NCBI RefSeq assembly: GCF_002197845.1
Contig: NZ_NIDE01000004.1
Coordinates: 620,001 to 684,000 of the forward strand
DNA from: Fimbriiglobus ruber
Lineage (GTDB): Bacteria; Planctomycetota; Planctomycetia; Gemmatales; Gemmataceae
Length of the DNA stretch: 64,000 nt
Direction of reading: 5' to 3'
A model generated the notes under the pieces. That model did not search any database, was not told where the DNA came from, and was given only the letters and a program-made list of their open reading frames with translations. This document shows positions 1 to 64,000 of the stretch, piece by piece (position 1 is the stretch's first letter; each line of letters begins with the position of its first letter). The translations under genes and the position numbers were made by a program.

Positions 1-684
1 TCTGTCACCAGCTCGTGCGTGACCGCGTTCAGCGCACCCAGCACGTTGTACCTCTGCCGTCCCGACGCGGCCCGGACATGTAACCGGACGAAGCACCACA
101 CCCACCCCAGGAACGACGCCAAGACGAAGTGCGACGCGTCCACGAAGTACACCGTCCGCTTACCGTCGCGGGCTTCCGCCAACTTCGGTTCCAGTTCCGT
201 CTTTTAAAAAATCCGCCTGCGTGCGGGCGTGTTCGTCGACCGTTTTCTTGGGCGGCACCGGGATGGGTGCCACCTTCAGGCATTTCATCCCCAGATCCTC
301 TTTCAAGAACTGGCGCACCCGCGACGCCTTGCGTCGGACGCCCGTCAGGTCCTCGATCCGCCGCGCCGCCTCGTGGGCCGTGTGCGGCGGGTGCCGGCGA
401 AACGCGTCTTCGATCGTCCCGTGATGCGGTGTCAGCGCACTGGGTTGGCCCTTCCAGCCGAACGATCGGACCCCATCCAGACCCTTCGCCGCATAGATCC
501 GCAGGGTCCGCTGCACCGTGGAGCGCGACACGTTGGCCAACTCCGCGATCCGACTGTGCGTCACGTTCCGGGTCTTGAGCCAGAGAATCTCCATCCGCTC
601 TTGGACACGCGGGTCCGGGTGCCGATAGCGCGCGTCCGCGATCGCTTGGACCACGGGTTCGGGAAACGAATATTGGGGACGCAT
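1..684 (-). pseudogene. IS630-family transposase, frameshifted and cut by the window edge
   Basis: The first ~155 residues (start ATG at 684) carry a helix-turn-helix N-terminus of IS630/Tc1-mariner transposases, including NVTHSRIAELANVSRSTVQR, and the linker HTAHEAARRIEDLTG. The DDE catalytic half continues in another frame from about 205 to the window start, with VYFVDASHFVLASFLGWVW and SGRQRYNVLGALNAVTHEL. The frame break lies at a T/A run at 201-212, so this is either a disabled copy or one that relies on ribosomal frameshifting, as some IS630 members do. The 3' end is outside the window. The element sits directly upstream of the adhesin remnant, which lacks a normal start, so it probably inserted into that gene. 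Family assignment is firm; functional state is not. Confidence 0.8.
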
Positions 685-780
685 CCTTGCCCTCCCGCAG
701 ACGGATCGGTGAAGGATCTATCCTCCGCTATCCAGGCCTGGTTGCTCAAGGCCGACTTGTGTCACTTCAGGCGAGTCCGA

Positions 781-3700
781 GAATAACTCTGTCCGAGACC
801 AACACGTACGGCGGGGCGACCACCCTTTCGGCCGGCACCCTCCTGGTGAACGGAAATGACGCGGCCGCCGGTGGCGCCGTCGCGGTCAACGGCGGGATGC
901 TGGGTGGGAGTGGATCGGTCGGCGGAACCGTCGCGGTCAATGCCGGTGGCACGGTCACCGGGGGAACCCTCGGCGGTGTCGGAACCCTGACCGTCGGCGG
1001 ACTGACGTTCGACGGCGGGACGTTCGCGGTCGACTTCAACGGGAATACCTCGGACACCGTCGCGACAGCCGGAGCGATCAACCTGAACGCCGGGACGGCC
1101 GGGGTCTTCGCCACTAACAGTCAGTCCGGCACCGCGTCGTTCAACAACGTCTTTACGCTGATCGACAACACCGGCGTGAGTGGTATCGCCAACTCGCCGC
1201 TCATCGGGGCGAGCGAGGGTGGTACCGCGATCCTCGATGCCGTCCACGGGCATTACACCTACATCGGTGGGAACGGGCAGAGCTTCACCTTCGACGTGAC
1301 CCCCTTCGTAACGGCGAGTACCGCGAGCCTACCCGCGAATGCCACAACTATTACCATTCACGGGACCGGATTCGATCCCACGGCCGCCGACAATTCCATT
1401 GTGTTCGACGATGGCGCGGTCGGTAGCGTGACGGCGGCGACCCCCACGTCCCTCACCGTCACCTTCTCCGCACCCCCGACCGTGGCCGGGAGCCTGACCG
1501 CCGTCGTGATCACGGATGGCGTGGCGAGCTGCAGTCCCGTCCAGGTGGCTACCGTCACCCCCGTCGTGACGGCCGACACCGCAGGCCTGGCGGCCGACGG
1601 CACGTCGCTTACGATCACCGGGTTCGGATTCGATCCTACGGTCGCTAACGACGCCGTTACCTTCAATGACGGGGTGGTCGGCAGCGTGTCGGCGGCGACC
1701 CCGACATCTCTGACCGTTACCTTCTCGACGCCCCCGACGACGGCCGGCAGTCTGACCGCCGTCGTCACCACCGACGGCGTGGCGAGCGGTTCCCCCGTCC
1801 GGGTGGCCACGGTCATCCCCGTCGTGACGACTAGCGCCGCAGACCTGGCGGCCAATGCCGCTACTCTGATGATTTCCGGGTTCGGGTTCGATCCTACGGT
1901 CGCTAACGACTCCGTCGCGTTCGACGACGGGGCGAGCGGCACGGTCACGGCGGCGACCCCGACGTCCCTCACCGTCACTTTCTCAACACTTCCGACGACC
2001 GCCAGCGGCTTGACCGCCGTCGTCACTATTGATGGTGTGTCGAGCGGTGCCCCCGTCCAAGTGGCTACGGTCACGCCCGTCGTGACCGCCGGCACCGCCG
2101 TCTTGGCGGCCAACGGCACGTCGCTTACGATCGCCGGGTTCGGGTTCGACCCGACGACCGCCAATAACGCCGTTACCTTCAATGACGGGGTGGTCGGCAG
2201 CGTGACGGCGGCGACCCCCACGTCCCTTACTGTCACCCTCACGACCAACCCTACCAAGGCTGGTAACTTGACCGCCGTTGTCGCCACCGGTGGTATGTCG
2301 AGCGGCAGTCCCGTCCAGGTGGCTACCGTCACCCCCGTCGTGACGGCCGACACCGCAGGCCTGGCGGCCGACGGCACGTCGCTTACGATCACCGGGTTCG
2401 GGTTCGACCCGACGGCCGCCAATAACGCCGTTACCTTCAATGACGGGGTGGTCGGCAGCGTGACGGCGGCGACCCCCACGTCCCTCACCGTCGACTTCTC
2501 CGCACCCCCGACCACGGCCGGGAGCCTGACCGCTGTCGTGACCACAGACGGCGTCCCAAGCGGCAGTTCCGTCCAGGTGGCTACCGTCACCCCCGTCGTG
2601 ACCGCCGGTACTGCGAGCTTGCCTGCGAATGTCGCCACCATCACCCTCACCGGGTTCGGGTTCGATCCCACGGCTGCCAACAATTCCGTCACGTTCGGCG
2701 ACGGGGCGGTCGGTAGCGTGACGGCGGCGACCCCCACGTCCCTCACCGTCACCTTCTCCGCACCCCCGACCGTGGCCGGGAGCCTGACCGCCGTCGTGAT
2801 CACGGATGGCGTGGCGAGCGGTTCCCCCGTCCGGGTGGCCACCGTTACGCCCGTCGTGACGGCCGACACCGCAGGCCTGGCGGCCGACGGCACGTCACTT
2901 ACGATCGCCGGGTTCGGGTTCGACCCGACGGCCGCCAATAACGCCGTCACCTTCAATGACGGGGTGGTCGGCAGCGTGACGGCGGCGACCCCCACGTCCC
3001 TCACCGTCACCTTCTCAACGCGTCCGATGATCGTCGGTAGTCTGACCGCCGTCGTCGCCACCGACGGGGTGTCGAGCGGTACTCCCGTCCAGGTGGCTAC
3101 AGTCATCCCCGTCGTGACGACTAGCGCCGCAGACCTAGCGGCCAATACCGCTACTCTGACGATTGCCGGGTTCGGATTCGATCCTACGGTCGCTAACGAC
3201 TCCGTTACCTTCAATGACGGGGTGGTCGGCAGCGTGTCGGTGGCGACCACCACGTCCCTCACCGTCACCTTCGCAGCACATCCTACCACCGCCGGCAGCC
3301 TGACCGCCGTCGTCACCACCGGCGGTGTGTCGAGCGGCACTCCCGTCCAGGTGGCTACCGTCATGCCCGTCGTGACATCGAGTGTTGCGGACCTGGCGGC
3401 CAACGGCACGTCGCTTACGATCACCGGGTTCGGGTTCGACCCGTCAACCGCTAACAACACCGTCACGTTCGACGGCGGGGCGATCGGCAGCGTAACGGCG
3501 GCGACCCCGACGTCCCTCACCGTCACCCTCTCGACTGCCCCAACTACGGCCGGCAGCCTGACCGCCGTCGTGACCACCGGCGGTGTGTCGAGCGGCAGTC
3601 CCGTTCAGGTGGCTACCGTCACGCCCGTCGTAACGGCGGGCACCGCGGACCTGGCGGCCAACGGCACGTCACTTACGATCACCGGGTTCGGGTTCGACCC

Positions 3701-6700
3701 GACGGCCGCCAATAACGCCGTTACCTTCAATGACGGGGTGGTCGGCAGCGTGACGGCGGCGACCCCCACGTCCCTCACCGTCGACTTCTCCGCACCCCCG
3801 ACCACGGCCGGGAGCCTGACCGCTGTCGTGACCACAGACGGCGTCCCAAGCGGCAGTTCCGTCCAGGTGGCTACCGTCACCCCCGTCGTGACCGCCGGTA
3901 CTGCGAGCTTGCCTGCGAATGTCGCCACCATCACCCTCACCGGGTTCGGGTTCGATCCCACGGCTGCCAACAATTCCGTCACGTTCGGCGACGGGGCGGT
4001 CGGTAGCGTGACGGCGGCGACCCCCACGTCCCTCACCGTCACCTTCTCCGCACCCCCGACCGTGGCCGGGAGCCTGACCGCCGTCGTGATCACGGATGGC
4101 GTGGCGAGCGGTTCCCCCGTCCGGGTGGCCACCGTTACGCCCGTCGTGACGGCCGACACCGCAGGCCTGGCGGCCGACGGCACGTCACTTACGATCGCCG
4201 GGTTCGGGTTCGACCCGACGGCCGCCAATAACGCCGTCACCTTCAATGACGGGGTGGTCGGCAGCGTGACGGCGGCGACCCCCACGTCCCTCACCGTCAC
4301 CTTCTCAACGCGTCCGATGATCGTCGGTAGTCTGACCGCCGTCGTCGCCACCGACGGGGTGTCGAGCGGCAGTCCCGTTCAGGTGGCTACCGTCACGCCC
4401 GTCGTGACATCGAGTGTTGCGGACCTGGCGGCCAATGCCGCTACTCTGACGATTGCCGGGTTCGGATTCGATCCCACGGCCGCCGACAACTCCGTCGCGT
4501 TCGACGACGGCGCGATCGGCAGTATAACGGCGGCGACATCGACTTCCCTCACCGTCACCTTCGCAGCACATCCGACCACCGCCGGCAACCTGACCGCCGT
4601 CGTGACCACCGGCGGCGTGCCCAGCGGCAGTCCCATTCAGGTCGCTACGGTCACGCCCGTTGTAACGACTAGCACCGCGGTCCTGGCGGCCAACGGCACG
4701 TCGCTTACGATCACCGGGTTCGGGTTCGACCTGGTAACCGCTAACAACACCGTCACCTTCAACGACGGGGCGGTCGGCAGCGTAATGGCGGCGACCCCGA
4801 CGTCCCTCACCGTCACCTTCGCGGCACATCCGACCACCGCCGGCAGCCTGACCGCCGTCGTGACCACCGGCGGTGTGTCGAGCGGCAGTCCCGTTCAGGT
4901 GGCTACCGTCACGCCCGTCGTAACGGCGGGCACCGCGGACCTGGCGGCCAACGGCACGTCACTTACGATCACCGGGTTCGGGTTCGACCCGTCAACCGCT
5001 AACAACACCGTCACGTTCGACGGCGGGGCGATCGGCAGCGTAACGGCGGCGACCCCGACGTCCCTCACCGTCACCCTCTCGACTGCCCCAACTACGGCCG
5101 GCAGCCTGACCGCCGTCGTGACCACCGGCGGTGTGTCGAGCGGCAGTCCCGTTCAGGTGGCTACCGTCACGCCCGTCGTGACATCGGGTGTTGTGGATTT
5201 GGCGGCCAACGCCGTTACTCTGACGATTTCCGGGTTCGGGTTCGATCCCACGGCTACCAACGATACCGTCACGTTCGACGGCGGGGCGATCGGCAGCGTG
5301 ACGGCGGCGACCCCGACGTCCCTCACCGTCACCCTCTCGGTATCCCCGACCGTCGGCCGCCTGACCGTCGTCGTCACCACCGACGGTGTGTCGAGCGGCA
5401 ACTCCGTTCAGGTGGCTACCGTGATTGCGGTGCCGACCGCCAACGCGCAATCGCTCGCTACCGCTGAGAACACGCCAACTTCGCTTACCCTGACCGGGTC
5501 CGACCCGAACGCCCCGGTTCTCCCGCTCACGTATACCGTTACCGTCGCCCCGACCCACGGCACGCTCGCGGGCACCGCGCCCGACCTGATTTATACTCCT
5601 GCCGCCGGTTACTTCGGCCCCGACTCGTTCCAGTTCACCACATCCAACGGCACCACCACCAGCCCGGCCGCCACGGTGACTCTGACGGTCATCGCGGCGC
5701 CGGCCGTGACCGTGGTCAGCCCGCCGACGGGACCCACCGCGGGCGGGACACTGGTGACAATTTCGGGGGCGAACTTCGACGGAGCCACGGCGGTCATGTT
5801 CGGCCCAATGGCCGCCAGCGGCTTTACGATCAACTCGGCTAATTCGATTTCGGCCACGGTCCCGGCCGGTACGACCGGGAGTGTCGACGTGACGGTCGTC
5901 ACCGCGGGCGGTACCTCGGCGATCTCAGCCGCGGATCGGTTTGCCTATGTCGGCGCGCCGGTCGTCAGTGGGGTCAGTCCGTCGACCGGCCTCGCGACCG
6001 GCGGTACGACGGTGACTATCACCGGGACGAACTTGAGCGATGCGACGACCGTTGACTTCGGCGGGGTGGAGGCCACAATCGTCAGCGACACGGCCACCCA
6101 GGTCGTGGCAACCAGCCCGGCCGGAACTGCGGGGGTGGTCGACGTGACGGTGACGACTGTGGGCGGTACCTCGGTCGTCTCGTCCGCGGACCAGTTTATT
6201 TACGCGGCAGTTCCGCCGGTCAGTCCGCCCCCGGCGGCCCCGCCGGTCAGTCCGCCTCCGGTGGCTCCGCCGGTCAGTCCGCCCCCGGTGGTTCCGCCGG
6301 TCAGCCCGCCCCCGGTAGTTCCCCCGACCAGTCCGCCCCCGGTGGCCCCGCCGGTCAGCCCGCCCCCGGCAACCGTTCCCCCGACAACCCCTAGGGCCAC
6401 GCTCGTCGGCTATCCGCAGTTTGCTGTCGGGGCAGACGTCGGGGGGACCGGAATGGTGACCGTGTACAATCCGGACCAGTCGGTCGCGTACACCGCTACT
6501 CCGTTCGGAGCCTCGTTTACCGCCGGCGTCCGGGTGGCCGTCGCCGATTTCAACGGGGACGGGGTGCCCGACCTCGTCGCCGGAACCGGTCCGGGCGTGA
6601 CCAACCAAATCGTCGTCCTGGACGGCAAAACGCACCAACAACTCGCGTCGTTCAGCCCGTTCGAAACGACGTTCACCGGCGGCATCTTCGTGACCGTCGG

Positions 6701-7423
6701 GGACGTGAGCGGCGACGGGGTGCCCGACCTGATCGTCACCCCCGACCAGTCCGGGGGCCGATCGTCGCCGTGTACGACGGGGCGGCGTTGGGTCAGGGAA
6801 AAGTCGTCCAACTGGCCCGATTCTTCGGCATCGCCGACCCCAACTTCCGGGGTGGGGCTCGGGCCGCCGTGGGCGACATCAACGGGGACGGGGTTGGGGA
6901 TCTGATCGTGTCGGCCGGGTTCGGTGGCGGGCCGCGGATCGCCATCTACGACGGCAAATCCGTGGCGGCGAACGCCCCGAAGGAGCTGGTGCCGGACTTC
7001 TTCGCGTTCGAGAGTTCGTTGCGGAACGGGGCGTACGTCACCGCGGGAGATCTGACCGGGAAGGGGTACGCCGATCTGATTTTCGGGGCCGGCCCGGGCG
7101 GCGGCCCGCGGGTCCGGGTGGTCGATCCGGAGGCCCTGTTGGCTGCCGGAAGCTTCCAATCCCTGGACGACCCGTCGGTGGCGGACGTCGGACTGGCCGA
7201 CTTCTTTGCGGGTGACACGAACAACCGGGGCGGCGTGCGGGTGGCGGTCGCGGACCTGGACGGGAGCAGTCAGGCGAGTCTGATCGTGGGCTCGGGCCAG
7301 GGGGCCGGGGCGAATGTTACGGCGTACACCGGGAAGGCCATCATGGCGAGCCCCGGGACCCCGGCGGAAGAGTTTACCTTTGACGCCTTGCCGGGGTTCA
7401 CCGGCGGTGTCTTTGTGGGCTGA
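781..7423 (+). pseudogene. Giant repeat-rich surface adhesin, 5' truncated and frameshifted
   Basis: The reading frame is open from before 781 to 6905 and then continues in the next frame to 7423. Domain order: autotransporter-style glycine-rich motifs (TYGGATTLSAGTLLVNG and following), 16 Ig/IPT-like repeats of 86 residues (1302-5427), a cadherin-like Big segment (about 5430-5690), two IPT/TIG domains (about 5700-6210), a proline-rich PPVSPPP linker (about 6210-6390), then FG-GAP/integrin-like repeats with DFNGDGVPDL and DINGDGVGDL. The frame break is at the G run 6753-6757: one added G restores GGPIVAVYDG. No start codon or signal peptide is seen; the 5' part seems lost to the IS630-like insertion. 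Family knowledge suggests a secreted cell-surface or matrix protein. It is probably inactive as drawn, unless the frameshift is a sequence error. Confidence 0.75.
1302..5427 (+). repeat. 16 tandem 258-bp coding repeats (Ig/IPT-like, 86 residues each)
   Basis: Each unit begins near PVVT, contains GFGFDPT, a VTF(N/D)DG strand and AATPTSLTVTF, and ends in SGSPVQVATV. Unit starts recur every 258 bp from about 1302 to 5172. Units 5-7 and 10-12 are almost identical at the nucleotide level at an offset of 1290 bp (five units), which indicates a recent internal duplication. Confidence 0.9.
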
Positions 7424-7463
7424 TTCAGACGGTGTTATTACGCGAGACGGGTTTTGTGGTAAG

Positions 7464-7504
7464 CGGGATCGGATACCCGCTCCCGGAGCGGGTATCCGAT
7501 CCCG
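7464..7504. terminator. Strong hairpin after the adhesin gene
   Basis: A 20-bp perfect stem with a 1-nt centre lies 40 bp after the adhesin stop. No T run follows, so it may be an end-of-transcript stabilising hairpin or a dispersed palindrome rather than a classical terminator. The rest of 7424-7737 holds only a small second hairpin (CAGTGATT/AATCACTG near 7547-7566) and no gene. Confidence 0.5.
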
Positions 7505-7737
7505 GTATGCGGGTTCCGTCTGTGGGTCCATGTTAATAAGGAAATCCAGTGATTGCAGAATCACTGTGGAGATAGGATTTGCGCCGATTAACGGCGATGA
7601 ATCTTGCGCACGTAAGATGGTGTTTTTGGCTTGGCTCAAAAAGTCCTTTTTGGGATCACACTTCACCCTCGGTACGGACCCTCGGCGGGCATTCCGTGCG
7701 ACAGGGATGTCGGAGTCGCGATCGGTCGACGCGTTAA

Positions 7738-8560
7738 GTCCGTGAGAATCGGGTGAACCCGAGCAATTCGAGCCAGTGCGGGTGGGTCACAGTCCGGTCC
7801 GCAAGTCGGCCGGACTGTGACCCACCCGCACTGGCTCGCTCACGGCGCGCGAACCGGCGGTGGTTGAGGAAGAATTGGAGCGGGGCCAAGTACTCGTGGC
7901 CCCGTTGCCGACGGAGGAAGAAGTACCCCGCAAGCGGCTGTTTAGGTTCTCGGCCACGGAACTTGCCCGGACCGTCCGTCGGCGGATTTCGTCGACGGCG
8001 TGGGCCAGCGGGTCGTAATGCTCGCCCCGTGTGGTCCGCAGGACGGCCTCCCGAGGCCACCGCCGTCGGTCGTCGTCCGGAAGGCCCGTGACCGCGAATA
8101 ACTCGCGGACCCCCCCCGGGTCGAGGTCGCGTGGGTCGGCCAGGGCGGCGAAGGCGTCGTCGCGCTCGGCGGCACAGGCGAGCAGGTCGTCGCGTTGCCC
8201 GCGGGCGGGCGACGCCCCTCGAAGCCGATCAGGCTCGTAACCGGGTGCGGACGGCCGGCGACTTCGCGGCACTGGTCCACGCCAGATTCGTCGTGGTAAC
8301 GGGTGCCGGGTCCGGGCCGCCCTACGGATTCCTCGAACCGCGGATGTCGCCGCACGCGATCCTGGGCGTACCGGCGCGAAGTGTCGTCGCGTGTGCCCGC
8401 CTCGCGGTGCGGCCCGGCTGAGTCGTCGGCATCGACGTCCCCGCCGCGGCGCGGGCGGAACTGGCGACCGGCCGGGAGACGACATCGGCTGTACTCACCA
8501 CTGCCGCGGCGTGGGTCGGGCGGCTCGGCATGCAAGTCGCGATGCGAGCCGATGAACCCT
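7738..8560 (-). pseudogene. Decayed transposase
   Basis: Several frames must be joined to read it. Recognisable pieces are SSVAENLNSRLR, then FFLRRQRGHEYLAPLQFFLN and HRRFARRER, then a VRVGHSPADLRTG segment and finally HPHWLELLGFTRF. This is the C-terminal signature of a transposase group common in planctomycetes, whose exact IS family I cannot name. Upstream pieces (DPRDLDPGGVRELFAVTGLP, LAHAVDEIRRRTVRA) are also protein-like. At least three frame breaks make it non-functional. The last break coincides with the 29-bp inverted repeat at 7769-7838. Confidence 0.6.
7769..7838. repeat. 29-bp perfect inverted repeat inside the transposase remnant
   Basis: Arms 7769-7797 and 7810-7838 are exact reverse complements separated by 12 nt. 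The arms lie where two conserved transposase motifs should be, and the reading frame breaks within them. Confidence 0.85.
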
Positions 8561-8593
8561 TGCTTGCGGCCCGCCGGGTTGCATAGGACCACT

Positions 8594-8750
8594 CCGAATA
8601 CACAACCGCGCAAAAACCTCCCCGGCCCGCGCGTGCAAGTCGATGCTTGACGACGAAACGTGGTCCACTGAGCCGACTTTTTTCCGTGCATGGATATCCT
8701 GGTCCGTCCACTGTCAGAAAGCACGCTGCAAGGCGCAAAAAGCGCAAAAA
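8594..8750. repeat. Dispersed repeat, copy A
   Basis: This ~157-bp stretch matches 49795-49952 in order and spacing. Shared blocks include ACACAACCGCGCA, GCCTGACGACGAA (here GCTTGACGACGAA), TTTTCCGTGCA, CCACTGTCAGAAA and GGCGCAAAAAGCGCA. Neither copy is inside a convincing gene. It may be the end of a degenerate transposable element, since copy A directly follows the decayed transposase. Confidence 0.75.
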
Positions 8751-8770
8751 CCCCCTCGGGTCCAGGTTTC

Positions 8771-8805
8771 GTTGTGGGGGCACGTTTCCAACGTGCCCCC
8801 ACAAC
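8771..8805. repeat. 16-bp stem palindrome
   Basis: GTTGTGGGGGCACGTT is followed by 3 nt and its exact reverse complement. A related but imperfect CACGTTTCCAACGT palindrome with CGTGCCCCCACA recurs near 50153-50183 beside dispersed repeat copy B. Confidence 0.8.
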
Positions 8806-8936
8806 TGACGATTTGTGCCCGAGCTTGGCGTCACGTGTGCCAGAAATGTTCTAAGCTGCTGGCAGAATTCGGATCTCCGGTTGCGGCGCGGGCGCGGGTT
8901 CCGTTCGTCGTGTCCGGTTCTGCCAGCAGGTGTGCC

Positions 8937-9494
8937 ATGTACGCTTTCCGACCCGTCGCCCTGATTCTGATCGCGCTCGTTGCTCTGGTCCCGGCCGTGG
9001 GGTGCGGGTTCACCAAGGCGTCGGACAAGAAAGGGACGGAACTCATCCCTGAAAAGACGATCCGCAAGAAGAGTGATGAGGTTACGCCGGAACAGGAAGC
9101 GATTTTCCGCATCCTCGACGACGACAAACACCAACTGAAACAAGCGACCGACGGGCTTTCGGAGAAAGCTCAACCGTCGGCCGTAACGAAGGTCATCGGT
9201 GCGTACGCCGACCACTTTGAAAAGGTGGATCTGGGCGTCACGACGAAGGAGTTCAAAGAGGTCTACGAGAAGCACATGAAGGCGTGGCGGGCTCTGCACG
9301 TCGCGATCCGCAAACTCCCGGACGCGTACGCCGAGGGCGAATTCGTGGCCGATCTGGTCGCCCTGTTCCGCACCGACGGCCAGCGCGGCAAATCGCTCGG
9401 CGGGGACGTGACCAACGGGGTCAAGAAAGTACTCTCTACGTACACCGATGTACTCGCGGCCGCGGAAACTGCCGGGCTCGAAGTCGTCCGCTAA
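8937..9494 (+). CDS. Hypothetical lipoprotein, 185 residues
   Basis: I do not recognise the family. The start at ATG 8937 gives a short hydrophobic signal (RPVALILIALVALVPAVGC) ending in a lipobox with Cys at about residue 23, so the product is probably an anchored lipoprotein. The mature part is charged and helical (DDDKHQLKQATDGLSEKAQP, EFKEVYEKHMKAWRALHVAI) with no catalytic motif. The open frame extends upstream to 8643, but that region is the palindrome and dispersed repeat and would hide the signal peptide. It stands alone, with a strong hairpin terminator just downstream at 9543-9574. Membrane location is inferred from the lipobox only. Confidence 0.75.
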   Translation: MYAFRPVALILIALVALVPAVGCGFTKASDKKGTELIPEKTIRKKSDEVTPEQEAIFRILDDDKHQLKQATDGLSEKAQPSAVTKVIGAYADHFEKVDLGVTTKEFKEVYEKHMKAWRALHVAIRKLPDAYAEGEFVADLVALFRTDGQRGKSLGGDVTNGVKKVLSTYTDVLAAAETAGLEVVR

Positions 9495-9542
9495 ACTGGC
9501 GGCACCGGATTGGCTCGTACGCAGTGAAGCTTGAAAATCACG

Positions 9543-9574
9543 AACGCCGCTGGGTTAACTTCCCAGCGGCGTTT
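9543..9574. terminator. Hairpin terminator (probably bidirectional)
   Basis: AACGCCGCTGGG and its exact reverse complement are separated by 7 nt and followed by TTT. It lies between the convergent lipoprotein gene and DUF1559 gene. Confidence 0.8.
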
Positions 9575-9676
9575 CTGTTACCAAACGGGCGGTTCTTGTG
9601 GACCGCCCTCTTCTTCGCCCGCTCGCGATTGCCCGTCGTCCGTCAACTCGTCACGCGGATTCGCCCAATAATCGGG

Positions 9677-10594
9677 TTAATAGTCGATGTTCCCGGGGAC
9701 TTCGCCGCCGGCGATCGTACCCATCGTCTGGAGCGTGGCGGACGTCGTCGAGCCCGATTGGGCGTTTTGCAAGAAGTGGACGGACCCGTCGCCGAACAGG
9801 AAGTTCCCTCCCCCGGTGTGTTTGCTGGAGGCGTCGTCCAGGTTTCGGCCGCTGGTGTTGTTGTTCGTCCCGGCGTGGATCAGAACCAAGTCGCCGGCCC
9901 CCTGCCCAATTTTCCCCGGGACGGCCGCAGCGTTGTACTGACCCTGGTTGCAGTATCCGGTGTTGATCGCGCCCACCCAGGTGCTTTGAACGTTCGCGAA
10001 CGCCCGCTCTTCGAGGAAGATCGTATTCGTCGTGCCGTCGGTGATGTCGGTGAGGCGGACTGTGCTGTTTCGATAGAAGCTCCCGTTGCCGGTCGCGGCC
10101 GTCGTGCTGACGCCTCCGCCGCAGCAGGCAGCGTAACTGGACGGCGGGACCAAGCAGACGGTGGCCCAGCTGACGTTGGTGACGGCAAAGGCGGTCGTCG
10201 GGGTGATGTCGGACGAGCAGATGAAGGTCTTGACGAGGGTCTGACTCGCCGTCGAGCTTTGTACCGGCTGCGTCAAGTTGTACTGGGCGAACAGATTCGA
10301 TTGTTCCAGGTACGGCAGGATGTACGCACCCCAGGCCCAGCCGGGGGTCGTGTCGTTGGTGCCGTCCACGTAAGCGCCGGTGGCGGTGTACCCGGGCGGG
10401 AGCTTGGAGTTGGCGTCGTGGTAGGCATGCAGGGCCAACCCGAGCTGTTTCAAATTATTCGTGCAGCTCGTTCGCGAAGCGGCCTCGCGGACTTTCTGGA
10501 CGGCCGGAAGCAGTAAGCCGATCAGAATCGCGATGATCGCGATCACGACCAGCAATTCGATCAACGTAAAGGCACGACGAGACGTGCGGCGCAT
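9677..10594 (-). CDS. DUF1559 domain, prepilin-like protein (copy 1)
   Basis: The 305-residue product starts with a type IV pilin/pseudopilin N-terminus ([20 protein letters not shown]), cleaved before F by a prepilin peptidase in known relatives, and continues [14 protein letters not shown] as in planctomycete DUF1559 proteins. The C-terminus has the conserved [16 protein letters not shown] motif. These proteins are expected to be exported and envelope-associated; their exact role is unknown. The first ~40 codons and the upstream ~280 bp are nearly identical to those of the second DUF1559 gene at 12176-13339, so both arose by duplication and may share regulation. A prepilin peptidase gene lies at 16660-17796 but is not in an operon with this gene. 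Confidence 0.93.
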
Positions 10595-10875
10595 GGCCGA
10601 CCTCCGGGGTGGGATAGAAGGTTCGGAGCCGCATTGCTACTGGAGGTGAGTCACGGCGGGGCGAAATCCCGGTCACACCTGGCCTTGGCGGAGCGTACTC
10701 AAGTTGTGAACTCGAGTCGAGACTGAGACACCGTCTCAACGAGTCATAGCTAGATTAGGGCCGTGTGAAAGCCCGTCAATGGGCTTTGAAAGAATCCGCA
10801 CAGCTTTGGAGCGGTTTATTTGGCGGGAAGATTTGTCCCAAAATTAGCCCAAGAATATGCCCGGGCTACAAGACG
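10475..10875 (-). repeat. Duplicated 5' region of DUF1559 gene, copy A
   Basis: The signal-peptide coding stretch and ~280 bp upstream of it match 13221-13622. Shared blocks include ACCTCCGGGGTGGGAT, CCTGGCCTTGGCGGAGCGTA, CATAGCTAGATTAGGG (here versus CATAACTAGATTAGGG) and TTTGGAGCGGTTTATTTG. The promoter of both genes probably lies in this shared segment. The 10595-10941 gap contains only this repeat and a DUF1559 gene fragment. Confidence 0.85.
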
Positions 10876-10915
10876 GTCAGGCGGACTGTGCTATTCCGGT
10901 AGAAACTCCCGTTAT
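10872..10915 (-). pseudogene. Fragment of a DUF1559 gene
   Basis: On the minus strand it reads [13 protein letters not shown], the same peptide as in copy 1 (around 10045-10085), with similar DNA but several base changes. It is a leftover of a third DUF1559 copy next to the duplicated upstream segment. Confidence 0.6.
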
Positions 10916-10941
10916 AATCTGTTGATTTTGTGATTCTATTC

Positions 10942-12132
10942 TTATCGTCCACCACCAGCGGTCTGAAGTAGTTCGTGCATTCCGAGCCCGGCGAGGGTCG
11001 CCGCTATGACGCTTGTACACAAGATTAATGCGCCGAGCCAGCGAGCCGCTTTGATTTGCCACCACATCAAAACGCCGGACAGACCCCAGAACACCATGAT
11101 GAACGCCATCGCGTCAACGATTACGGCCCAGAACCATTTCGCGTTGGTCTCACCCGGGTAGCCGTGAGTGGTATGGAGACGGGTTAGAAAACGCCGGACG
11201 GAAAGTTGTTCAGATTCGGTCGCCGCGTCGGCCGCCTGACCGCTGACACTGCCGTTCAAGGCGTTGTAGTTGACGGTCCAATTTTTTTGGCCGTCACTCA
11301 TGAAGAAAACGAGATCTGGCACGGACGTGACGGTTATCTCACCGGCCGAGAAACCATGCTTTTCTAGAACGACGGGCACGGCTGCTTTTACACGTTCGTG
11401 CAGGGGGTCGTCGAGTGTCAGCGCATCTTCTGAACGAGAACCGCCCCGTTCGCCACCCCCTCGTTCCCCTCGACTTCCTCCCCCACGTTCACCAGCTCCG
11501 CCGCGTCCACCCGGGCCGCCATTCCCTTGACGTCCGCCGCGCCCACCACCAGGACCGCCGTTGGGACGGTTACCGACGGCAAAGGGCGCGCGCTCCGGGG
11601 TCTGCTTCGGTGCGGCCGTCGGCCGACTCCGAATCGTTCCGCCGGCGCCGGTCATGTCCATCAGAATGTTGAGTTCCTGCCCTTCGACTTTCACGTTCGC
11701 GAATGCGAATTCACGGTTATATTTCGCCTTTTCAGGCTCGAGAAGTGTGTACGTAGTACCCTCAGGGGCTCGTTTCTGGAGGGCCGCCACGACAATCGCT
11801 GCCAATTCCCGCGAACTAGGTATCGAGGCCATCGGCGTTCCAGTCAGATCGGCACTGGAGAACGTCGCGGCCGGCGCGTCGCTGAAGGCGCCTGGATGAT
11901 TGAACAAGAACGCGGTAATTCCGTAGAGAATGACCCACGGCAGCAAGAATAGCCCGAAGTACAGGTGCCCCCGGCGGATGTAGTGCATCGCGGCTTTGTG
12001 CCACGGCCTCCGTTTCGGCATCGGCCGCGACGAGGTAGTGGGTGCCGGATTATCCTGTGCAAATAATGAAACCGCGGCCGGAACGACTTCGTCCGCAGTC
12101 GCAGAGTTTAATTCGGCTTGTGGGGATAACAT
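10942..12132 (-). CDS. PepSY-associated membrane protein
   Basis: With the start at ATG 12132 the product is 396 residues. It has an N-terminal YIRRGHLYFGLFLLPWVILY helix typical of PepSY-associated transmembrane proteins, a soluble middle part, and two closely spaced C-terminal helices (WAVIVDAMAFIMVFWGLSGV, WLGALILCTSVIAATLAGLG) with HTTHGYPGETNAKWFWA before them. A long Gly/Arg/Pro-rich insert (about residues 190-245) interrupts the periplasmic region and is unusual. An upstream ATG at 12201 would overlap the preceding DUF1559 gene and is less likely. The gene follows that DUF1559 gene on the same strand with a 43-bp gap and may be cotranscribed. PepSY membrane proteins are often tied to iron-siderophore reduction; that role here is inference. 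Confidence 0.75.
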   Translation of the reverse strand: MLSPQAELNSATADEVVPAAVSLFAQDNPAPTTSSRPMPKRRPWHKAAMHYIRRGHLYFGLFLLPWVILYGITAFLFNHPGAFSDAPAATFSSADLTGTPMASIPSSRELAAIVVAALQKRAPEGTTYTLLEPEKAKYNREFAFANVKVEGQELNILMDMTGAGGTIRSRPTAAPKQTPERAPFAVGNRPNGGPGGGRGGRQGNGGPGGRGGAGERGGGSRGERGGGERGGSRSEDALTLDDPLHERVKAAVPVVLEKHGFSAGEITVTSVPDLVFFMSDGQKNWTVNYNALNGSVSGQAADAATESEQLSVRRFLTRLHTTHGYPGETNAKWFWAVIVDAMAFIMVFWGLSGVLMWWQIKAARWLGALILCTSVIAATLAGLGMHELLQTAGGGR

Positions 12133-12175
12133 GGGTCGGTCTCGGGGGATGAAAGGATTTATGACGAAAGGACTG

Positions 12176-13339
12176 CTAGTAATTGCCGAGCACTTCGCCA
12201 CCGTTTCGGCTCCCGAGGGCCTTGTAGGTCGTCGTACTCACGCTGTCACTGATGAAGTGAACCGAACCATCCACGAAGACGAAGTTACAACCGCCGGTGT
12301 GCCTACTGCGGAAGGCCGAGAGAGCCGTGACGCGGTACCAGGCGCCCGCGCTGTTGTCGCACGGCGCGCTGCTCTGCACGACACCGTTAACGGTAGAGTA
12401 CGACCACACGCCGTCCGATTTCGGGCCCGAATTGGGCATTTTGAGCGCGGGAGAACACGAGCCACTACCCACGATGTATTTGCTGTTCATCGGCGAATTG
12501 GTGGTGCCGTAGGAGCTGTCCGTCATGTCGGCGATAAAGGCCCAGTTCGTGTTGCCGGAGAATGGCAACCCGGTTAGCGGACCATTTCCGCCGTAGGGTG
12601 TGCCATCGCCAGCGGTCCACGTGGCGCCCTGGACGGTGTAGCCCTTGTCCCCCGCCAAGATGGTGTTAGACGTGCCGTCGGTGACGCCGGCAAGCGAGAC
12701 GTAAGTGAGTCCCGTCGCGATCGTCGGGGTGGTGCCCGACGACCAAGGCGGCGGCGGGGTCACATACGCCGATGCAATCGCGCCGTCATCCGCGGTCCAA
12801 GCGCCCGTGATCGGGGTGCCCGCCGGGTATTCGTAATACTGGAAATTTCCCCGGCTAAACGCGTAGGACGAAGCCGCACCGTAGTAATAATTGAGCGGGG
12901 TGTCTGAGGGGCACGTCATCGTCGGCAGGGGACGGCTAGTCACTGATGCGTTCGACACGCCGCTGGGGCCGGGAGTCGTGGAGTCCGCGAGTTGCGTCGG
13001 ATCGTACAGCCGGGCGATGTTATCCTGCTCGAAAAACGGCAGCAGTCGAATCGTTGGGGCGTAGTGTTTGTTATAGCCCCCCGGAAGAACAATCGTGCCA
13101 GTCGACCCGTCACTGTGGCCGCGCAGTGTGAAGCTGAGCGGCGGTAGCAGTTGATTCGCCGATTCGTAATTGAGAACGGCGATGCCGAGCTGCTTGAGGT
13201 TGCTCTGGCACTTCAGGCGTGCAGCCGCTTCGCGGACTTTCTGGACGGCCGGAAGCAGTAAGCCGATCAGGACCGCGATGATCGCGATCACGACCAGCAA
13301 TTCGATCAACGTAAAGGCACGACGAGACGTGCGGCGCAT
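12176..13339 (-). CDS. DUF1559 domain, prepilin-like protein (copy 2)
   Basis: The 387-residue paralogue has the same N-terminal [17 protein letters not shown] methylation motif and [20 protein letters not shown], and the closing [19 protein letters not shown] motif of the DUF1559 family. It is larger than copy 1 in the central variable region, which is typical of this family. The product is expected to be processed by a prepilin peptidase and carried to the envelope. A PepSY-type membrane protein gene follows. Upstream DNA is shared with copy 1. Its biological role is not known. Confidence 0.93.
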
Positions 13340-13622
13340 GGCCGGACCTCCGGGGTGGGATGAAGGTTCGGAGCCGCATTGCTAATGGAGGTGAGCCGAC
13401 AGCGGAACGAAATCCCGCTCGCACCTGGCCTTGGCGGAGCGTACTCAAACGGTAACTCGAATCGAGACTGAGACGCCGTCTCAACGAGCCATAACTAGAT
13501 TAGGGCTGTGTAAGAGGCCGTCAATGGCCTTTGAAAGAATCCGTACAGATTTGGAGCGGTTTATTTGTCGGGAAGTTGACTTCCCAAGAATTGACCCGGG
13601 AATACACTCGGGCTACAAGACG
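13221..13622 (-). repeat. Duplicated 5' region of DUF1559 gene, copy B
   Basis: Partner of 10475-10875. Beyond this repeat the 13340-13859 gap shows no gene; 13623-13859 contains nothing I can assign. Confidence 0.85.
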
Positions 13623-13859
13623 TCAACGTGTGAAATTGATCTGCCGCTGACAGTGACAGCCAGAGATATCGTTTAGCCGGCCGAGGGTGAAATGGGTGGT
13701 CCGAAGCATCTTGGCCTCCTACTTACTCCGTCTCTTGGTTGCACCGGCTCGACCGATCGGTTAACATTGGTTTTGCCAAGCCTAGTGGTCGTTGACGATC
13801 CGATATCAGATAGAAATCCATTCTGTCCAATTACCAGCTAGGTAACGCACAACGATATC

Positions 13860-14486
13860 ATGCGACTCGTTCTCATAGATAGGGGCAAAGAATTCAGCGA
13901 CGTCGTTCGTTGGCAATTCCGCGCGCATCCCGAGGTTCAGATCGTGTGCGGCCGATTCGAGGATTTGCCATCGTTTGACTGTGTCGTAACTGCTGGCAAT
14001 TCGTTCGGATTGATGGACGCCGGCATGGATTTGGCGGTGGTTCGTTTCTTCGGGCGTCACGTCATGGAGCGTATCCAGAAGCAGATTATTGACGATTACC
14101 TGGGAGAGCAGCCTGTCGGGACGTGCATCATTGTGCCTACTGACCACGCGGCGCATCCATTCGTTGCCCACGCGCCGACGATGCGTGTGCCCATGAACAT
14201 TCAAGGCACAGACCACGTTTATCTCGCCATGTGGGCGGCTCTTATCGCCGTCTACCGTCACAATCGTTCCGAGTCGCGGAAGATAGATTCGTTGGCTTGT
14301 CCTGGCCTCGGTACCGGCATGGGCGGCGTGGATCCACTTGAGGCGGCGCTCCAATTGTGTTTGGCTTACGAGCATTATCAGCGGCCCCCGCAGTTCCTCA
14401 ATCCGTCGGTCGCACAGCAACGTCATGAGAGAGTTTATTACGGTGGTCGATGGGGTTTTACCCAGGCTCGAAAGACCGTCACATAA
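13860..14486 (+). CDS. Macro domain-like protein
   Basis: The 208-residue product contains VVTAGNSFGLMDAGMDLAVV near residue 40 and LACPGLGTGMGGVDP near residue 140. These match the two phosphate/ribose-binding loops of macro domains (AGN-S-G-MDGG-type and PGLGTG-type), which bind ADP-ribose or related metabolites and may hydrolyse them. The N-terminus is cytosolic with no signal peptide. It stands alone on the plus strand. The substrate cannot be told from sequence; phage-tail macro domain proteins (Tail_P2_I-like annotation) share this style of motif, so a role in ADP-ribose metabolism or phage-related biology are both possible. Confidence 0.75.
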   Translation: MRLVLIDRGKEFSDVVRWQFRAHPEVQIVCGRFEDLPSFDCVVTAGNSFGLMDAGMDLAVVRFFGRHVMERIQKQIIDDYLGEQPVGTCIIVPTDHAAHPFVAHAPTMRVPMNIQGTDHVYLAMWAALIAVYRHNRSESRKIDSLACPGLGTGMGGVDPLEAALQLCLAYEHYQRPPQFLNPSVAQQRHERVYYGGRWGFTQARKTVT

Positions 14487-14725
14487 GCAGGCGCGGCGGC
14501 AAACGGGGAGGCACGAAGGTTTCCGAGTCGCAGAGGTCGCCGGGTGCCGCCCCGCTGCTGAGCTTGGGTCGTTATCCCGTCTATGCGAAACACAGTGAAG
14601 CCGCGCCGGAATGGTACGAACTTTGTCGTGCATTGACGCGGAAATGTCGGCCGGGCCGATGCCCTTGGGTTGCGAGTACATCTTTGACTTGGGCCTCGGG
14701 TTGTTCATCTCGATGGAGAAGTGAC

Positions 14726-15211
14726 ATGGCGACGCCAGCAAAGAACACGATTTGCCTTTGGTACGACGGCGACGCCGAGGGCGCGGCGCGGTTTTACGCC
14801 GAGACCTTTCCCGATTCGTCCGTCGGCGCGGTACACCGCGCACCGGGAGACTTTCCGGCGGGGAAGAAAGGGGACGTGTTGACCGTCGAGTTTACCGTGA
14901 TGGGAGTGCCGTGCCTCGGGCTCAACGGCGGACCGGCGGTCAAGCACAACTGGGCATTCTCGTTTCAGGTCGCAACCGTTGACCAGGCCGAAACGGATCG
15001 TTACTGGAACGCCATCGTCGGCAACGGCGGCGAAGAGAGCGCGTGCGGCTGGTGCAAGGACAAATGGGGTGTGTCCTGGCAAATTACGCCGATCGCCCTG
15101 ACGGAAGCGGTCACCGATCCCGATACCGCTGCCGCCAAGCGCGCGTTCGATGCCATGATGCAAATGAAAAAGATCGACATCTCTGCAATCGAGGCGGCGC
15201 ACCGCGGTTGA
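14726..15211 (+). CDS. VOC-family (PhnB/3-demethylubiquinone methyltransferase-like) protein
   Basis: The 161-residue product has the classical PhnB-like pattern: an early LWYDGDAEGAARFYAETFPD strand-helix, TVEFTVMGVPCLGLNGGP, then HNWAFSFQVAT, WCKDKWGVSWQITP and a closing helix. This is the betaalphabetabetabeta fold of the vicinal oxygen chelate superfamily. Its substrate is unknown; relatives are annotated 3-demethylubiquinone-9 3-methyltransferase without proof. The ATG at 14726 is supported by GGAGAAG just upstream. A possible 37-codon reading frame at 14611-14724, ending 1 bp before this start, encodes PMPLGCEYIFDLGLGLFIS and may be a small partner or a remnant of a paralogous VOC protein. 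Confidence 0.88.
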   Translation: MATPAKNTICLWYDGDAEGAARFYAETFPDSSVGAVHRAPGDFPAGKKGDVLTVEFTVMGVPCLGLNGGPAVKHNWAFSFQVATVDQAETDRYWNAIVGNGGEESACGWCKDKWGVSWQITPIALTEAVTDPDTAAAKRAFDAMMQMKKIDISAIEAAHRG

Positions 15212-15283
15212 GAGCCGGTCGCCCGGTGAAGTAAGCACTCTAAATGCGGAGAGATTTCTACCTCATCCTACAAAGGAATCCCA

Positions 15284-15664
15284 ATGAATGCGCTGCATTT
15301 GCTGGCAATTGGAGTTGTCGCGTGTGCGACAGCCGCGGGGACGGTAGCTGATGACAAAAAACCTGACTACGCCAAACTGCTCGTTGGGAAATGGGAAGTG
15401 ACCAAGGTCAACACGAAAGATGATGTTCCAGTCGGCTCCATAGTCGAGTTTACCAAAGATAAAAAGGCGAAGATAACCGTAAAAGCTAATGGCAAGGAAG
15501 AAACCACGAACGTGGATTACACACTTGAAGGTAATAAGCTCACGCTTCATCACGGGGCGGGTCCCAAGGGAGGGAAGCAGGCCACGATCACGAAGCTCTC
15601 CGAAAAGGAGATGGTTTTGGAAGCAGATAAAATGGAGACCCTCGAACTCCGGCGGAAAGAATGA
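15284..15664 (+). CDS. Small secreted protein, Gemmata paralogous-family type
   Basis: The 126-residue product has an N-terminal signal peptide (LLAIGVVACATAAGTVADD), then a repeated beta-strand pattern (LLVGKWEVTKV, GSIVEFTKDKKAKITVKANG, VDYTLEGNKLTLHHG) resembling a lipocalin-like sheet. It resembles the planctomycete paralogous families modelled as TIGR03066/TIGR03067; I make this match from memory and cannot check it. AAAGGA lies just upstream of the ATG. Function is unknown; the product is presumably periplasmic or extracytoplasmic. A hairpin terminator follows. Confidence 0.8.
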   Translation: MNALHLLAIGVVACATAAGTVADDKKPDYAKLLVGKWEVTKVNTKDDVPVGSIVEFTKDKKAKITVKANGKEETTNVDYTLEGNKLTLHHGAGPKGGKQATITKLSEKEMVLEADKMETLELRRKE

Positions 15665-15692
15665 ATGGTCTCTCCCCCTTGGCATCAAACCC

Positions 15693-15720
15693 GGCCCGCT
15701 TCGGCGGGCCTCTGCTTTTT
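15693..15720 (+). terminator. Rho-independent terminator
   Basis: GGCCCGC-TTCG-GCGGGCC followed by TCTGCTTTTT, 29 bp after the small secreted protein gene. Confidence 0.88.
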
Positions 15721-15947
15721 GGGGAATGGGATCAGGTCGCGGACTGTTACGGGGAACGTGGGTGGCGGGTCGTGTCATTGACTACAGCAGATCGCATCGA
15801 TGCGGAAGGTGTGCTTCTTGTCCACATCGACTCGGACTCAACCATTCGAGTTGTCGGATTTCATCAGTGATCGCCGTTCCGACAGGAGGAATGTCACGGG
15901 AGAGCCAATAGATCACATCCGGGCCTATTTGACAAATCAGCAGCATG

Positions 15948-16568
15948 TTACAGCTTCGCGAAGTTACGCAACATGGCTAACCCTATGTCCTGGCTCTTCT
16001 CCGGGTGGAACTGAGTGGCGAAGACGTTATCGCGCCAGATGGCCGCGCAAAACGGCGTCGGGTAATCGCTCGTCGCGACGACAAGGCTGGAGTCGGTGGG
16101 AACGGCGTAATAGCTGTGAACGAAGTAGACCGCCGGGTCGGGCGGCAGGTCGGCGAATAGCGGGCACCCGGATCGCGTGAAATCGAGCGTGTTCCAGCCG
16201 ATGTGAGGGACTTTCAAACCGGGCTGGTCGGTGAACCGGACCACGTCGCCCGGGAACAAGTCGAGACCCGCGTGCAGGCCGTCTTCGTGGCCGCGGGAGA
16301 AGAGCATCTGCAACCCGAGGCAGATACCCAAAAATGGCCGACCCGAGCGGACGTGTGCGGTAATGACTTCCCCGAGCCCGGTCTCGCGGAGTCGGGCGAT
16401 CGCGTCCTGAAACGCGCCGACGCCGGGCAACACCACCTTCGCCGCGTCCGCGATCTGGCCCGCGTCGGAGGTGATGACGGCCGCTGCGCCGACCGCCTCG
16501 AACGCCTTCTGGACGCTCCGCAGGTTCGCCATCCCGTAGTCCACGATCGCGATTTTCGGCCGGTTCAC
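15948..16568 (-). CDS. hisH: Imidazole glycerol phosphate synthase, glutaminase subunit
   Basis: HisH releases ammonia from glutamine and passes it to HisF, which makes IGP and AICAR in histidine biosynthesis. The 206-residue product has the class I amidotransferase nucleophile elbow GICLGLQML with Cys near residue 83, the oxyanion region PGVGAFQDA, and the His-Glu pair in FHPEKS near the C-terminus. The GTG at 16568 was chosen because AGGAGAG precedes it and the protein then starts NRPKIAIVDYGM, as usual for the family; an ATG at 16646 would add an atypical extension. hisF is not in the window. The gene follows a prepilin peptidase gene on the same strand. Confidence 0.95.
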   Translation of the reverse strand: MNRPKIAIVDYGMANLRSVQKAFEAVGAAAVITSDAGQIADAAKVVLPGVGAFQDAIARLRETGLGEVITAHVRSGRPFLGICLGLQMLFSRGHEDGLHAGLDLFPGDVVRFTDQPGLKVPHIGWNTLDFTRSGCPLFADLPPDPAVYFVHSYYAVPTDSSLVVATSDYPTPFCAAIWRDNVFATQFHPEKSQDIGLAMLRNFAKL

Positions 16569-16659
16569 AGGTACTCTCCTCCAAAGGCAGCGAATCGGGG
16601 TGAACGGAGTGCATGGCGCGATGGGATGCCGCTGGGGTAACGGCACGCAATAGCGTGCC

Positions 16660-17796
16660 CTACTTGCGCCGAAGCAGAATCCCCGCCACGAGCAGACCGC
16701 CGCCGATCGCGATCACCAAGACGCCGAGGACGACCGGTTCGAAAAGGACGACCGCGGAACTCGAGACCCACGGCCACGCGAACCAGGTGGCCACGATGCC
16801 GAGCGCCAGGCCGGGGCCGAACGACAACTCGCTCACGACCGTCCGACCCGTGATGAGGGAGTAGATCACGGACGGGATCTTGAGCAGCAGTCCGGCCAAC
16901 CCGCCGGCGAAAAACCCGATGAGGACCACCTGCCAGCCGAGAAACGCGCCGGCCATCATCATCAGGTCGGCGTCGCCGAGACCCAGCGCCTCTTTGCCGA
17001 TGCCGATTTCAAAGAGGAACTTGATCCCCCGCACGAGAGCGGTCCCGACCGCAGCCCCGATCAGCGCGTTGCACAAGCCGAGTTGCCAACTCCCCGCCGG
17101 GGTCCACGTCGGCAGTGGTCCCCAGAACGGCCACAGCGTCATTCCCGTCGGAAGTTTCCCCAGAATGTTCGGGAGAAACCACGGCGCGTTCGGTTGAATC
17201 TGAGCCAGCACGGCAGGGTCGGACGGCCACGGCCACGCGAGTAGCGTGGACGCCAGCAACCCGACGGCCGTCCCGATGTACGTGACCTGGGTGGGGATGA
17301 CCCGGTGTTCGGCGTCGATCAGGGCGGCCACGATTAGAACCGATAGCAGGAACGCGTGGGACGCGAACAACAGCCAATCTTGCGGCGGCGGCGAGGCCGA
17401 AAACCAGGAAAACTTCAACCCGGGTGCGTAGTGCCACGGGCGAAGAAACTCCGGCCCGCCGATCGCCTGCGTCATGACTTCGATGACAAATAGGCTGAGA
17501 AACGCGACCCCGGTTCCCACCTCGACCCACAAATACCGCGACGAGAAAGTGGCCCCGCACATCCGGCAGCGGCCACGCAGGCGAAGGTAGCCGAGGATCG
17601 GGATGTTGTCCCGCAGTTTGAGCGGTTGGAGACACGCTCCGCACCGCGACCCGGGCCAGATCGGGCTCTTGTCGTAAGGCAGGCGGGCGATCAGCACGTT
17701 CAGGAAGCTGCCGACCCCCAACCCGAAGAGGAACACCCACGCGCACCAGAACGCCGGCGGGCCGTAGGTCAGCAGAATGTTCACGTGTCGGGGCAC
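16660..17796 (-). CDS. Prepilin peptidase (A24 family)
   Basis: This inner-membrane aspartic protease cleaves and N-methylates type IV pilin-like precursors. The 378-residue product has GLGVGSFLNVLIARLP near the N-terminus, two zinc-type CxxC pairs (CGACLQPL, CRMCGATF), the first catalytic Asp in ALIDAEHRVIP and the second in GLGDADLMM, plus about eight membrane helices. It is longer than the usual 250-290 residues because of an inserted loop of about 80 residues between the aspartates' helices (QIQPNAPWFLPNILG region) and a C-terminal helix. The natural substrates would include the two DUF1559 proteins in this window, which is inference from their FTLIELL motif. Confidence 0.93.
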   Translation of the reverse strand: MPRHVNILLTYGPPAFWCAWVFLFGLGVGSFLNVLIARLPYDKSPIWPGSRCGACLQPLKLRDNIPILGYLRLRGRCRMCGATFSSRYLWVEVGTGVAFLSLFVIEVMTQAIGGPEFLRPWHYAPGLKFSWFSASPPPQDWLLFASHAFLLSVLIVAALIDAEHRVIPTQVTYIGTAVGLLASTLLAWPWPSDPAVLAQIQPNAPWFLPNILGKLPTGMTLWPFWGPLPTWTPAGSWQLGLCNALIGAAVGTALVRGIKFLFEIGIGKEALGLGDADLMMMAGAFLGWQVVLIGFFAGGLAGLLLKIPSVIYSLITGRTVVSELSFGPGLALGIVATWFAWPWVSSSAVVLFEPVVLGVLVIAIGGGLLVAGILLRRK

Positions 17797-17852
17797 CCGG
17801 GGTTGGAACGGACGACGCTACGCCGGCTTACGAGTCGGAGGCCGTCAGCGGG

Positions 17853-18413
17853 TCATCCCGGCTGGCGGCCGACGTCCCACTCGGACCATGCCGCCAGGAT
17901 ACGGCCGGCAATCGCCTCCGGCGACTCGACCCCGGCGTCGAACGCGGCGTGTGCCGTCTCCCGGTAAAGAGGCTCGCGGGCGGCCATCAGGTTCGCGACT
18001 TCCGCAAACCCGCCGGTCGTCAGATTAGGCCGCCGGGCCGCCGTGGACGGGTCGGATTGTAGTCTCTCCCAGACGACATCGGGGGGCGCGGTCAGCCAGG
18101 CGACGTACCCGGCCGCGCGGAGGGCCGCCCGGTTCGTCGGGCGGAGGATCGCCCCACCGCCGGTGGCGATGACGCGGGGCCTGCCGGCACAGAGGTGTTC
18201 GAGGGCGGCGGCCTCGCGGGCGCGGAAGCCGGCCTCGCCCTCGGCCGCAAAGATCTCGGCGACGGTCCTGCCCGCGGCGGCCTCGATCGTGTCGTCCGCG
18301 TCGAAGAAGTCCCAGCCGAGTTCGCTTCCGAGAAACCGGCCGACGGTCGATTTCCCGGTGCCCCGGTAGCCAATCAGGAGGACGCGCGGCGTGCGCCCGA
18401 GGACATCATTCAT
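17853..18413 (-). CDS. aroK: Shikimate kinase
   Basis: It phosphorylates shikimate at O3 in aromatic amino acid synthesis. The 186-residue product has the P-loop GYRGTGKST, the shikimate-binding DADD, the Walker-B-like region with RVIATGGGAI, and the lid arginine in AARRPNL. Length is normal for the family. The ATG overlaps the last 8 bases of aroDE (ATGAATGA), so the two are translationally coupled and act in consecutive steps. Confidence 0.95.
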   Translation of the reverse strand: MNDVLGRTPRVLLIGYRGTGKSTVGRFLGSELGWDFFDADDTIEAAAGRTVAEIFAAEGEAGFRAREAAALEHLCAGRPRVIATGGGAILRPTNRAALRAAGYVAWLTAPPDVVWERLQSDPSTAARRPNLTTGGFAEVANLMAAREPLYRETAHAAFDAGVESPEAIAGRILAAWSEWDVGRQPG

Positions 18414-19968
18414 CGGCGGCGGCGTCCGCGTCGTCGGTCTCGTCGTCGAGCGCCCGGGTCAACGGGGACATCGCTTTGCGGAGGATTTCCCGCATTTTGT
18501 CCACGTTCGGCGTTTGGCCGGTGAACAATTTCACCTGCTCGGCCGCCTGGCGGACGAACATGTCCACGCCGGTAATGAGGTCGCAGCCGCGGCTGCGTGC
18601 TTCGTTAATGAGCTTCGTGTTCTCGGGCGTGTAAACGGTATCGAACACGGTCAGCCCGGGCCGCAGGAAGCTGACGTGGATCGGGGACTCGTCCGTGTTC
18701 GGGTGCATCCCGACGGGCGTGCAGTTCACGAGGACTTCGCACGGCAGGACGTTGTGGCGGGCGTGCCAGTCGACGACCTTACACTCGATCTCGGCCGCGA
18801 GCTTGGCGGCCCGCTCTTGCGTCCGGGCCGCGATGGTGACGTGCGCCCCCGCCTTGTGCAACCCGTGGGCGACCGCCCGCGCGGCCCCGCCGGCCCCGAG
18901 GACGAGGACGAACACCGAGTTAAAATCAACGATACCACCCTCGGCCCGCGCCTTCAGGTGTTCGACGATCGACTCGAATGACGCCGTGAAGTCCGTGTTC
19001 GCGGCGAAGAACGTCCCGTCGTCCCGTCGGATCAGCGTGTTCGCGGCCCCGCAGAGTTGCACGTTCGGCTCGGCCTCCTTCGCGAGCGCGGCCGCCGCCT
19101 CCTTGTGCGGGATGGTCACGCTGTACCCGCTGACGGGGACGCGTTCAAACGCCTTGACGGCTTCCTCCAACTGGCCCTTGGGCACGCGGAACGGCAGGTA
19201 GATCGCGTTCTGCTTGAGGCGGCCGAGCGTGTGGTTGTGCAGGACCGGGCCGAAGCTGTGCGAGACCGGGTCGCCGAGGAGGCCGAAGACTTTGGTGTCC
19301 GCGTTGATCGACCGGACCGGGTACGTGGTCTTGAAGTCTTCGACGGCCGGCAGGCCGGGGGCCACGCCGCGTTCCTTGTTGAACGCGGCGTAAATCCACG
19401 GGGCCCCGTACTTGAGGGAGAGGAACCGGGTCGGGAAGCCGATCTCGCCCATGCAGAACGCGATCGTCGGCTTCGTCGCCCGCCGCTGGAGTTCGAGTAC
19501 CCGCTCGTTGTCCCGCGGGTGCTGCGCCATGACCGCGATCTTGATGACGTCCGCGTCCTGGGCCAGCATCCGCTCGTAGATCTGGTCCAGGTCGGCCGGC
19601 GTCTCGGTCATGTTGTGGTAACTGATGATCCGCTTGACGGTCCCGTAGCGGCGGATGGTGTTCGCCACGTCCGTTTCCAGGTCGATCCACTCGAACGCGC
19701 CGGAGATGATCGCCTGCCGGAGGATCATCTGCCGGTCGTCTTCCTTGCCCGGCCACCGGCCGCCGTCTTGCGGCCGGCGGATGGAGGCCAGCCACGCGCA
19801 CTGTTTGAGCGGGGCGAGGCGCTTGAAATCGACGGCCCGAGCCAGGAAGTCGAGCCGGAGTTCGATGAACGCCGCCCCGCGCTTGAAGGCCTCTTGGATT
19901 TCGGCCTGGACCATCTTGTGCCGGGTGCGCCCGACGACGACGCACACCCGGTCCGGCGCGACAGACAT
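18406..19968 (-). CDS. aroDE: Fused type I 3-dehydroquinate dehydratase / shikimate dehydrogenase
   Basis: The 520-residue product combines two consecutive shikimate-pathway steps. Residues ~1-225 are type I dehydroquinase, with FIELRLDFL, the catalytic His in IISYHNM and the Schiff-base Lys in VIKIAVMAQ. Residues ~235-520 are shikimate dehydrogenase, with VFGLLGDPVSHSFGPVLHN, catalytic Lys in VTIPHKEAA, and the NADP-binding LGAGGAARA. This fusion is known in plants and in planctomycetes and chlamydiae. The start at ATG 19968 gives the usual N-terminal VCVVVGRTRHKM; an open frame extends further upstream without family similarity. aroK follows with an 8-bp overlap. Confidence 0.95.
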   Translation of the reverse strand: MSVAPDRVCVVVGRTRHKMVQAEIQEAFKRGAAFIELRLDFLARAVDFKRLAPLKQCAWLASIRRPQDGGRWPGKEDDRQMILRQAIISGAFEWIDLETDVANTIRRYGTVKRIISYHNMTETPADLDQIYERMLAQDADVIKIAVMAQHPRDNERVLELQRRATKPTIAFCMGEIGFPTRFLSLKYGAPWIYAAFNKERGVAPGLPAVEDFKTTYPVRSINADTKVFGLLGDPVSHSFGPVLHNHTLGRLKQNAIYLPFRVPKGQLEEAVKAFERVPVSGYSVTIPHKEAAAALAKEAEPNVQLCGAANTLIRRDDGTFFAANTDFTASFESIVEHLKARAEGGIVDFNSVFVLVLGAGGAARAVAHGLHKAGAHVTIAARTQERAAKLAAEIECKVVDWHARHNVLPCEVLVNCTPVGMHPNTDESPIHVSFLRPGLTVFDTVYTPENTKLINEARSRGCDLITGVDMFVRQAAEQVKLFTGQTPNVDKMREILRKAMSPLTRALDDETDDADAAADE

Positions 19969-20133
19969 GACTGACCCCACGCACTCGAACGGGAAAAGCT
20001 GTTCCCATACGGTACAGCGGGACCGTTCGCGCAGCAAGAAAGCGATCCGCGGAAGTCTGCCTGGGACGTGAGAATACGGCGGCAGGACCGAACCCGGATC
20101 ACGAAACAGCGTAAAACTAACCCGGCCGGCCGA

Positions 20134-20304
20134 TTACAGCTTGCCGGCTTCCTTGTACATCACGTGCTTGCGGACGACCGGGTCGAACTTCTTAAGTTGG
20201 ATCCGTTCCTTGCTGTTGTTCCGGTTCTTTTGCGTGAAGTAGCAGTGGCTGCTCTCGGAGCTTTGCAGCTTGATGATGCCCCGCGCTTCCTTACCCTTCG
20301 CCAT
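20134..20304 (-). CDS. rpmG: 50S ribosomal protein L33
   Basis: Reading the minus strand from ATG 20304 gives 56 residues beginning [18 protein letters not shown], continuing [20 protein letters not shown] and ending YKEAGKL, which is the L33 pattern. Only one Cys is present, so this is the zinc-free (C-) form. L33 is a small protein of the large ribosomal subunit near the E site. It is the first gene of the minus-strand run leading to aroDE, 165 bp upstream of it. Confidence 0.95.
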
Positions 20305-20465
20305 GACCCGACCCTCAATATCAACAGGTTAATCGCGTGATTCGGTCGTCGGGCGAATTCGGCCCCCCCGACTCGGAATAGTAATGATATCGGATGCGGG
20401 GAAGTTGGCGAGGGGACTGTCGGGACATCGGGTGGAATCTATCGTCCGTCGCCCAGTTCCGCGCC

Positions 20466-20609
20466 CCAGGGTACGCTCCGCGAACCCTGGGCTGGGTTAT
20501 GCAACGCTTTCAGCGCGCCAGAACTGGCACAGCCGAATGTACGGAATGGTTTGGGTTTTACGCAGAAAGCGTTACAGAACAGAACCAAGGTTCGCGGAGC
20601 GTACCCTGG
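20466..20609. repeat. Foldback element with nested stems
   Basis: Outer arms of 21 bp at 20466-20486 and 20589-20609 are exact reverse complements. Inside them a second pair (AACGCTTTC / GAAAGCGTT) is nested. It lies in the 20305-20847 gap, which has no gene. Confidence 0.85.
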
Positions 20610-20681
20610 GCGGATTCCCTTGCTCGGTAGACATTCCACCGACTATCGCGGCGTCAAACCGTAGTCCACTGGTCGGGAACA

Positions 20682-20780
20682 CCGTTTTTACAAAAACGAA
20701 CCCAATCTTCCGTCAGATGTCCGTCCGAGGCTGACCGAGCATCGCTGCCGGGCACCCGTTTTTACAAAACGAACCCAATC
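20682..20780. repeat. Short direct repeat pair
   Basis: The 25-26 bp string starting CCGTTTTTACAAAA and ending CGAACCCAATC occurs at 20682-20707 and 20756-20780, downstream of the kinase-FGE gene. Confidence 0.8.
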
Positions 20781-20847
20781 CGCTCGACCGCTCCGGCATC
20801 TGTCTCCGCTCCAAGCCTCCGCTCTCGTCCCTGCTTGACCTGACCTG

Positions 20848-23082
20848 CTACCTGCTCCCGGATGGAACGCGGACGAGCCGGAGCCCGAGGAAGTTGTACG
20901 CGCTGGTCGGCGCGTACCCCTGCCGGAATGCCGCGCGAGCGTTCACGGCAGAGTTGTGCCAGCTGCCGCCCCGGATCACTCGGGAGGAGCCGTCGTAAGC
21001 GTCTTCACACCACTCCCACACGTTGCCGTGCATGTCGTAGATACCAAGGCCATTCGGCTCGTACGTGCCCACTTTGGTCGTCCGGCCCAAGCCCAATTCC
21101 GAGACGTTCGCCTTCTGCGGCGACAGCTTGTTCGCCGGCGAACGGAAGTAGTAGTTCCAGGCACACAGCGCCTGTGTGGCGGCTCCACCCCGGCATGCGT
21201 ACTCCCACTCCGACTCCCGCGGTAGTCGGTACAACCAGCCCGACTCTTTGAGTCTTTCGTTTAATTTTTGTATAAATATATTGCAGTTATTCCAAGAAAC
21301 ACTTTCGACCGGTAACAGATTGAGATCCGCGTTTGACATTCCCGTGAGCTTGCTGGACCCTTTACCGCCTTTCCAGAATCCACCTTTCTGAAAGTAGCTC
21401 GGATTGTTCCCCATTACTTTTTGCCATTCTTCCTGTGTAACGGGGTAAACGCCGATGTAAAAATCCTGAGAAATAGTCACTTGTTTGCTGCCGCACTTGC
21501 CCTTCTCGCCTCCCACCCAAAAAACGCCCTTGGGCACGAATGCGAACTCGATCCCCAAGCTATTCACAAAGTTTTTGCCGTCACGATATTGCACCGCTCG
21601 CGCGTACAACTCCCCATCCCGCATGACGGGGTGAAAGATTGCTTCTAATGTGGCTATCGCGGCTTTCCACTCACCTCGATCGAGCTGTTGGCGGGCAGTT
21701 TCATTTTTGGATTTGGCGTCTTTCCAGTATCGATCGATTTCGCTGTACAGAAGCTTCTCTGGGTATTCTCCACCGACGGGAGCGGGCTTATTAGGCTCCG
21801 CGATCAGCTTCTTCGGCAGCGTCCGCAACGCCTCCGCCAGCTCGCCCGCATGCTGGTATCGTCGCTCCACCCGCGTTGCCACCGCTTTGTCCAGCACCAC
21901 CAATAGCTGTGGGCAAACGTGCAGCGACTCCAGATCGTTCCACATGTCGATGCCGAGTTCGAGGCCGACGTTGCCCAGGATGAACTGGTAGAGCATCACG
22001 CCGAGTGCGTGGACGTCGTCCGCCGGGTGCGGGTCCAGCCCCTTCTTCTGGTCCGGCGAAGCGTACATCGGGGTGTTGAAATACCGAATCGATGTCGTAC
22101 TCGCGGTGTGGCCCGAAATCGTGGCGATGCGGGCCTCCTCAAGCGCCTGGCGGGCTGTCGTGTCGCCGATGCCGAAGTCCGTGATCTTGTAAACGCCCTT
22201 CTTGCCGATCACCACGTTGGCCGGCTTCAGGTCGCGGTGAATGACGGCCATCGGCCGCAGGGCGTGGCAGTGGGCCATCGTCTCCGCGAGGATCAGCACT
22301 TTCTCGACGGCCATTGTCGCGCGGGCGGCCAGATCCTTGGGCCAAGTGGCGAAATTGTGGAGCAGGTCGCCGCCGGGGGCGAACTCGTACTGCAACCAGG
22401 GTGTCGGCCCTTCGAGGTGGGAATCCATCAGCTTGACGATGTTCGGGTGGTCGTCGAGTTCGGCCCGGACGAGCTTGATGATCTTCCGCTCGTGGGTGAA
22501 CATCCGCTCTTGCGAGCCCGGGTCGAGGCAGAATTTGATCACGCTAAAGTCGTCTTCGCGGTTCCGGGCCTTCCAGACTTCGCCGAACCCACCGATGCCG
22601 AGGCGGTCCACCAGCGTCCAGCGGTTGTTGTCCGGCACCGGATCGCCCCGGCGGAACAGCGGCGGCCGCGGCGGGAGGAGGGGTATGATGTCTTCGGGGC
22701 GGGTCGCGGCCCACTGGGGCGGGGCCGTCGTCCCGCTCGGATCGTCCTGACGCGCGAAGGTCGCCCGGATGCGGTCCGGCATGAGTTTAATGGTCTCGGC
22801 GATCCGCTTGCGCTCCTCGACCGGCTTGTCGGCCAGCACGAGTTCGACAATCTCCTCGGCCTTCTTCTCGAACTCCGCCGCCGGCATGGTCGCGGCTTGC
22901 GTCAGGGCTTGTTTGAGAACGGCCTGCTGCTGGTCCGCGGGAACCCGCGCGCGAAAACGGTCCAGGATGTCGGCCGCGAGACCCCAGATCCGACGACCGC
23001 CCTGGGCAATCTGGCCCAGGTTCTGCGCGACCGGAGCCGCTACGGCCAACCCTGCCGCCACGGCGGAAAAGAATTCGATCAT
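20848..23082 (-). CDS. Ser/Thr protein kinase fused to formylglycine-generating-enzyme-like domain
   Basis: The 744-residue product has three parts. An N-terminal helical region (~1-110) of unknown family starts MIEFFSAVAAGLAVAAPVAQ. A Hanks-type kinase (~155-430) has LGIGGFGEVWKAR, VIKF, HRDLKPANVVI, TDFGIGD and a MYASPDQ activation segment. A C-terminal FGE/SUMF1-like domain (~520-740) has GVYPVTQEEWQKVMGNNPSY, RLPRESEWEYACRGG, MHGNVWEWCED and RVIRGGSW. Such kinase-FGE-like fusions are known in planctomycetes and cyanobacteria; the FGE-like part may act as a ligand or C-type-lectin-like fold rather than oxidising a cysteine. The first FGE-domain stretch (around 21240-21680) is visibly more AT-rich than the rest. 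The N-terminal segment might be a membrane or partner-recruiting module. Confidence 0.92.
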   Translation of the reverse strand: MIEFFSAVAAGLAVAAPVAQNLGQIAQGGRRIWGLAADILDRFRARVPADQQQAVLKQALTQAATMPAAEFEKKAEEIVELVLADKPVEERKRIAETIKLMPDRIRATFARQDDPSGTTAPPQWAATRPEDIIPLLPPRPPLFRRGDPVPDNNRWTLVDRLGIGGFGEVWKARNREDDFSVIKFCLDPGSQERMFTHERKIIKLVRAELDDHPNIVKLMDSHLEGPTPWLQYEFAPGGDLLHNFATWPKDLAARATMAVEKVLILAETMAHCHALRPMAVIHRDLKPANVVIGKKGVYKITDFGIGDTTARQALEEARIATISGHTASTTSIRYFNTPMYASPDQKKGLDPHPADDVHALGVMLYQFILGNVGLELGIDMWNDLESLHVCPQLLVVLDKAVATRVERRYQHAGELAEALRTLPKKLIAEPNKPAPVGGEYPEKLLYSEIDRYWKDAKSKNETARQQLDRGEWKAAIATLEAIFHPVMRDGELYARAVQYRDGKNFVNSLGIEFAFVPKGVFWVGGEKGKCGSKQVTISQDFYIGVYPVTQEEWQKVMGNNPSYFQKGGFWKGGKGSSKLTGMSNADLNLLPVESVSWNNCNIFIQKLNERLKESGWLYRLPRESEWEYACRGGAATQALCAWNYYFRSPANKLSPQKANVSELGLGRTTKVGTYEPNGLGIYDMHGNVWEWCEDAYDGSSRVIRGGSWHNSAVNARAAFRQGYAPTSAYNFLGLRLVRVPSGSR

Positions 23083-23224
23083 GCGAAGCTCTCCAGCGAG
23101 TCGGGAACGGGAGCTATGCGACTATTCGCCCGCCTACGCCTCATCTTTGGCGAGGGAGCGATTTTTCATGAATCGGGTGTGAGCCCACTCCCGCACGGCT
23201 TGTGGGGGAGTCCGCCGAGGGCAT

Positions 23225-23312
23225 GCCCAGGGCTTACGACCTGGGCTATTCTCTGCCGCCCCTTTGGGGCTTAAAACCATCGCGGGCCTAGCCCAGGTCG
23301 TAAGCCCTGGGC
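23225..23312. repeat. Foldback palindrome with 24-bp arms
   Basis: Arms 23225-23248 and 23289-23312 are exact reverse complements (outermost GCCCAGGGCTTACGAC...). A small CCCCTTTGGGG palindrome sits in the loop. It lies between the kinase-FGE gene and the phosphoesterase gene. Confidence 0.9.
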
Positions 23313-23364
23313 CTCCCCGCAGGCGACCCCGCCCGCACCGGGCACGGTTGGACCCGGGCCGCAA

Positions 23365-24267
23365 TCAACGGGCTTTCATCTCAAAGCCGAATTCCCCGGC
23401 GTCGTGGAATGCGTCCGCCTTCGGGTCGTAACGGCGGTGGAGCACGGCGACGTGGGTGCCCGTGATCGCATACTCGTTATACGTCCAGCGGTTGTTCTGC
23501 GTCGTGCTGCCCGCGCAGACGACGGGGAAGGGGATCTCTGGTGTCGGCGGGAGGATGAACCCGTGGTGGATGTGCCCGTGCAGCCACAGGTCGATCCCGC
23601 AGCCGACGGCCGTCGCCAGGGCGGCCGCGTGGTCGCGGAGGCGGTGGAGGCGGTGTTCGATCTGCCCGCCCGCGGTGCGGAGCGGGTAATGCGTGACGAG
23701 TACCCGCGGACCCGGGTCGAGACTAGCGCACAACTCGCGGAGGCGGGCGAGTTGGTCCGCCCCGAACGCCCCGCTCGCGTCCCCGTGCCAGCGGTTCGCG
23801 GTACACGAGTTCGCCCCGATCAGCCAGACGTGCCCGATCCGCCGGGCGAACGGGTACATCTCGGGGCCGACGCGCGTGCCGACCAGCCAGGGGCCGAAAT
23901 ATTTCTCGAACAATCCGGCGGCGACGGCCGGGCGGGTGTAGTGGTCGTGGTTTCCCGGAACCGCGACCACCGGCGGCAGCGCGGGGTCGCCGACGTCCAG
24001 GGCGGCGACCGCGGCAGCGAACTCGGACTCGAACGCGAGCCGGGTCGCGTCGCCGCTGAAGATTGCCCCGTCCAGGTTCCGCCCGCGGAGGTCACGACCC
24101 AGTGCGGTGGCTACCTGTGGGGCGTCCCGGAAGCGCCGCCCGCGGCCGAGAACCTTGATATTTAACCACCCGGTCACGCGCTTGCCCACGAGGTCGCGGG
24201 GCCGCCACCCGAGTGGGCTGGCGGTGAGGTGGATGTCGCTGAAATGGGCGAGGCGGACGGTGGTCAT
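23365..24267 (-). CDS. Calcineurin-like metallophosphoesterase
   Basis: The 300-residue product shows the metallophosphoesterase motifs in order: HFSDIHL (DxH), FSGDAT (GD), VPGNHDHYT (GNHD), a VLVTHYPLR histidine and LWLHGHIHHG (GHxH). It hydrolyses a phosphomonoester or diester in a two-metal centre; substrate unknown. No signal peptide, so cytosolic. The start at ATG 24267 begins MTTVRLAHFSDIHL, as expected; the open frame runs further upstream without family similarity. The next gene on the same strand begins 132 bp upstream. Confidence 0.92.
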   Translation of the reverse strand: MTTVRLAHFSDIHLTASPLGWRPRDLVGKRVTGWLNIKVLGRGRRFRDAPQVATALGRDLRGRNLDGAIFSGDATRLAFESEFAAAVAALDVGDPALPPVVAVPGNHDHYTRPAVAAGLFEKYFGPWLVGTRVGPEMYPFARRIGHVWLIGANSCTANRWHGDASGAFGADQLARLRELCASLDPGPRVLVTHYPLRTAGGQIEHRLHRLRDHAAALATAVGCGIDLWLHGHIHHGFILPPTPEIPFPVVCAGSTTQNNRWTYNEYAITGTHVAVLHRRYDPKADAFHDAGEFGFEMKAR

Positions 24268-24399
24268 GTGTGCCGGGGAGAGGGACACGCGGTGGTACAG
24301 TGGGCCGACCGGGTTAACGGCAGGCAGTGGGAAATTAACGACCCCGTGCCGGCAACCGTTCCCGCCGCACAATACAGACGGCGACGCCGGGTTCGTGTT

Positions 24400-25092
24400 T
24401 TAGAGGAGGGGAAGCCAGGCGTCGAGCAACTGCCCCAGGTGCCCCATACACAGAGGCAGGTTGTGGTCGAAATCCTGGGGCGCGGACTTGTCGGCGTGGT
24501 CCGTGACGCCACGCAGTTCCATGAACGGCACGCCGCCGAACCGGCACGCCCTCGCCGCCCCCGCCCCTTCCCACGCCACGCACAGGGCGCCGGTCTTCGA
24601 GGCGAGTTCCTTGGCCCGCTCGGTGGCCACCACGTCCTCGTCCCCGCTGGCAACGGGGCCGAAGTGCAAGCGGAACGGCAGGGCCGTTCGTTGGGGCAAT
24701 TGTCTCAAACTGTTGAGGGCCGCGGCGTGGCCGTCGAACCGCGGGAGCGGCCGGGAGGCGAACAGCAGCGTGTAGTCGTGTTCCACGGTGGCGGTGGCAG
24801 CCACCACGTCGCCCACCCCGACGTCGTCACGCAAACTGCCCGCTGCCCCCGCACAGATGACGAGCCGGTAGGCGCCGTGGTCGAGGAGGTGCTGAGTCTG
24901 GATCCCGAATTGGGCCTTGCCGTGACCGCCCACGGCCACCGTGAGAGACACGTCCGGGAATCGGACGCACGACAGGCGACCGACGACGACGGGGACGGGC
25001 TGGCGACCGAGCGCCACGAAGGTGGCCGCCAGAGCGTCTTTCTCTTCGGGCAGCGGCGTCAGTAGAGCGACCTCGGTCGGCGTGGCACTCAT
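24400..25092 (-). CDS. Nucleoside phosphorylase / MTA-SAH nucleosidase-like protein
   Basis: The 230-residue product has the PNP/UDP phosphorylase fold signatures: VALLTPLPEEKDAL at the N-terminus, the phosphate or ribose loop region VICAGAAGSLRDDVGVGDVV and a C-terminal GVPFMELRGVTDHAD with the conserved Asp. Members cleave N-glycosidic bonds of purine nucleosides, 5'-methylthioadenosine, S-adenosylhomocysteine or futalosine. The position of an acidic residue in VAWEGAGAARA is in keeping with the nucleosidase branch, but substrate is not decidable. It is cytosolic and sits in a same-strand series with the phosphoesterase and a short hypothetical gene. Confidence 0.85.
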   Translation of the reverse strand: MSATPTEVALLTPLPEEKDALAATFVALGRQPVPVVVGRLSCVRFPDVSLTVAVGGHGKAQFGIQTQHLLDHGAYRLVICAGAAGSLRDDVGVGDVVAATATVEHDYTLLFASRPLPRFDGHAAALNSLRQLPQRTALPFRLHFGPVASGDEDVVATERAKELASKTGALCVAWEGAGAARACRFGGVPFMELRGVTDHADKSAPQDFDHNLPLCMGHLGQLLDAWLPLL

Positions 25093-25138
25093 AGCCGTCC
25101 ACGAAATAGGGCCAAGGGATTTCGGACCCGCCCGCGAT

Positions 25139-25582
25139 TTACCCTTCCGCCCCCAGTACGCAGACGCCGAACCCGTTCAGGTCGATGTCCTCGCCCTTTT
25201 CGGACTCGCCCGGGCCGCCGCGGTCGAGGGAGAGCCGGACGTACGCCCAGAAGCAGGACTTTTCCCCGTGCATGTCGTACCCGCTGGCGTCCACGTCCGC
25301 TTCCAGTAGCCACCGCCAGCCGCGCTTCTCGGTGCCGCTGTCGGACGCCTCTTCCTGCCAGCCCTTGAGAACCCGGGACAGGTGCTGGACCCCCAGCTTC
25401 CACGCCTTCGGGTCGTCGATGTGGACGCGCAACTCGTCCGGCGCCGGTTCGATCTCGGCGCCGGGAAGTCCCTTGACGGCTTCGAACAATCTGTGTTCCA
25501 GTGCCGAACACCGCCAAGGCGACCACAAATAAAAGGTGACACCCGGGGTATCCATGGTCAGCCCGAACAAATCGACCCGCAT
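25139..25582 (-). CDS. Hypothetical protein, 147 residues
   Basis: I do not recognise a family. The product starts MRVDLFGLTMDTPGVTFYLW and has no signal peptide, membrane helix or catalytic motif; it looks like a small globular cytosolic protein (DLNGFGVCVLG at the end). It lies 46 bp upstream of the nucleosidase-like gene on the same strand and may be cotranscribed with it. Confidence 0.6.
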   Translation of the reverse strand: MRVDLFGLTMDTPGVTFYLWSPWRCSALEHRLFEAVKGLPGAEIEPAPDELRVHIDDPKAWKLGVQHLSRVLKGWQEEASDSGTEKRGWRWLLEADVDASGYDMHGEKSCFWAYVRLSLDRGGPGESEKGEDIDLNGFGVCVLGAEG

Positions 25583-25880
25583 CGGAATCGGCTCCTACAC
25601 GGCCGCCGGCCGCAAATAACAACCCGTCTGATGAAATTGACTCTAGCTTTCCGGTCCCGGGTGGGAAAGGGCGGTCGCCCGGAAGAAATTCGGACCGGGT
25701 ATGCCGATCGGGAGGGTGGTGAAAAAGCTCGGGGTATAACAGTGTAGGACAGAACCGGGCACCATTCTTGAAATGTTCGAGTAAATCGGTTCGGGCGTCG
25801 CCCCGCGACCCGGGAAGCGTATAATCGTTGTCATACATCAGAATTCACTCCCGTCGGTCGCCCTCGCTCCGGCCACCGTG

Positions 25881-27871
25881 ATGCCTTTGCCGACCCCACC
25901 CCACTCCCGCGAACCCCAGCCGCACGCGTCCACCCGCGATGCCGTGCGGCTGTCGCCCGGCGTCTCCGCGGAAGAGGGGCTCGAGCAGGTCTGTCAGTCG
26001 ATTTACTGGTCCCACGACGCGGCCGTACTGACGACGTGCGCCGCCGACCCGCCCGGGGCGGTCGTGACGTTCGTCAACCCGGCCTTCACCGACCTGACCG
26101 GGTATCCCGCCCACGAAGCCATCGGCAGATCCCCGGACCAACTCCTCTTCGGCCCGAATACCAACCCCGCCGTGCCGGTCGACGTGTTGGTCGCGGTCAA
26201 AAAAGGCGAATCGTTCGAGTGCGAAAGCGTCGTCCGCCGCAAGGACGGGACGGCGGCCGCCGTCCGCAGCCGGGTCGTCCCGGTCCGCGGCCCGAGTGGC
26301 CGCGCGGTGCGGTCCCTGGTGTTCCTCCGCGACACGTCCGGGGAGCGGAAGGCGGAGCGGGACGCGCGGGACGCCCGGGCGGTCTGCGACCAGTTGTTCG
26401 CGTCCCCGGCGCTCGGCGTCGCCCTCGCCGACGAGGACCGCCGGCTCGTCCGGGTGAACGCCGCGTTCGCCCGCATGCACGGGTACGCGGAACACGAGCT
26501 GGTCGGGACGGACCTGCTCAAGCTCGTTCCCCCGGACCACCGCGACCGCGCGGCGCGGGCGCACTCCGAGTACCTGACGCAGGGCGGCCCGCGGACGCAG
26601 GATTGGTTGGCCGCGTGCAAGGACGGGAGTTCGCGGCGGGTGTCCGGCACCGTCGGGGCGGCGGTCCTCGGTAACGGCTCCCGCGTTCTGGTGATCACCC
26701 TGGCGGACGTGTCGGACCAGGACCGGATTCAGGCCCAACTCCGCGACGCGAACAAGATGGAAAATGTCGGCCGGTTGGCCGGCGGGATCGCCCACGAATT
26801 CAACAACCTGCTCACCGTGGTCCAGGCGTTCGCCGGCATGGCGGCCGAGGCCCTGCCGCCCGGGCACGAGGCCCGCGGGCACATCGCCCAGGTCACCCGG
26901 GCGGCCGACCACGCGGCCCAGCTCACCCGCCAGCTCCTCACGTACGCCCGCCGCCGCCCGGTCGAGCCGCAGATCGTGGATCTGAGTGCGGTCGTCGCCG
27001 GCATCGCCGACTTCCTCCGGGGCACGCTCGGCGACAAGGTGAAGTTGTCGATCCACACCCGGGAAAGCGTCCACCCGATTTCGGCCGACCCGAACCTGCT
27101 CGTCCAGGTCCTCGTGAACCTCGCGGCGAACGCCCGGGACGCGATGCCGGTCGGGGGACGCTGACCCTGACGACGGACAACGTCACTCTTCGCGCGGGCA
27201 CCGACGCGCCGCACGACGCGACCGGGGCCGCGATCGCCCCGGGGGACTACGCCGTTCTCGCCGCGACCGACACGGGCACGGGCATGCCGGTCGACATCCT
27301 CGCGCAAATTTTCGAGCCCTTCTTCACCACCAAGCCGGTGGGCAAGGGGACCGGTCTCGGCCTGGCGATTACGCAGAGCATCGTGCGGCAGTCCCGGGGG
27401 TACATCCAGGTCGATTCGGCCCCGGGCTCCGGGACCACGTTCCGCCTCTATTTCCCCCGCGCCGACACCGGCCCCGCGGCCCCGATCGACCCCCGGCCCC
27501 GTGAAGTTCGCGGGACGATCTTGCTCGTCGAAGACGAACCGGCGGTCCGCGACGCCACGGTCCACTTGCTGCGGCGCGAGCGGTTTGAAGTCGTTTCGGC
27601 GGCCCACGGCCAGGAAGCGCTCGACCTGATGCGGCTCCGTCCCGGGCCGATCGACCTGCTCGTCACGGACGTGCTGATGCCCGAACTCGGCGGGAAAGAC
27701 CTCGCCCGCCGGTTGAGAACCGACCGGCCGGGGTTGCGGGTACTGTTCGTGTCCGGGTTCTCGGGCGACCAGCAGGAGTTGGAAGACCTCGACGACCCGG
27801 ACACCGCGTTCCTGCCGAAGCCGTTCACGCCGCAACAGCTCCGCGGGGCGGTGAGGCGGTTTTTCGACTGA
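25881..27871 (+). CDS. PAS sensor histidine kinase with receiver domain, split by a frameshift
   Basis: Two open frames make one protein. The first (to 27164) has two PAS domains (FVNPAFTDLTGYPAHEAIGR; LVRVNAAFARMHGYAEHELV) and the HisKA phosphoacceptor GGIAHEFNNLLTVV with the phosphorylatable His. After one missing G in the run 27153-27157 the sequence continues in the next frame: HATPase motifs (FEPFFTTKPVGKGTGLGLAI) and a receiver domain (ILLVEDEPAVRD, phosphorylated Asp in DLLVTDVLMPELGG, Lys in FLPKPFTP), stop at 27871. It is a cytosolic hybrid kinase of the N-box HEFNN type. A GTG at 25878 precedes the ATG at 25881 by one codon. If the missing base is real, the kinase lacks its ATP-binding domain and is dead. 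Confidence 0.8.
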
Positions 27872-27932
27872 GTACCCCGGGTCGCCTTGACCACGGCGTC
27901 TCCGGTCGGAGACAGGGGAACTGAAAAAAGTC

Positions 27933-27980
27933 ACGGCGCGAGTGCCGGTCCGTTGTCGGGACCGGCACTCGCGCCGTTTT
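27933..27980. terminator. Bidirectional terminator
   Basis: A 19-bp stem (ACGGCGCGAGTGCCGGTCC and its reverse complement, 7-nt loop) is followed by TTTTT and preceded by AAAAAA. It separates the convergent histidine kinase and helicase genes. Confidence 0.92.
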
Positions 27981-28004
27981 TCGTTCAGACGAATCGATCT
28001 CGAC

Positions 28005-29735
28005 TCAGTTCACGCGGTCGCGCCGGACCACGATCTTCCGGCCCCGGATGCGGCCGCCTTGGAGCACTTCGATCACGTCGTCCGCCAACTCGTCGAGTAC
28101 CTCGACCAGCGTGAACCGCTCGGTGATCTCGATCGAGCCGATGTCCTTCTTACCCAACCCGGCTTCGTTCGCGATCGCGCCGACGATGTCCCGCGGGCTG
28201 ACGCCCGCCTCGCGGCCGACGCTGATGAAGATCCGCGACATCCCCTTGGTGGCCACGGCGGCGCGGCCCCGGTCGCGGTCGAACGGGCGGACCGGCGGGC
28301 CGCCGACTCCGGGCGCGCCCGCGGGCCGGGCGAACTTGCCGCCGTCCCGGGACGGTGCCTTCGGCCCCGGCTCGATCACCGGAATGTTTTCTTCGTCCTC
28401 GGCCCCGCTCCGGCCGGCCTGGAGCGCCAACTTCATGGACGCGCAGGCGACGTCCAGCGGGCCGAACTCCGCGGCCAGTTCGCCGACCGCGGGGTGGAAT
28501 TCTTCGAGCCCGCCGGTGGCGATCAGTTCGCGGACCGCGTCGCGGGTCCGCTCCAGTCGCTTGGCCCGCAGGTCGGCGGAGGAGGGGACGCGGGCGAGCG
28601 TGATCGGCTGCTTCGTCGACCGCTCGATCTGGCGGAGTTGGAACTGCTCGCGGGGCTCGACGAGGGTGATCGCCACGCCTTCTCGGCCCGCCCGCCCGAC
28701 GCGGCCGATCCGGTGGACGTACGACTCCACGGCTTCCGGCGCGTGCAGGTTGACGACGTGCGACAGGTGCCCGATGTCCAACCCGCGGGCGGCCACGTCG
28801 GTTGCGATGAGCAGGTTGACGGTCCCCGCCCGGAACTTTCCCATCACCCGGTCGCGCTGCTCCTGGGAGAGACCGCCGTGCAGCGACTCGGGGCGGAACC
28901 CGCGATCGGTCAGCGTGTCCGTGAGCCCGTCGGCTTCGGTCCGGGTGCGGCAGAAGATGATGGCGGAGGTCGGGTTTTCGAGTTCGAGAACCCGGGACAG
29001 GACCGCCGCCTTGAACCCGCGGGGCACGAGGTACGCGGTCTGCCGGACCTTGGGTGCCTCGCCCGCGGCCAGCACGGTGCGGGCGACCTCGACGCGGACG
29101 GGGTTTTTCAGGTGCCGCTGGGCGATCCCGGCGATGCGGGGCGGCATCGTCGCCGAGAACAGCATCGTTTGTCGGGTGTCCGGGGTCGCCGACAGGATGG
29201 CTTCGATGTCCTCGGCGAAGCCCATGTCGAGCATTTCGTCGGCTTCGTCGAGGACGGCCGCCGTGATGCCGGTCAGGACGATCGTTTCCCGGCGGACGTG
29301 GTCGAGAGCCCGGCCCGGCGTGGCGACGACGATGTCGACGCCGCGGCGCAGCGCGCGGACCTGGTCGTTGAACCCGGTCCCGCCGTAGATCGCGAGCGAG
29401 GAGACGCCGAGCGGACGGCCGTACCGCGTGACGGCGGCCGATACCTGGATGGCGAGTTCTCGCGTCGGCACGAGGATGATCGTCGACGGCCGGGCGCGGG
29501 TGGCACCGGCGGCCGCGATGCGGTGGATGATTGGCAGGGCGAACGCGGCCGTTTTACCGGTCCCGGTTGCCGCCAAACCGACCAGATCAGATCCGTTAAG
29601 GAGGGGCGGGATCGCTTCCCGCTGGATGGGCGTCGGCTCTATGTACCCGAACGACGTCAGCGAGGCCACGAGGCGCGAATCAAGACCCAGAGCCGCGAAC
29701 CCAGATTGGGGTTCCGCGACCAGTACGTCAGACAT
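28005..29735 (-). CDS. DEAD-box RNA helicase with DbpA-type RNA-binding domain
   Basis: The 576-residue product unwinds RNA duplexes with ATP. Motifs in order: Q motif PTPIQREAIP, ATGTGKT (I), PTRELAIQ (Ia), TPGRALDH (Ib), DEADEML (II), FSATMPP (III), IIFCRTRTEADG (IV), IATDVAARGLDIG (V) and HRIGRVGRAG (VI). After a Pro/Gly-rich linker, the last ~75 residues (MSRIFISVGREAGVSPRDIV...) form a DbpA-like RNA-recognition domain, as in DeaD/CsdA and DbpA, pointing to ribosome assembly or cold-shock RNA remodelling. A leader of ~200 bp without genes (29736-29941) precedes it and carries its promoter. Confidence 0.95.
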   Translation of the reverse strand: MSDVLVAEPQSGFAALGLDSRLVASLTSFGYIEPTPIQREAIPPLLNGSDLVGLAATGTGKTAAFALPIIHRIAAAGATRARPSTIILVPTRELAIQVSAAVTRYGRPLGVSSLAIYGGTGFNDQVRALRRGVDIVVATPGRALDHVRRETIVLTGITAAVLDEADEMLDMGFAEDIEAILSATPDTRQTMLFSATMPPRIAGIAQRHLKNPVRVEVARTVLAAGEAPKVRQTAYLVPRGFKAAVLSRVLELENPTSAIIFCRTRTEADGLTDTLTDRGFRPESLHGGLSQEQRDRVMGKFRAGTVNLLIATDVAARGLDIGHLSHVVNLHAPEAVESYVHRIGRVGRAGREGVAITLVEPREQFQLRQIERSTKQPITLARVPSSADLRAKRLERTRDAVRELIATGGLEEFHPAVGELAAEFGPLDVACASMKLALQAGRSGAEDEENIPVIEPGPKAPSRDGGKFARPAGAPGVGGPPVRPFDRDRGRAAVATKGMSRIFISVGREAGVSPRDIVGAIANEAGLGKKDIGSIEITERFTLVEVLDELADDVIEVLQGGRIRGRKIVVRRDRVN

Positions 29736-30208
29736 GCGAACGAACCTTCCCCCGGCAAAATGTGCCGGGTCGAACGACTCACAAGGAGCCGTACCTGGTC
29801 AACGCACGGCTGTCGTACGTCCTCTTACCTGGTCTTTAGCACCTCGTAGTAATGAAGATTATACACACGAGAAGTTGAAACGGCGAGAAAATATGGGGAA
29901 TTGGCACGAAGTCGTCTGTCTCGGACGACTTCCGGCAGAAGGTGTCGGCGCCAGTTAGGGTGCGTGGCGTGGGCTCCGATCAGGTTAAGGAGACTTGCGA
30001 TGTCCCATCCTCCCTTCGGCCGGAACGCGCGGATCGCGGCCCTGCGTTCTCACGGGGGCCGCCGGGAAGAACGGACGCTCCCGCGAATTCCCGGAGGACG
30101 ATACTCCTCGCGCGGGGGCGGGTTGGAATAAGATGTTTCACGCGGTTTCGCGGCCGACCCGGCACCGCCGGGGGCCGCGCCCCTCCCACACATTCCGAGG
30201 AGTCGTTC

Positions 30209-30955
30209 GTGCGCACGCAGTGGATTCGCCGCCCGGTCGGGGTTGCCGGCTTGGCCGTGGTCGTTTGGCTGGCCGCCGCCGAGTCGCCCGCCAAGGAAAC
30301 CCTCCCCGAGGGCGTCGCCGGCAAATTGATCGACGCGGACGTCGCGTACCTTCAAAAAGCGCTGACGAAGGCGCCGGAGAAGACGGTTGCCCCCACCCTC
30401 AAGGCCGTCGCGATGGAGATCGCGCTGTACGCCCAAAACAACCTGGAAGGGGCCGACGCGAACAAGATGGCGGCCCTGCGGGCGCAGGCCCTGAAGGTCG
30501 CCGAGGCGCTGACCAAGAAGGATTACCCGGCGGCCAAGGCGGCGGCCGAGGGGCTCGCCAAACCGACTGGGGGCGACAAGAAAGCGCTCAAGCTGCACGA
30601 ACTCTACAAGTACGACGTGAACGAGGTCATGTCGGCGTTCCGGAACAGCCCGCGGGGGCTGAATACCGAGAAGGACATCCGGGCGCAGGCGAAGAACGTG
30701 ACCGACATCAAACTGGCCGGCGAACTCGGCGCCCGGTCCGCGCTGGCGGCCGAATACACCCTCCTGCTGCCGTCGTCCGACGCGGTCGGCGCGAAGAAGA
30801 AGACGTGGGAGGGCTCGGCCCAGGACATGGGTCGGTTGGGCCAGGAGATCGCGACCGAAGCCGCCAAGGGCGCGAAAGCCGACAAGGCCGTGCTGAAGAA
30901 GAAGCTGGCCGCCCTCGATGCGACCTGCACCGCCTGCCACAACGTCTTCAAATAA
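30209..30955 (+). CDS. Exported cytochrome c-like protein
   Basis: The 248-residue product has an N-terminal signal (GVAGLAVVVWLAAAESPAK) and a single haem-binding CTACHNVF at the very C-terminus, the arrangement of class II (c'-type) cytochromes with a mainly helical body. It probably works in the periplasm in electron transfer; partner unknown. GTG 30209 was chosen because GAGGAG lies six bases upstream and it places the signal peptide correctly; the open frame extends to 29942 with unlikely sequence. A hairpin follows at 30974-30996. Confidence 0.85.
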   Translation: MRTQWIRRPVGVAGLAVVVWLAAAESPAKETLPEGVAGKLIDADVAYLQKALTKAPEKTVAPTLKAVAMEIALYAQNNLEGADANKMAALRAQALKVAEALTKKDYPAAKAAAEGLAKPTGGDKKALKLHELYKYDVNEVMSAFRNSPRGLNTEKDIRAQAKNVTDIKLAGELGARSALAAEYTLLLPSSDAVGAKKKTWEGSAQDMGRLGQEIATEAAKGAKADKAVLKKKLAALDATCTACHNVFK

Positions 30956-30973
30956 GTCATCAAGTCGAATGCT

Positions 30974-30996
30974 CACCCCGCGGACAGCGCGGGGTG
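30974..30996. terminator. Hairpin after the cytochrome gene
   Basis: CACCCCGC and GCGGGGTG separated by 7 nt, without a T run. Confidence 0.55.
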
Positions 30997-31115
30997 GGTT
31001 GGCCGGGTAAAGATCTGATGTTATAATTAGACTCGGTATGATCGGTGGCTGTGCAGAGCTTATAAAGAATTGCCATTCTTGCCGAACGCCAGCTCACCGA
31101 GCTGAGGGTCAGAAA

Positions 31116-31514
31116 ATGTCCGAAGAGATTGCGGATCGGGGGCGAGGTCCGGAAATCGTTGGCACTCGCATCACCGTTTACAATCTGCTGCCGTCTTTCC
31201 TCGACCCGACGGTATCAGAGGATGAAATTTGCCGCGTGTACGAATTGACCCCAGGGCAGGTAGCAGCCGCACGGGCTTATGTGCTGAACAACCCCGATAC
31301 AGTCTTGGCCCAACATCTGAAGATTGAAGAGAGGATGGGGGCTGGAAACCCGCCACTGGTCCGGGAGCGGGCGGAGCGGGCAAAGTCCACGTTCCAAAGT
31401 TTCAAGCAGTGGCTAGCCGAGAAACGAGCCGAAAATCGCGAAGAGGAAGTGACACAAACGAATCCTGGACAACTCCCGACGTTCCGAGAATGGCTGGCAG
31501 AACAGAAAGGGTGA
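31116..31514 (+). CDS. DUF433-like protein (probable antitoxin half of a pair)
   Basis: The 132-residue product contains GPEIVGTRITVYNLLPSFLD near the N-terminus and YELTPGQVAAARAYVLNNPD, the winged-helix signature of DUF433, which is often found beside PIN-like DUF5615 genes as an antitoxin. The C-terminus has a repeated FQSFKQWLAEKR / FREWLAEQKG motif, perhaps the part that contacts the partner. The start at ATG 31116 is preferred over 31038, which adds an unconserved stretch. The PIN-like gene starts 18 bp after its stop, so the two form an operon. Confidence 0.78.
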   Translation: MSEEIADRGRGPEIVGTRITVYNLLPSFLDPTVSEDEICRVYELTPGQVAAARAYVLNNPDTVLAQHLKIEERMGAGNPPLVRERAERAKSTFQSFKQWLAEKRAENREEEVTQTNPGQLPTFREWLAEQKG

Positions 31515-31532
31515 TAAACAGGGGGCGGTTGC

Positions 31533-31949
31533 ATGCCGGGCTTGCTGGCTGATGTGAACGTCCAAGGGCACCTCCCGTATTTAACACGGCTCATGGATGG
31601 GCTCGGTCTTCTGGAAGTGTTGGCAGAACTCCAAATTGAGTTCGTGACCTTTCCCGACCGCGGACTCGATCGTCACATGGGCGATCGGGATCTCTGGAAC
31701 TATTGCCAGGCGAATGACTTGGTGCTGCTTACGGAAAACCGGAACCACGAGAACGAGAATTCCCTGGATGCAACGATTCAAGACTCGTGGCGCGAAGGCC
31801 GTCTTCCCGTCCTGACGTTGGCGAACAAAGGACGATTTGAGAACAGCCCTAAGTATGCCGAGCAGGTTGCCAAGGATATGGCAGAATTGCTGTTCACCAT
31901 TTTCCACGAAGGTGTTCGTGACCGGCCACGTATTTTTGTGCCTATATAA
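31533..31949 (+). CDS. DUF5615-type PIN-like protein (probable toxin)
   Basis: The 138-residue product has LLADVNVQGHLPYLTRLM at the N-terminus with the first acidic residue, DRDLWNYCQANDLVLLTENR in the middle and a C-terminal helix. This is the shortened PIN fold of DUF5615 proteins, predicted RNases. Together with the preceding DUF433-like gene it makes a likely type II toxin-antitoxin pair. The central LTENRNHENENS region is more asparagine-rich than usual. Activity is inference from family. Confidence 0.75.
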   Translation: MPGLLADVNVQGHLPYLTRLMDGLGLLEVLAELQIEFVTFPDRGLDRHMGDRDLWNYCQANDLVLLTENRNHENENSLDATIQDSWREGRLPVLTLANKGRFENSPKYAEQVAKDMAELLFTIFHEGVRDRPRIFVPI

Positions 31950-32117
31950 CAGAGTCCGGGCACCATCGGGTCAGAACCTCCTACCCATCCCCGAGTCCCG
32001 TCCGCTTGCCACGCCCCCATCACTTCTGCAATTCTCGCAAGATGTCGAACCCGCGGGCGGGTATCATGTTCAACAATTGACCGCCCTTTCACTCGAATCG
32101 TTTGCCCGGAGTCATTG

Positions 32118-33767
32118 ATGTTTGCTCGCCTTCGCATGGCCGCGGCGACGCTCGCGATCTGTCTGGCGGGCGGTCGCACGACCGCCGCGCCGGTCCCGGC
32201 CGCGCCGGTCGTTCCCGCGCCGACCGTCACCGTCCAAATCCGGGCCGCCGGGCAACTCCTCCACGACATCCGGGGCATCGCCAAGATTTCGAGCGATGCC
32301 GTCGCCGAGATGTTCGAGACGTGGCTGAAGAACGCATTCCAGGAGCAAGGGCTGACCGGGCTCGACATGCTGCGGCCGGCCGTGGGTTACGCATACGTCC
32401 CGGCGAACGCCGCCGATTCGTGGGGCGTCCTTGTCCTGCCCGTGACCAGCGAGAAAGAATTCCTCGCCCTGCTCACCCGCGCGGGAGCCGAGTTCGAGGA
32501 GAAGAAAGACGCCAAGGGACTGTACGAACTGACCCAGGTCGGACTCGGTACTCCGGAGGGCACCCTCGGGGACACAACCGTACTCTTTCGCTTTCACGAC
32601 CGGCACGTTTACGTGGGCATCCGCGCCAAACCCGAGCAACTGGCGACGACGGCTCTCGTCCCGGTCGGCACGCTCGTCGACCCGGCCGAGACCGCCCATG
32701 TCACGATCCGGCTCCACGTTGACCGGCTCGACCCGGCTTACAAGAAGCGGGCGGCCGAGACCATGGACGAATGGGCCAAGCAACTGGACGCGGCTCCGGC
32801 CCAGATGGCCTGGCAGAAGTCGCTCGCCGACGCCGGGCTCGGCGGGCTCCAGGTTCTCAAGCGGAACGTGACCGCCGTATTGACCAGCGGGGATCGGGTC
32901 ACGGTTCGACTCGCCGTGAACCCGGACGCCCGGCTGGGGGTGTACGAACTGGCGATCCGGCCCGCGAAGGGGTCCGCGATGGCCGCCGACATCGCCGGGT
33001 GGAAGCCGGCCCCGCACCCGTTCGCCGGGATCACGCCCGCGACTGCCGTCGGTGGGAGCGTCATCCGCGTGCCGCTGCCCACGCCCGAACTGCGGGACGC
33101 CGCCGCGACGCTGGCGACCGCCGCCTTTCGCGCGGGCGACGCCGAGGTCGGGGAATCCTTCAAGCCACTCCTGGGAGAGTTGGAGAAAGGGGTCGCGCGG
33201 ACCATCAAAACTGGGAGCGTCGATTTCGGCACGGCCGTCACCGGACCCGACAAGGGCGGGCTATATACTGTCGTGGCCGCGCTGGCATACGACGACCCGA
33301 CCGGGCTGGAAAAAGAGTTGCGGGCGCTGGTGAAGGGCTCGCCGGCGGCACGGGCGCTAGTCCGGCTCGATGCGGCGAAGGCGGGCGGATTCGCCGTCCA
33401 CACGGCGGCCGTCGGCGGGCTCCTCCCGCCCGAGGCCCAAAAGCTGTTCGGCAAGGACGCGACCGTTTACCTGGCGTTCGGCCCGCAGGCGGTCTACGCG
33501 GCGTTCGGCCCGAACGGCCCGGCGGAACTCACCCGCGTGGTCGCGCTCAAGCCGGCCCCGGCGCCGCTCGTGCTTACGCAGATGAACACGAAGCGCGTCC
33601 TCGGGATGTTCGCGGCCGTGGACGAAAACGCGGCCAAGGAGCTTGCCAGGCAACTTCCCTCGACCGACGAACTCGTCAACGCCGCCTCGTTGGACGTCCG
33701 CGGCGGAGACGAACTGGTTGTCCACTGGGAATCGTACTTAACGCTCAAGAATGACGCGTTTCGGTAA
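32118..33767 (+). CDS. Hypothetical exported protein, 549 residues
   Basis: I do not recognise a named domain. An N-terminal signal (LRMAAATLAICLAGGRTTAA) is followed by a long alpha/beta body with no membrane helix. Segments such as GTLGDTTVLFRFHDRHVYVG and GKDATVYLAFGPQAVYAAFG look like internally repeated beta units, as in planctomycete proteins of unknown role. The ATG at 32118 was preferred over a TTG one codon upstream. It converges on the gamma-glutamyltransferase gene, with stops 7 bp apart. Confidence 0.75.
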   Translation: MFARLRMAAATLAICLAGGRTTAAPVPAAPVVPAPTVTVQIRAAGQLLHDIRGIAKISSDAVAEMFETWLKNAFQEQGLTGLDMLRPAVGYAYVPANAADSWGVLVLPVTSEKEFLALLTRAGAEFEEKKDAKGLYELTQVGLGTPEGTLGDTTVLFRFHDRHVYVGIRAKPEQLATTALVPVGTLVDPAETAHVTIRLHVDRLDPAYKKRAAETMDEWAKQLDAAPAQMAWQKSLADAGLGGLQVLKRNVTAVLTSGDRVTVRLAVNPDARLGVYELAIRPAKGSAMAADIAGWKPAPHPFAGITPATAVGGSVIRVPLPTPELRDAAATLATAAFRAGDAEVGESFKPLLGELEKGVARTIKTGSVDFGTAVTGPDKGGLYTVVAALAYDDPTGLEKELRALVKGSPAARALVRLDAAKAGGFAVHTAAVGGLLPPEAQKLFGKDATVYLAFGPQAVYAAFGPNGPAELTRVVALKPAPAPLVLTQMNTKRVLGMFAAVDENAAKELARQLPSTDELVNAASLDVRGGDELVVHWESYLTLKNDAFR

Positions 33768-33773
33768 CTGGCG

Positions 33774-35474
33774 TCACTCGGCCGACGCCTTCCCGCTGAT
33801 CCGGCGGTCGGCCACGCCGGTGACCCGGCCGGTCGCCGGGTCGATCCAGATACTGTGCGCGTCGCCCTGGGACTGCACCTGATCGACCCGGTGGCCCATC
33901 TCCTTGAGTTTCGCGACCAGCTCCGGGTGCCCTTTCACGAACGCCGCCTCGCCCCGGATCACGTCCGGGAACCACTGGTGATGGATACGCGGGGCGTCGA
34001 CCGCCGCCCGCAGGTCCATGCCGAAATCGACCGTGTTTACCACGACGTTGAGGACCGTGTTGATGATCGTCCGCCCGCCCGGGCTGCCGGTCACGAGGAC
34101 GGGGGTGTCGTTCTTCACCAGGATCGTCGGGCACATCGAGCTGAGCATCCGCTTGCCGGGGGCGACGAGGTTCGGCGGCGTGCCGATCCGCCCGGTCGGG
34201 TTGGTCACGCCCGGGAGCCAGCCGAAGTCGTTCATCTCGTCGTTCATCAGGAACCCGGCACCCCGCACCACGACTTTCCCGCCGTAGGAGTTTTCCAGGG
34301 TGTACGTCAGGGACACCGCCGCGCCAGACCCGTCGACGACCGAAAAGTGCGTGGTCTGTTCGCTTTCAAGGGCGAGCGGGATGTCGCCCGCCAGGTCCGC
34401 GCTCGGGGTCGCTCGCTTGGGGTCGATGCCGGCGGCCAGTTCCTTGGCGTAAGCCTTGTCCAGCATGCGCCGGGAGATGGGGGTGAAGGCCGGGTCGCCG
34501 AGATCGTGGGCGCGGTCGCGATACGCCCGCCGCATCGCCTCGACGATGAGGTGGATAGTCCGCGGTTCCCAGCGGTCGGCCGGTTTAAAGTCGAACGTCT
34601 CCAGAATGTTGAGCTGTTCGAGCAGCGTGAACCCGCCCGAGGACGACGGCGGGGCCGTGTAAACGTCGTATCCCCGGTACTTGCCGACGACGGGAACCCG
34701 GCGGACCGGCTTGTAAGCGGCCAGGTCTTCGCGGGTGATGAGGCCGCCGCCGCGGGTCATCTCGGCCGCGATCAGGTCGGCGGTTTTGCCGGTGTAGAAT
34801 CCGTCCGGCCCCTTCTCGGCGATCCGGGCAAGTGTCTCCTTCAAGTCCGGCTGCACGAGGCGGTCGCCGACCTTCCAGGAGCCGCCGCCCGGCTTGCCGA
34901 ACACCCGGCGGAACTCGGCCGATGCGTCCCCGACCGAATTGCGGACCGTGGCCGAGATCGAGGCGGCGTTGAACGCGTCCAGCTCGAAGCCCTCGCCGGC
35001 CAACTTGACGGCGGGGGCAACCAGCTCGGCCCACGGGAGCTTGCCATACGCCTTGTGCGCCATCGCAAGTCCGGCGACCGTCCCCGGCACGCCGATCCGG
35101 CGGTGGGCGGAGCGGTCGGCCAGTTTGACGAACATGTCTCGGGTGGCGGCTGCCGGGGCGACCTCGCGGAAGTCGAACACGGCCGGGTCGCCGCTACCGT
35201 TCGGGTGGACGAGCAAGTATCCGCCGCCGCCGACGTTCCCGGCGGCCGGGTACGTGACGGCGAGTGCGAACGCGGTCGCGACGGCGGCGTCCACCGCGGT
35301 GCCGCCTTTACGAAGGACGGCCGCCCCCACGTCCGACGCCGGGCCGCTCACCGAGACGACTACGCCGCCCTTGGCGGGCGGCGCGGGGTCGGCTGCCGAT
35401 GTGGGCACGGGCGAGACGAAGAGGAGTAAGAAGGTCGTCAGGATGCAGGCGGGGATAAATCGCTCAAGCCGCAT
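33774..35474 (-). CDS. ggt: Gamma-glutamyltransferase
   Basis: This secreted Ntn-hydrolase cleaves gamma-glutamyl bonds of glutathione and related peptides, after autocatalytic cleavage into two subunits. The 566-residue product has a signal peptide (ERFIPACILTTFLLLFVSPV), GNVGGGGYLLVH, the substrate-binding region DFREVAPAAA, the nucleophile Thr in EQTTHFSVVDGSG, and GSPGGRTIINTV near the C-terminus. Length is typical (550-600). ATG 35474 starts MRLERFIPAC; the frame is open further upstream through the foldback element and is not coding there. Periplasmic or outer-surface location is expected. Confidence 0.95.
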   Translation of the reverse strand: MRLERFIPACILTTFLLLFVSPVPTSAADPAPPAKGGVVVSVSGPASDVGAAVLRKGGTAVDAAVATAFALAVTYPAAGNVGGGGYLLVHPNGSGDPAVFDFREVAPAAATRDMFVKLADRSAHRRIGVPGTVAGLAMAHKAYGKLPWAELVAPAVKLAGEGFELDAFNAASISATVRNSVGDASAEFRRVFGKPGGGSWKVGDRLVQPDLKETLARIAEKGPDGFYTGKTADLIAAEMTRGGGLITREDLAAYKPVRRVPVVGKYRGYDVYTAPPSSSGGFTLLEQLNILETFDFKPADRWEPRTIHLIVEAMRRAYRDRAHDLGDPAFTPISRRMLDKAYAKELAAGIDPKRATPSADLAGDIPLALESEQTTHFSVVDGSGAAVSLTYTLENSYGGKVVVRGAGFLMNDEMNDFGWLPGVTNPTGRIGTPPNLVAPGKRMLSSMCPTILVKNDTPVLVTGSPGGRTIINTVLNVVVNTVDFGMDLRAAVDAPRIHHQWFPDVIRGEAAFVKGHPELVAKLKEMGHRVDQVQSQGDAHSIWIDPATGRVTGVADRRISGKASAE

Positions 35475-35560
35475 GGAACACTCCGCGTTGACACCGAATC
35501 GTTGCCAGTGAGAGGTTTTGTGTGGGTATGGGTGGAAGCTTTCCCGGGGTAGCCGCCACG

Positions 35561-35741
35561 GGCGCTCGGCGCGGGTCTCCGACCCCGCCGTTCGGCCCGA
35601 CCGCAGGTCTCCTGTCCCGATGCTCGCCGCACGCACCCGCGTGGGTCTCCTCCCGACGCTCACCACATTGGGCTTTCATCGTGGGGACGGGAGACCTGAG
35701 GTCGGGCCGAACGGCGGGGTCGGAGACCCGCGCCGAGCGCC
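35561..35741. repeat. Foldback element with 58-bp arms
   Basis: Arms 35561-35618 and 35684-35741 pair with two mismatches (outer GGCGCTCGGCGCGGGTCTCC). The loop is about 65 nt. It fills the gap between ggt and the receiver-like gene. Confidence 0.9.
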
Positions 35742-35754
35742 GTAAGCCCTGGGC

Positions 35755-36147
35755 CTACCCTGAGTGAACGCCCAGCCACTCCCGTAACCCCGCTTCCAAT
35801 TCCCCCACGAACTGGCTCCGCGGCATCACCCGGTCACACCCCGCGCGGCGGGCCGCTTTGAGCGCGTCCGTGTCGACATGGGAGCCGTAGGCGATCACCC
35901 GCGGCGGCACCGGGCACACCGCCCGCAGCGCGGTGAGAAAGGCGGGCAGATCGAGGCCAGGGTTGTGAATATCCACGATCACACACGTGGGCACCGTGTT
36001 TCCGGCCGCCCTCAGAGCCGCTTCGGCGGACCGGGCTTGCGTCACGACCAGGCCGGCGGCGCGGGCGGTGGTGGTCACTTTACTCGTGAAAATCAGGTCG
36101 TCGCAGACCATCAGCCCGCGCGGCGCGGGCGCGTCGGCCGTGGTCAC
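35755..36147 (-). CDS. Receiver-like (response-regulator fold) protein
   Basis: The 130-residue product has the alternating strands of a CheY-like fold: LMVCDDLIFTSKV (acidic pair), TCVIVDIHNPGLDL with the phosphoacceptor-type Asp, and RVIAYGSHVDTDAL. The C-terminal Lys is replaced (DRVMPRSQFVGEL), so phosphorylation may not be normal. The GTG start overlaps the TGA of the S1C protease gene by 4 bp (GTGA), implying translational coupling. No output domain is present; a single-domain regulator is likely. Confidence 0.75.
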   Translation of the reverse strand: MTTADAPAPRGLMVCDDLIFTSKVTTTARAAGLVVTQARSAEAALRAAGNTVPTCVIVDIHNPGLDLPAFLTALRAVCPVPPRVIAYGSHVDTDALKAARRAGCDRVMPRSQFVGELEAGLREWLGVHSG

Positions 36148-37343
36148 TTCTTGCCCCCGGTGTACCCGTCCTGGATCAGTTTCAGCGCCGCGGCCAGGCC
36201 GTCGTCCGGCTTCTTGTCCGTCAGTCCCTTGCGGATCGCGTCGGCGATCTTCTGGGCGTACTTCTCCGGGAACTTGCCCTTCTCCGCGGCCGTGATGTCC
36301 ACGCTCAGGTGCCGGGGGTCCAGACAGATCAGGACGATGACGCCCTGGACCTTCTCGGCCTTGATCCGCTCGCCCATCCACTCGCGGAACATCTTCTGCC
36401 GCTCGTCGGCCGTTCCTTTCCGGGCTTTCTCGACCCAGTCGGATGGGGCCACCGGGTAGGTTTCGATCAGCACATCGAGGTCTTTCTTGAACAGGTCGGT
36501 AACCGTCTGCTCGGCCGCCTTGACAGCGTCCGCTGAGAACAGCTTCGCCTTGTCCGACACGGGCGGCGGCGCCTCCCGCTTGGGACCAGCCGTAGCCGTG
36601 TGGGTGGGCTCTGACGAATGATCGCGGAGGAGGCGTTTCACTTCCGAGATGTCGACAAAGAAGCTCACGAGCTGGGCGTTGACCGCGCCCCCCTGGGTGA
36701 CGCCGACGAGTTCGCCCTTGTCGTTCAGGAGCGGGCCGCCGCTGTCGCCCGGGTTGGTGGGCGAGTCGGTCTCGATCACTTTCGCCTCGAACGTGATCCG
36801 ATGGTTCCGCTCCAGCTCCACCTGCCACTTCTTGCGGTACACCTGTCGAACGGTCCCCTTGACGTACCCCCACAGGGCACCGGACTTGCCGGCGTTCCCG
36901 ATCGAGTGGACGGGCTCGCCCGGGTCCGGGCTGGCGGCCGCGAGCGGGATCGCTTTCACCTCGTCCGGGATGCCGTCGACGCGGATCAGGGCGAGGTCGG
37001 CCTTCTTGTCGAGGGCGACTACTCGACCAGAGCGGCCGAGCCGTTCCTTACGCTCCTCGTAATACTGCCGGTCGGAGATCGGCTGGCCGTCGCGGAATTG
37101 CGGGAAGTAAACCGTCGCGCGGGGGTTGTCCTCGACGACGTGGTAGTTGGTGAGGACGAGTCGCCGTTCGCGGTCGATCAGGGTGCCGCTGCCGGTGGCC
37201 AGCGCGCGGGTCCGAGTCGAGTGAATCCACACGACCGAGGGGACCGTTTGCTTGTACACCTTCGTGCCGGCGGCCACGTCCTGCGCGGCGGCGGGCGCGA
37301 CGAGGACCGGCGCCAGTGCGAGGGCGAGTAACGGGAGGCGCAT
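36144..37343 (-). CDS. Exported trypsin-like (S1C) serine protease
   Basis: The 399-residue product has a signal peptide (LLALALAPVLVAPAAAQ), then a trypsin-like domain with catalytic His in LTNYHVVED, Asp in KADLALIRVD and Ser in PGDSGGPLLND. A C-terminal part (~260-399) is not PDZ; it resembles TPM/YgcG-like periplasmic domains (VQGVIVLICLDPRHLSVDIT). So it differs from DegP by lacking PDZ domains. ATG 37343 is preceded by GGAGAG. It probably acts in the periplasm in protein quality control. The receiver-like gene follows with a 4-bp overlap. Confidence 0.9.
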   Translation of the reverse strand: MRLPLLALALAPVLVAPAAAQDVAAGTKVYKQTVPSVVWIHSTRTRALATGSGTLIDRERRLVLTNYHVVEDNPRATVYFPQFRDGQPISDRQYYEERKERLGRSGRVVALDKKADLALIRVDGIPDEVKAIPLAAASPDPGEPVHSIGNAGKSGALWGYVKGTVRQVYRKKWQVELERNHRITFEAKVIETDSPTNPGDSGGPLLNDKGELVGVTQGGAVNAQLVSFFVDISEVKRLLRDHSSEPTHTATAGPKREAPPPVSDKAKLFSADAVKAAEQTVTDLFKKDLDVLIETYPVAPSDWVEKARKGTADERQKMFREWMGERIKAEKVQGVIVLICLDPRHLSVDITAAEKGKFPEKYAQKIADAIRKGLTDKKPDDGLAAALKLIQDGYTGGKK

Positions 37344-37430
37344 CCGATCTCTCCGGGTGTGTGGGCGGGGACGGGAGCATTGTACCGGCCCGCGGGCCGC
37401 CGGTCGTCGGGGGTCTTGGGATTCCAGGCG

Positions 37431-37734
37431 GGTGATGGTCTTGGGGCTCTGCCCCAAACCCCGCTGGAGGGCCGGGAGCCCTCCAGACCTCCCTACTTGC
37501 TCCCGATCCGTGGGGCGATCCCAAAGCGGATCGCCCCACGGATCGCTCGCAGGGGCCTGAGTTGATCGCGGCGGGAAGACAGCGACTTTTCGATGGGTTC
37601 CAGAAACGGCCTCGCGAGCGACCAGCGGAATGATCCGCTCTGGGATCAATTCCGCTGGTCGGGAGCAAGAGGGGAGGTCTGGAGGGCTCCCGGCCCTCCA
37701 GCGGGGTTTGGGGCAGAGCCCCAAGACCATCACC
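37431..37734. repeat. Large foldback element with 76-bp arms and two inner hairpins
   Basis: Arms 37431-37506 and 37659-37734 pair with two mismatches. Inside are a 17-bp stem (37505-37521 with 37528-37544) and an ~18-bp stem (37619 to about 37657). No gene is inside. It occupies most of the gap between the divergent S1C protease and FGGY kinase genes. Confidence 0.93.
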
Positions 37735-37831
37735 TCACAAAAAGCCGCCGGGTACGTACCCCCTTGCCGTTGCCGCCGTCCGCGGCGAAACTCACTCGAC
37801 ACCCGCTCTCACGCCCCCGGAGACTTCTCCC

Positions 37832-39364
37832 GTGCCCGAATCACTTCGCTGCGTACCGCCGAACGCCCTGATCGCCGGGTGGGACTTCAGTACCGGGTCG
37901 GTGAAGTGCCTCGCGTTCGACTTGAACGGGGCCGTCGTGGCCGAGGTCCGGCTGCCGACCGACTTGTGGACCGAAGGCGGGGTGTCTGAACTCAATCTGA
38001 TGCAGCTCGAAGGTCAGGCTCGCGCCAGCACCCGCGCGATGGCCGCGAAGTTGAAGGCGCTCGGTCGCGACCGGGACTGGATCGCTGGCGGCGTCTCGGC
38101 CACGCACCACTCGGCCGGGCGGATCGACGCGGTCGGCAATCAAGTCCGCCGGGCGATCTGCTGGAACGACCAGACGCTCGCCGGCCCGCACGCCGAAGGG
38201 CTACAGCGCCTCGGCGGGCCGGACAAGCCGCGGGAACTGACCGGCGGCCCGTGGGCAGTCCGGTATTCGCTCAGCCACCTGGTGAAAGACGAACAAACGC
38301 TGACGGCCGCGGACTGGAAGCGGACCAAGTGGATTCTGCCGCACGGCCCGCTGGCGGCCGGCTACCTGACCGGGCGGTTCGACTGCATCAGCGTCTCCTC
38401 GGCCGCGTCGACGGGCATCCTCGACCTGCGGACGAACCAGTGGCGCAAGGAGATGTTGAACGCCCTGGCTGACCCGGCCCACCGCGACCAGGCGTGGGAG
38501 AACCTGCCCGACCTGATCGACATGGCCACCCCGATCGGGAAGATGGCCGACTACGTCGCACTGGAGGCCGGGCTGCCGTTCAACGTCCGCCCGTTCGTTT
38601 TCCCGACGCTCGACGACCAGGCGGCCGGCTTGATCGGCGGCGGGGCCGTGGACGCCGGGCAGGTAGCGATCATCCTGGGCAACTCGGCGGTGGTGAACTC
38701 GTCGTCGGCCATTCTCCCGCAGTCCGGCAGTCTCGACGCGATGCGACTGAACTGGGGGCCGTTCCTCTGGATGCGGTGCTACAGCAACGGGGCGCAGTTC
38801 CTCGACCGGGTCGTCGGCCCGGACGCGGACTGGACGGCTCTGGAGGCGGCGGCCCGCGCGGTTTCGGCCGGCGCGAACGGGACCGAGGTGTTGCCGTTCG
38901 TGCTGTCCGAGCCGTCGATCGGCGTGACGGCCCCGCGGGTGACGTGGTTCCCGGAGCAGCCGAAAGACGTGGGCGTCCGCGTCCGGGCGTCGTTCGAGGC
39001 GCTGGCGTACCTGATCGCGCTGGCAGTAAAGGAACACGAGGCGGCTGGCCAGAAGATTACCCGCGTCACCATTTCGGGCGGGATCGCGAAGAGTGAATTG
39101 ATGGGCGAGATCCTGGCGAGTGTGCTGAACCGGCCGCTCGAACGACTGGTGTCGTCCGAAGGCCCGGCGCTCGGGGCTGCGGCCGCGGCCCTGGCGGGTC
39201 TGGAAACGCACCTCCGGGGCGAACGCGGCATCCGCGAACGATACACGGTAGCCGACGCGGTCGCCGCGATCGTGAAGTTCCGGGCTCCCGTCGTCCCGCG
39301 GCCGGAGTGGGTGCCGGCGTACCAGACGGGGCTGAAGTTGTTTGCGGATCGGGTGCGGGGGTGA
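37832..39364 (+). CDS. FGGY-family carbohydrate kinase (xylulokinase-like)
   Basis: The 510-residue product phosphorylates a sugar or polyol with ATP. Typical features: an N-terminal phosphate loop ALIAGWDFSTGSVKCLAFD, the substrate-domain ICWNDQT, the mid-domain catalytic region FPTLDDQAAGLIGGGAVDAG and the C-terminal adenosine-binding VTISGGIAKSELMGEILA. The Asp in the DDQAA motif is the likely base. Length is standard for the family. GTG 37832 is preceded by GGAGA. The substrate (D-xylulose or another ketose) is not decided by sequence. It ends 130 bp before the CRISPR array. Confidence 0.9.
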   Translation: MPESLRCVPPNALIAGWDFSTGSVKCLAFDLNGAVVAEVRLPTDLWTEGGVSELNLMQLEGQARASTRAMAAKLKALGRDRDWIAGGVSATHHSAGRIDAVGNQVRRAICWNDQTLAGPHAEGLQRLGGPDKPRELTGGPWAVRYSLSHLVKDEQTLTAADWKRTKWILPHGPLAAGYLTGRFDCISVSSAASTGILDLRTNQWRKEMLNALADPAHRDQAWENLPDLIDMATPIGKMADYVALEAGLPFNVRPFVFPTLDDQAAGLIGGGAVDAGQVAIILGNSAVVNSSSAILPQSGSLDAMRLNWGPFLWMRCYSNGAQFLDRVVGPDADWTALEAAARAVSAGANGTEVLPFVLSEPSIGVTAPRVTWFPEQPKDVGVRVRASFEALAYLIALAVKEHEAAGQKITRVTISGGIAKSELMGEILASVLNRPLERLVSSEGPALGAAAAALAGLETHLRGERGIRERYTVADAVAAIVKFRAPVVPRPEWVPAYQTGLKLFADRVRG

Positions 39365-39493
39365 GGGTCATCCGGGAACACTTGCCAGTCTGAACCGAAA
39401 CCGTGATCCACGGCTTCTGGAGCAGTGATATTGTCGGACGAGTTCCTGGCGGCGATCGCCCCCAGTGACGCGTCCGACGACGCGTTTAATGTC

Positions 39494-40750
39494 ATTTCAA
39501 TAGCCACTGTACGGCTAAGTACATCGACACCGTCGAACTTCACCGGCAATACCGCCGACTCAATGAAGTTTCAATGGCCACTGTACGGCCAACCACATCG
39601 GCGCCATGGCAACTGCTCCGCGTTGTAAGCCCGGTCGGGAATTGCACGTTTCAATGGCCACTGTACGGCCAACCACATCGGCGCCAAAAGTGAGTACGGG
39701 CCGATTCAGGTTGCCGTGGAGAGTTTCAATGGCCACTGTACGGCCAACCACATCGGCGCCTGTACTTGTTGGCGCAGGCGTCACATTCTTACTGAACCTC
39801 CGGTTTCAATGGCCACTGTACGGCCAACCACATCGGCGCCTCGTTGAGGTTCACGCAAATGGGTCGCAAGCTGGTCGTTTCAATGGCCACTGTACGGCCA
39901 ACCACATCGGCGCTGTGTGGTGTTCGTCATGGTCATCGTCTTCGGTGACGACATGTTTCAATGGCCACTGTACGGCCAACCACATCGGCGCCCTGATACT
40001 TCTTCCCGTTGTACTCGAACCCCTCAACATAGAAGTTTCAATGGCCACTGTACGGCAAACCACATCGGCGCCTGCCGATGACGGGATGGAAACGTTCGGG
40101 ATTGCCGGGTTTCAATGGCCACTGTACGGCCAACCACATCGGCGCCGAGTTTCAGGCGGGTGAAGTGCCGAACGACCTTTTGCTCGTTTCAATGGCCACT
40201 GTACGGCCAACCACATCGGCGCCGGCGCGTTTGACGACGACGGGCCGACGTACCACGCAACGTTTCAATGGCCACTGTACGGCCAACCACATCGGCGCAG
40301 ACCGCGTACGGGGACGCGCACGAGCCGCCGCGAAAGGTTTCAATGGCCACTGTACGGCCAACCACATCGGCGCCTCCTGCAATAGCGGGAGCGGTTGGAG
40401 CTGGATCATTGTTTCAATGGCCACTGTACGGCCAACCACATCGGCGCCCGTGTTCGACGTATTACCATTTCGCCAACAACTTTACGTTTCAATGGCCACT
40501 GTACGGCCAACCACATCGGCGCCGGGGCGATTCTCTGTGTCCAAAGGGAGCAGGGAGAGCAAGTTTCAATGGCCACTGTACGGCCAACCACATCGGCGCC
40601 GCGTGGGGAAACCACTGCATGTTTGGCAAAGAAATCACGTTTCAATGGCCACTGTACGGCCAACCACATCGGCGCCCGCAGTAGCCGGGGAACCACTCGT
40701 CTTGCGGCGTGTGTTTCAATGGCCACTGTACGGCCAACCACATCGGCGCC
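39494..40750 (-). CRISPR. CRISPR block 1 (leader-distal), 17 repeats
   Basis: Repeat starts: 39494 (degenerate), 39568, 39648, 39723, 39803, 39877, 39955, 40035, 40109, 40186, 40262, 40337, 40411, 40486, 40563, 40639, 40713. Variants: C-to-A inside 40035; the final base is T at 39914 and A at 40299 instead of C. Spacers are 36-42 nt. The spacer after 40713 is interrupted by the ISKra4-like element. Confidence 0.95.
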
Positions 40751-40788
40751 GCTGGAGGATGAAGGGCAAAACCTTTGGAGGAGCAAAG

Positions 40789-42507
40789 GGTGAAGTCTCT
40801 CTGATGCTGTGAAATGCCGGGGTTTTTGGCGTTCGGGCCGGGAAACACGCTGCGAGTCCCTTTTCGCCCTCCATGCCATTCGCCGTTTGTGCTTGAAAAA
40901 GTGCGGCGTTCCGACTCTCTTTGGGTTTACTACGACTCATCGAGCGAAGGAACGCCGCATGACCCTTTCTATCCCCCTGACCCTCGTCATGGCCACGTGT
41001 ACGGCCCCCTGCGAATCGGACACGCCCAGCCCTCGGGACCGCTCCCTCGACGATCTGTGTACCGCGTCCCGGGACCAACTCCAGGCGCTCGTCGACGCCT
41101 TCCGGTCGGAGCCCATCACCCCGGCACGGACCCAGCAATTCGAGCACGACGTTCAGAACGCTCTCCGCGGGCTCGGCCGGCACGTCGTCCAGTACACCTA
41201 CAACCACGTCGAACCGGCGGCCATCGCCGAGCAACCCCGGCACGCCCAGTTCGCGTGCGAGAGGTACACGCGGGTCGGCGCAAAGACCCCGCAGAACGTG
41301 TGGACGGTGTTCGGCCAACTGGTCGTCCGGCGGATCGGCTACCGGCCATCCCAGGCGGGCGAACCGATGCTCTTCCCGCTGGCCCACCGGCTGGGATTGA
41401 TCCACGGGGCGAGTCCGGCTCTGGCCGCCCGGGCGTGCCAGTTCCTGGCCGAGGCCGGATCCAACCAGCAGCGGGTTCTGGCCCGCCTGCGGACGGACCA
41501 CGGGGTCGGTTGGGGGGTCAAGAAGTTGCGCCAGGTGAGTCGGGCCGTGTCGGACGAGATGGCCGAATACCGGCACGACGCCCAGGTCGACCAACTCGTG
41601 GCCTGGCTGGTCGCGGCCGGGGCATCGACCGGCCGACACAAGCCGGTCGTGTGTGTCGGTCGGGACGGGATCACGCTCCGTCTGCGGATGACACGCGGGA
41701 GTCTGTACGAGGTGGCCAGCACGGGCACGGTCAGCGTGTACGACCGCCGGGGGACGCGGTTGGGGACCGTGTACCTGGCGTACGCGCCCGCATCCGGCCA
41801 GCCCGCGATGCGTGGGGCGTTGACGGCCATCATCCGCGACGTGTTGACCCGGTGGGAGGGTCCGTTACCCCGGTGGTGCTACGTGACGGACGCCGGGGAC
41901 AACGAGACCGGGTACTACGACGACGTGCTCAAGGGGATGACGCACCCGCGGACCCAGCAGGTCTTAGAGTGGGTCCGGGTGGTCGATTACTACCACGCGA
42001 GCGAGCGGGTGTGGACGTTGGCGAACGTGTTGTTCGGTGGCGACCGGGGGGCCGTGGGGTGGGCGAAGAAGATGCTGAAGTGGATGCTCCAACCGGGCGG
42101 GGTGAACCGGGTGCTGCACTCGGCCGCGGCGTTCCGGGTGGCCCGGACGCTGACCCGGACCCAGAAGAAGGAGTACGACCGGGCGTACGCGTACCTGCGA
42201 AACCGGATGGGTCACATGGACTACGCGAGATACCGACGGGTGGGTGTTCCGTTGGGCAGTGGAGTAACCGAGGCGGCGTGCAAGACGGTGTTCACTCAGC
42301 GGTTGAAGCTCAGCGGCATGCGGTGGACGAAAGAGGGGGCGCAAGTGATCTTGAACCTGCGGGTGATCCTCCTGAGCGGGGTCTGGGACGTCGTGTATGG
42401 GCGGGTCTTGGCCGCACGGCCGCAGCCCATCATGAGGGGTCACGTCGCTTCGGAGCCAAACGAGCTGGGAATCGCCGCATAATCAGCGAGTTAGAGAGAC
42501 TTCAACC
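40789..42507 (+). mobile_element. ISKra4-like insertion sequence, 1719 bp
   Basis: The left end starts GGTGAAGTCTCTCT and the right end is the near-exact inverse (GGTTGAAGTCTCTCT when reversed). It is flanked by 9-bp direct repeats GGAGCAAAG at 40780-40788 and 42508-42516, in line with the ISKra4 group. The right copy includes the first G of the next CRISPR repeat. Removing the element and one duplicate restores a 37-nt spacer (40751-40787). Confidence 0.93.
40959..42482 (+). CDS. Transposase, ISKra4 family
   Basis: The 507-residue product has the family's late signature PLGSGVTEAACKTVFTQRLK followed by LSGMRW, containing the catalytic Glu, and earlier acidic residues in VVCVGRDGITLR and WCYVTDAGDNETGYY. 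It catalyses DDE-type transposition of the 1719-bp element. ATG 40959 is preceded by AAGGA; the frame is open back to 40809 but without conservation. The gene looks complete, so the copy may be active. Near its start, 40989-41006 resembles the CRISPR repeat core (see findings). Confidence 0.9.
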   Translation: MTLSIPLTLVMATCTAPCESDTPSPRDRSLDDLCTASRDQLQALVDAFRSEPITPARTQQFEHDVQNALRGLGRHVVQYTYNHVEPAAIAEQPRHAQFACERYTRVGAKTPQNVWTVFGQLVVRRIGYRPSQAGEPMLFPLAHRLGLIHGASPALAARACQFLAEAGSNQQRVLARLRTDHGVGWGVKKLRQVSRAVSDEMAEYRHDAQVDQLVAWLVAAGASTGRHKPVVCVGRDGITLRLRMTRGSLYEVASTGTVSVYDRRGTRLGTVYLAYAPASGQPAMRGALTAIIRDVLTRWEGPLPRWCYVTDAGDNETGYYDDVLKGMTHPRTQQVLEWVRVVDYYHASERVWTLANVLFGGDRGAVGWAKKMLKWMLQPGGVNRVLHSAAAFRVARTLTRTQKKEYDRAYAYLRNRMGHMDYARYRRVGVPLGSGVTEAACKTVFTQRLKLSGMRWTKEGAQVILNLRVILLSGVWDVVYGRVLAARPQPIMRGHVASEPNELGIAA

Positions 42508-42515
42508 GGAGCAAA

Positions 42516-43867
42516 GTTTCAATGGCCACTGTACGGCCAACCACATCGGCGCCATGGCCCGGCGCAACACGGCGCGACCGGGCCTTGTGAGTTTCAATGG
42601 CCACTGTACGGCCAACCACATCGGCGCGCTCGGTTTCCGGATGGTTCTCAAGGGTTGAAGCCCCAGTTTCAATGGCCACTGTACGGCCAACCACATCGGC
42701 GCCTCGGTGCTTCGATGGCACCACTGCCTTCGTGATTCCGTTTCAATGGCCACTGTACGGCCAACCACATCGGCGCCCTTCGTCCCGGTCAGGAGCACCA
42801 ACTCCTGGAATGCAAGTTTCAATGGCCACTGTACGGCCAACCACATCGGCGCCCTCCCGGACACTTCTGCTGGCAACTACCGGAAGACATTCGTTTCAAT
42901 GGCCACTGTACGGCCAACCACATCGGCGCCACGATGCCTTCGATGACGAACAACTTGCTCTCATTCGTTTCAATGGCCACTGTACGGCCAACCACATCGG
43001 CGCCGATATCTTCAGTGCGCGTGAAGCGGCAGCAACAGCATGGTTTCAATGGCCACTGTACGGCCAACCACATCGGCGCCCCGCGCCGGAAATGGCGCCA
43101 ATGCTCCTACAAGGCCCGCCTGCGGGCCTAAGTTTCAATGGCCACTGTACGGCCAACCACATCGGCGCCCGAGGCTTGGGCCCGCGCCCAAGCGCTTAAC
43201 AGCAAGGTCGCAACCGACCGGTCGAGTTTCAATGGCCACTGTACGGCCAACCACATCGGCGCCGTTCGGCCCGGTAGGCAGTCTAAATCTGTGGCTCCCC
43301 GTTTCAATGGCCACTGTACGGCCAACCACATCGGCGCCGCGTGACCTTAACGCGACTGGGAAGTGACGAACCCAGTTGGTTTCAATGGCCACTGTACGGC
43401 CAACCACATCGGCGCCCTTAAAGCCATGTGGTCTGTGCAACAGGTGCTGTTGGTTTCAATGGCCACTGTACGGCCAACCACATCGGCGCCCCGCCCCGCT
43501 TAAATGTGGGGGAAAGGAGGAGAAACCGTTTCAATGGCCACTGTACGGCCAACCACATCGGCGCCTTTTTCACGTCGGCCTAAACGGGGAGGGGCTCTTT
43601 TTGTTTCAATGGCCACTGTACGGCCAACCACATCGGCGCCCTTACGCGTTGCGGTCACCGACGTGAAGGTCTCCGAGTTTCAATGGCCACTGTACGGCCA
43701 ATCACATCGGCGCCGTCGTCGTTATTCTCCGGGTCTTTGACATGTTTTTTTGCGTTTCAATGGCCACTGTACGGCCAACCACATCGGCGCCTCGGGGTAT
43801 AAGCTATGGGGAAAGCGGAACATGGTTTTCGTTTCAATGGCCAATGTACGGCAACCACATCGGCGCC
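42516..43867 (-). CRISPR. CRISPR block 2, 18 repeats
   Basis: Repeat starts: 42516, 42591, 42666, 42740, 42816, 42893, 42967, 43043, 43132, 43226, 43301, 43379, 43453, 43528, 43603, 43677, 43754, 43831. Variants: G as last base at 42628; C-to-T in 43677; 43831 is 37 nt with one C lost and a C-to-A. Two adjacent spacers are over-long: 51 nt (43081-43131) and 56 nt (43170-43225). Confidence 0.95.
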
Positions 43868-43881
43868 CAAGGAGAAGTTAA

Positions 43882-45250
43882 CAGTACAGCGCGTATTTTA
43901 CGTAACACGTTTGTGCCGCTGCTTCTTATGAGATCGGGTGGCTTGCTTGTTTCGCCGCTGGTGGTATTGAATTACGTCGCTGGTATGTTGGGTGGCCCCG
44001 GTTCCCCGTCGCCGCCGGAACAGGATCGCGCACCGGACGTTGAGCGCCCGGCACACCTGCTCCATCGTCACGTCTGGGTTTTTCCCCCCGGAGCCGCTCC
44101 GTGTGGGCGGCGACGAATCCGAGGACGACCACGGCCAGGGTCAGGTGCCGCATCAGCCCCGTGTAATCCCGCCCCTCGTAGTGCATCAGTCCGACTTCCT
44201 GTTTGGCGACCCGGAATAGATGCTCGACCGTCCACCGGCGGAAGGCGACGGCGAGAATCCGAGCCACCGGCTCGGCCGTGGCGTTCGTCAGGAAGTACTT
44301 GATCTCCCCGGTCGCGTCGTTGCGGGCGACCATCAGGGTGTGCTTGCGGTCGGCCACCCAGACGATGGCGGTGGCCACCCGCCAGACCGACGGGCGGGTC
44401 GTCTGGCGGGTCAACCGGTACACTCGCCCCCGCTCGGCGTGACCCCCGGTCAACCGCTCGTCGGCCCGCCGGGAGGGGCCCCCGGCCGCGTCCCGGACGG
44501 CGAAATTCGTCGGGATTTCACCACGAACCGCTGTCCCATCACGCCCAACACGGTCAGGAGCGGGACGGCTGCCCCGTACCCTTCGTCGAACGTCAGCCAG
44601 TCGAACGTGATCCCGTTCGTGTTCGCCCGGAGGAGTTGGTCGAGGGCCAGCCGCCACTTCGGGTGGTGCCGGACGGTGTCCGGGATGCCGGCCGCCTGAC
44701 ACCGCGCGCGGTCCACGTCCCACGACTCGGGTAGGAACAGGTCGGCGTCCAACAGGGTACGAAAGGTGCCCTTGGTGACCCCCACGTGGACGGTCACGAT
44801 CCCATTGTCGACCTTGCCCACACACCCCAGGTACTGCCGTTGGACGCCCGGAGTGTGATCCCCCCACTTCCGGCTGCTCGTCTCGTCGATCACCCCGACC
44901 GTTCCGACGGGATCGGTCGGGAGATCGGCCAGCGTATCGGCCACGAATCGGTGCAACCGCGTCCGGGCCTCGTCGTACGACCACACCGAGGTCGTCACGA
45001 ACAACTGGAGGGTACGGACCGTCGTCCCGCTCGCCAACGCGATCGGTTCGATCGATTTCCGCGGCAGGTCGGATAACAGGCCCCGACAATACGTGTCGAA
45101 GTGGGCGGCCGTGCGGTCCTGCCGGAACACGTCCCGATACCGGCCCAGATACCGGGCGAACGCCGGGCCGACGCCCACGATTTCCTGCTCGGTCATGTGA
45201 TTCCTCCTAAATCCTTCCCTCCCATCCTATTAAATTACTGCGCTGTACTG
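43882..45250 (-). mobile_element. IS701-like insertion sequence, 1369 bp
   Basis: Ends are CAGTACAGCG at the left and CGCTGTACTG at the right, extended imperfectly to about 24 bp. The flanking 4-bp duplicates TTAA (43878-43881, 45251-45254) fit the YTAR target of IS701. Removing the element and one TTAA restores a 38-nt spacer. Confidence 0.92.
43898..45196 (-). pseudogene. IS701-family transposase with two frameshifts
   Basis: The N-terminal part (45196 to ~44524) has VGVIDETSSRKWGDHTPGVQ and RQYLGCVGKVDNG, with the first catalytic Asp, and FDWLTFDEGYG. After a missing G (GTGGTGAAATC where GTGGTGGAAATC is expected, near 44524) it continues EIPTNFAVRDAAGG and, later, RRWTVEHLFRVAKQEVGLMH with the catalytic Glu. 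A second break at the C6/T5 run 44079-44089 (one extra base) must be removed to read ENPDVTMEQVCRALNVRCAI to the stop at 43898. Two breaks make this copy inactive unless they are sequence errors. Confidence 0.85.
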
Positions 45251-45278
45251 TTAAGGGTAACCTTTTGAGGATGCCTGA

Positions 45279-46750
45279 GTTTCAATGGCCACTGTACGGC
45301 CAACCACATCGGCGCCTGGAACCCTTTGGGGGATCCTCTCTTGACAGAGATTTATGGTTTCAATGGCCACTGTACGGCCAACCACATCGGCGCCGCTAAC
45401 GGCGGGTTCCCGGGTATCGCATACCCGTACAGTTTCAATGGCCACTGTACGGCCAACCACATCGGCGCCCGTCTCGCAAGACCCTGTCGGTTCTGTTCGG
45501 ACTGGCGAGTTTCAATGGCCACTGTACGGCCAACCACATCGGCGCCCTGCTTACGGGTAGCGATCCCATCCCCGGCCAGATGCGTTTCAATGGCCACTGT
45601 ACGGCCAACCACATCGGCGCTGGAACGCCCTTCTCGGTGAGGGGGCTTGGCGGGGATTCATTGTTTCAATGGCCACTGTACGGCTAACCACATCGGCGCC
45701 CTGGCGGCGACTCGCCGCCCTCGAGCGGGAGGTCGCGAACCTCCGGAGGGAGGGTTTCATGGCCACTGTACGGCCAACCACATCGGCGCCCGGCGCAACA
45801 CGGCGCGACCGGGCCTTGTGACCTACCGCTGTCACTATTGACAAATGGATTGTTCGTGATCCTTGCCGCAATTGCTGATAATACAAGCGGATGCGTCGAG
45901 AGTGTGGCGACTGGATTGGCATACGGTTTCGATCTGTCGGATGGGGCTTCGGCCCGTTCCGATCACCCATCCCTTCTGGATTCTGCTGAGATTTCCGCCG
46001 GTTAGGCGGTCCTGGGCTTTGTCAATAGTGACAGCGGTAGCCTTGTGACCCCACGTTTCAATGGCCACTGTACGGCCAACCACATCGGCGCCGCCACAAG
46101 GTGACGGTTCTCGGCGAGGAGGTTCGCGTTTCAATGGCCACTGTACGGCCAACCACATCGGCGCCGAAATGCACGTAGGACAGGAAGAAACGCTCCATTA
46201 CCCGTTTCAATGGCCACTGTACGGCCAACCACATCGGCGCCTGTGAGGATCTGGGTGAGAACCCCGTAATCATTCCTGTTTCAATGGCCACTGTACGGCC
46301 AACCACATCGGCGCCGAGGAGATCTGGCGCGTCGATGCCAGGTCTGCGGGGGCGGACATTTATGTCCTCCGCTCGGCGATTATCTATGGCGCAGGATGCG
46401 CGTTTCAATGGCCACTGTACGGCCAACCACATCGGCGCCCCTGGTCCAGCAGGACGTGCCGGCCTTCATCTTCTGGTTTCAATGGCCACTGTACGGCCAA
46501 CCACATCGGCGCCTTTCGACCCGTCGGGTCGGACCGGGGAGCTCAAGAAATGGGACGACTCGGGTTTCAATGGCCACTGTACGGCCAACCACATCGGCGC
46601 CCTATTGCGGGGGGTCAACCCCGACAATAGTTTGACAGTTTCAATGGCCACTGTACGACCAACCACATCGGCGCCGGGGTGGCGGCGGAGGTCAAACTCG
46701 GCGCGTTGCCGGGTTTCAATGGCCACTGTACGGCCAACCACATCGGCGCC
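45279..46750 (-). CRISPR. CRISPR block 3, 16 repeats
   Basis: Repeat starts: 45279, 45357, 45432, 45509, 45584, 45663, 45754, 46055, 46128, 46204, 46278, 46402, 46476, 46564, 46638, 46713. Variants: T as last base at 45621; C-to-T in 45663; 45754 lacks one A; G-to-A in 46638. Over-long spacers: 53 nt (45701-45753), 86 nt (46316-46401) and 50 nt (46514-46563). The spacer after 45754 carries the MITE. Confidence 0.95.
45823..46040. mobile_element. 218-bp MITE inside a CRISPR spacer
   Basis: Terminal inverted repeats CTACCGCTGTCACTATTGAC (left) and its exact reverse complement (right, 46021-46040) flank a non-coding centre. The 9-bp target duplication CCTTGTGAC lies at 45814-45822 and 46041-46049. 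Removing it gives a 37-nt spacer. No transposase with these ends is in the window; a family cannot be assigned by TIR alone. Confidence 0.93.
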
Positions 46751-46763
46751 TCGAGTTCACTAA

Positions 46764-47714
46764 GAGGCTGTCCGAAAAGTGACCTTGCCGTAAGTAGTGC
46801 GGCTATTTTAAGTTAGTTGCTCCTTCGTACTCCAGGAGCGAGGTCATGGACGCGACCGTTCGCAAACCGTACCCGACGGATTTGACCGACCTCCAATGGG
46901 AGATCATTCAAGTCGTCTTGCCCGCCGCCCGGCCGGGGGGGCGGCCCCGGTCGGTGGACCTCCGGGAGGTGATGAACGCGATCCTGTACGTGAACCGATC
47001 GGGGTGTCAGTGGTCGATGCTCCCGCACGACTTCCCGGCCAAGAGTACGGTGTACGAGTACTTCTCCCAGTGGCGGGACGACGGTACCTGGCAAGAACTC
47101 CTGGATGTCCTCCGGGAGGGGTATCGGGAAGTCCACGCCCCGAGCCACGAGCGGACCCCGAGCGCCGCGAGCATCGACAGCCAGTCGGTCAAGGGGACCG
47201 AACACGCGGGCGGGAACGGGTATGACGCGGGCAAGAAAATCCAGGGCCGGAAGCGGTCGATCGTGGTCGATACGCTGGGCCTGTTGATGGTCGTGGCGGT
47301 GACCGCCGGGCACGTCGACGACGCGGCCGCGGCCCCGACCGTACTCGAATCGTTGGACCGGGAGGCGTACCCGCGGTTGAAGGTCGTGTGGGCCGACGGG
47401 AAGTATCACAACCATACCCTGAACGGGTGGAAGGACGGCCACCCGGAACTCGGATGGGAACTCGTCATCGTCCGCCGACCGGACGGGGTGAAGGGGTTCA
47501 CCCTGTTACCCAAGCGGTGGGTCGTCGAGCGGACGTTCGGGTGGCTCGGGCGGGCCCGGCGGTTGAGTCGTAATTATGAGCGACTGAATAGTTCCAGCGA
47601 ATCCATGATCCGTGTGCGGTCAATCCAGCTGATCCTCAATCGCATGGATCCACAAGAGCGTTATCCCCCGTTTAAATATAGAGTTGCATCAAAATAGTCT
47701 TCCCGGACAGGCTC
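46764..47714 (+). mobile_element. IS5-like insertion sequence, 951 bp
   Basis: The left end GAGGCTGTCCGAAAAG and the inverted right end GAGCCTGTCCGGGAAG differ at three positions. Flanking TAA trinucleotides (46761-46763, 47715-47717) are the likely target duplication. Removal restores a 40-nt spacer. Confidence 0.9.
46846..47697 (+). CDS. Transposase, IS5 family
   Basis: The 283-residue product starts with the DUF4096 N-terminus (YPTDLTDLQWEIIQVVLP, GCQWSMLPHDFPAKSTVYEY) and has the DDE core: ASIDSQSVKGTE with the first Asp, VVWADGKYHN with the second and WVVERTFGWLGRARRLSRNY with the Glu. It appears complete with no frameshift. ATG 46846 directly follows GAGGTC. It mobilises the 951-bp element. 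Confidence 0.93.
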   Translation: MDATVRKPYPTDLTDLQWEIIQVVLPAARPGGRPRSVDLREVMNAILYVNRSGCQWSMLPHDFPAKSTVYEYFSQWRDDGTWQELLDVLREGYREVHAPSHERTPSAASIDSQSVKGTEHAGGNGYDAGKKIQGRKRSIVVDTLGLLMVVAVTAGHVDDAAAAPTVLESLDREAYPRLKVVWADGKYHNHTLNGWKDGHPELGWELVIVRRPDGVKGFTLLPKRWVVERTFGWLGRARRLSRNYERLNSSSESMIRVRSIQLILNRMDPQERYPPFKYRVASK

Positions 47715-47744
47715 TAAGGAGTGAACCCGGACTGAGTAACATCC

Positions 47745-49300
47745 GTTTCAATGGCCACTGTACGGCCAACCACATCGGCGCCGCTCCTGGATGTCAACGC
47801 GCAGATCCAGCGCGACTTGTTTCAATGGCCACTGTACGGCCAACCACATCGGCGCCCTGATCGGCGCAGGTGCAGTGGGCCTCCTTGGGCTCGGGTTTCA
47901 ATGGCCACTGTACGGCCAACCACATCGGCGCCGTTACGGGTCTTAGACAAAAGGACTTGAGCTGAAGGTTTCAATGGCCACTGTACGGCCAACCACATCG
48001 GCGCCCCTAGTTCCTTTTCACACGTACGAGGAAGAGTCATGAGTTTCAATGGCCACTGTACGGCCAACCACATCGGCGCCGTGAGCCTTCTTTTGGAGAG
48101 ATCTCTTGACAACAGGCGTTCGTTTCAATGGCCACTGTACGGCCAACCACATCGGCGCCTGGGGAAATGTCATGAGCAACACGAACAGCGGTACGAAGTT
48201 TCAATGGCCACTGTACGGCCAACCACATCGGCGCCCTGTTGTCATGCTCGGCACCAACGACTCGCTCGAAAAAGGTTTCAATGGCCACTGTACGGCCAAC
48301 CACATCGGCGCCAACGGGGTTCCGCTGAGGCTCAATGAGGCCACGGTCAAGGTTTCAATGGCCACTGTACGGCCAACCACATCGGCGCCGGCGAGCCAGC
48401 TGCTCAGCTTCGTCTACTACTGCAAGGTTTCAATGGCCACTGTACGGCCAACCATATCGGCGCCGCAGGCCCAGCCCGCGCCCACGGTGAAAGACAACGT
48501 CCGTCACATCGTTTCAATGGCCACTGTACGGCCAACCACATCGGCGCCCGGATGGTATCCGTCCATGGAGGGATCATCGAAACCATGTTTCAATGGCCAC
48601 TGTACGGCCAACCACATCGGCGCCACACGGCCTCCCACGCAACATGAACCGTGAGGTTCTTGTTTCAATGGCCACTGTACGGCCAACCACATCGGCGCCA
48701 TACGGGACCTGATGGATGAATTAATCCTATCCACCAAGTTTCAATGGCCACTGTACGGCCAACCACATCGGCGCCGCGGTTGGACAGGGGGCGCGGGCTA
48801 ACTTGCCCCCCTTGTTTCAATGGCCACTGTACGGCCAACCACATCGGCGCCGACGGGTCAGCAGCAACAGCCGGATGAAGGTCCATTGTTTCAATGGCCA
48901 CTGTACGGCCAACCACATCGGCGCCACGTTGGTTGTTCGGCATCCCAATCTCCTTCTGCATGTTTCAATGGCCACTGTACGGCCAACCACATCGGCGCCC
49001 CGATACAAGTTCTTGGGCCAGGTCAGGGCGCAATCGCGTTTCAATGGCCACTGTACGGCCAACCACATCGGCGCCCGGAGAAGCGGACGAGTAATCCGAT
49101 TTCTCCGTTGAAAGTTTCAATGGCCACTGTACGGCCAACCACATCGGCGCCTCTTCATGGGGGAGAATGATCCGGGGGAGGTGTTCTCGTTTCAATGGCC
49201 ACTGTACGGCCAACCACATCGGCGCCGAAGAGTTGAGGCCATTTGTGCTCAAAATCGAAAACGTTTCAATGGCCACTGTACGGCCAACCACATCGGCGCC
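47745..49300 (-). CRISPR. CRISPR block 4 (leader-proximal), 21 repeats
   Basis: Repeat starts: 47745, 47819, 47895, 47968, 48043, 48122, 48198, 48275, 48352, 48427, 48511, 48587, 48662, 48738, 48814, 48888, 48962, 49038, 49114, 49189, 49263. Only 48427 varies (C-to-T). Spacers are 35-41 nt, except one of 46 nt (48465-48510). The near-perfect repeats and even spacers support this as the youngest block. Confidence 0.95.
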
Positions 49301-49500
49301 TCCCCCCTTCATAAGTAGCGGCTAAATAGGCACTTAACAAGGGGTTTTGCCGAACCCCCCGTCATCTTGTTATTTGCGCCAATGTCAGACTTCATAAACA
49401 GACCTCGAAATTTGACGTAAGTCGTGATGAGTGGAAAGATTGCGGGTTTGCCGAACCCCCCCCCGTTTTTGAGGGTTCCGGAGGGGGGCGGCAAATGCCC
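49301..49500 (-). promoter_or_regulatory. Candidate CRISPR leader with twin hairpins
   Basis: The stretch after the last repeat is more AT-rich than the surroundings and holds two related hairpins, GGGTTTTGCCGAACCCCC (49342-49359) and GGGTTTGCCGAACCCCC (49444-49460), ~100 bp apart. Position and repeat orientation make it the expected leader and promoter of a minus-strand transcript. No gene is seen in 49301-50191. Confidence 0.55.
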
Positions 49501-49794
49501 AGATTACCCAAATTATCAAAGATCGGGACGTTCAGACTCTTCATTCGGGTCTGACCGCTCGCGCAAAAACGCGGCGTGAGTTACAGTCCACTCCCGCAGA
49601 GTAACCTCAGCCCCGATGTCTTGCCAGGATTTTTCCCACAAATATACCATCGCGCCGAAAGCTTTCGGTAGCAGGCGAAACCCGCTCGATCCTCCACCCG
49701 AACTGGTCCGGCGAGATCTCGCCGCCCACACGCGCCCGCCACCGAACGCTCTACGCCGCCGGCCTCGATTCTCGGGACCGTCTCATTCGGTCGA

Positions 49795-49952
49795 TCGGAA
49801 CACACAACCGCGCAGAAACCCATCCCATCGCGTATGTACAAGTCGGTGCCTGACGACGAAGTGCTGCCCACTGAACCGTCAATTTTCCGTGCAGGGATAT
49901 GCTGGTCGATCCACTGTCAGAAAACATCGTTTTAGGCGCAAAAAGCGCAGAA
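49795..49952. repeat. Dispersed repeat, copy B
   Basis: Partner of 8594-8750, same strand and order of blocks. It lies ~500 bp beyond the CRISPR array. The remaining gap to 50191 contains a CACGTTTCCAACGT palindrome near 50153 and nothing else assignable. Confidence 0.75.
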
Positions 49953-50191
49953 ATTCCCAGAACCCACGGTTTCGTGGACCCGGCGGTCCATTCCGCTTCA
50001 TGAGTGGCGGGTCGGACACGACTCCCGTCTTACCGGTGTGCGGGATTAGTCTGAGGTTGAAGGGAGGACCGATCCGCTCGGGAGATTTGCTTGTCGGAAG
50101 GGCCGGATGACGGAAGTCAGCCGCGCAAGCTGCTTGGTAATGGTTATGGGGTCACGTTTCCAACGTTGGTAACGTGCCCCCACACCGGCAA

Positions 50192-51292
50192 CTACGCCGC
50201 CTCGCTCTGGCTCTTCGGCAGCTCGAACAACTTGCCGGCCGGCTTGGGCATCCGGTTCGGGCCGACCGAGGGGCCGTCCTCGTTGCCGTCCCACGCGTGG
50301 CTGCGGACGGCGTCCAGCACCCGGTGGGCAAGGGCCAGCGCGTCGCGGCCGTCTTCGCCGGTCACGCGCGGGGTGCGGTTCGCGCGGACGCAGTCGACGA
50401 AGTGGCGGAGTTCGTTGGTGAGTTGGTCGCCCTTGCGGTCGCCGTCAATGTTCAACACATCCAAATGGCGGCCGAACATCTCGTCCTTCAACTTCGCCCG
50501 CTGGGTCGGGTCCATCTTCTCGACGCGGAGACCGTGTCGGCGTACTTCGTCGTTCACCTGGACGAGCGTGATCTTGCGGCTCACGAAGTCGATCCCGGCA
50601 TACCCCTCGGACGCCCAGATGCGGAGCCGCCGCTTGGGCCGGGCACTGATCCGGCTCGCGGTCACGTGGGCGACACAGCCGGACTCGAACACCAGCCGGG
50701 CGTTCACCATGTCCTCGTGGCCGCCGAAGACGGCCGCGCCGACGGCGGAAACGTCCTTCACCGGCCCGGGAACGAGCGACAGGATCAGGTCGAGGTCGTG
50801 GATCATCAGGTCGAGGACGGCACCGATGTCCGTACTCCGGCCGGTGTACGGGCCGTGCCGTTCGGCCTCGATGAACGCGGGGCGGATCGGTCGCTTGGCT
50901 AACTCTTCGAACGCCGGGTTGAACCGCTCGATGTGGCCGACCTGGAGGGGGACGTTTGCCTCACGGGCGAGACTGATCAGCTCGTCCGCTTCGGCCACCG
51001 TCTTGCACATCGGCTTTTCGACGAGGACCGGGATGCCGTTCCGCAGGAACTCGGCCGCGACGTGGTGGTGGAAACTGGTGGGGGTGACGACGGACACCGC
51101 GTCGACGAGGTCGAGTAGCGGCTCGTGCCGGTCGAACGCCCGGGTCCGACAGCGCTGGGCGATCGTCATGGCCTGGTCGCTGTTCGCGTCCACGACCCCG
51201 ACGAGTTCGACGTCCGGAAATTCGGACAGGATGCGGGCGTGGTGTTGCCCCAGGTGCCCGACCCCGATGACTGCCGTCCGCAACCGGGTCAT
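50192..51292 (-). CDS. Gfo/Idh/MocA-family NAD(P)-dependent oxidoreductase
   Basis: The 366-residue product has the Rossmann loop AVIGVGHLGQHHARILSE, the conserved EKPMCKT with catalytic Lys, and HDLDLILSLV in the C-terminal domain with the active-site His. Substrate is unknown, but it follows ompH and lpxC on the same strand; in many planctomycetes and relatives such a gene lies in the lipid A cluster, so a nucleotide-sugar (UDP-GlcNAc-type) substrate for lipid A or LPS synthesis is a reasonable inference. lpxA is not present between them here. Confidence 0.92.
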   Translation of the reverse strand: MTRLRTAVIGVGHLGQHHARILSEFPDVELVGVVDANSDQAMTIAQRCRTRAFDRHEPLLDLVDAVSVVTPTSFHHHVAAEFLRNGIPVLVEKPMCKTVAEADELISLAREANVPLQVGHIERFNPAFEELAKRPIRPAFIEAERHGPYTGRSTDIGAVLDLMIHDLDLILSLVPGPVKDVSAVGAAVFGGHEDMVNARLVFESGCVAHVTASRISARPKRRLRIWASEGYAGIDFVSRKITLVQVNDEVRRHGLRVEKMDPTQRAKLKDEMFGRHLDVLNIDGDRKGDQLTNELRHFVDCVRANRTPRVTGEDGRDALALAHRVLDAVRSHAWDGNEDGPSVGPNRMPKPAGKLFELPKSQSEAA

Positions 51293-51436
51293 GCCGTCCT
51301 AGCCTTCGTCGTAGCGGCGGCCGACCGTCCCTGGTCTGTCGCCTGTGGGAAAGACGCGCCCGCGGGTCTCGCGGCCCTCGTCCCGAGGGCCGGTATGAGA
51401 AGCGGGTACCACCGATCATCGCGAATCAACGTTCAG

Positions 51437-52375
51437 TCAAGCGGCCAGCCGGCGGGACACCGCCGGAACTGGTTGGGGCCGGGGTAAGCCGGCCGTGACT
51501 TCGCCACTCACGCCTCTGGCTCGCGCGACCAGGGCGTGGGCCAGGGACACGTTCAGCGCGTGCCCGGACCGGTACGCGACCACATGCCCGACCAGATCGA
51601 ACCCGCACAGGGCGAGATCCCCGATCAGGTCCAGCACCTTGTGTCGGGCCGGCTCGTCGGCGTACCGCAACGTGTTGTCAATCGGTCCCTTCGGACCGAA
51701 CACCAGGAGCTCACTCATGGTCAGGTGGTTACCGACCCCCTGAGCCCGCAGTGCGTCGGCTTCTTTTTCGAGGACGAACGTTCGACAGCCGGCGAGTTCG
51801 CGGGCGAACGTGTCCGGGGTGACGACGGTCGTGTACGCCTGACGCGGGATGTCCGCCCGCGGGCCGTAGTCGAGGAGGTAACTGGCCCGGAGGACCGGGC
51901 CGTCCACCGGGTCGACCGGGTGGAGGGCGATCGTCGCCCCGCCGTGGCTCACGACGAGCGGCTCCGAGACCGCCCAGACGGCGCGGCGGGCGGGCTGGAG
52001 AACCGTGCCGGCGCCGTTCAGGGCTTCGAGGAATCCGAAGGACGAGCCGTCGAGTCCCGGCGGCTCGGCCGTGTCGAGTTCGATCACGCAATTGTCGATG
52101 CGGAGACCGGATAGGGCGGCGAGGACGTGTTCGACCAGCGTGACACCCGTGTCCGGCGATCCGAGCGTGGTCCGGCGGTTCGTGCCGGTCACGCGATCGA
52201 CGCGGGCCAAGGTGGTCGGCCGACTCAACAGGTCGGTGCGAACGAACACGATGCCGGTGTCCGGCGGCGCGGGGCGGAACCGGAGGCGGACCCGGGCACC
52301 GGCTACGAAGCCGACGCCGCGGACCTCGGACGAGTTCGCCAGGGTTCGCTGGTGCCTGTACCCGATCCGTCGCAC
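51437..52375 (-). CDS. lpxC: UDP-3-O-acyl-N-acetylglucosamine deacetylase
   Basis: LpxC performs the committed step of lipid A synthesis with a catalytic zinc. The 312-residue product has the N-terminal QRTLANSSEVRGVGFVAG, the zinc-ligand His in GVTLVEHVLAALSGL, ELDTAEPPGLDGSS, and the second metal/active-site region DEPARHKVLDLIGDLALCG with the HKxxD signature. A C-terminal SGHALNVSLAHALV follows. Length is normal. Presence implies an LPS-type outer membrane. It lies between ompH and the Gfo/Idh/MocA gene, all on the minus strand. Confidence 0.95.
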   Translation of the reverse strand: MRRIGYRHQRTLANSSEVRGVGFVAGARVRLRFRPAPPDTGIVFVRTDLLSRPTTLARVDRVTGTNRRTTLGSPDTGVTLVEHVLAALSGLRIDNCVIELDTAEPPGLDGSSFGFLEALNGAGTVLQPARRAVWAVSEPLVVSHGGATIALHPVDPVDGPVLRASYLLDYGPRADIPRQAYTTVVTPDTFARELAGCRTFVLEKEADALRAQGVGNHLTMSELLVFGPKGPIDNTLRYADEPARHKVLDLIGDLALCGFDLVGHVVAYRSGHALNVSLAHALVARARGVSGEVTAGLPRPQPVPAVSRRLAA

Positions 52376-53124
52376 GTCTCCCGCCTTCCCGGCGCAAAGC
52401 CGGTGTAAAGCACTTTTTATATCACCCGCTCACGCGGCGGCAACGTGCCGGACGTCAATCCCCGGTGTACGGGTCGTCCGACGGACTCGCTCCCACGGGA
52501 GAGGATGGGGAATCACAGGTTCGTCGTGACCGGCGTGCCGTTCGCGGGCCGGTCGGCGGTCGCCAACCTTTTCCGTTCTTACCCAGATTCGTTACACGAC
52601 CAAAACACCCAATATTAGCGGCAATTCACGAATCGGGCGCGGTGATCGGTGTTTCTCATCGACCGAACACCCGGGCGGGCGCCTCGTACTTGTTAAAAGC
52701 TTCCCGACCGGCAAACTTTTTCATCGACCCGGTGGCAAGAAGACTTCATACCATTCATCTCTCGCCAAACCGCACCCGGTTCCGTCTTTTTCGCAAGACC
52801 TTCCCCGCGACCCGTACCTTTTGGTACGGGTTGAACCGTTTTTCACGATTGTTTCGTTACACTTCTGGAGTCTTGCCAGCAATTTCGCTTCGCTCATTTG
52901 CGCACCAACCATTCCTCCCCAGGAAGGTCAGTGTCTTCGCGCAGTCGTCCAGACAACTACTATTTCCACTGAAGAACATCGGGGTGAGGTCGTCGAGCGG
53001 GCTCGAGATTCACCGGCACTCTTACTGATGTACCAAGGTTCAGCCGCCCGTCGGCACCCCGCCTCCCCTTACTTAAGCGTAAGAGGAGGGCGTCGTTGAC
53101 AATAAGCCGGGAACGTCTCGCCGT
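52376..53124. other. Gap of ~750 bp without a recognisable gene
   Basis: The stretch between lpxC and ompH is less GC-rich than its neighbours and has no reading frame with family-like sequence or codon use. It may carry the lpxC promoter or an unrecognised RNA; I see no strong hairpin except a weak CTTAC/GTAAG pair near 53075-53090. Confidence 0.5.
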
Positions 53125-53868
53125 TTACCGCATCGGTCCCGGTTGGCCGGGGGCGCCGAGAGCTGGGGCTGGGGCAGTGCCGCCGGTCGCCGTGACCGGG
53201 GGCGCGATCGTCGGGATCGGACCCGGGGGCGGGAAGTTCTTGTTCAGCGTGGCCACGAGCACGTCGGTCATGTCCGCGCTGCGCGACACGTGGAACGGCA
53301 TGGCCGCGGGCGGCCGCATCTTGAGGTCGTAGTACAACGGGGACGCTTTTTCTTCTTCCGTGATCGCGTCCGGGTACGCCATCACCAGGTCGTACCCGTT
53401 GGCTTCCACGATGGCCCGGACGCACTGTTGGATTTCGACGAACAGGTCCCGCAGGTACTTCGACGACTCGTCGTCGAGCGTCTTGCGGGCGTTCCGCTCC
53501 TTGTCTTCGAACAGGCGCTGCTTCTCGACCAGCACCTTCTGGTATTCTTCCTTCTTGGACGGGATCTGCTCCCGTTGCAACTTGTCCTGGTAGTCGGCGA
53601 TCTCGCTCCGCAGTTTGCCGAGGTCGCCAGCGATCTCGGTCTTCCGCTTGTTCATCGTGGCCGCGAAGTACTGCCACTTGTGGTAGTCGCGCATGACCTT
53701 GGCGACGTTGAACACCGCGACCCGCCCGGTCGATACCGGGGCCGGGGTCGGAACCCCGGCGGGGGGAGCGCCACCCGGCGCCGGGGCTTGAGCCCGGACC
53801 GGACCGGCGAGGCCGAACACCCCACCCATGCCGACGACTGCCGACAGGTACACGAACGCACGCTTCAC
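53125..53868 (-). CDS. OmpH/Skp-family periplasmic chaperone
   Basis: The 247-residue product has a signal peptide (YLSAVVGMGGVFGLAGPVRA), a Pro-rich linker, the conserved RVAVFNVAKVMRDY strand, a long coiled-coil (~80-165; KLQREQIPSKKEEYQKVLVE) and a VVEANGYDLVMAYPDAI-like return strand, matching OmpH/Skp proteins that hold unfolded outer-membrane proteins. A Pro/Gly-rich tail (PPPGPIPTIAPPVTATGG) is extra. It is the first gene of the ompH-lpxC-oxidoreductase series. Confidence 0.88.
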   Translation of the reverse strand: MKRAFVYLSAVVGMGGVFGLAGPVRAQAPAPGGAPPAGVPTPAPVSTGRVAVFNVAKVMRDYHKWQYFAATMNKRKTEIAGDLGKLRSEIADYQDKLQREQIPSKKEEYQKVLVEKQRLFEDKERNARKTLDDESSKYLRDLFVEIQQCVRAIVEANGYDLVMAYPDAITEEEKASPLYYDLKMRPPAAMPFHVSRSADMTDVLVATLNKNFPPPGPIPTIAPPVTATGGTAPAPALGAPGQPGPMR

Positions 53869-54116
53869 GTTAAGCCCTCCTCCTGGCTTGTTCCGGCCCG
53901 CGCGGGTTCTGTTCCGCAGTCCCGCGACTACCGACGGGCAAACCGATTTCCTTGCTCACCCGGCTTTGTGGCGGGCAGTTTCTACCCGAACACTCTGGGC
54001 GCGTCAATCCGAACGATCCGACTCAATTTGTCCGCCTTCCGGGTCGATTTTGCCGATTAAATTGACGGCACGAACTGCGCGACTACCGGACCCGGGCGGG
54101 TCCAACGAGGTGGGGT

Positions 54117-54563
54117 ATGGCGGGTAAACGGGGCCGGTCCCGCGGGGCGACCTGGTGGGCGGCCGTCCTGGCGGGCGCGCTCGGGCTAGCCGGGTGCGGG
54201 AAGCCCGAGCCGCGGCCGGCGGCCGCGGTCCGCGGGGTGGTGACCTACCAGGGGGTTCCGCTCGCCGGCGGGATGGTGGTGTTCGCGCCGTGCCGCGAGA
54301 AGGGGACGGTCGGGAAATCGGTGTCCGCGACGGTGGCGACCGACGGCGGGTTCCGGCTGGCGGTCGAGGGGGCCGACGCCGTCGTGCCGGGGTGGTACCG
54401 CGTCGCCTTGGCCGACCCGCCCGGCGTATTCACCGAAGCGGCGGGCTACCCCCGGTTTCCCGCCGCCCTGCGCCGCCCGGACAAGTCCGGGCTGGAACGG
54501 GAAGTGGTCGCCGGGAAAGACAACGTGTTCGTGTTCCAGGTCGAGGTTCCGACGGGGCCGTGA
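54117..54563 (+). CDS. Lipoprotein with carboxypeptidase-regulatory-like fold
   Basis: The 148-residue product has a Lys/Arg-rich start, a hydrophobic signal and lipobox (GALGLAGCGKPEP), then GVVTYQGVPLAGGMVVFAPC and TDGGFRLAVEGADAVVPGWY, typical of the small beta-sandwich planctomycete lipoproteins with a carboxypeptidase-regulatory-like domain. Role unknown; probably membrane-anchored at the cell envelope. It stands ahead of the GT87-like gene. Confidence 0.85.
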   Translation: MAGKRGRSRGATWWAAVLAGALGLAGCGKPEPRPAAAVRGVVTYQGVPLAGGMVVFAPCREKGTVGKSVSATVATDGGFRLAVEGADAVVPGWYRVALADPPGVFTEAAGYPRFPAALRRPDKSGLEREVVAGKDNVFVFQVEVPTGP

Positions 54564-54831
54564 GGGCCGCGTCCCGCACCGACTGCCCGTCCCGCAAACC
54601 TTGCGCAGCTTGCGCACGGGCCGCGGTTCCTCTTTTCAATCTCATCGCGATCCCGTATTCCTGGTGCCGAATATGGGACGGGAGCGAGTTTTGGGGTGGC
54701 CGCGGGGCCACGGACAAGGACCGAGTCGCAGCATGTCTGAAACGCAACCCGGTAAAATGTCCCACGTCTCCGCAACCGTCATTCCTACAATTGACTTGCT
54801 ACAACTACTCGCCGGTCCCGGACGTTCACCG

Positions 54832-56268
54832 ATGACACCGCCTGCTGACCCCGGTTCAGCCCCGCTCGCCCGGTTCGAGGCGATCGGGCTGTGGCTCATG
54901 GGCCTACTCTTGATCGCGTTCGGCGGCCTCGTCGCGGACCGGTCCGCGTTCCAGACGGACCGAAAGACGGATTTCGGGGTTTACGCGCGGGCCGGGTTCT
55001 CGGTCCGCGCGACGTTGACCGCCCGCTACTTCCCGTCCGCCGTGCCCGAGAACGAGGAATACTTCCCCCCCGAGGCGCGCGAACTCAAGTACGACATTTA
55101 TCAGGTGTGCGACGACCGCGGGTGGCACTACTGCTACCCGCCCGCGTTCGCGGTGTTCATGGTCCCGCTGGCGGACCCGTTCTTTTGGGAAGACCGGACC
55201 GGGTATCTGCCGTTCGGTGCGTCGGTCATCATCTGGTTCGTCATCAATCTGATCCTCGCCTGGTATGCCGCCCACGCCTTGGCCGGGGCGGTCGTCCCGG
55301 ACGCGGTCCGGTGGTCCCGGCGGTGGTGGTACGCCCGCACGGTCCCGCTCTACATCTGCCTCGGCGGGATCGGGTACACGCTGTCGCGGGGGCAGGTGAA
55401 TATCGTGCTGGTCGCCCTGGTCGCCGGGATGTTCGCGGCCGCGGTCCGGGGGCGGGCGGTGGCCGCCGGGGCGTGGCTCGCCGGGGCGGTCGCGCTCAAG
55501 GTGATCCCGGTGTTCCTGATCTTGTTCCCGCTCGTCCGCCGGGAGTGGCGGACGGGGATCGGTCTCGCGGCCGGCCTGTTCGTACTCCTCGGCGTAATCC
55601 CGGCGGCGGTGTGGGGCGTCGAGGGGGCGGTCGACAACAACTTGAAGGTCTTCAGCGCCGTCATCGCGCCGGGCAGCCTCGGGGTCGGCGACCAGACCCG
55701 GCAGAAAGAACTCACCGGGGCGACCTCGACCGACAGTCAATCGTTCCAGGCGGTGATCCACAACCTCCGGTACCCCGACAAGCCCAACCGCCCGAAGGTG
55801 GTCGACAAGTCGACCCGCCTGGCGCACTGGGCTCTGAGCCTGTTGATGGTGGCCGTCACTCTCGTCGCCGCGTGGCGGGGGCTCGGTCCGGCCCCGGCGG
55901 ACCAACTCGTTTTCCTCGGCCTGCTCTGCGTGGTCATGTTGCTGACGACCCCGGTGTCGCACATGCACTACTACGCGATGGGGCTCCCCCTGGTCGCCGG
56001 TCTGTGGCTGAAGGGGTTGGCCGGGCGACCCGGGGAGTTCTGGGCCGGGTGGTGTACGTTCGGCGTGCTGATGACCTGGGGCGTCCTGACCGCGCTGCCG
56101 TTGTTCCCGCCGGTCATGGACCTCGGCCTACTCGACGCCGGCCTCGCGACGTTCTCGACCGTCGCGCTGTGGGCTTACGGCGTGGCCGTGATGGGCCGGT
56201 GCCCGCGGACCTGTCCGGTCACGCGGCCAGCCGCCCGATTGCAGCCGGTAGCCGCGGTGGTGGCGTGA
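54832..56268 (+). CDS. GT87-like (DUF2029) polytopic membrane protein
   Basis: The 478-residue product has about ten membrane helices (LLLIAFGGLVADR, VIIWFVINLILAWYAAHALA, VALVAGMFAAAVRG and others). A DFGVYARAGF motif precedes a large extracytoplasmic loop (EYFPPEAREL, WHYCYPPAFAVF), as in GT87/DUF2029 polyprenyl-phosphate mannosyltransferases. The reaction would be transfer of a sugar from a lipid-linked donor; donor unknown. ATG 54832 was chosen because the helices start soon after; ATGs further upstream give a long unconserved extension, so the start is uncertain. Confidence 0.8.
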   Translation: MTPPADPGSAPLARFEAIGLWLMGLLLIAFGGLVADRSAFQTDRKTDFGVYARAGFSVRATLTARYFPSAVPENEEYFPPEARELKYDIYQVCDDRGWHYCYPPAFAVFMVPLADPFFWEDRTGYLPFGASVIIWFVINLILAWYAAHALAGAVVPDAVRWSRRWWYARTVPLYICLGGIGYTLSRGQVNIVLVALVAGMFAAAVRGRAVAAGAWLAGAVALKVIPVFLILFPLVRREWRTGIGLAAGLFVLLGVIPAAVWGVEGAVDNNLKVFSAVIAPGSLGVGDQTRQKELTGATSTDSQSFQAVIHNLRYPDKPNRPKVVDKSTRLAHWALSLLMVAVTLVAAWRGLGPAPADQLVFLGLLCVVMLLTTPVSHMHYYAMGLPLVAGLWLKGLAGRPGEFWAGWCTFGVLMTWGVLTALPLFPPVMDLGLLDAGLATFSTVALWAYGVAVMGRCPRTCPVTRPAARLQPVAAVVA

Positions 56269-56420
56269 GTGTGTGGGAGCCGGTGGTTCCCACATGCGGC
56301 TCCGGCGGGCGAGGGGAAGAAGATCTGGCACGTCAGTCCGGCAAATCCAATGCAACTAATCGACGAAAGCAGTCAATTCGAAGCCGACCTTCCGCTGTCG
56401 TAAGAGCGCGAAGTCCGATC

Positions 56421-56480
56421 AGCGGGATCGATCTCAAGGGCAAGCACTTCTTCGACGGACAATTCATCCCGCACGGCAGC
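56421..56480 (+). pseudogene. Remnant of a portal/toxin-type gene linker
   Basis: The plus strand reads SGIDLKGKHFFDGQFIPHGS, nearly the same as residues ~478-495 of the downstream portal-HINT protein (GGIALKGKHFLGGQFIPDG). Flanking DNA is not coding in this frame. This indicates a degraded second copy or a displaced toxin cassette. The remainder of 56269-56795 has no gene. Confidence 0.7.
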
Positions 56481-56795
56481 GAGGCACGGTGCCGGATGCG
56501 GCCGATCTACCGAGTCCACAGGGCTCACCGCAACCAAAATGAATTTGCGTCTACGGCGGGATCCCGTGTCGAGAGTGGATACCACGCTGTTTGCGGTCGT
56601 TCGTCTCAACTCTTCAACCTTCGCCGCGCATCTCAACGGATCTCGGATTCGCCAGGGTTAGTCTGCGTGTAACGACGCCTCAGCCGGCTCCGTGTCACGT
56701 CTCAAGACGGCGGACGCACCCGGCGGGATGTCGGCCACGTTCCACGCTCCTCGAATCACGAGTGCGGCTTGGCTGCACCCGCGCGGGAACATTGC

Positions 56796-59700
56796 ATGCC
56801 AAGAGCCAACTCCCCGATCGACGCCCAGGCGACCGACCCCCGCGGGTTCCTCATCCCACCCGTCCGCTCCTTCTCCGCACTCTACAACCTGTTCTCCCGG
56901 ACCTACTCGTACAGGTGGGACGAGGCCGTCCGGGCCGGCCGCAGGAATGCCCAGGCGATGCGGCGGGATGCCTACCTGGCGGCGCTGGAGCAGGAGCGGG
57001 TGTTGCCACTCACTCGGTGGCCGTGGGAGGTCGAGGCCGACCCCGACGACACCGATCTCGCCAATCCGAAAGATCCGTACTCCGAAGACCGCGAGCGGGT
57101 TCGCCGACTGTTGCAAGCTTGCTGTCGCCGGACCCCCAGCCCGCCCCAATTGCTGACCGCCCTCGGGTCGGCCGTCTTCTTCGGACGATCCGGCGCCCAA
57201 CTGGCGTGGACGCAAGACACGGTTGGTGGCGAACCCCGGTGGGTCGTCCGGGCGTGGGAGCCGGTCCACGGGGACGCCATCCAGTACGACTGGGACGGCA
57301 CCCCGGGCATCACCATCCGGCCCGGCGACACCGGCGCGTTCCCGCCCGACGACGTGAAACTATGGGACGGCGGGACGCTGCTGGCGATGCTCCGCCGGCC
57401 CCACCTCCGCCAGCGGTTCATCCTGCATGCGCACAAGCGGGAAGCCGCCGACTACTGGCAGCCGGAGATGGCCGGGCGGTCGCACGGCGTCGGCCTCCGG
57501 GACTACGTGTACTGGGCGTGGTGGCTGCGGGACGAGATGCTCTCCTGGCTGACCGACTACATGGAGAAGGTCGGCAGCATGGGTCTGCTGCTCTTCTACT
57601 ACGAGGACGGCAACCCGGCCGCCGAGGCGTCGGCCAAGCAGGCGGCGGCCGACGCCCGGGGCAAGAGCGCCCTGGCGGTGCCGGTCCCCCGCGGGCGGGA
57701 CAAGGACGCGGCCAAGGTGGAGGTCATTGCGGCCCAGACGGCCGGCGCCCAGTTCCTGGTCGACATGGTCGACCGGTATTTCGAGCGGCACATCGAGCGG
57801 CTTTACGTCGGCCAGTCATTATCCGCTGGGACCGTGGGGAGCGGGCTCGGCGGGTCGGGCGTCGCCGCCCTGCACGCGGACACCAAGTTCAACCTCCTGG
57901 CGTGGGACGCCGACAACCTGGGCGAGACCCTGACCCGCGACCTAGTCGGCGTCCTCCAGCATCTCAACTTCCGGGACGCCCGCTGGCGATACCGATGGGC
58001 GTTCCGGCTGCCCGACCCGGACGCCAAAGACAAGCTCGACGCACTCGTGAAGGCAGCCAACCTGCCGGGGGCCAAGCTGACGTTCAAAGCGGACGAAGTG
58101 CGGGCCTTAGTCGGGCTGACCAAGCCCGGCCCAGGCGACGAGATCGTCGGCGGCGACCCGGCGGCGGCCAGCGGGGCGGACCCAATGGGATATGCGCAGG
58201 ACTCGCCCCACGCCCCGCGGGGCGGAATCGCCCTGAAGGGTAAGCACTTCCTCGGCGGCCAATTTATACCAGACGGCGACGGAGCAAGCGTTGTTAGACC
58301 CGGTCGATTATTTGTCCCGCCAACCGACCGCACGATGGAAGTTGCCACACCACTTGATCCGCAGGACGGGAGCCCAGTACGTCTCAACAATCAACATCCG
58401 AATAACTGGAACTGGGGCATTGTTCGTGACCAGCGGGCACGAGCCCGACAGCTTGAGGATAAAGGAATACGTCGCACGCCAGCCGAGAAGGAGGAACTCG
58501 AGAGGCTGCGGAAAGAAGAGGTCTCAAGGCAAGGTCAGCTGAAGATATTTGGACTACCGAGCACTTACGACCCCGACACGCTTCAAAGCGAGCGGAAGGT
58601 CGAGCGAATGATGGGCAAGATGCAACAACAGCTAGAAATGGGACAAATCCCGGATACGCGCAAGATCGAGCGAAGCGTCGAGCGGGAGTTCGGAAGAAAG
58701 TATCCTCTGGATGACATGTCGGCGGCCGCGAAGATCGTCGCGAGCGGGAAAATTCTGCTGGAGAGCGACCTGTTCACGGAGGCGTTCAAGGCGCAGATCC
58801 GGGCCGTGCTGACATCCGAAAACCTCGTCTTCATGGGCGGGTTTGCGATTGCCCATTTCACCCCGATAGGCCCGCTCACGGACGTGGCGGCCGCCATTCT
58901 GGCTTCACTCGGATTGGCAAAAGACGTTATCGAAGCAGAGGTCAAATTAACGGCATTCATCTTCAAAGCGGCGTTCGCCGAGACGGAAGAAGAATTACAG
59001 GATGCGGCCGCGGACCTTGCGGATGCCCTGGCCATCGGGGCCAAGAACGTGGCTCTGATGGCCGCCGTCAAAGCGTTCCGTGCCACCTTCTGTTTCCTCT
59101 CGGGAACCAAGGTTGAGACGGCTAACGGGTTCCGCGCGATCGAAGACGTGCGGCCGGGGGACCGGGTGTGGGCGTTCGATTTTGACCGCAGAGAGTGGCG
59201 ATTGTGCGTGGTTCGACAATCTCTCGGGCACGAATACACCGGCCCCGCGGTTCGGGTTTGTATTGGCGAAGAATGGGTCACGGCTACGGAGGAGCATCCT
59301 TTCTGGGTGACGGACGGATGCGTGCTGTCTGCCCGCCCGCACCCAGACCATTTGCCCACGACGCCGACGTGGAGTCATCATTCCGGGCGCTGGGTCGCGG
59401 CCAAAAACCTCCGGGTCCGGGACTCTCTGTTGTGCCGTGGCGACGCGAGTAATCGGGTGACCGCGGTCGAACACTGCCGCATGTCGGCCACCGTACATAA
59501 TCTGCAAATCGAGAATTTGCATACTTTTGCCGTCGCGTCGTCGGCGGCACTCGTTCACAACGCCGGCGCAACGAATCCTATCCGGAATAAATGGAATGAA
59601 TTTCTGAAACGGAAGAAAGCCGAGGGCACGGCGCGCGGTGATAAGAAGCCGCTCTCGGTCGAGGAATTACGCAAAGAGTATCTGGCTGCCAGAATCGAGA

Positions 59701-60431
59701 CGCAGAAGATTACGTTCGAGGGGTTACAAGCTCGTGCGGATAAACTTCGGGTGGGTGAGGAAAGCCTACGATATCACGAGAAACTGTTCGGCGAGGCAAA
59801 AACCGTTGCCGATCGAGAAGGTCTCCTGGAAAACTACCGGAAAGTGTTGGATCGTCGCGAAGAACACAACCCGTTACCCAGGGTGGCAACGGTAGCAAAA
59901 GGGCGAATGTATGACCGACTTCCTGTAGACGGTGCGATGGGAAAATGGATTAAAGGCACAAGCGGAGATGGCATATACCGAACAAACGATCTGCGGATAC
60001 GTGAAGCGATGGCCAAGGACGGGAAGATTCCAGAATACGTGGATGTCGAATTCGTCGGAGGCGCGCCGAAGTTCGATCCGTTTGTTCAGGAACTTGGCGG
60101 CGTTCGCGGGCAGATAAACATCAAACTGGATGTAGACTCCAATGTCGGAACGCGCACCAGATCGGACCAGGATTTTGCAGAAGCAGACAGATGGCTCGCA
60201 AACCGTCTCAACGAAAAGGGTTTGTCCCATCCCTCTGGAAAGCCGTGGTCGCAAACAGCCGTCAAAGAATGGCGAAAGGAGAACAAACTTACATGGCACC
60301 ATCACGAGAATATGACTACAATGCAACTCGTGGCCGAGAGTTTAAATAATTTCATCCGTCATATTGGCGGGCGGACTCTACTAGATGAAACGTTCGTCCC
60401 GCCTCTTCCCGGCCGAAAACCGAAGGAGTAG
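56796..60431 (+). CDS. Phage portal-like protein fused to HINT domain and C-terminal nuclease toxin
   Basis: The 1211-residue product has four regions. Residues ~1-475 resemble DUF935 (Mu gp29-like) portal proteins (YRWDEAVRAGRRNAQAMRRD, VYWAWWLRDEMLSWL, DMVDRYFERHIERLYVGQSL). A KGKHFLGGQFIP linker at ~481 leads to a helical pre-toxin region (~500-765). A HINT domain runs 766-922: nucleophile Cys766 in CFLSGTKVETANGFRAIEDV, TATEEHPFWV, NLQIENLHTFAV and terminal His921-Asn922 (ALVHNA). The released tip (923-1211) ends with LTWHHHENMTTMQLVAESLN at 1165-1184, the WHH motif of HNH/endonuclease VII-fold toxins. The tip is visibly more AT-rich than the portal part. ATG 56796 starts MPRANSPIDA; a TTG at 56769 is possible. 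DNase or RNase activity is inference. Confidence 0.85.
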   Translation: MPRANSPIDAQATDPRGFLIPPVRSFSALYNLFSRTYSYRWDEAVRAGRRNAQAMRRDAYLAALEQERVLPLTRWPWEVEADPDDTDLANPKDPYSEDRERVRRLLQACCRRTPSPPQLLTALGSAVFFGRSGAQLAWTQDTVGGEPRWVVRAWEPVHGDAIQYDWDGTPGITIRPGDTGAFPPDDVKLWDGGTLLAMLRRPHLRQRFILHAHKREAADYWQPEMAGRSHGVGLRDYVYWAWWLRDEMLSWLTDYMEKVGSMGLLLFYYEDGNPAAEASAKQAAADARGKSALAVPVPRGRDKDAAKVEVIAAQTAGAQFLVDMVDRYFERHIERLYVGQSLSAGTVGSGLGGSGVAALHADTKFNLLAWDADNLGETLTRDLVGVLQHLNFRDARWRYRWAFRLPDPDAKDKLDALVKAANLPGAKLTFKADEVRALVGLTKPGPGDEIVGGDPAAASGADPMGYAQDSPHAPRGGIALKGKHFLGGQFIPDGDGASVVRPGRLFVPPTDRTMEVATPLDPQDGSPVRLNNQHPNNWNWGIVRDQRARARQLEDKGIRRTPAEKEELERLRKEEVSRQGQLKIFGLPSTYDPDTLQSERKVERMMGKMQQQLEMGQIPDTRKIERSVEREFGRKYPLDDMSAAAKIVASGKILLESDLFTEAFKAQIRAVLTSENLVFMGGFAIAHFTPIGPLTDVAAAILASLGLAKDVIEAEVKLTAFIFKAAFAETEEELQDAAADLADALAIGAKNVALMAAVKAFRATFCFLSGTKVETANGFRAIEDVRPGDRVWAFDFDRREWRLCVVRQSLGHEYTGPAVRVCIGEEWVTATEEHPFWVTDGCVLSARPHPDHLPTTPTWSHHSGRWVAAKNLRVRDSLLCRGDASNRVTAVEHCRMSATVHNLQIENLHTFAVASSAALVHNAGATNPIRNKWNEFLKRKKAEGTARGDKKPLSVEELRKEYLAARIETQKITFEGLQARADKLRVGEESLRYHEKLFGEAKTVADREGLLENYRKVLDRREEHNPLPRVATVAKGRMYDRLPVDGAMGKWIKGTSGDGIYRTNDLRIREAMAKDGKIPEYVDVEFVGGAPKFDPFVQELGGVRGQINIKLDVDSNVGTRTRSDQDFAEADRWLANRLNEKGLSHPSGKPWSQTAVKEWRKENKLTWHHHENMTTMQLVAESLNNFIRHIGGRTLLDETFVPPLPGRKPKE

Positions 60432-60929
60432 ATGACAATTATGAATAACAAATACGATCCTATAATGCAGAAAATCAATTATTTCTGCATTATAGGAGAG
60501 CCTGTTCTCTTGCAGGCGGACGACATCCGCCGTTTCGAGAAAGCAATCGGATTCATATTGCCAGTAGATTACAAAACATTTCTTGCCAAGTACGGATTTA
60601 CAGCTGGAAGAGGTGATACGCGATTCGGAAATCTTGACAATCCAACTCAGGAAGAAAGTTCTGTCGATGTGTTTTATGGACTCAAAGCCGATGATAGTTA
60701 CGATTTATTGGGCGTACGAGAGTCGTTTGGCGACATTCTTCCCGCCCACTTCCTACCTATAGCAACTAGCCCGGGTGGCCAAATTGTTCTCTGTTTGTCG
60801 GGCGACGACCAGGGGCGTGTTTACTGGTGGCCACCGCACCGCGGTTCGCCAGACCCGTATGACGACCTCGAACTGATTGCGTACAACTTCGATACGTTCG
60901 TGCGCTCACTCCGGACCCGCGAGGAATGA
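60432..60929 (+). CDS. SUKH (SMI1/KNR4)-type immunity protein 1
   Basis: The 165-residue product has IRRFEKAIGFILPVDYKTFL followed by AKYGFTAGRG, the leading signature of SMI1/KNR4-fold immunity proteins, and a C-terminal VLCLSGDDQGRVYWWPPHRG strand pair. No signal peptide, so cytosolic. Its ATG directly abuts the toxin stop, with AAGGAG inside the toxin's last codons, so it is translationally coupled. It most likely binds and neutralises the WHH tip of the upstream protein. The low GC relative to the genome supports transfer together with the tip. Confidence 0.88.
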   Translation: MTIMNNKYDPIMQKINYFCIIGEPVLLQADDIRRFEKAIGFILPVDYKTFLAKYGFTAGRGDTRFGNLDNPTQEESSVDVFYGLKADDSYDLLGVRESFGDILPAHFLPIATSPGGQIVLCLSGDDQGRVYWWPPHRGSPDPYDDLELIAYNFDTFVRSLRTREE

Positions 60930-61074
60930 TCTAACGGTATATCGCATTAATTCTACGCCACACTATGCGGCACTATGCGGGCAACGGAAAGTTTCTGTTT
61001 GTACCGAAAGTGTTGCGTGGCAAGATAGGTCATGCTAATGTCGAATTTGTGGGTTAATACCGGAGGTAGGGGAA

Positions 61075-61581
61075 ATGAATGAACTTAAGCATCACTTGGA
61101 AATGCTGGGCATATCCTCATTTAGATCAGATCGATTCGGTCCCTCGACGCCTGAAGAGTTGGCTGCCCTTGAGGGTGAACTCGGAATTCATTTGCCACAT
61201 GTATATCATTGGATATGCCTAGCCTATGGCAAATTCTTGCTAGTCTGTATCGATTCGAAAGGTGACGACGGATCGTTGTACTCATTCGGCTCATGGATAG
61301 ACGCGCGCGCCGCGTTGGCACACGTCAAATCTCCACCCGATGAATTTTCCCCGGATTGCCTTGCCGTCTCAGATGACGGACTCGGCAATTATCACTGCCT
61401 GGGGATAAGGGGACACCGAAGGGGGAAAGTGTACTTTTGGATTCACGATATTGGTTGGGGGCCTGTCGCCGAAGAGTATGTTTCAAAAGGGATGCCTGCC
61501 CCAGATGGCATTGCTACACCATGCTTTCATTTTATTTCTGAGGACATTCACAGAATTATAATGTCATTTGTGTCATATTAA
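61075..61581 (+). CDS. SUKH (SMI1/KNR4)-type immunity protein 2
   Basis: The 168-residue product has STPEELAALEGELGIHLPHV and YHWICLAYGKFL at the N-terminus, then CLGIRGHRRGKVYFWIHDIG, the same SMI1/KNR4 pattern as the preceding gene but divergent in sequence. GGAGG precedes the ATG. It lies 145 bp after immunity gene 1, AT-rich like it. It could be an orphan immunity gene against another toxin tip, as is common behind polymorphic toxins, or a second partner of the same toxin. Confidence 0.78.
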   Translation: MNELKHHLEMLGISSFRSDRFGPSTPEELAALEGELGIHLPHVYHWICLAYGKFLLVCIDSKGDDGSLYSFGSWIDARAALAHVKSPPDEFSPDCLAVSDDGLGNYHCLGIRGHRRGKVYFWIHDIGWGPVAEEYVSKGMPAPDGIATPCFHFISEDIHRIIMSFVSY

Positions 61582-61639
61582 TAATAACAAAAATAATAGC
61601 AGCCATAAATTGATCAATAGATCATATGCACAAGAGGCG

Positions 61640-62075
61640 ACGGCACTTGCGCCCGCTTCACAGCATCGTTAATCAGGCGGGAAGAGCCCTTCCACGCTTG
61701 GGGGGACCGAATCGTCGTTACCCCGCAGAACGTAGCCGCGTTCTGGAACGTTTGCACGCGTCTCGCCACGAACAGGGGAGATTACGGGCTCGGCATCGCG
61801 GAAACGGGCCGCCGGCTCAAGATCGTTGAAGCCGTACTCACAGTCCTTTCCGAACTGCCCGCGCTTACCGTCTCCGGCGAGCTCTGGTCGTCACCCACGC
61901 CGTTTGAGGGAAGCAAGTTCACGATGCCCGCCTCGTGGCACTGAAGCGGGCCCACGGAATCACCCACATTTTGACAATCAACAGTTCAGACTTTACGCGC
62001 TACCCGGGCTTTATCCCACTTGACCCCGGAACCCTCGTTCACCCTCAACCACCGCCCGCGGTTTCCAACCCGTAA
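61640..62075 (+). pseudogene. PIN-domain (VapC-like) toxin remnant, frameshifted
   Basis: One frame reads IVVTPQNVAAFWNVCTRLAT and IAETGRRLKIVEAVL, the middle of VapC-type PIN proteins. The adjoining frame, from ~61907, reads GKQVHDARLVALKRAHGITH, then ILTINSSDFTRYPGF to the stop at 62075, the C-terminal acidic motifs. The N-terminal first Asp region is missing. It is a dead toxin-type gene; no antitoxin is visible. The surrounding 61582-62297 has nothing else. Confidence 0.7.
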
Positions 62076-62297
62076 GTTGTTCCGAATCCCGAGAATAGTT
62101 CGCCGTAGGGTTGACCTTTCGGCCCGATGTCGGGCGCATCAGTAGGCAACTTCATTCCCGACGGATCGTTCGCCCACTTTCCCGAGCTACTCTTTCAGCG
62201 GGGAAGACACTGTTCGGCCGCGCGGCGAGTGACCTGCGGCGTGAAAGACGCTATTTTAGTTATGCATTCATACGGACTGCACTAGCGGGATACGTCC

Positions 62298-63857
62298 ATG
62301 TCCGATCCGGCGCCGACGACCTTTCTGCCCGATGGCGCACCGGCCCCACCGAGCGCGACGGGCTCCGAGGCCCATTTGTGGTCGAAGACCCCGTCGTTCT
62401 CGCAGCCGGCTCCGTCCGGCTCGGACCGGTTGCCGGCGGAGTGGGGCGAGTACGGCGGCGTCGAGCACGTCGCGGACGGCGGGATGGGCGCCGTCTACAA
62501 GGCCCGGAACCGCCGCCTGAACCGCGTCGAGGCGGTCAAGGTGGTGCTGTCCGGCCGATTCGCCGGGACCCGTCAGATCGAGCGGTTCCGGTTCGAGGCC
62601 GAGGCCGCCGCCGCCCTCGACCACCCGAACATCGTGCCCGTGTACGGGGTCGGTGAGGTCGGCGGTATTCCTTATTTCGCGATGAAGTGGATCGAGGGCG
62701 GGGACCTCGCCCGGTATGCCGCCGGCATCCGCCACGACCCGCGGGCGATCGCCGGGGTAATGGCCAAGGTCGCCCGCGCGGTCAACCACGCGCACCGGAT
62801 GGGGATTCTCCACCGCGACCTCAAGCCGTCCAACGTCCTCGTGGACGCCGACGGCGACCCGCACGTCACCGACTTCGGGCTCGCCAAACGTGCCGACGCC
62901 AGTGAGGGAATGACGGTCACCGGGGCCGTCGTCGGGACGCCGAGTTACATGGCCCCCGAGCAGGCACGGGGCGACCGGGGGCTCACCACGGCGGTCGACG
63001 TGTACGGGATCGGGGCGATCCTGTACGAGGTCCTGACCGGCCGCCCGCCGTTCACCGGGCGGGCGCTAACGGAAGTCATCAAGCGGGTCGCCGGCGATCC
63101 CCCGATCCGGCCGTCGGACCTCGACCCGGCGGTGAACAGCGACCTCGAAGCCGTCTGCCTCAAGTGCCTGGAGAAAGACCCGCGGGACCGGTACATTTCC
63201 GCCCGGGTGGTGGCCGAAGACCTCGAACGCTGCGCGCGGGGCGAGCCGGTGTCGGTCCGCCCGCCTGGGCTGTGGGAGTGGGCCCAGCGGGAGGTGTCGA
63301 AGACGCCGCCGCACTTCCCCGGGTACGTGTGGGAGGTGAAGATCTGGTTCGGCGCCATCATCGCGGCGAGCCAGACGGGCGTCTTCGCGCTAGCCCGGGC
63401 CGGGTGGGACGTGGCGTGGGTGTGGGGTTCGTTCGTCGGGGCGTGGGCCACCGCCGCGGTCGCGCTCTGGTGGTACATGGCCGCCCGGTTCACCCGCCTC
63501 CCGGCCACCGAGCAGCACTCGGTGATGATCGCGGTCGGGCACATCCTCGCCCAGATCGCGCTGACCGCGGCCGTCCTCCCGTGGACCGGCCCGGCCGATC
63601 TCGCTCTGGCGATCTACCCGGCCATGACGGCGATCAGCGGCTTCTCGTTATTCGTGGTGGGTACGACCCACTGGGGCCGGTTCTACTGGTTCGGGCTGGC
63701 TATCACCGCGCTGGCCCCGGTCTGCGCCGCATGGCCGGCGGCCGGCCCGCTGTTGTACGGGTGGGCGCTGGCGGCGTGCATGTGGTACTGGGCGTACGCG
63801 GTGAAAGTGACGTTCGGCACGGTCCCGCCCGAGGCGGCGGACGGGCTGAACGGGTAA
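62298..63857 (+). CDS. Ser/Thr protein kinase with C-terminal membrane helices
   Basis: The 519-residue product has a Pro-rich N-terminus (~1-45), then a Hanks-type kinase (~52-320): degenerate glycine loop VADGGMGAVYKAR, Lys in EAVKVVLSG, HRDLKPSNVLV, TDFGLAKRAD, APEQARGDRG and DVYGIGAILYEVLTGRPPF. The last ~200 residues form four to five membrane helices (AAVALWWYMAARF, HILAQIALTAAVLPW, WALAACMWYWAYAVKV). This is the common planctomycete kinase layout with the catalytic domain in the cytoplasm. Target unknown; it stands before another exported protein gene. Confidence 0.93.
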   Translation: MSDPAPTTFLPDGAPAPPSATGSEAHLWSKTPSFSQPAPSGSDRLPAEWGEYGGVEHVADGGMGAVYKARNRRLNRVEAVKVVLSGRFAGTRQIERFRFEAEAAAALDHPNIVPVYGVGEVGGIPYFAMKWIEGGDLARYAAGIRHDPRAIAGVMAKVARAVNHAHRMGILHRDLKPSNVLVDADGDPHVTDFGLAKRADASEGMTVTGAVVGTPSYMAPEQARGDRGLTTAVDVYGIGAILYEVLTGRPPFTGRALTEVIKRVAGDPPIRPSDLDPAVNSDLEAVCLKCLEKDPRDRYISARVVAEDLERCARGEPVSVRPPGLWEWAQREVSKTPPHFPGYVWEVKIWFGAIIAASQTGVFALARAGWDVAWVWGSFVGAWATAAVALWWYMAARFTRLPATEQHSVMIAVGHILAQIALTAAVLPWTGPADLALAIYPAMTAISGFSLFVVGTTHWGRFYWFGLAITALAPVCAAWPAAGPLLYGWALAACMWYWAYAVKVTFGTVPPEAADGLNG

Positions 63858-63938
63858 CTCTGGGACGGTTGGGCTTGCGGAGCGGGCACCGATCTTCCCA
63901 CAATCGGACAGTTCTCCCAACTCGGAAGGAGTCCGATT

Positions 63939-64000
63939 ATGGCCCGAGCCGTCTGGTACCCGACTCTCGTGGCGGGTGTCGCGTTGGTCACGGTCGCCGT
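63939..64000 (+). CDS. Start of a protein cut by the window edge
   Basis: ATG 63939 is preceded by GGAAGGAG. The first residues MARAVWYPTLVAGVALVTVA look like a signal peptide or membrane anchor. Nothing more can be said. Confidence 0.65.
   Translation, partial: MARAVWYPTLVAGVALVTVA

Follow-up and report, generated by a model that had tools for sequence, protein, structure and literature searches.

The foldback that lies between a divergent pair of serine protease and FGGY kinase genes in Fimbriiglobus ruber is most readily explained, at a probability of roughly two in three, as a member of a lineage-specific family of non-autonomous mobile DNA elements that are targeted to promoters and whose folds template themselves. 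It was analysed in a stretch of 64,000 nucleotides (contig NZ_NIDE01000004.1, positions 620,001 to 684,000), referred to here as the window. That the family is a lineage-specific, non-autonomous mobile element is well supported, its transport is probably due to a promoter-targeting Mutator-like transposase, and a host function for the element is not needed. In the proposed course of events, a transposase of this kind (p-MULT/ISKra4-type), presumably supplied in trans, would insert the element with one end, termed the G end, toward a gene and the other, the T end, upstream, the duplicated target ending about 9 bp before the -35 box. After insertion the palindromic DNA would fold on itself during replication, and template switching, as suggested by the substitution pattern, would copy one side of a stem onto the other. 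The expected outcome is that stems drift yet stay near-perfectly Watson-Crick paired, with occasional inversion of loops or the interior and occasional extension of palindromes into the flanks.

An inverted-repeat search of the window recovered the two arms with a score of 70 over 76 nt, confirming the initial annotation, which had described 76-bp arms matching at 74 positions and had correctly placed them between divergent protease and kinase genes; a looser extension reaches 83 nt with 94% paired. One Markov-2 simulated window of the same composition contained no inverted repeat above the same threshold. The neighbouring genes encode an HtrA-like serine protease and an FGGY-type kinase, both scoring below the curated NCBIfam cut-offs. 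The very stable RNA structure anticipated earlier is borne out by the predicted fold of the element (-283.8 kcal/mol, compared with an average of -143.3 for shuffled sequences, z -25). Of the two additional stems that had been called perfect, the left one is so over 18 bp, while the right one is perfect for 13 bp and then has a 1-nt bulge. The interval 37431-37734 does not cover the whole unit; on both sides it is followed by conserved flanks of the family in degenerate, remnant form. The features of the locus are as follows.

37396-37403, forward strand: candidate target duplication GCCGCCGG, upstream copy, weak alone, overlapping the T flank by 1 base
37403-37439, no strand: T flank (the conserved flank on the upstream side), a shortened remnant on the protease side, assigned by eye from its resemblance to the T flanks of other copies
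37431-37506, forward strand: left arm of the long inverted repeat, 74 of 76 bases paired
37504-37545, forward strand: inner hairpin A, a perfect 18-bp stem with a conserved loop and a stem sequence that differs between copies
37546-37618, no strand: asymmetric core with edges GCTCGC/GCGAGC
37619-37661, reverse strand: inner hairpin B, in this copy perfect for 13 bp before the bulge
37659-37734, reverse strand: right arm of the long inverted repeat
37735-37752, no strand: G flank (the conserved flank on the downstream side), degenerate, facing the FGGY kinase, outer limit approximate
37744-37751, forward strand: candidate target duplication GCCGCCGG, promoter-side copy, weak alone, overlapping the approximate G flank
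37764-37792, forward strand: possible kinase promoter, found by eye, TTGCCG (37764-37769), 17 bp, GAAACT (37787-37792)

In related genomes the same locus is free of the element. The gap between protease and kinase measures 488 bp in the window as opposed to 116 and 120 bp in two genomes of the same genus, and in two other genera the same genes stand back to back at 115 and 108 bp (start codons beyond the reach of the alignment were placed by eye). In neither same-genus genome do the 450 bp on the upstream side of the kinase contain a comparable inverted repeat, the best scores being 11 and 10 versus 70. Together with the target duplications described below, the locus without the element supports its mobility. 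The kinase starts with GTG at 37832, and its candidate promoter is a weak match to the consensus, for which one promoter scan returned nothing and another chose a different site. Both same-genus genomes carry TTGCCG-17-CAAAAC in the same gap, which resembles the TTGCCG-17-GAAACT of the window by eye and not as one alignment column.

The genome-wide arm search proposed in the initial annotation revealed a dispersed multi-copy family and not a single copy. Across the 12.36 Mb of the genome (20 contigs), at least 97 local matches to the element were found on both strands among the best 40 of 63 candidates scored, and the arm-tip pattern, allowing up to 3 mismatches, identifies 34 arms in forward and 34 in reverse orientation; the reversed control matched nowhere. 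In the 37 regions retrieved, paired copies number 34; four regions carry a solo arm, and one partial copy lies next to a complete one. L036 and L054 are near duplicates. From arm tip to arm tip 28 of the 34 paired copies measure 281-348 bp, and most copies hold no long ORF. Two longer family members of about 920 bp (L049:2513-3437 and L053:2695-3616) enclose an ORF of about 150 aa, neither of which matched Pfam; the interior of L049 has 46% GC compared with 69% in its surroundings. At L031:2560-2700, arm tips recur head to tail every 45 bp (2560, 2605, 2650, 2695) with G-flank sequence between them and a full copy adjacent.

Beyond this genome the family is nearly absent from what was searched. 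In 58 other genomes of relatives (best 12 or fewer candidates scored per genome), 57 gave no match and one, G003, a match of 33 bp; the exact loop motif occurred in 0 of 94 other genomes of the family, the exact arm pattern in none of the viral contigs, and blastn of the element against plasmids and phages gave no match. The G003 match (L064:1503-1532) is a GGGGCGATCCC hairpin, perhaps a terminator, located just 3' of the orthologue of the same FGGY kinase, a coincidence that is unexplained. In the genome collection the exact arm pattern was found as two single arms, in a Desulfovibrio MAG and a Ruminococcus MAG, neither with the paired fold. The Ruminococcus instance (L066:4610-4680) is a double hairpin that resembles an arm, stands alone and shares the GGGGCTCTGCCCCAAACCCCGCTGGAGG core, so that the arm motif recurs outside the lineage. 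A literature search at the level of titles and abstracts found no description of the foldback family.

Comparison of the copies places the boundaries of the unit well outside the arms. The element is a unit of about 400 bp in which the long inverted repeat is internal, 48-78 bp inward of the duplications, and the arms are not the ends. In intact copies the T flank is 63-78 bp long and terminates in GAGGGGCTTGCCCTC, running about 35 bp beyond the remnant of the window copy. The G flank is alike over about 45 bp and from there on differs from copy to copy, the length of its end differing by no more than about 25 bp; a terminal C is a possible reading for five G ends, which nevertheless represent three different sequences. 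No terminal inverted repeats were seen, and neither outer end is an evident repeat of the other. For the 12 copies with an intact T end, a direct repeat of the sequence directly outside that end was sought near the G end, and its mean score was 8.0 compared with 4.4 for mismatched pairs (20,000 permutations, L036 dropped, p=5e-5). Candidate target duplications of 8-12 bp were called in 10 of these 12, of which three (L029, L046 and L062) are mismatched low-score repeats, L029 being near background, and none was found in L050 and L054. In the window copy the GCCGCCGG repeat is not significant alone, with an equal or better score in 338 of 1122 mismatched pairs, and we count the weakness of both the duplication and the promoter of this copy against the main explanation. 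The cargo-bearing sub-family (L041, L048, L049 and L053) showed no abutting target duplication by repeat scan or by eye, one L053 flank being masked. A larger element sharing the ends was searched for in the same genome with the T end (best 40 of 44 candidates) and the G end (26 of 26) and not found; the only match outside element copies was an isolated 18-bp T-end match (E=0.08).

A textbook MITE is bounded by terminal inverted repeats. The suggestion that the foldback is MITE-like holds in large part, in view of its dispersed copies, target duplications, element-free locus in relatives and general lack of a long ORF, and fails in that its inverted repeat is not terminal. The Tm1 Mutator/Foldback elements of root-knot nematodes, members of the Mutator superfamily with 9-bp duplications and MITE-like forms, share foldback-type inverted repeats with our family; they differ from it in being eukaryotic and in having the inverted repeats as termini, and promoter placement is absent from the abstract of that report (PMC3169594).

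Transposition by Y1 enzymes leaves no target duplication, and the duplications present in this family argue against spread through single-stranded hairpin DNA by an IS200/IS605 or REP-type HUH (Y1) transposase, in the manner of REPINs. The element is hairpin-rich and dispersed, as such a route would predict, and the genome contains three Y1 transposases, yet neither the element ends nor two whole copies matched the surroundings of these three loci (about 1.5 kb on each side). According to the portion of PMC6006769 drawn on here, class 3 Y1 genes occur mainly in Planctomycetes, Acidobacteria and Proteobacteria and have atypical, possibly high-copy secondary structures in their flanks. REPINs, BIMEs and other bacterial palindromic repeats are likewise dispersed intergenic palindromes; compared with what the corresponding portions of PMC3733652 and PMC6006769 describe, our unit is much larger and has target duplications, two variable inner hairpins and an oriented placement at promoters. 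Palindromes of 20-40 bp, absence of target duplication and a Y1 partner, by which REPs and REPINs are recognised, are not what this family displays, and we regard the Y1 route as quite improbable.

The non-autonomous mobile element that we favour is inserted in one orientation and at a nearly fixed distance from predicted promoters, a conclusion that is supported and partly post hoc. Rough codon-based gene calling gave 31 of the 34 copies a gene whose 5' end lies on their G side. A clear G flank is present in 24 copies, of which 23 face the start of a gene; these include L054, for which the call is a doubtful short gene overlapping the element. In the exception, L058, the G flank also faces a gene start, that of a gene interrupted by another, which the caller picked and which we take to encode a transposase. 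Ten copies that lack clear flanks and whose orientation was assigned by best guess (L028, L034, L036, L037, L041, L044, L048, L049, L052 and L053) were left out of the 24; L028 and L041 have no canonical flank, and L048 meets the G-flank score and faces a gene start, yet stays outside the figure. The genes that follow the element are of many kinds, although a few pairs, L038/L042 for example, are homologous; judging by their sequences, they presumably include those for ribosomal protein L21, UMP kinase and ThiS.

On the 3' side of the duplication, the best-scoring predicted sigma-70 promoter has its -35 box at +8 to +10 and its -10 box at +30 to +33 in 8 of 10 copies, L061 and L062 being the ones that depart from this; the window of +30 to +33 was chosen post hoc, the pattern having first been noticed by eye and scored afterwards. 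Comparison with shuffles gave p=0.001, the limit of resolution. Random points before genes fall into the -10 window in 131 of 1750 cases (7.5%), against which 8 of 10 corresponds to a binomial probability of 4e-8; they were drawn from 175 upstream regions of the fetched DNA, those of genes beside element copies included. An independent set of 11 copies without duplications lends weak support, with 7 of 11 compared with a null mean of 2.8 and a maximum of 8. In the measured copies the element is thus upstream of the predicted -35 box and outside the transcript of that promoter.

Such a pattern could also arise if insertion were random and only those insertions survived that lie just upstream of promoters in one orientation, where they are tolerated or even useful, for instance as insulators. 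Insertions in genes are harmful, and long GC-rich hairpins could block read-through; however, a terminator search in the window copy found none, and tolerance sets no upper limit on the distance, yet 8 of 10 copies fall within 4 bp. Moreover, 5 of 21 sampled sites of a second foldback family lie between convergent genes as opposed to 1 of 34 in this family. We therefore consider selective survival unlikely as the source of the placement.

Oriented, promoter-proximal insertion is known from the promoter-targeting Mutator-like transposases, which insert in fixed orientation 15-17 bp upstream of -35 boxes and generate repeats of 8-9 bp; the groups described for sigma-A promoters include TnGBS/ISLre2 (p-MULT 3) and the ISKra4 group (p-MULT 4) (Guerillot et al., 2014, PMC3942029, in the portion drawn on here). 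The foldback resembles them in its short direct repeats, in its oriented insertion at a fixed distance upstream of a predicted promoter (8 of 10 in a post hoc window, 23 of 24 for orientation) and in the abundance of such transposases in its genome. Its distance to the -35 box is 17-21 bp by the called duplication length and about 17 bp if the duplication is 8 bp. Against this reading, the called lengths of 8-12 bp vary more than the 8-9 bp repeats of p-MULT elements, and a length of 8 bp fits them only if the extra matches are due to chance or microhomology. It differs from what the same portion of that report describes in carrying neither a transposase nor terminal inverted repeats of 18-39 bp with a terminal C, and in having a variable promoter-side end and a dominant internal foldback. 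The inconstant G end and the missing terminal inverted repeats argue against a DDE transposase, which should need them. As this lack is unexplained, we describe the foldback as working like p-MULT elements and do not class it among them. The arm tips GGGTGACGTC/GGGTGGAGTC resemble the ISKra4 terminal repeat GGGTGAAGTC, a likeness that was set aside, as in canonical copies the duplications lie outside the tips. If true, the favoured reading would add a foldback without recognisable transposon ends to the p-MULT insertion sequences and ICEs for which promoter-targeted insertion is known, and polymerase-guided integration could be studied on a 400-bp substrate.

Candidate mobilisers of this type are present. 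One ISKra4-type insertion sequence lies in the window itself, scoring 157 bits against NF033572, for which the curated cut-off is 205; its transposase has 89 matches in the genome, fragments included. In two other ISKra4-type groups (example loci L125, L126, L128, L129 and sister loci), 6 of 10 and 6 of 8 copies have a -10 box at a distance of 49-51 bp from just one of their two ends, a placement that was noticed after the fact and for which some promoter scores are low; about 4% of random points (71 of 1750) fall in this zone. The window's own ISKra4 group showed no such placement in 11 copies. The distance from the foldback junction to the -10 box, 40-44 bp, is some 8-10 bp shorter than in the measured ISKra4 groups, and the element ends matched nothing in 46 ISKra4-type loci.

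The constant T end and the G end that varies in length and sequence are also what target-primed reverse transcription would leave, the T end corresponding to the 3' end of an RNA and the G end to a truncated 5' end. Duplications called at 8-12 bp and 16 reverse-transcriptase matches in the genome would fit such a retro-type insertion. No reverse transcriptase is linked to the element, however, and at 12 loci of these 16 matches neither the element ends nor two whole copies were found; the length of the G end varies too little, and the same promoter geometry is known for DDE Mutator-like elements (PMC3942029, same portion). Insertion by this route is accordingly very unlikely. A speculative possibility, to which we attach a small chance, is a new mode of bacterial transposition in which a foldback that has one fixed end, lacks terminal repeats and is recognised by its structure would dock on RNA polymerase bound at a promoter. 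With each move its promoter-side end would gain about 7-8 bp from the donor flank, as coupling sequence kept from a circular intermediate. Measured by hand past a shared landmark, with an ambiguity of a few bases, the G ends are 4, 4, 11, 18, 18, 19, 24, 25, 27 and 33 bp long (nine duplication-bearing copies and L050, leaving out L060, which has no landmark); parent-child matches for such accretion were looked for among the copies and not found.

Turning to the fold, it appears to be maintained at the level of DNA. The arms are 95.9% identical within a copy compared with 90.1% between copies, and each inner hairpin pairs with itself and not with its counterpart, following its own sequence. Scoring of 63 inner hairpins, among them 53 distinct ones, gave 1115 Watson-Crick pairs out of 1128; three of 66 hairpins, including the right one of the window, had been set aside for their length, and hairpin lengths were chosen to maximise pairing. 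Read from arm to centre, the remaining pairs comprise 0 G-T, 7 A-C and 6 others, a lean of 7 to 0 that gives a two-sided sign test of 0.016 by hand on small numbers and that template switching does not explain. Variable stem cells contain 0 G-T in 590, likewise read from arm to centre, as opposed to about 28 after shuffling. Variable pairs, analysed in the 57 of 64 hairpins with at least 13 of 18 positions paired, are Watson-Crick in 97.6% and 98.8% of cases compared with 78% and 68% when the 3' halves are shuffled, a shuffle that ignores relatedness. L036 was dropped as a near duplicate from the pairing, duplication and growth analyses and counted in those of arm identity and gene orientation. 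Stems have grown over neighbouring sequence in 4 of 66 hairpins. Palindromes have extended outward in L044 (51/52), L034 (22/22), L053 (12 bp) and the window copy (9/9). The loop is inverted in L036/L054, and relative to the flanks the interior is forward in 17 and reversed in 7 of 24 copies. Selection for RNA pairing should leave wobble pairs, and a hairpin strand copied from the other DNA strand does not; the near-complete Watson-Crick pairing without clear G-U tolerance suggests template switching of DNA and not RNA selection. Template-switch mutations, loop inversion included, have been described, and the foldback shares with the hairpins they affect the restored Watson-Crick stems, multi-base compensatory change and inverted loops; those hairpins belong to RNA genes with a G-U signal, whereas ours is a dispersed non-coding repeat without a clear one (PMC8794818, in the portion drawn on here).

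The same data bear on the idea of a regulatory RNA hub, raised in the initial annotation, by which the element would be a structured leader, attenuator or sRNA upstream of genes, its stems kept by selection for RNA pairing. The very stable predicted fold, the compensatory changes in the stems and the position of nearly all copies upstream of a gene speak for it. As a transcript, however, the 1128 pairs contain 5 or 2 G-U depending on direction, matched by 2 or 5 A-C (a split that depends on guessed orientation for four of six copies, the hairpins being read on opposite strands), the arm mismatches have no wobble bias (27 on one strand, 21 on the other), and covariation through G-U intermediates on the transcribed strand was not observed. 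With the inversion of the interior, the position 5' of the predicted -35 box in measured copies, the diversity of the neighbours and an Rfam scan of the window that gave no match at the element, the hub is not supported, and we judge a regulatory RNA to be highly improbable. The scored hairpins constitute a natural experiment on whether compensatory stem changes need RNA selection, and near-perfect covariation without a clear wobble signal calls for caution in deducing functional RNA from covariation alone.

The window contains further elements of note. The second foldback family is represented at 35561-35741 with 58-bp arms and a 65-bp loop; it has dozens of dispersed copies, in which the arms look nearly constant and the loop variable. 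A CRISPR-like repeat array, seen in translations and flanks, extends over 39606-43200 and is interrupted by the ISKra4-type insertion sequence (ORF 40809-42482) with an 8-bp duplication, GGAGCAAA; its transposase has ten more matches in the genome at 100% protein identity. At 23226-23271, the window matches the Acido-Lenti-1 RNA (RF01687) above the gathering score.
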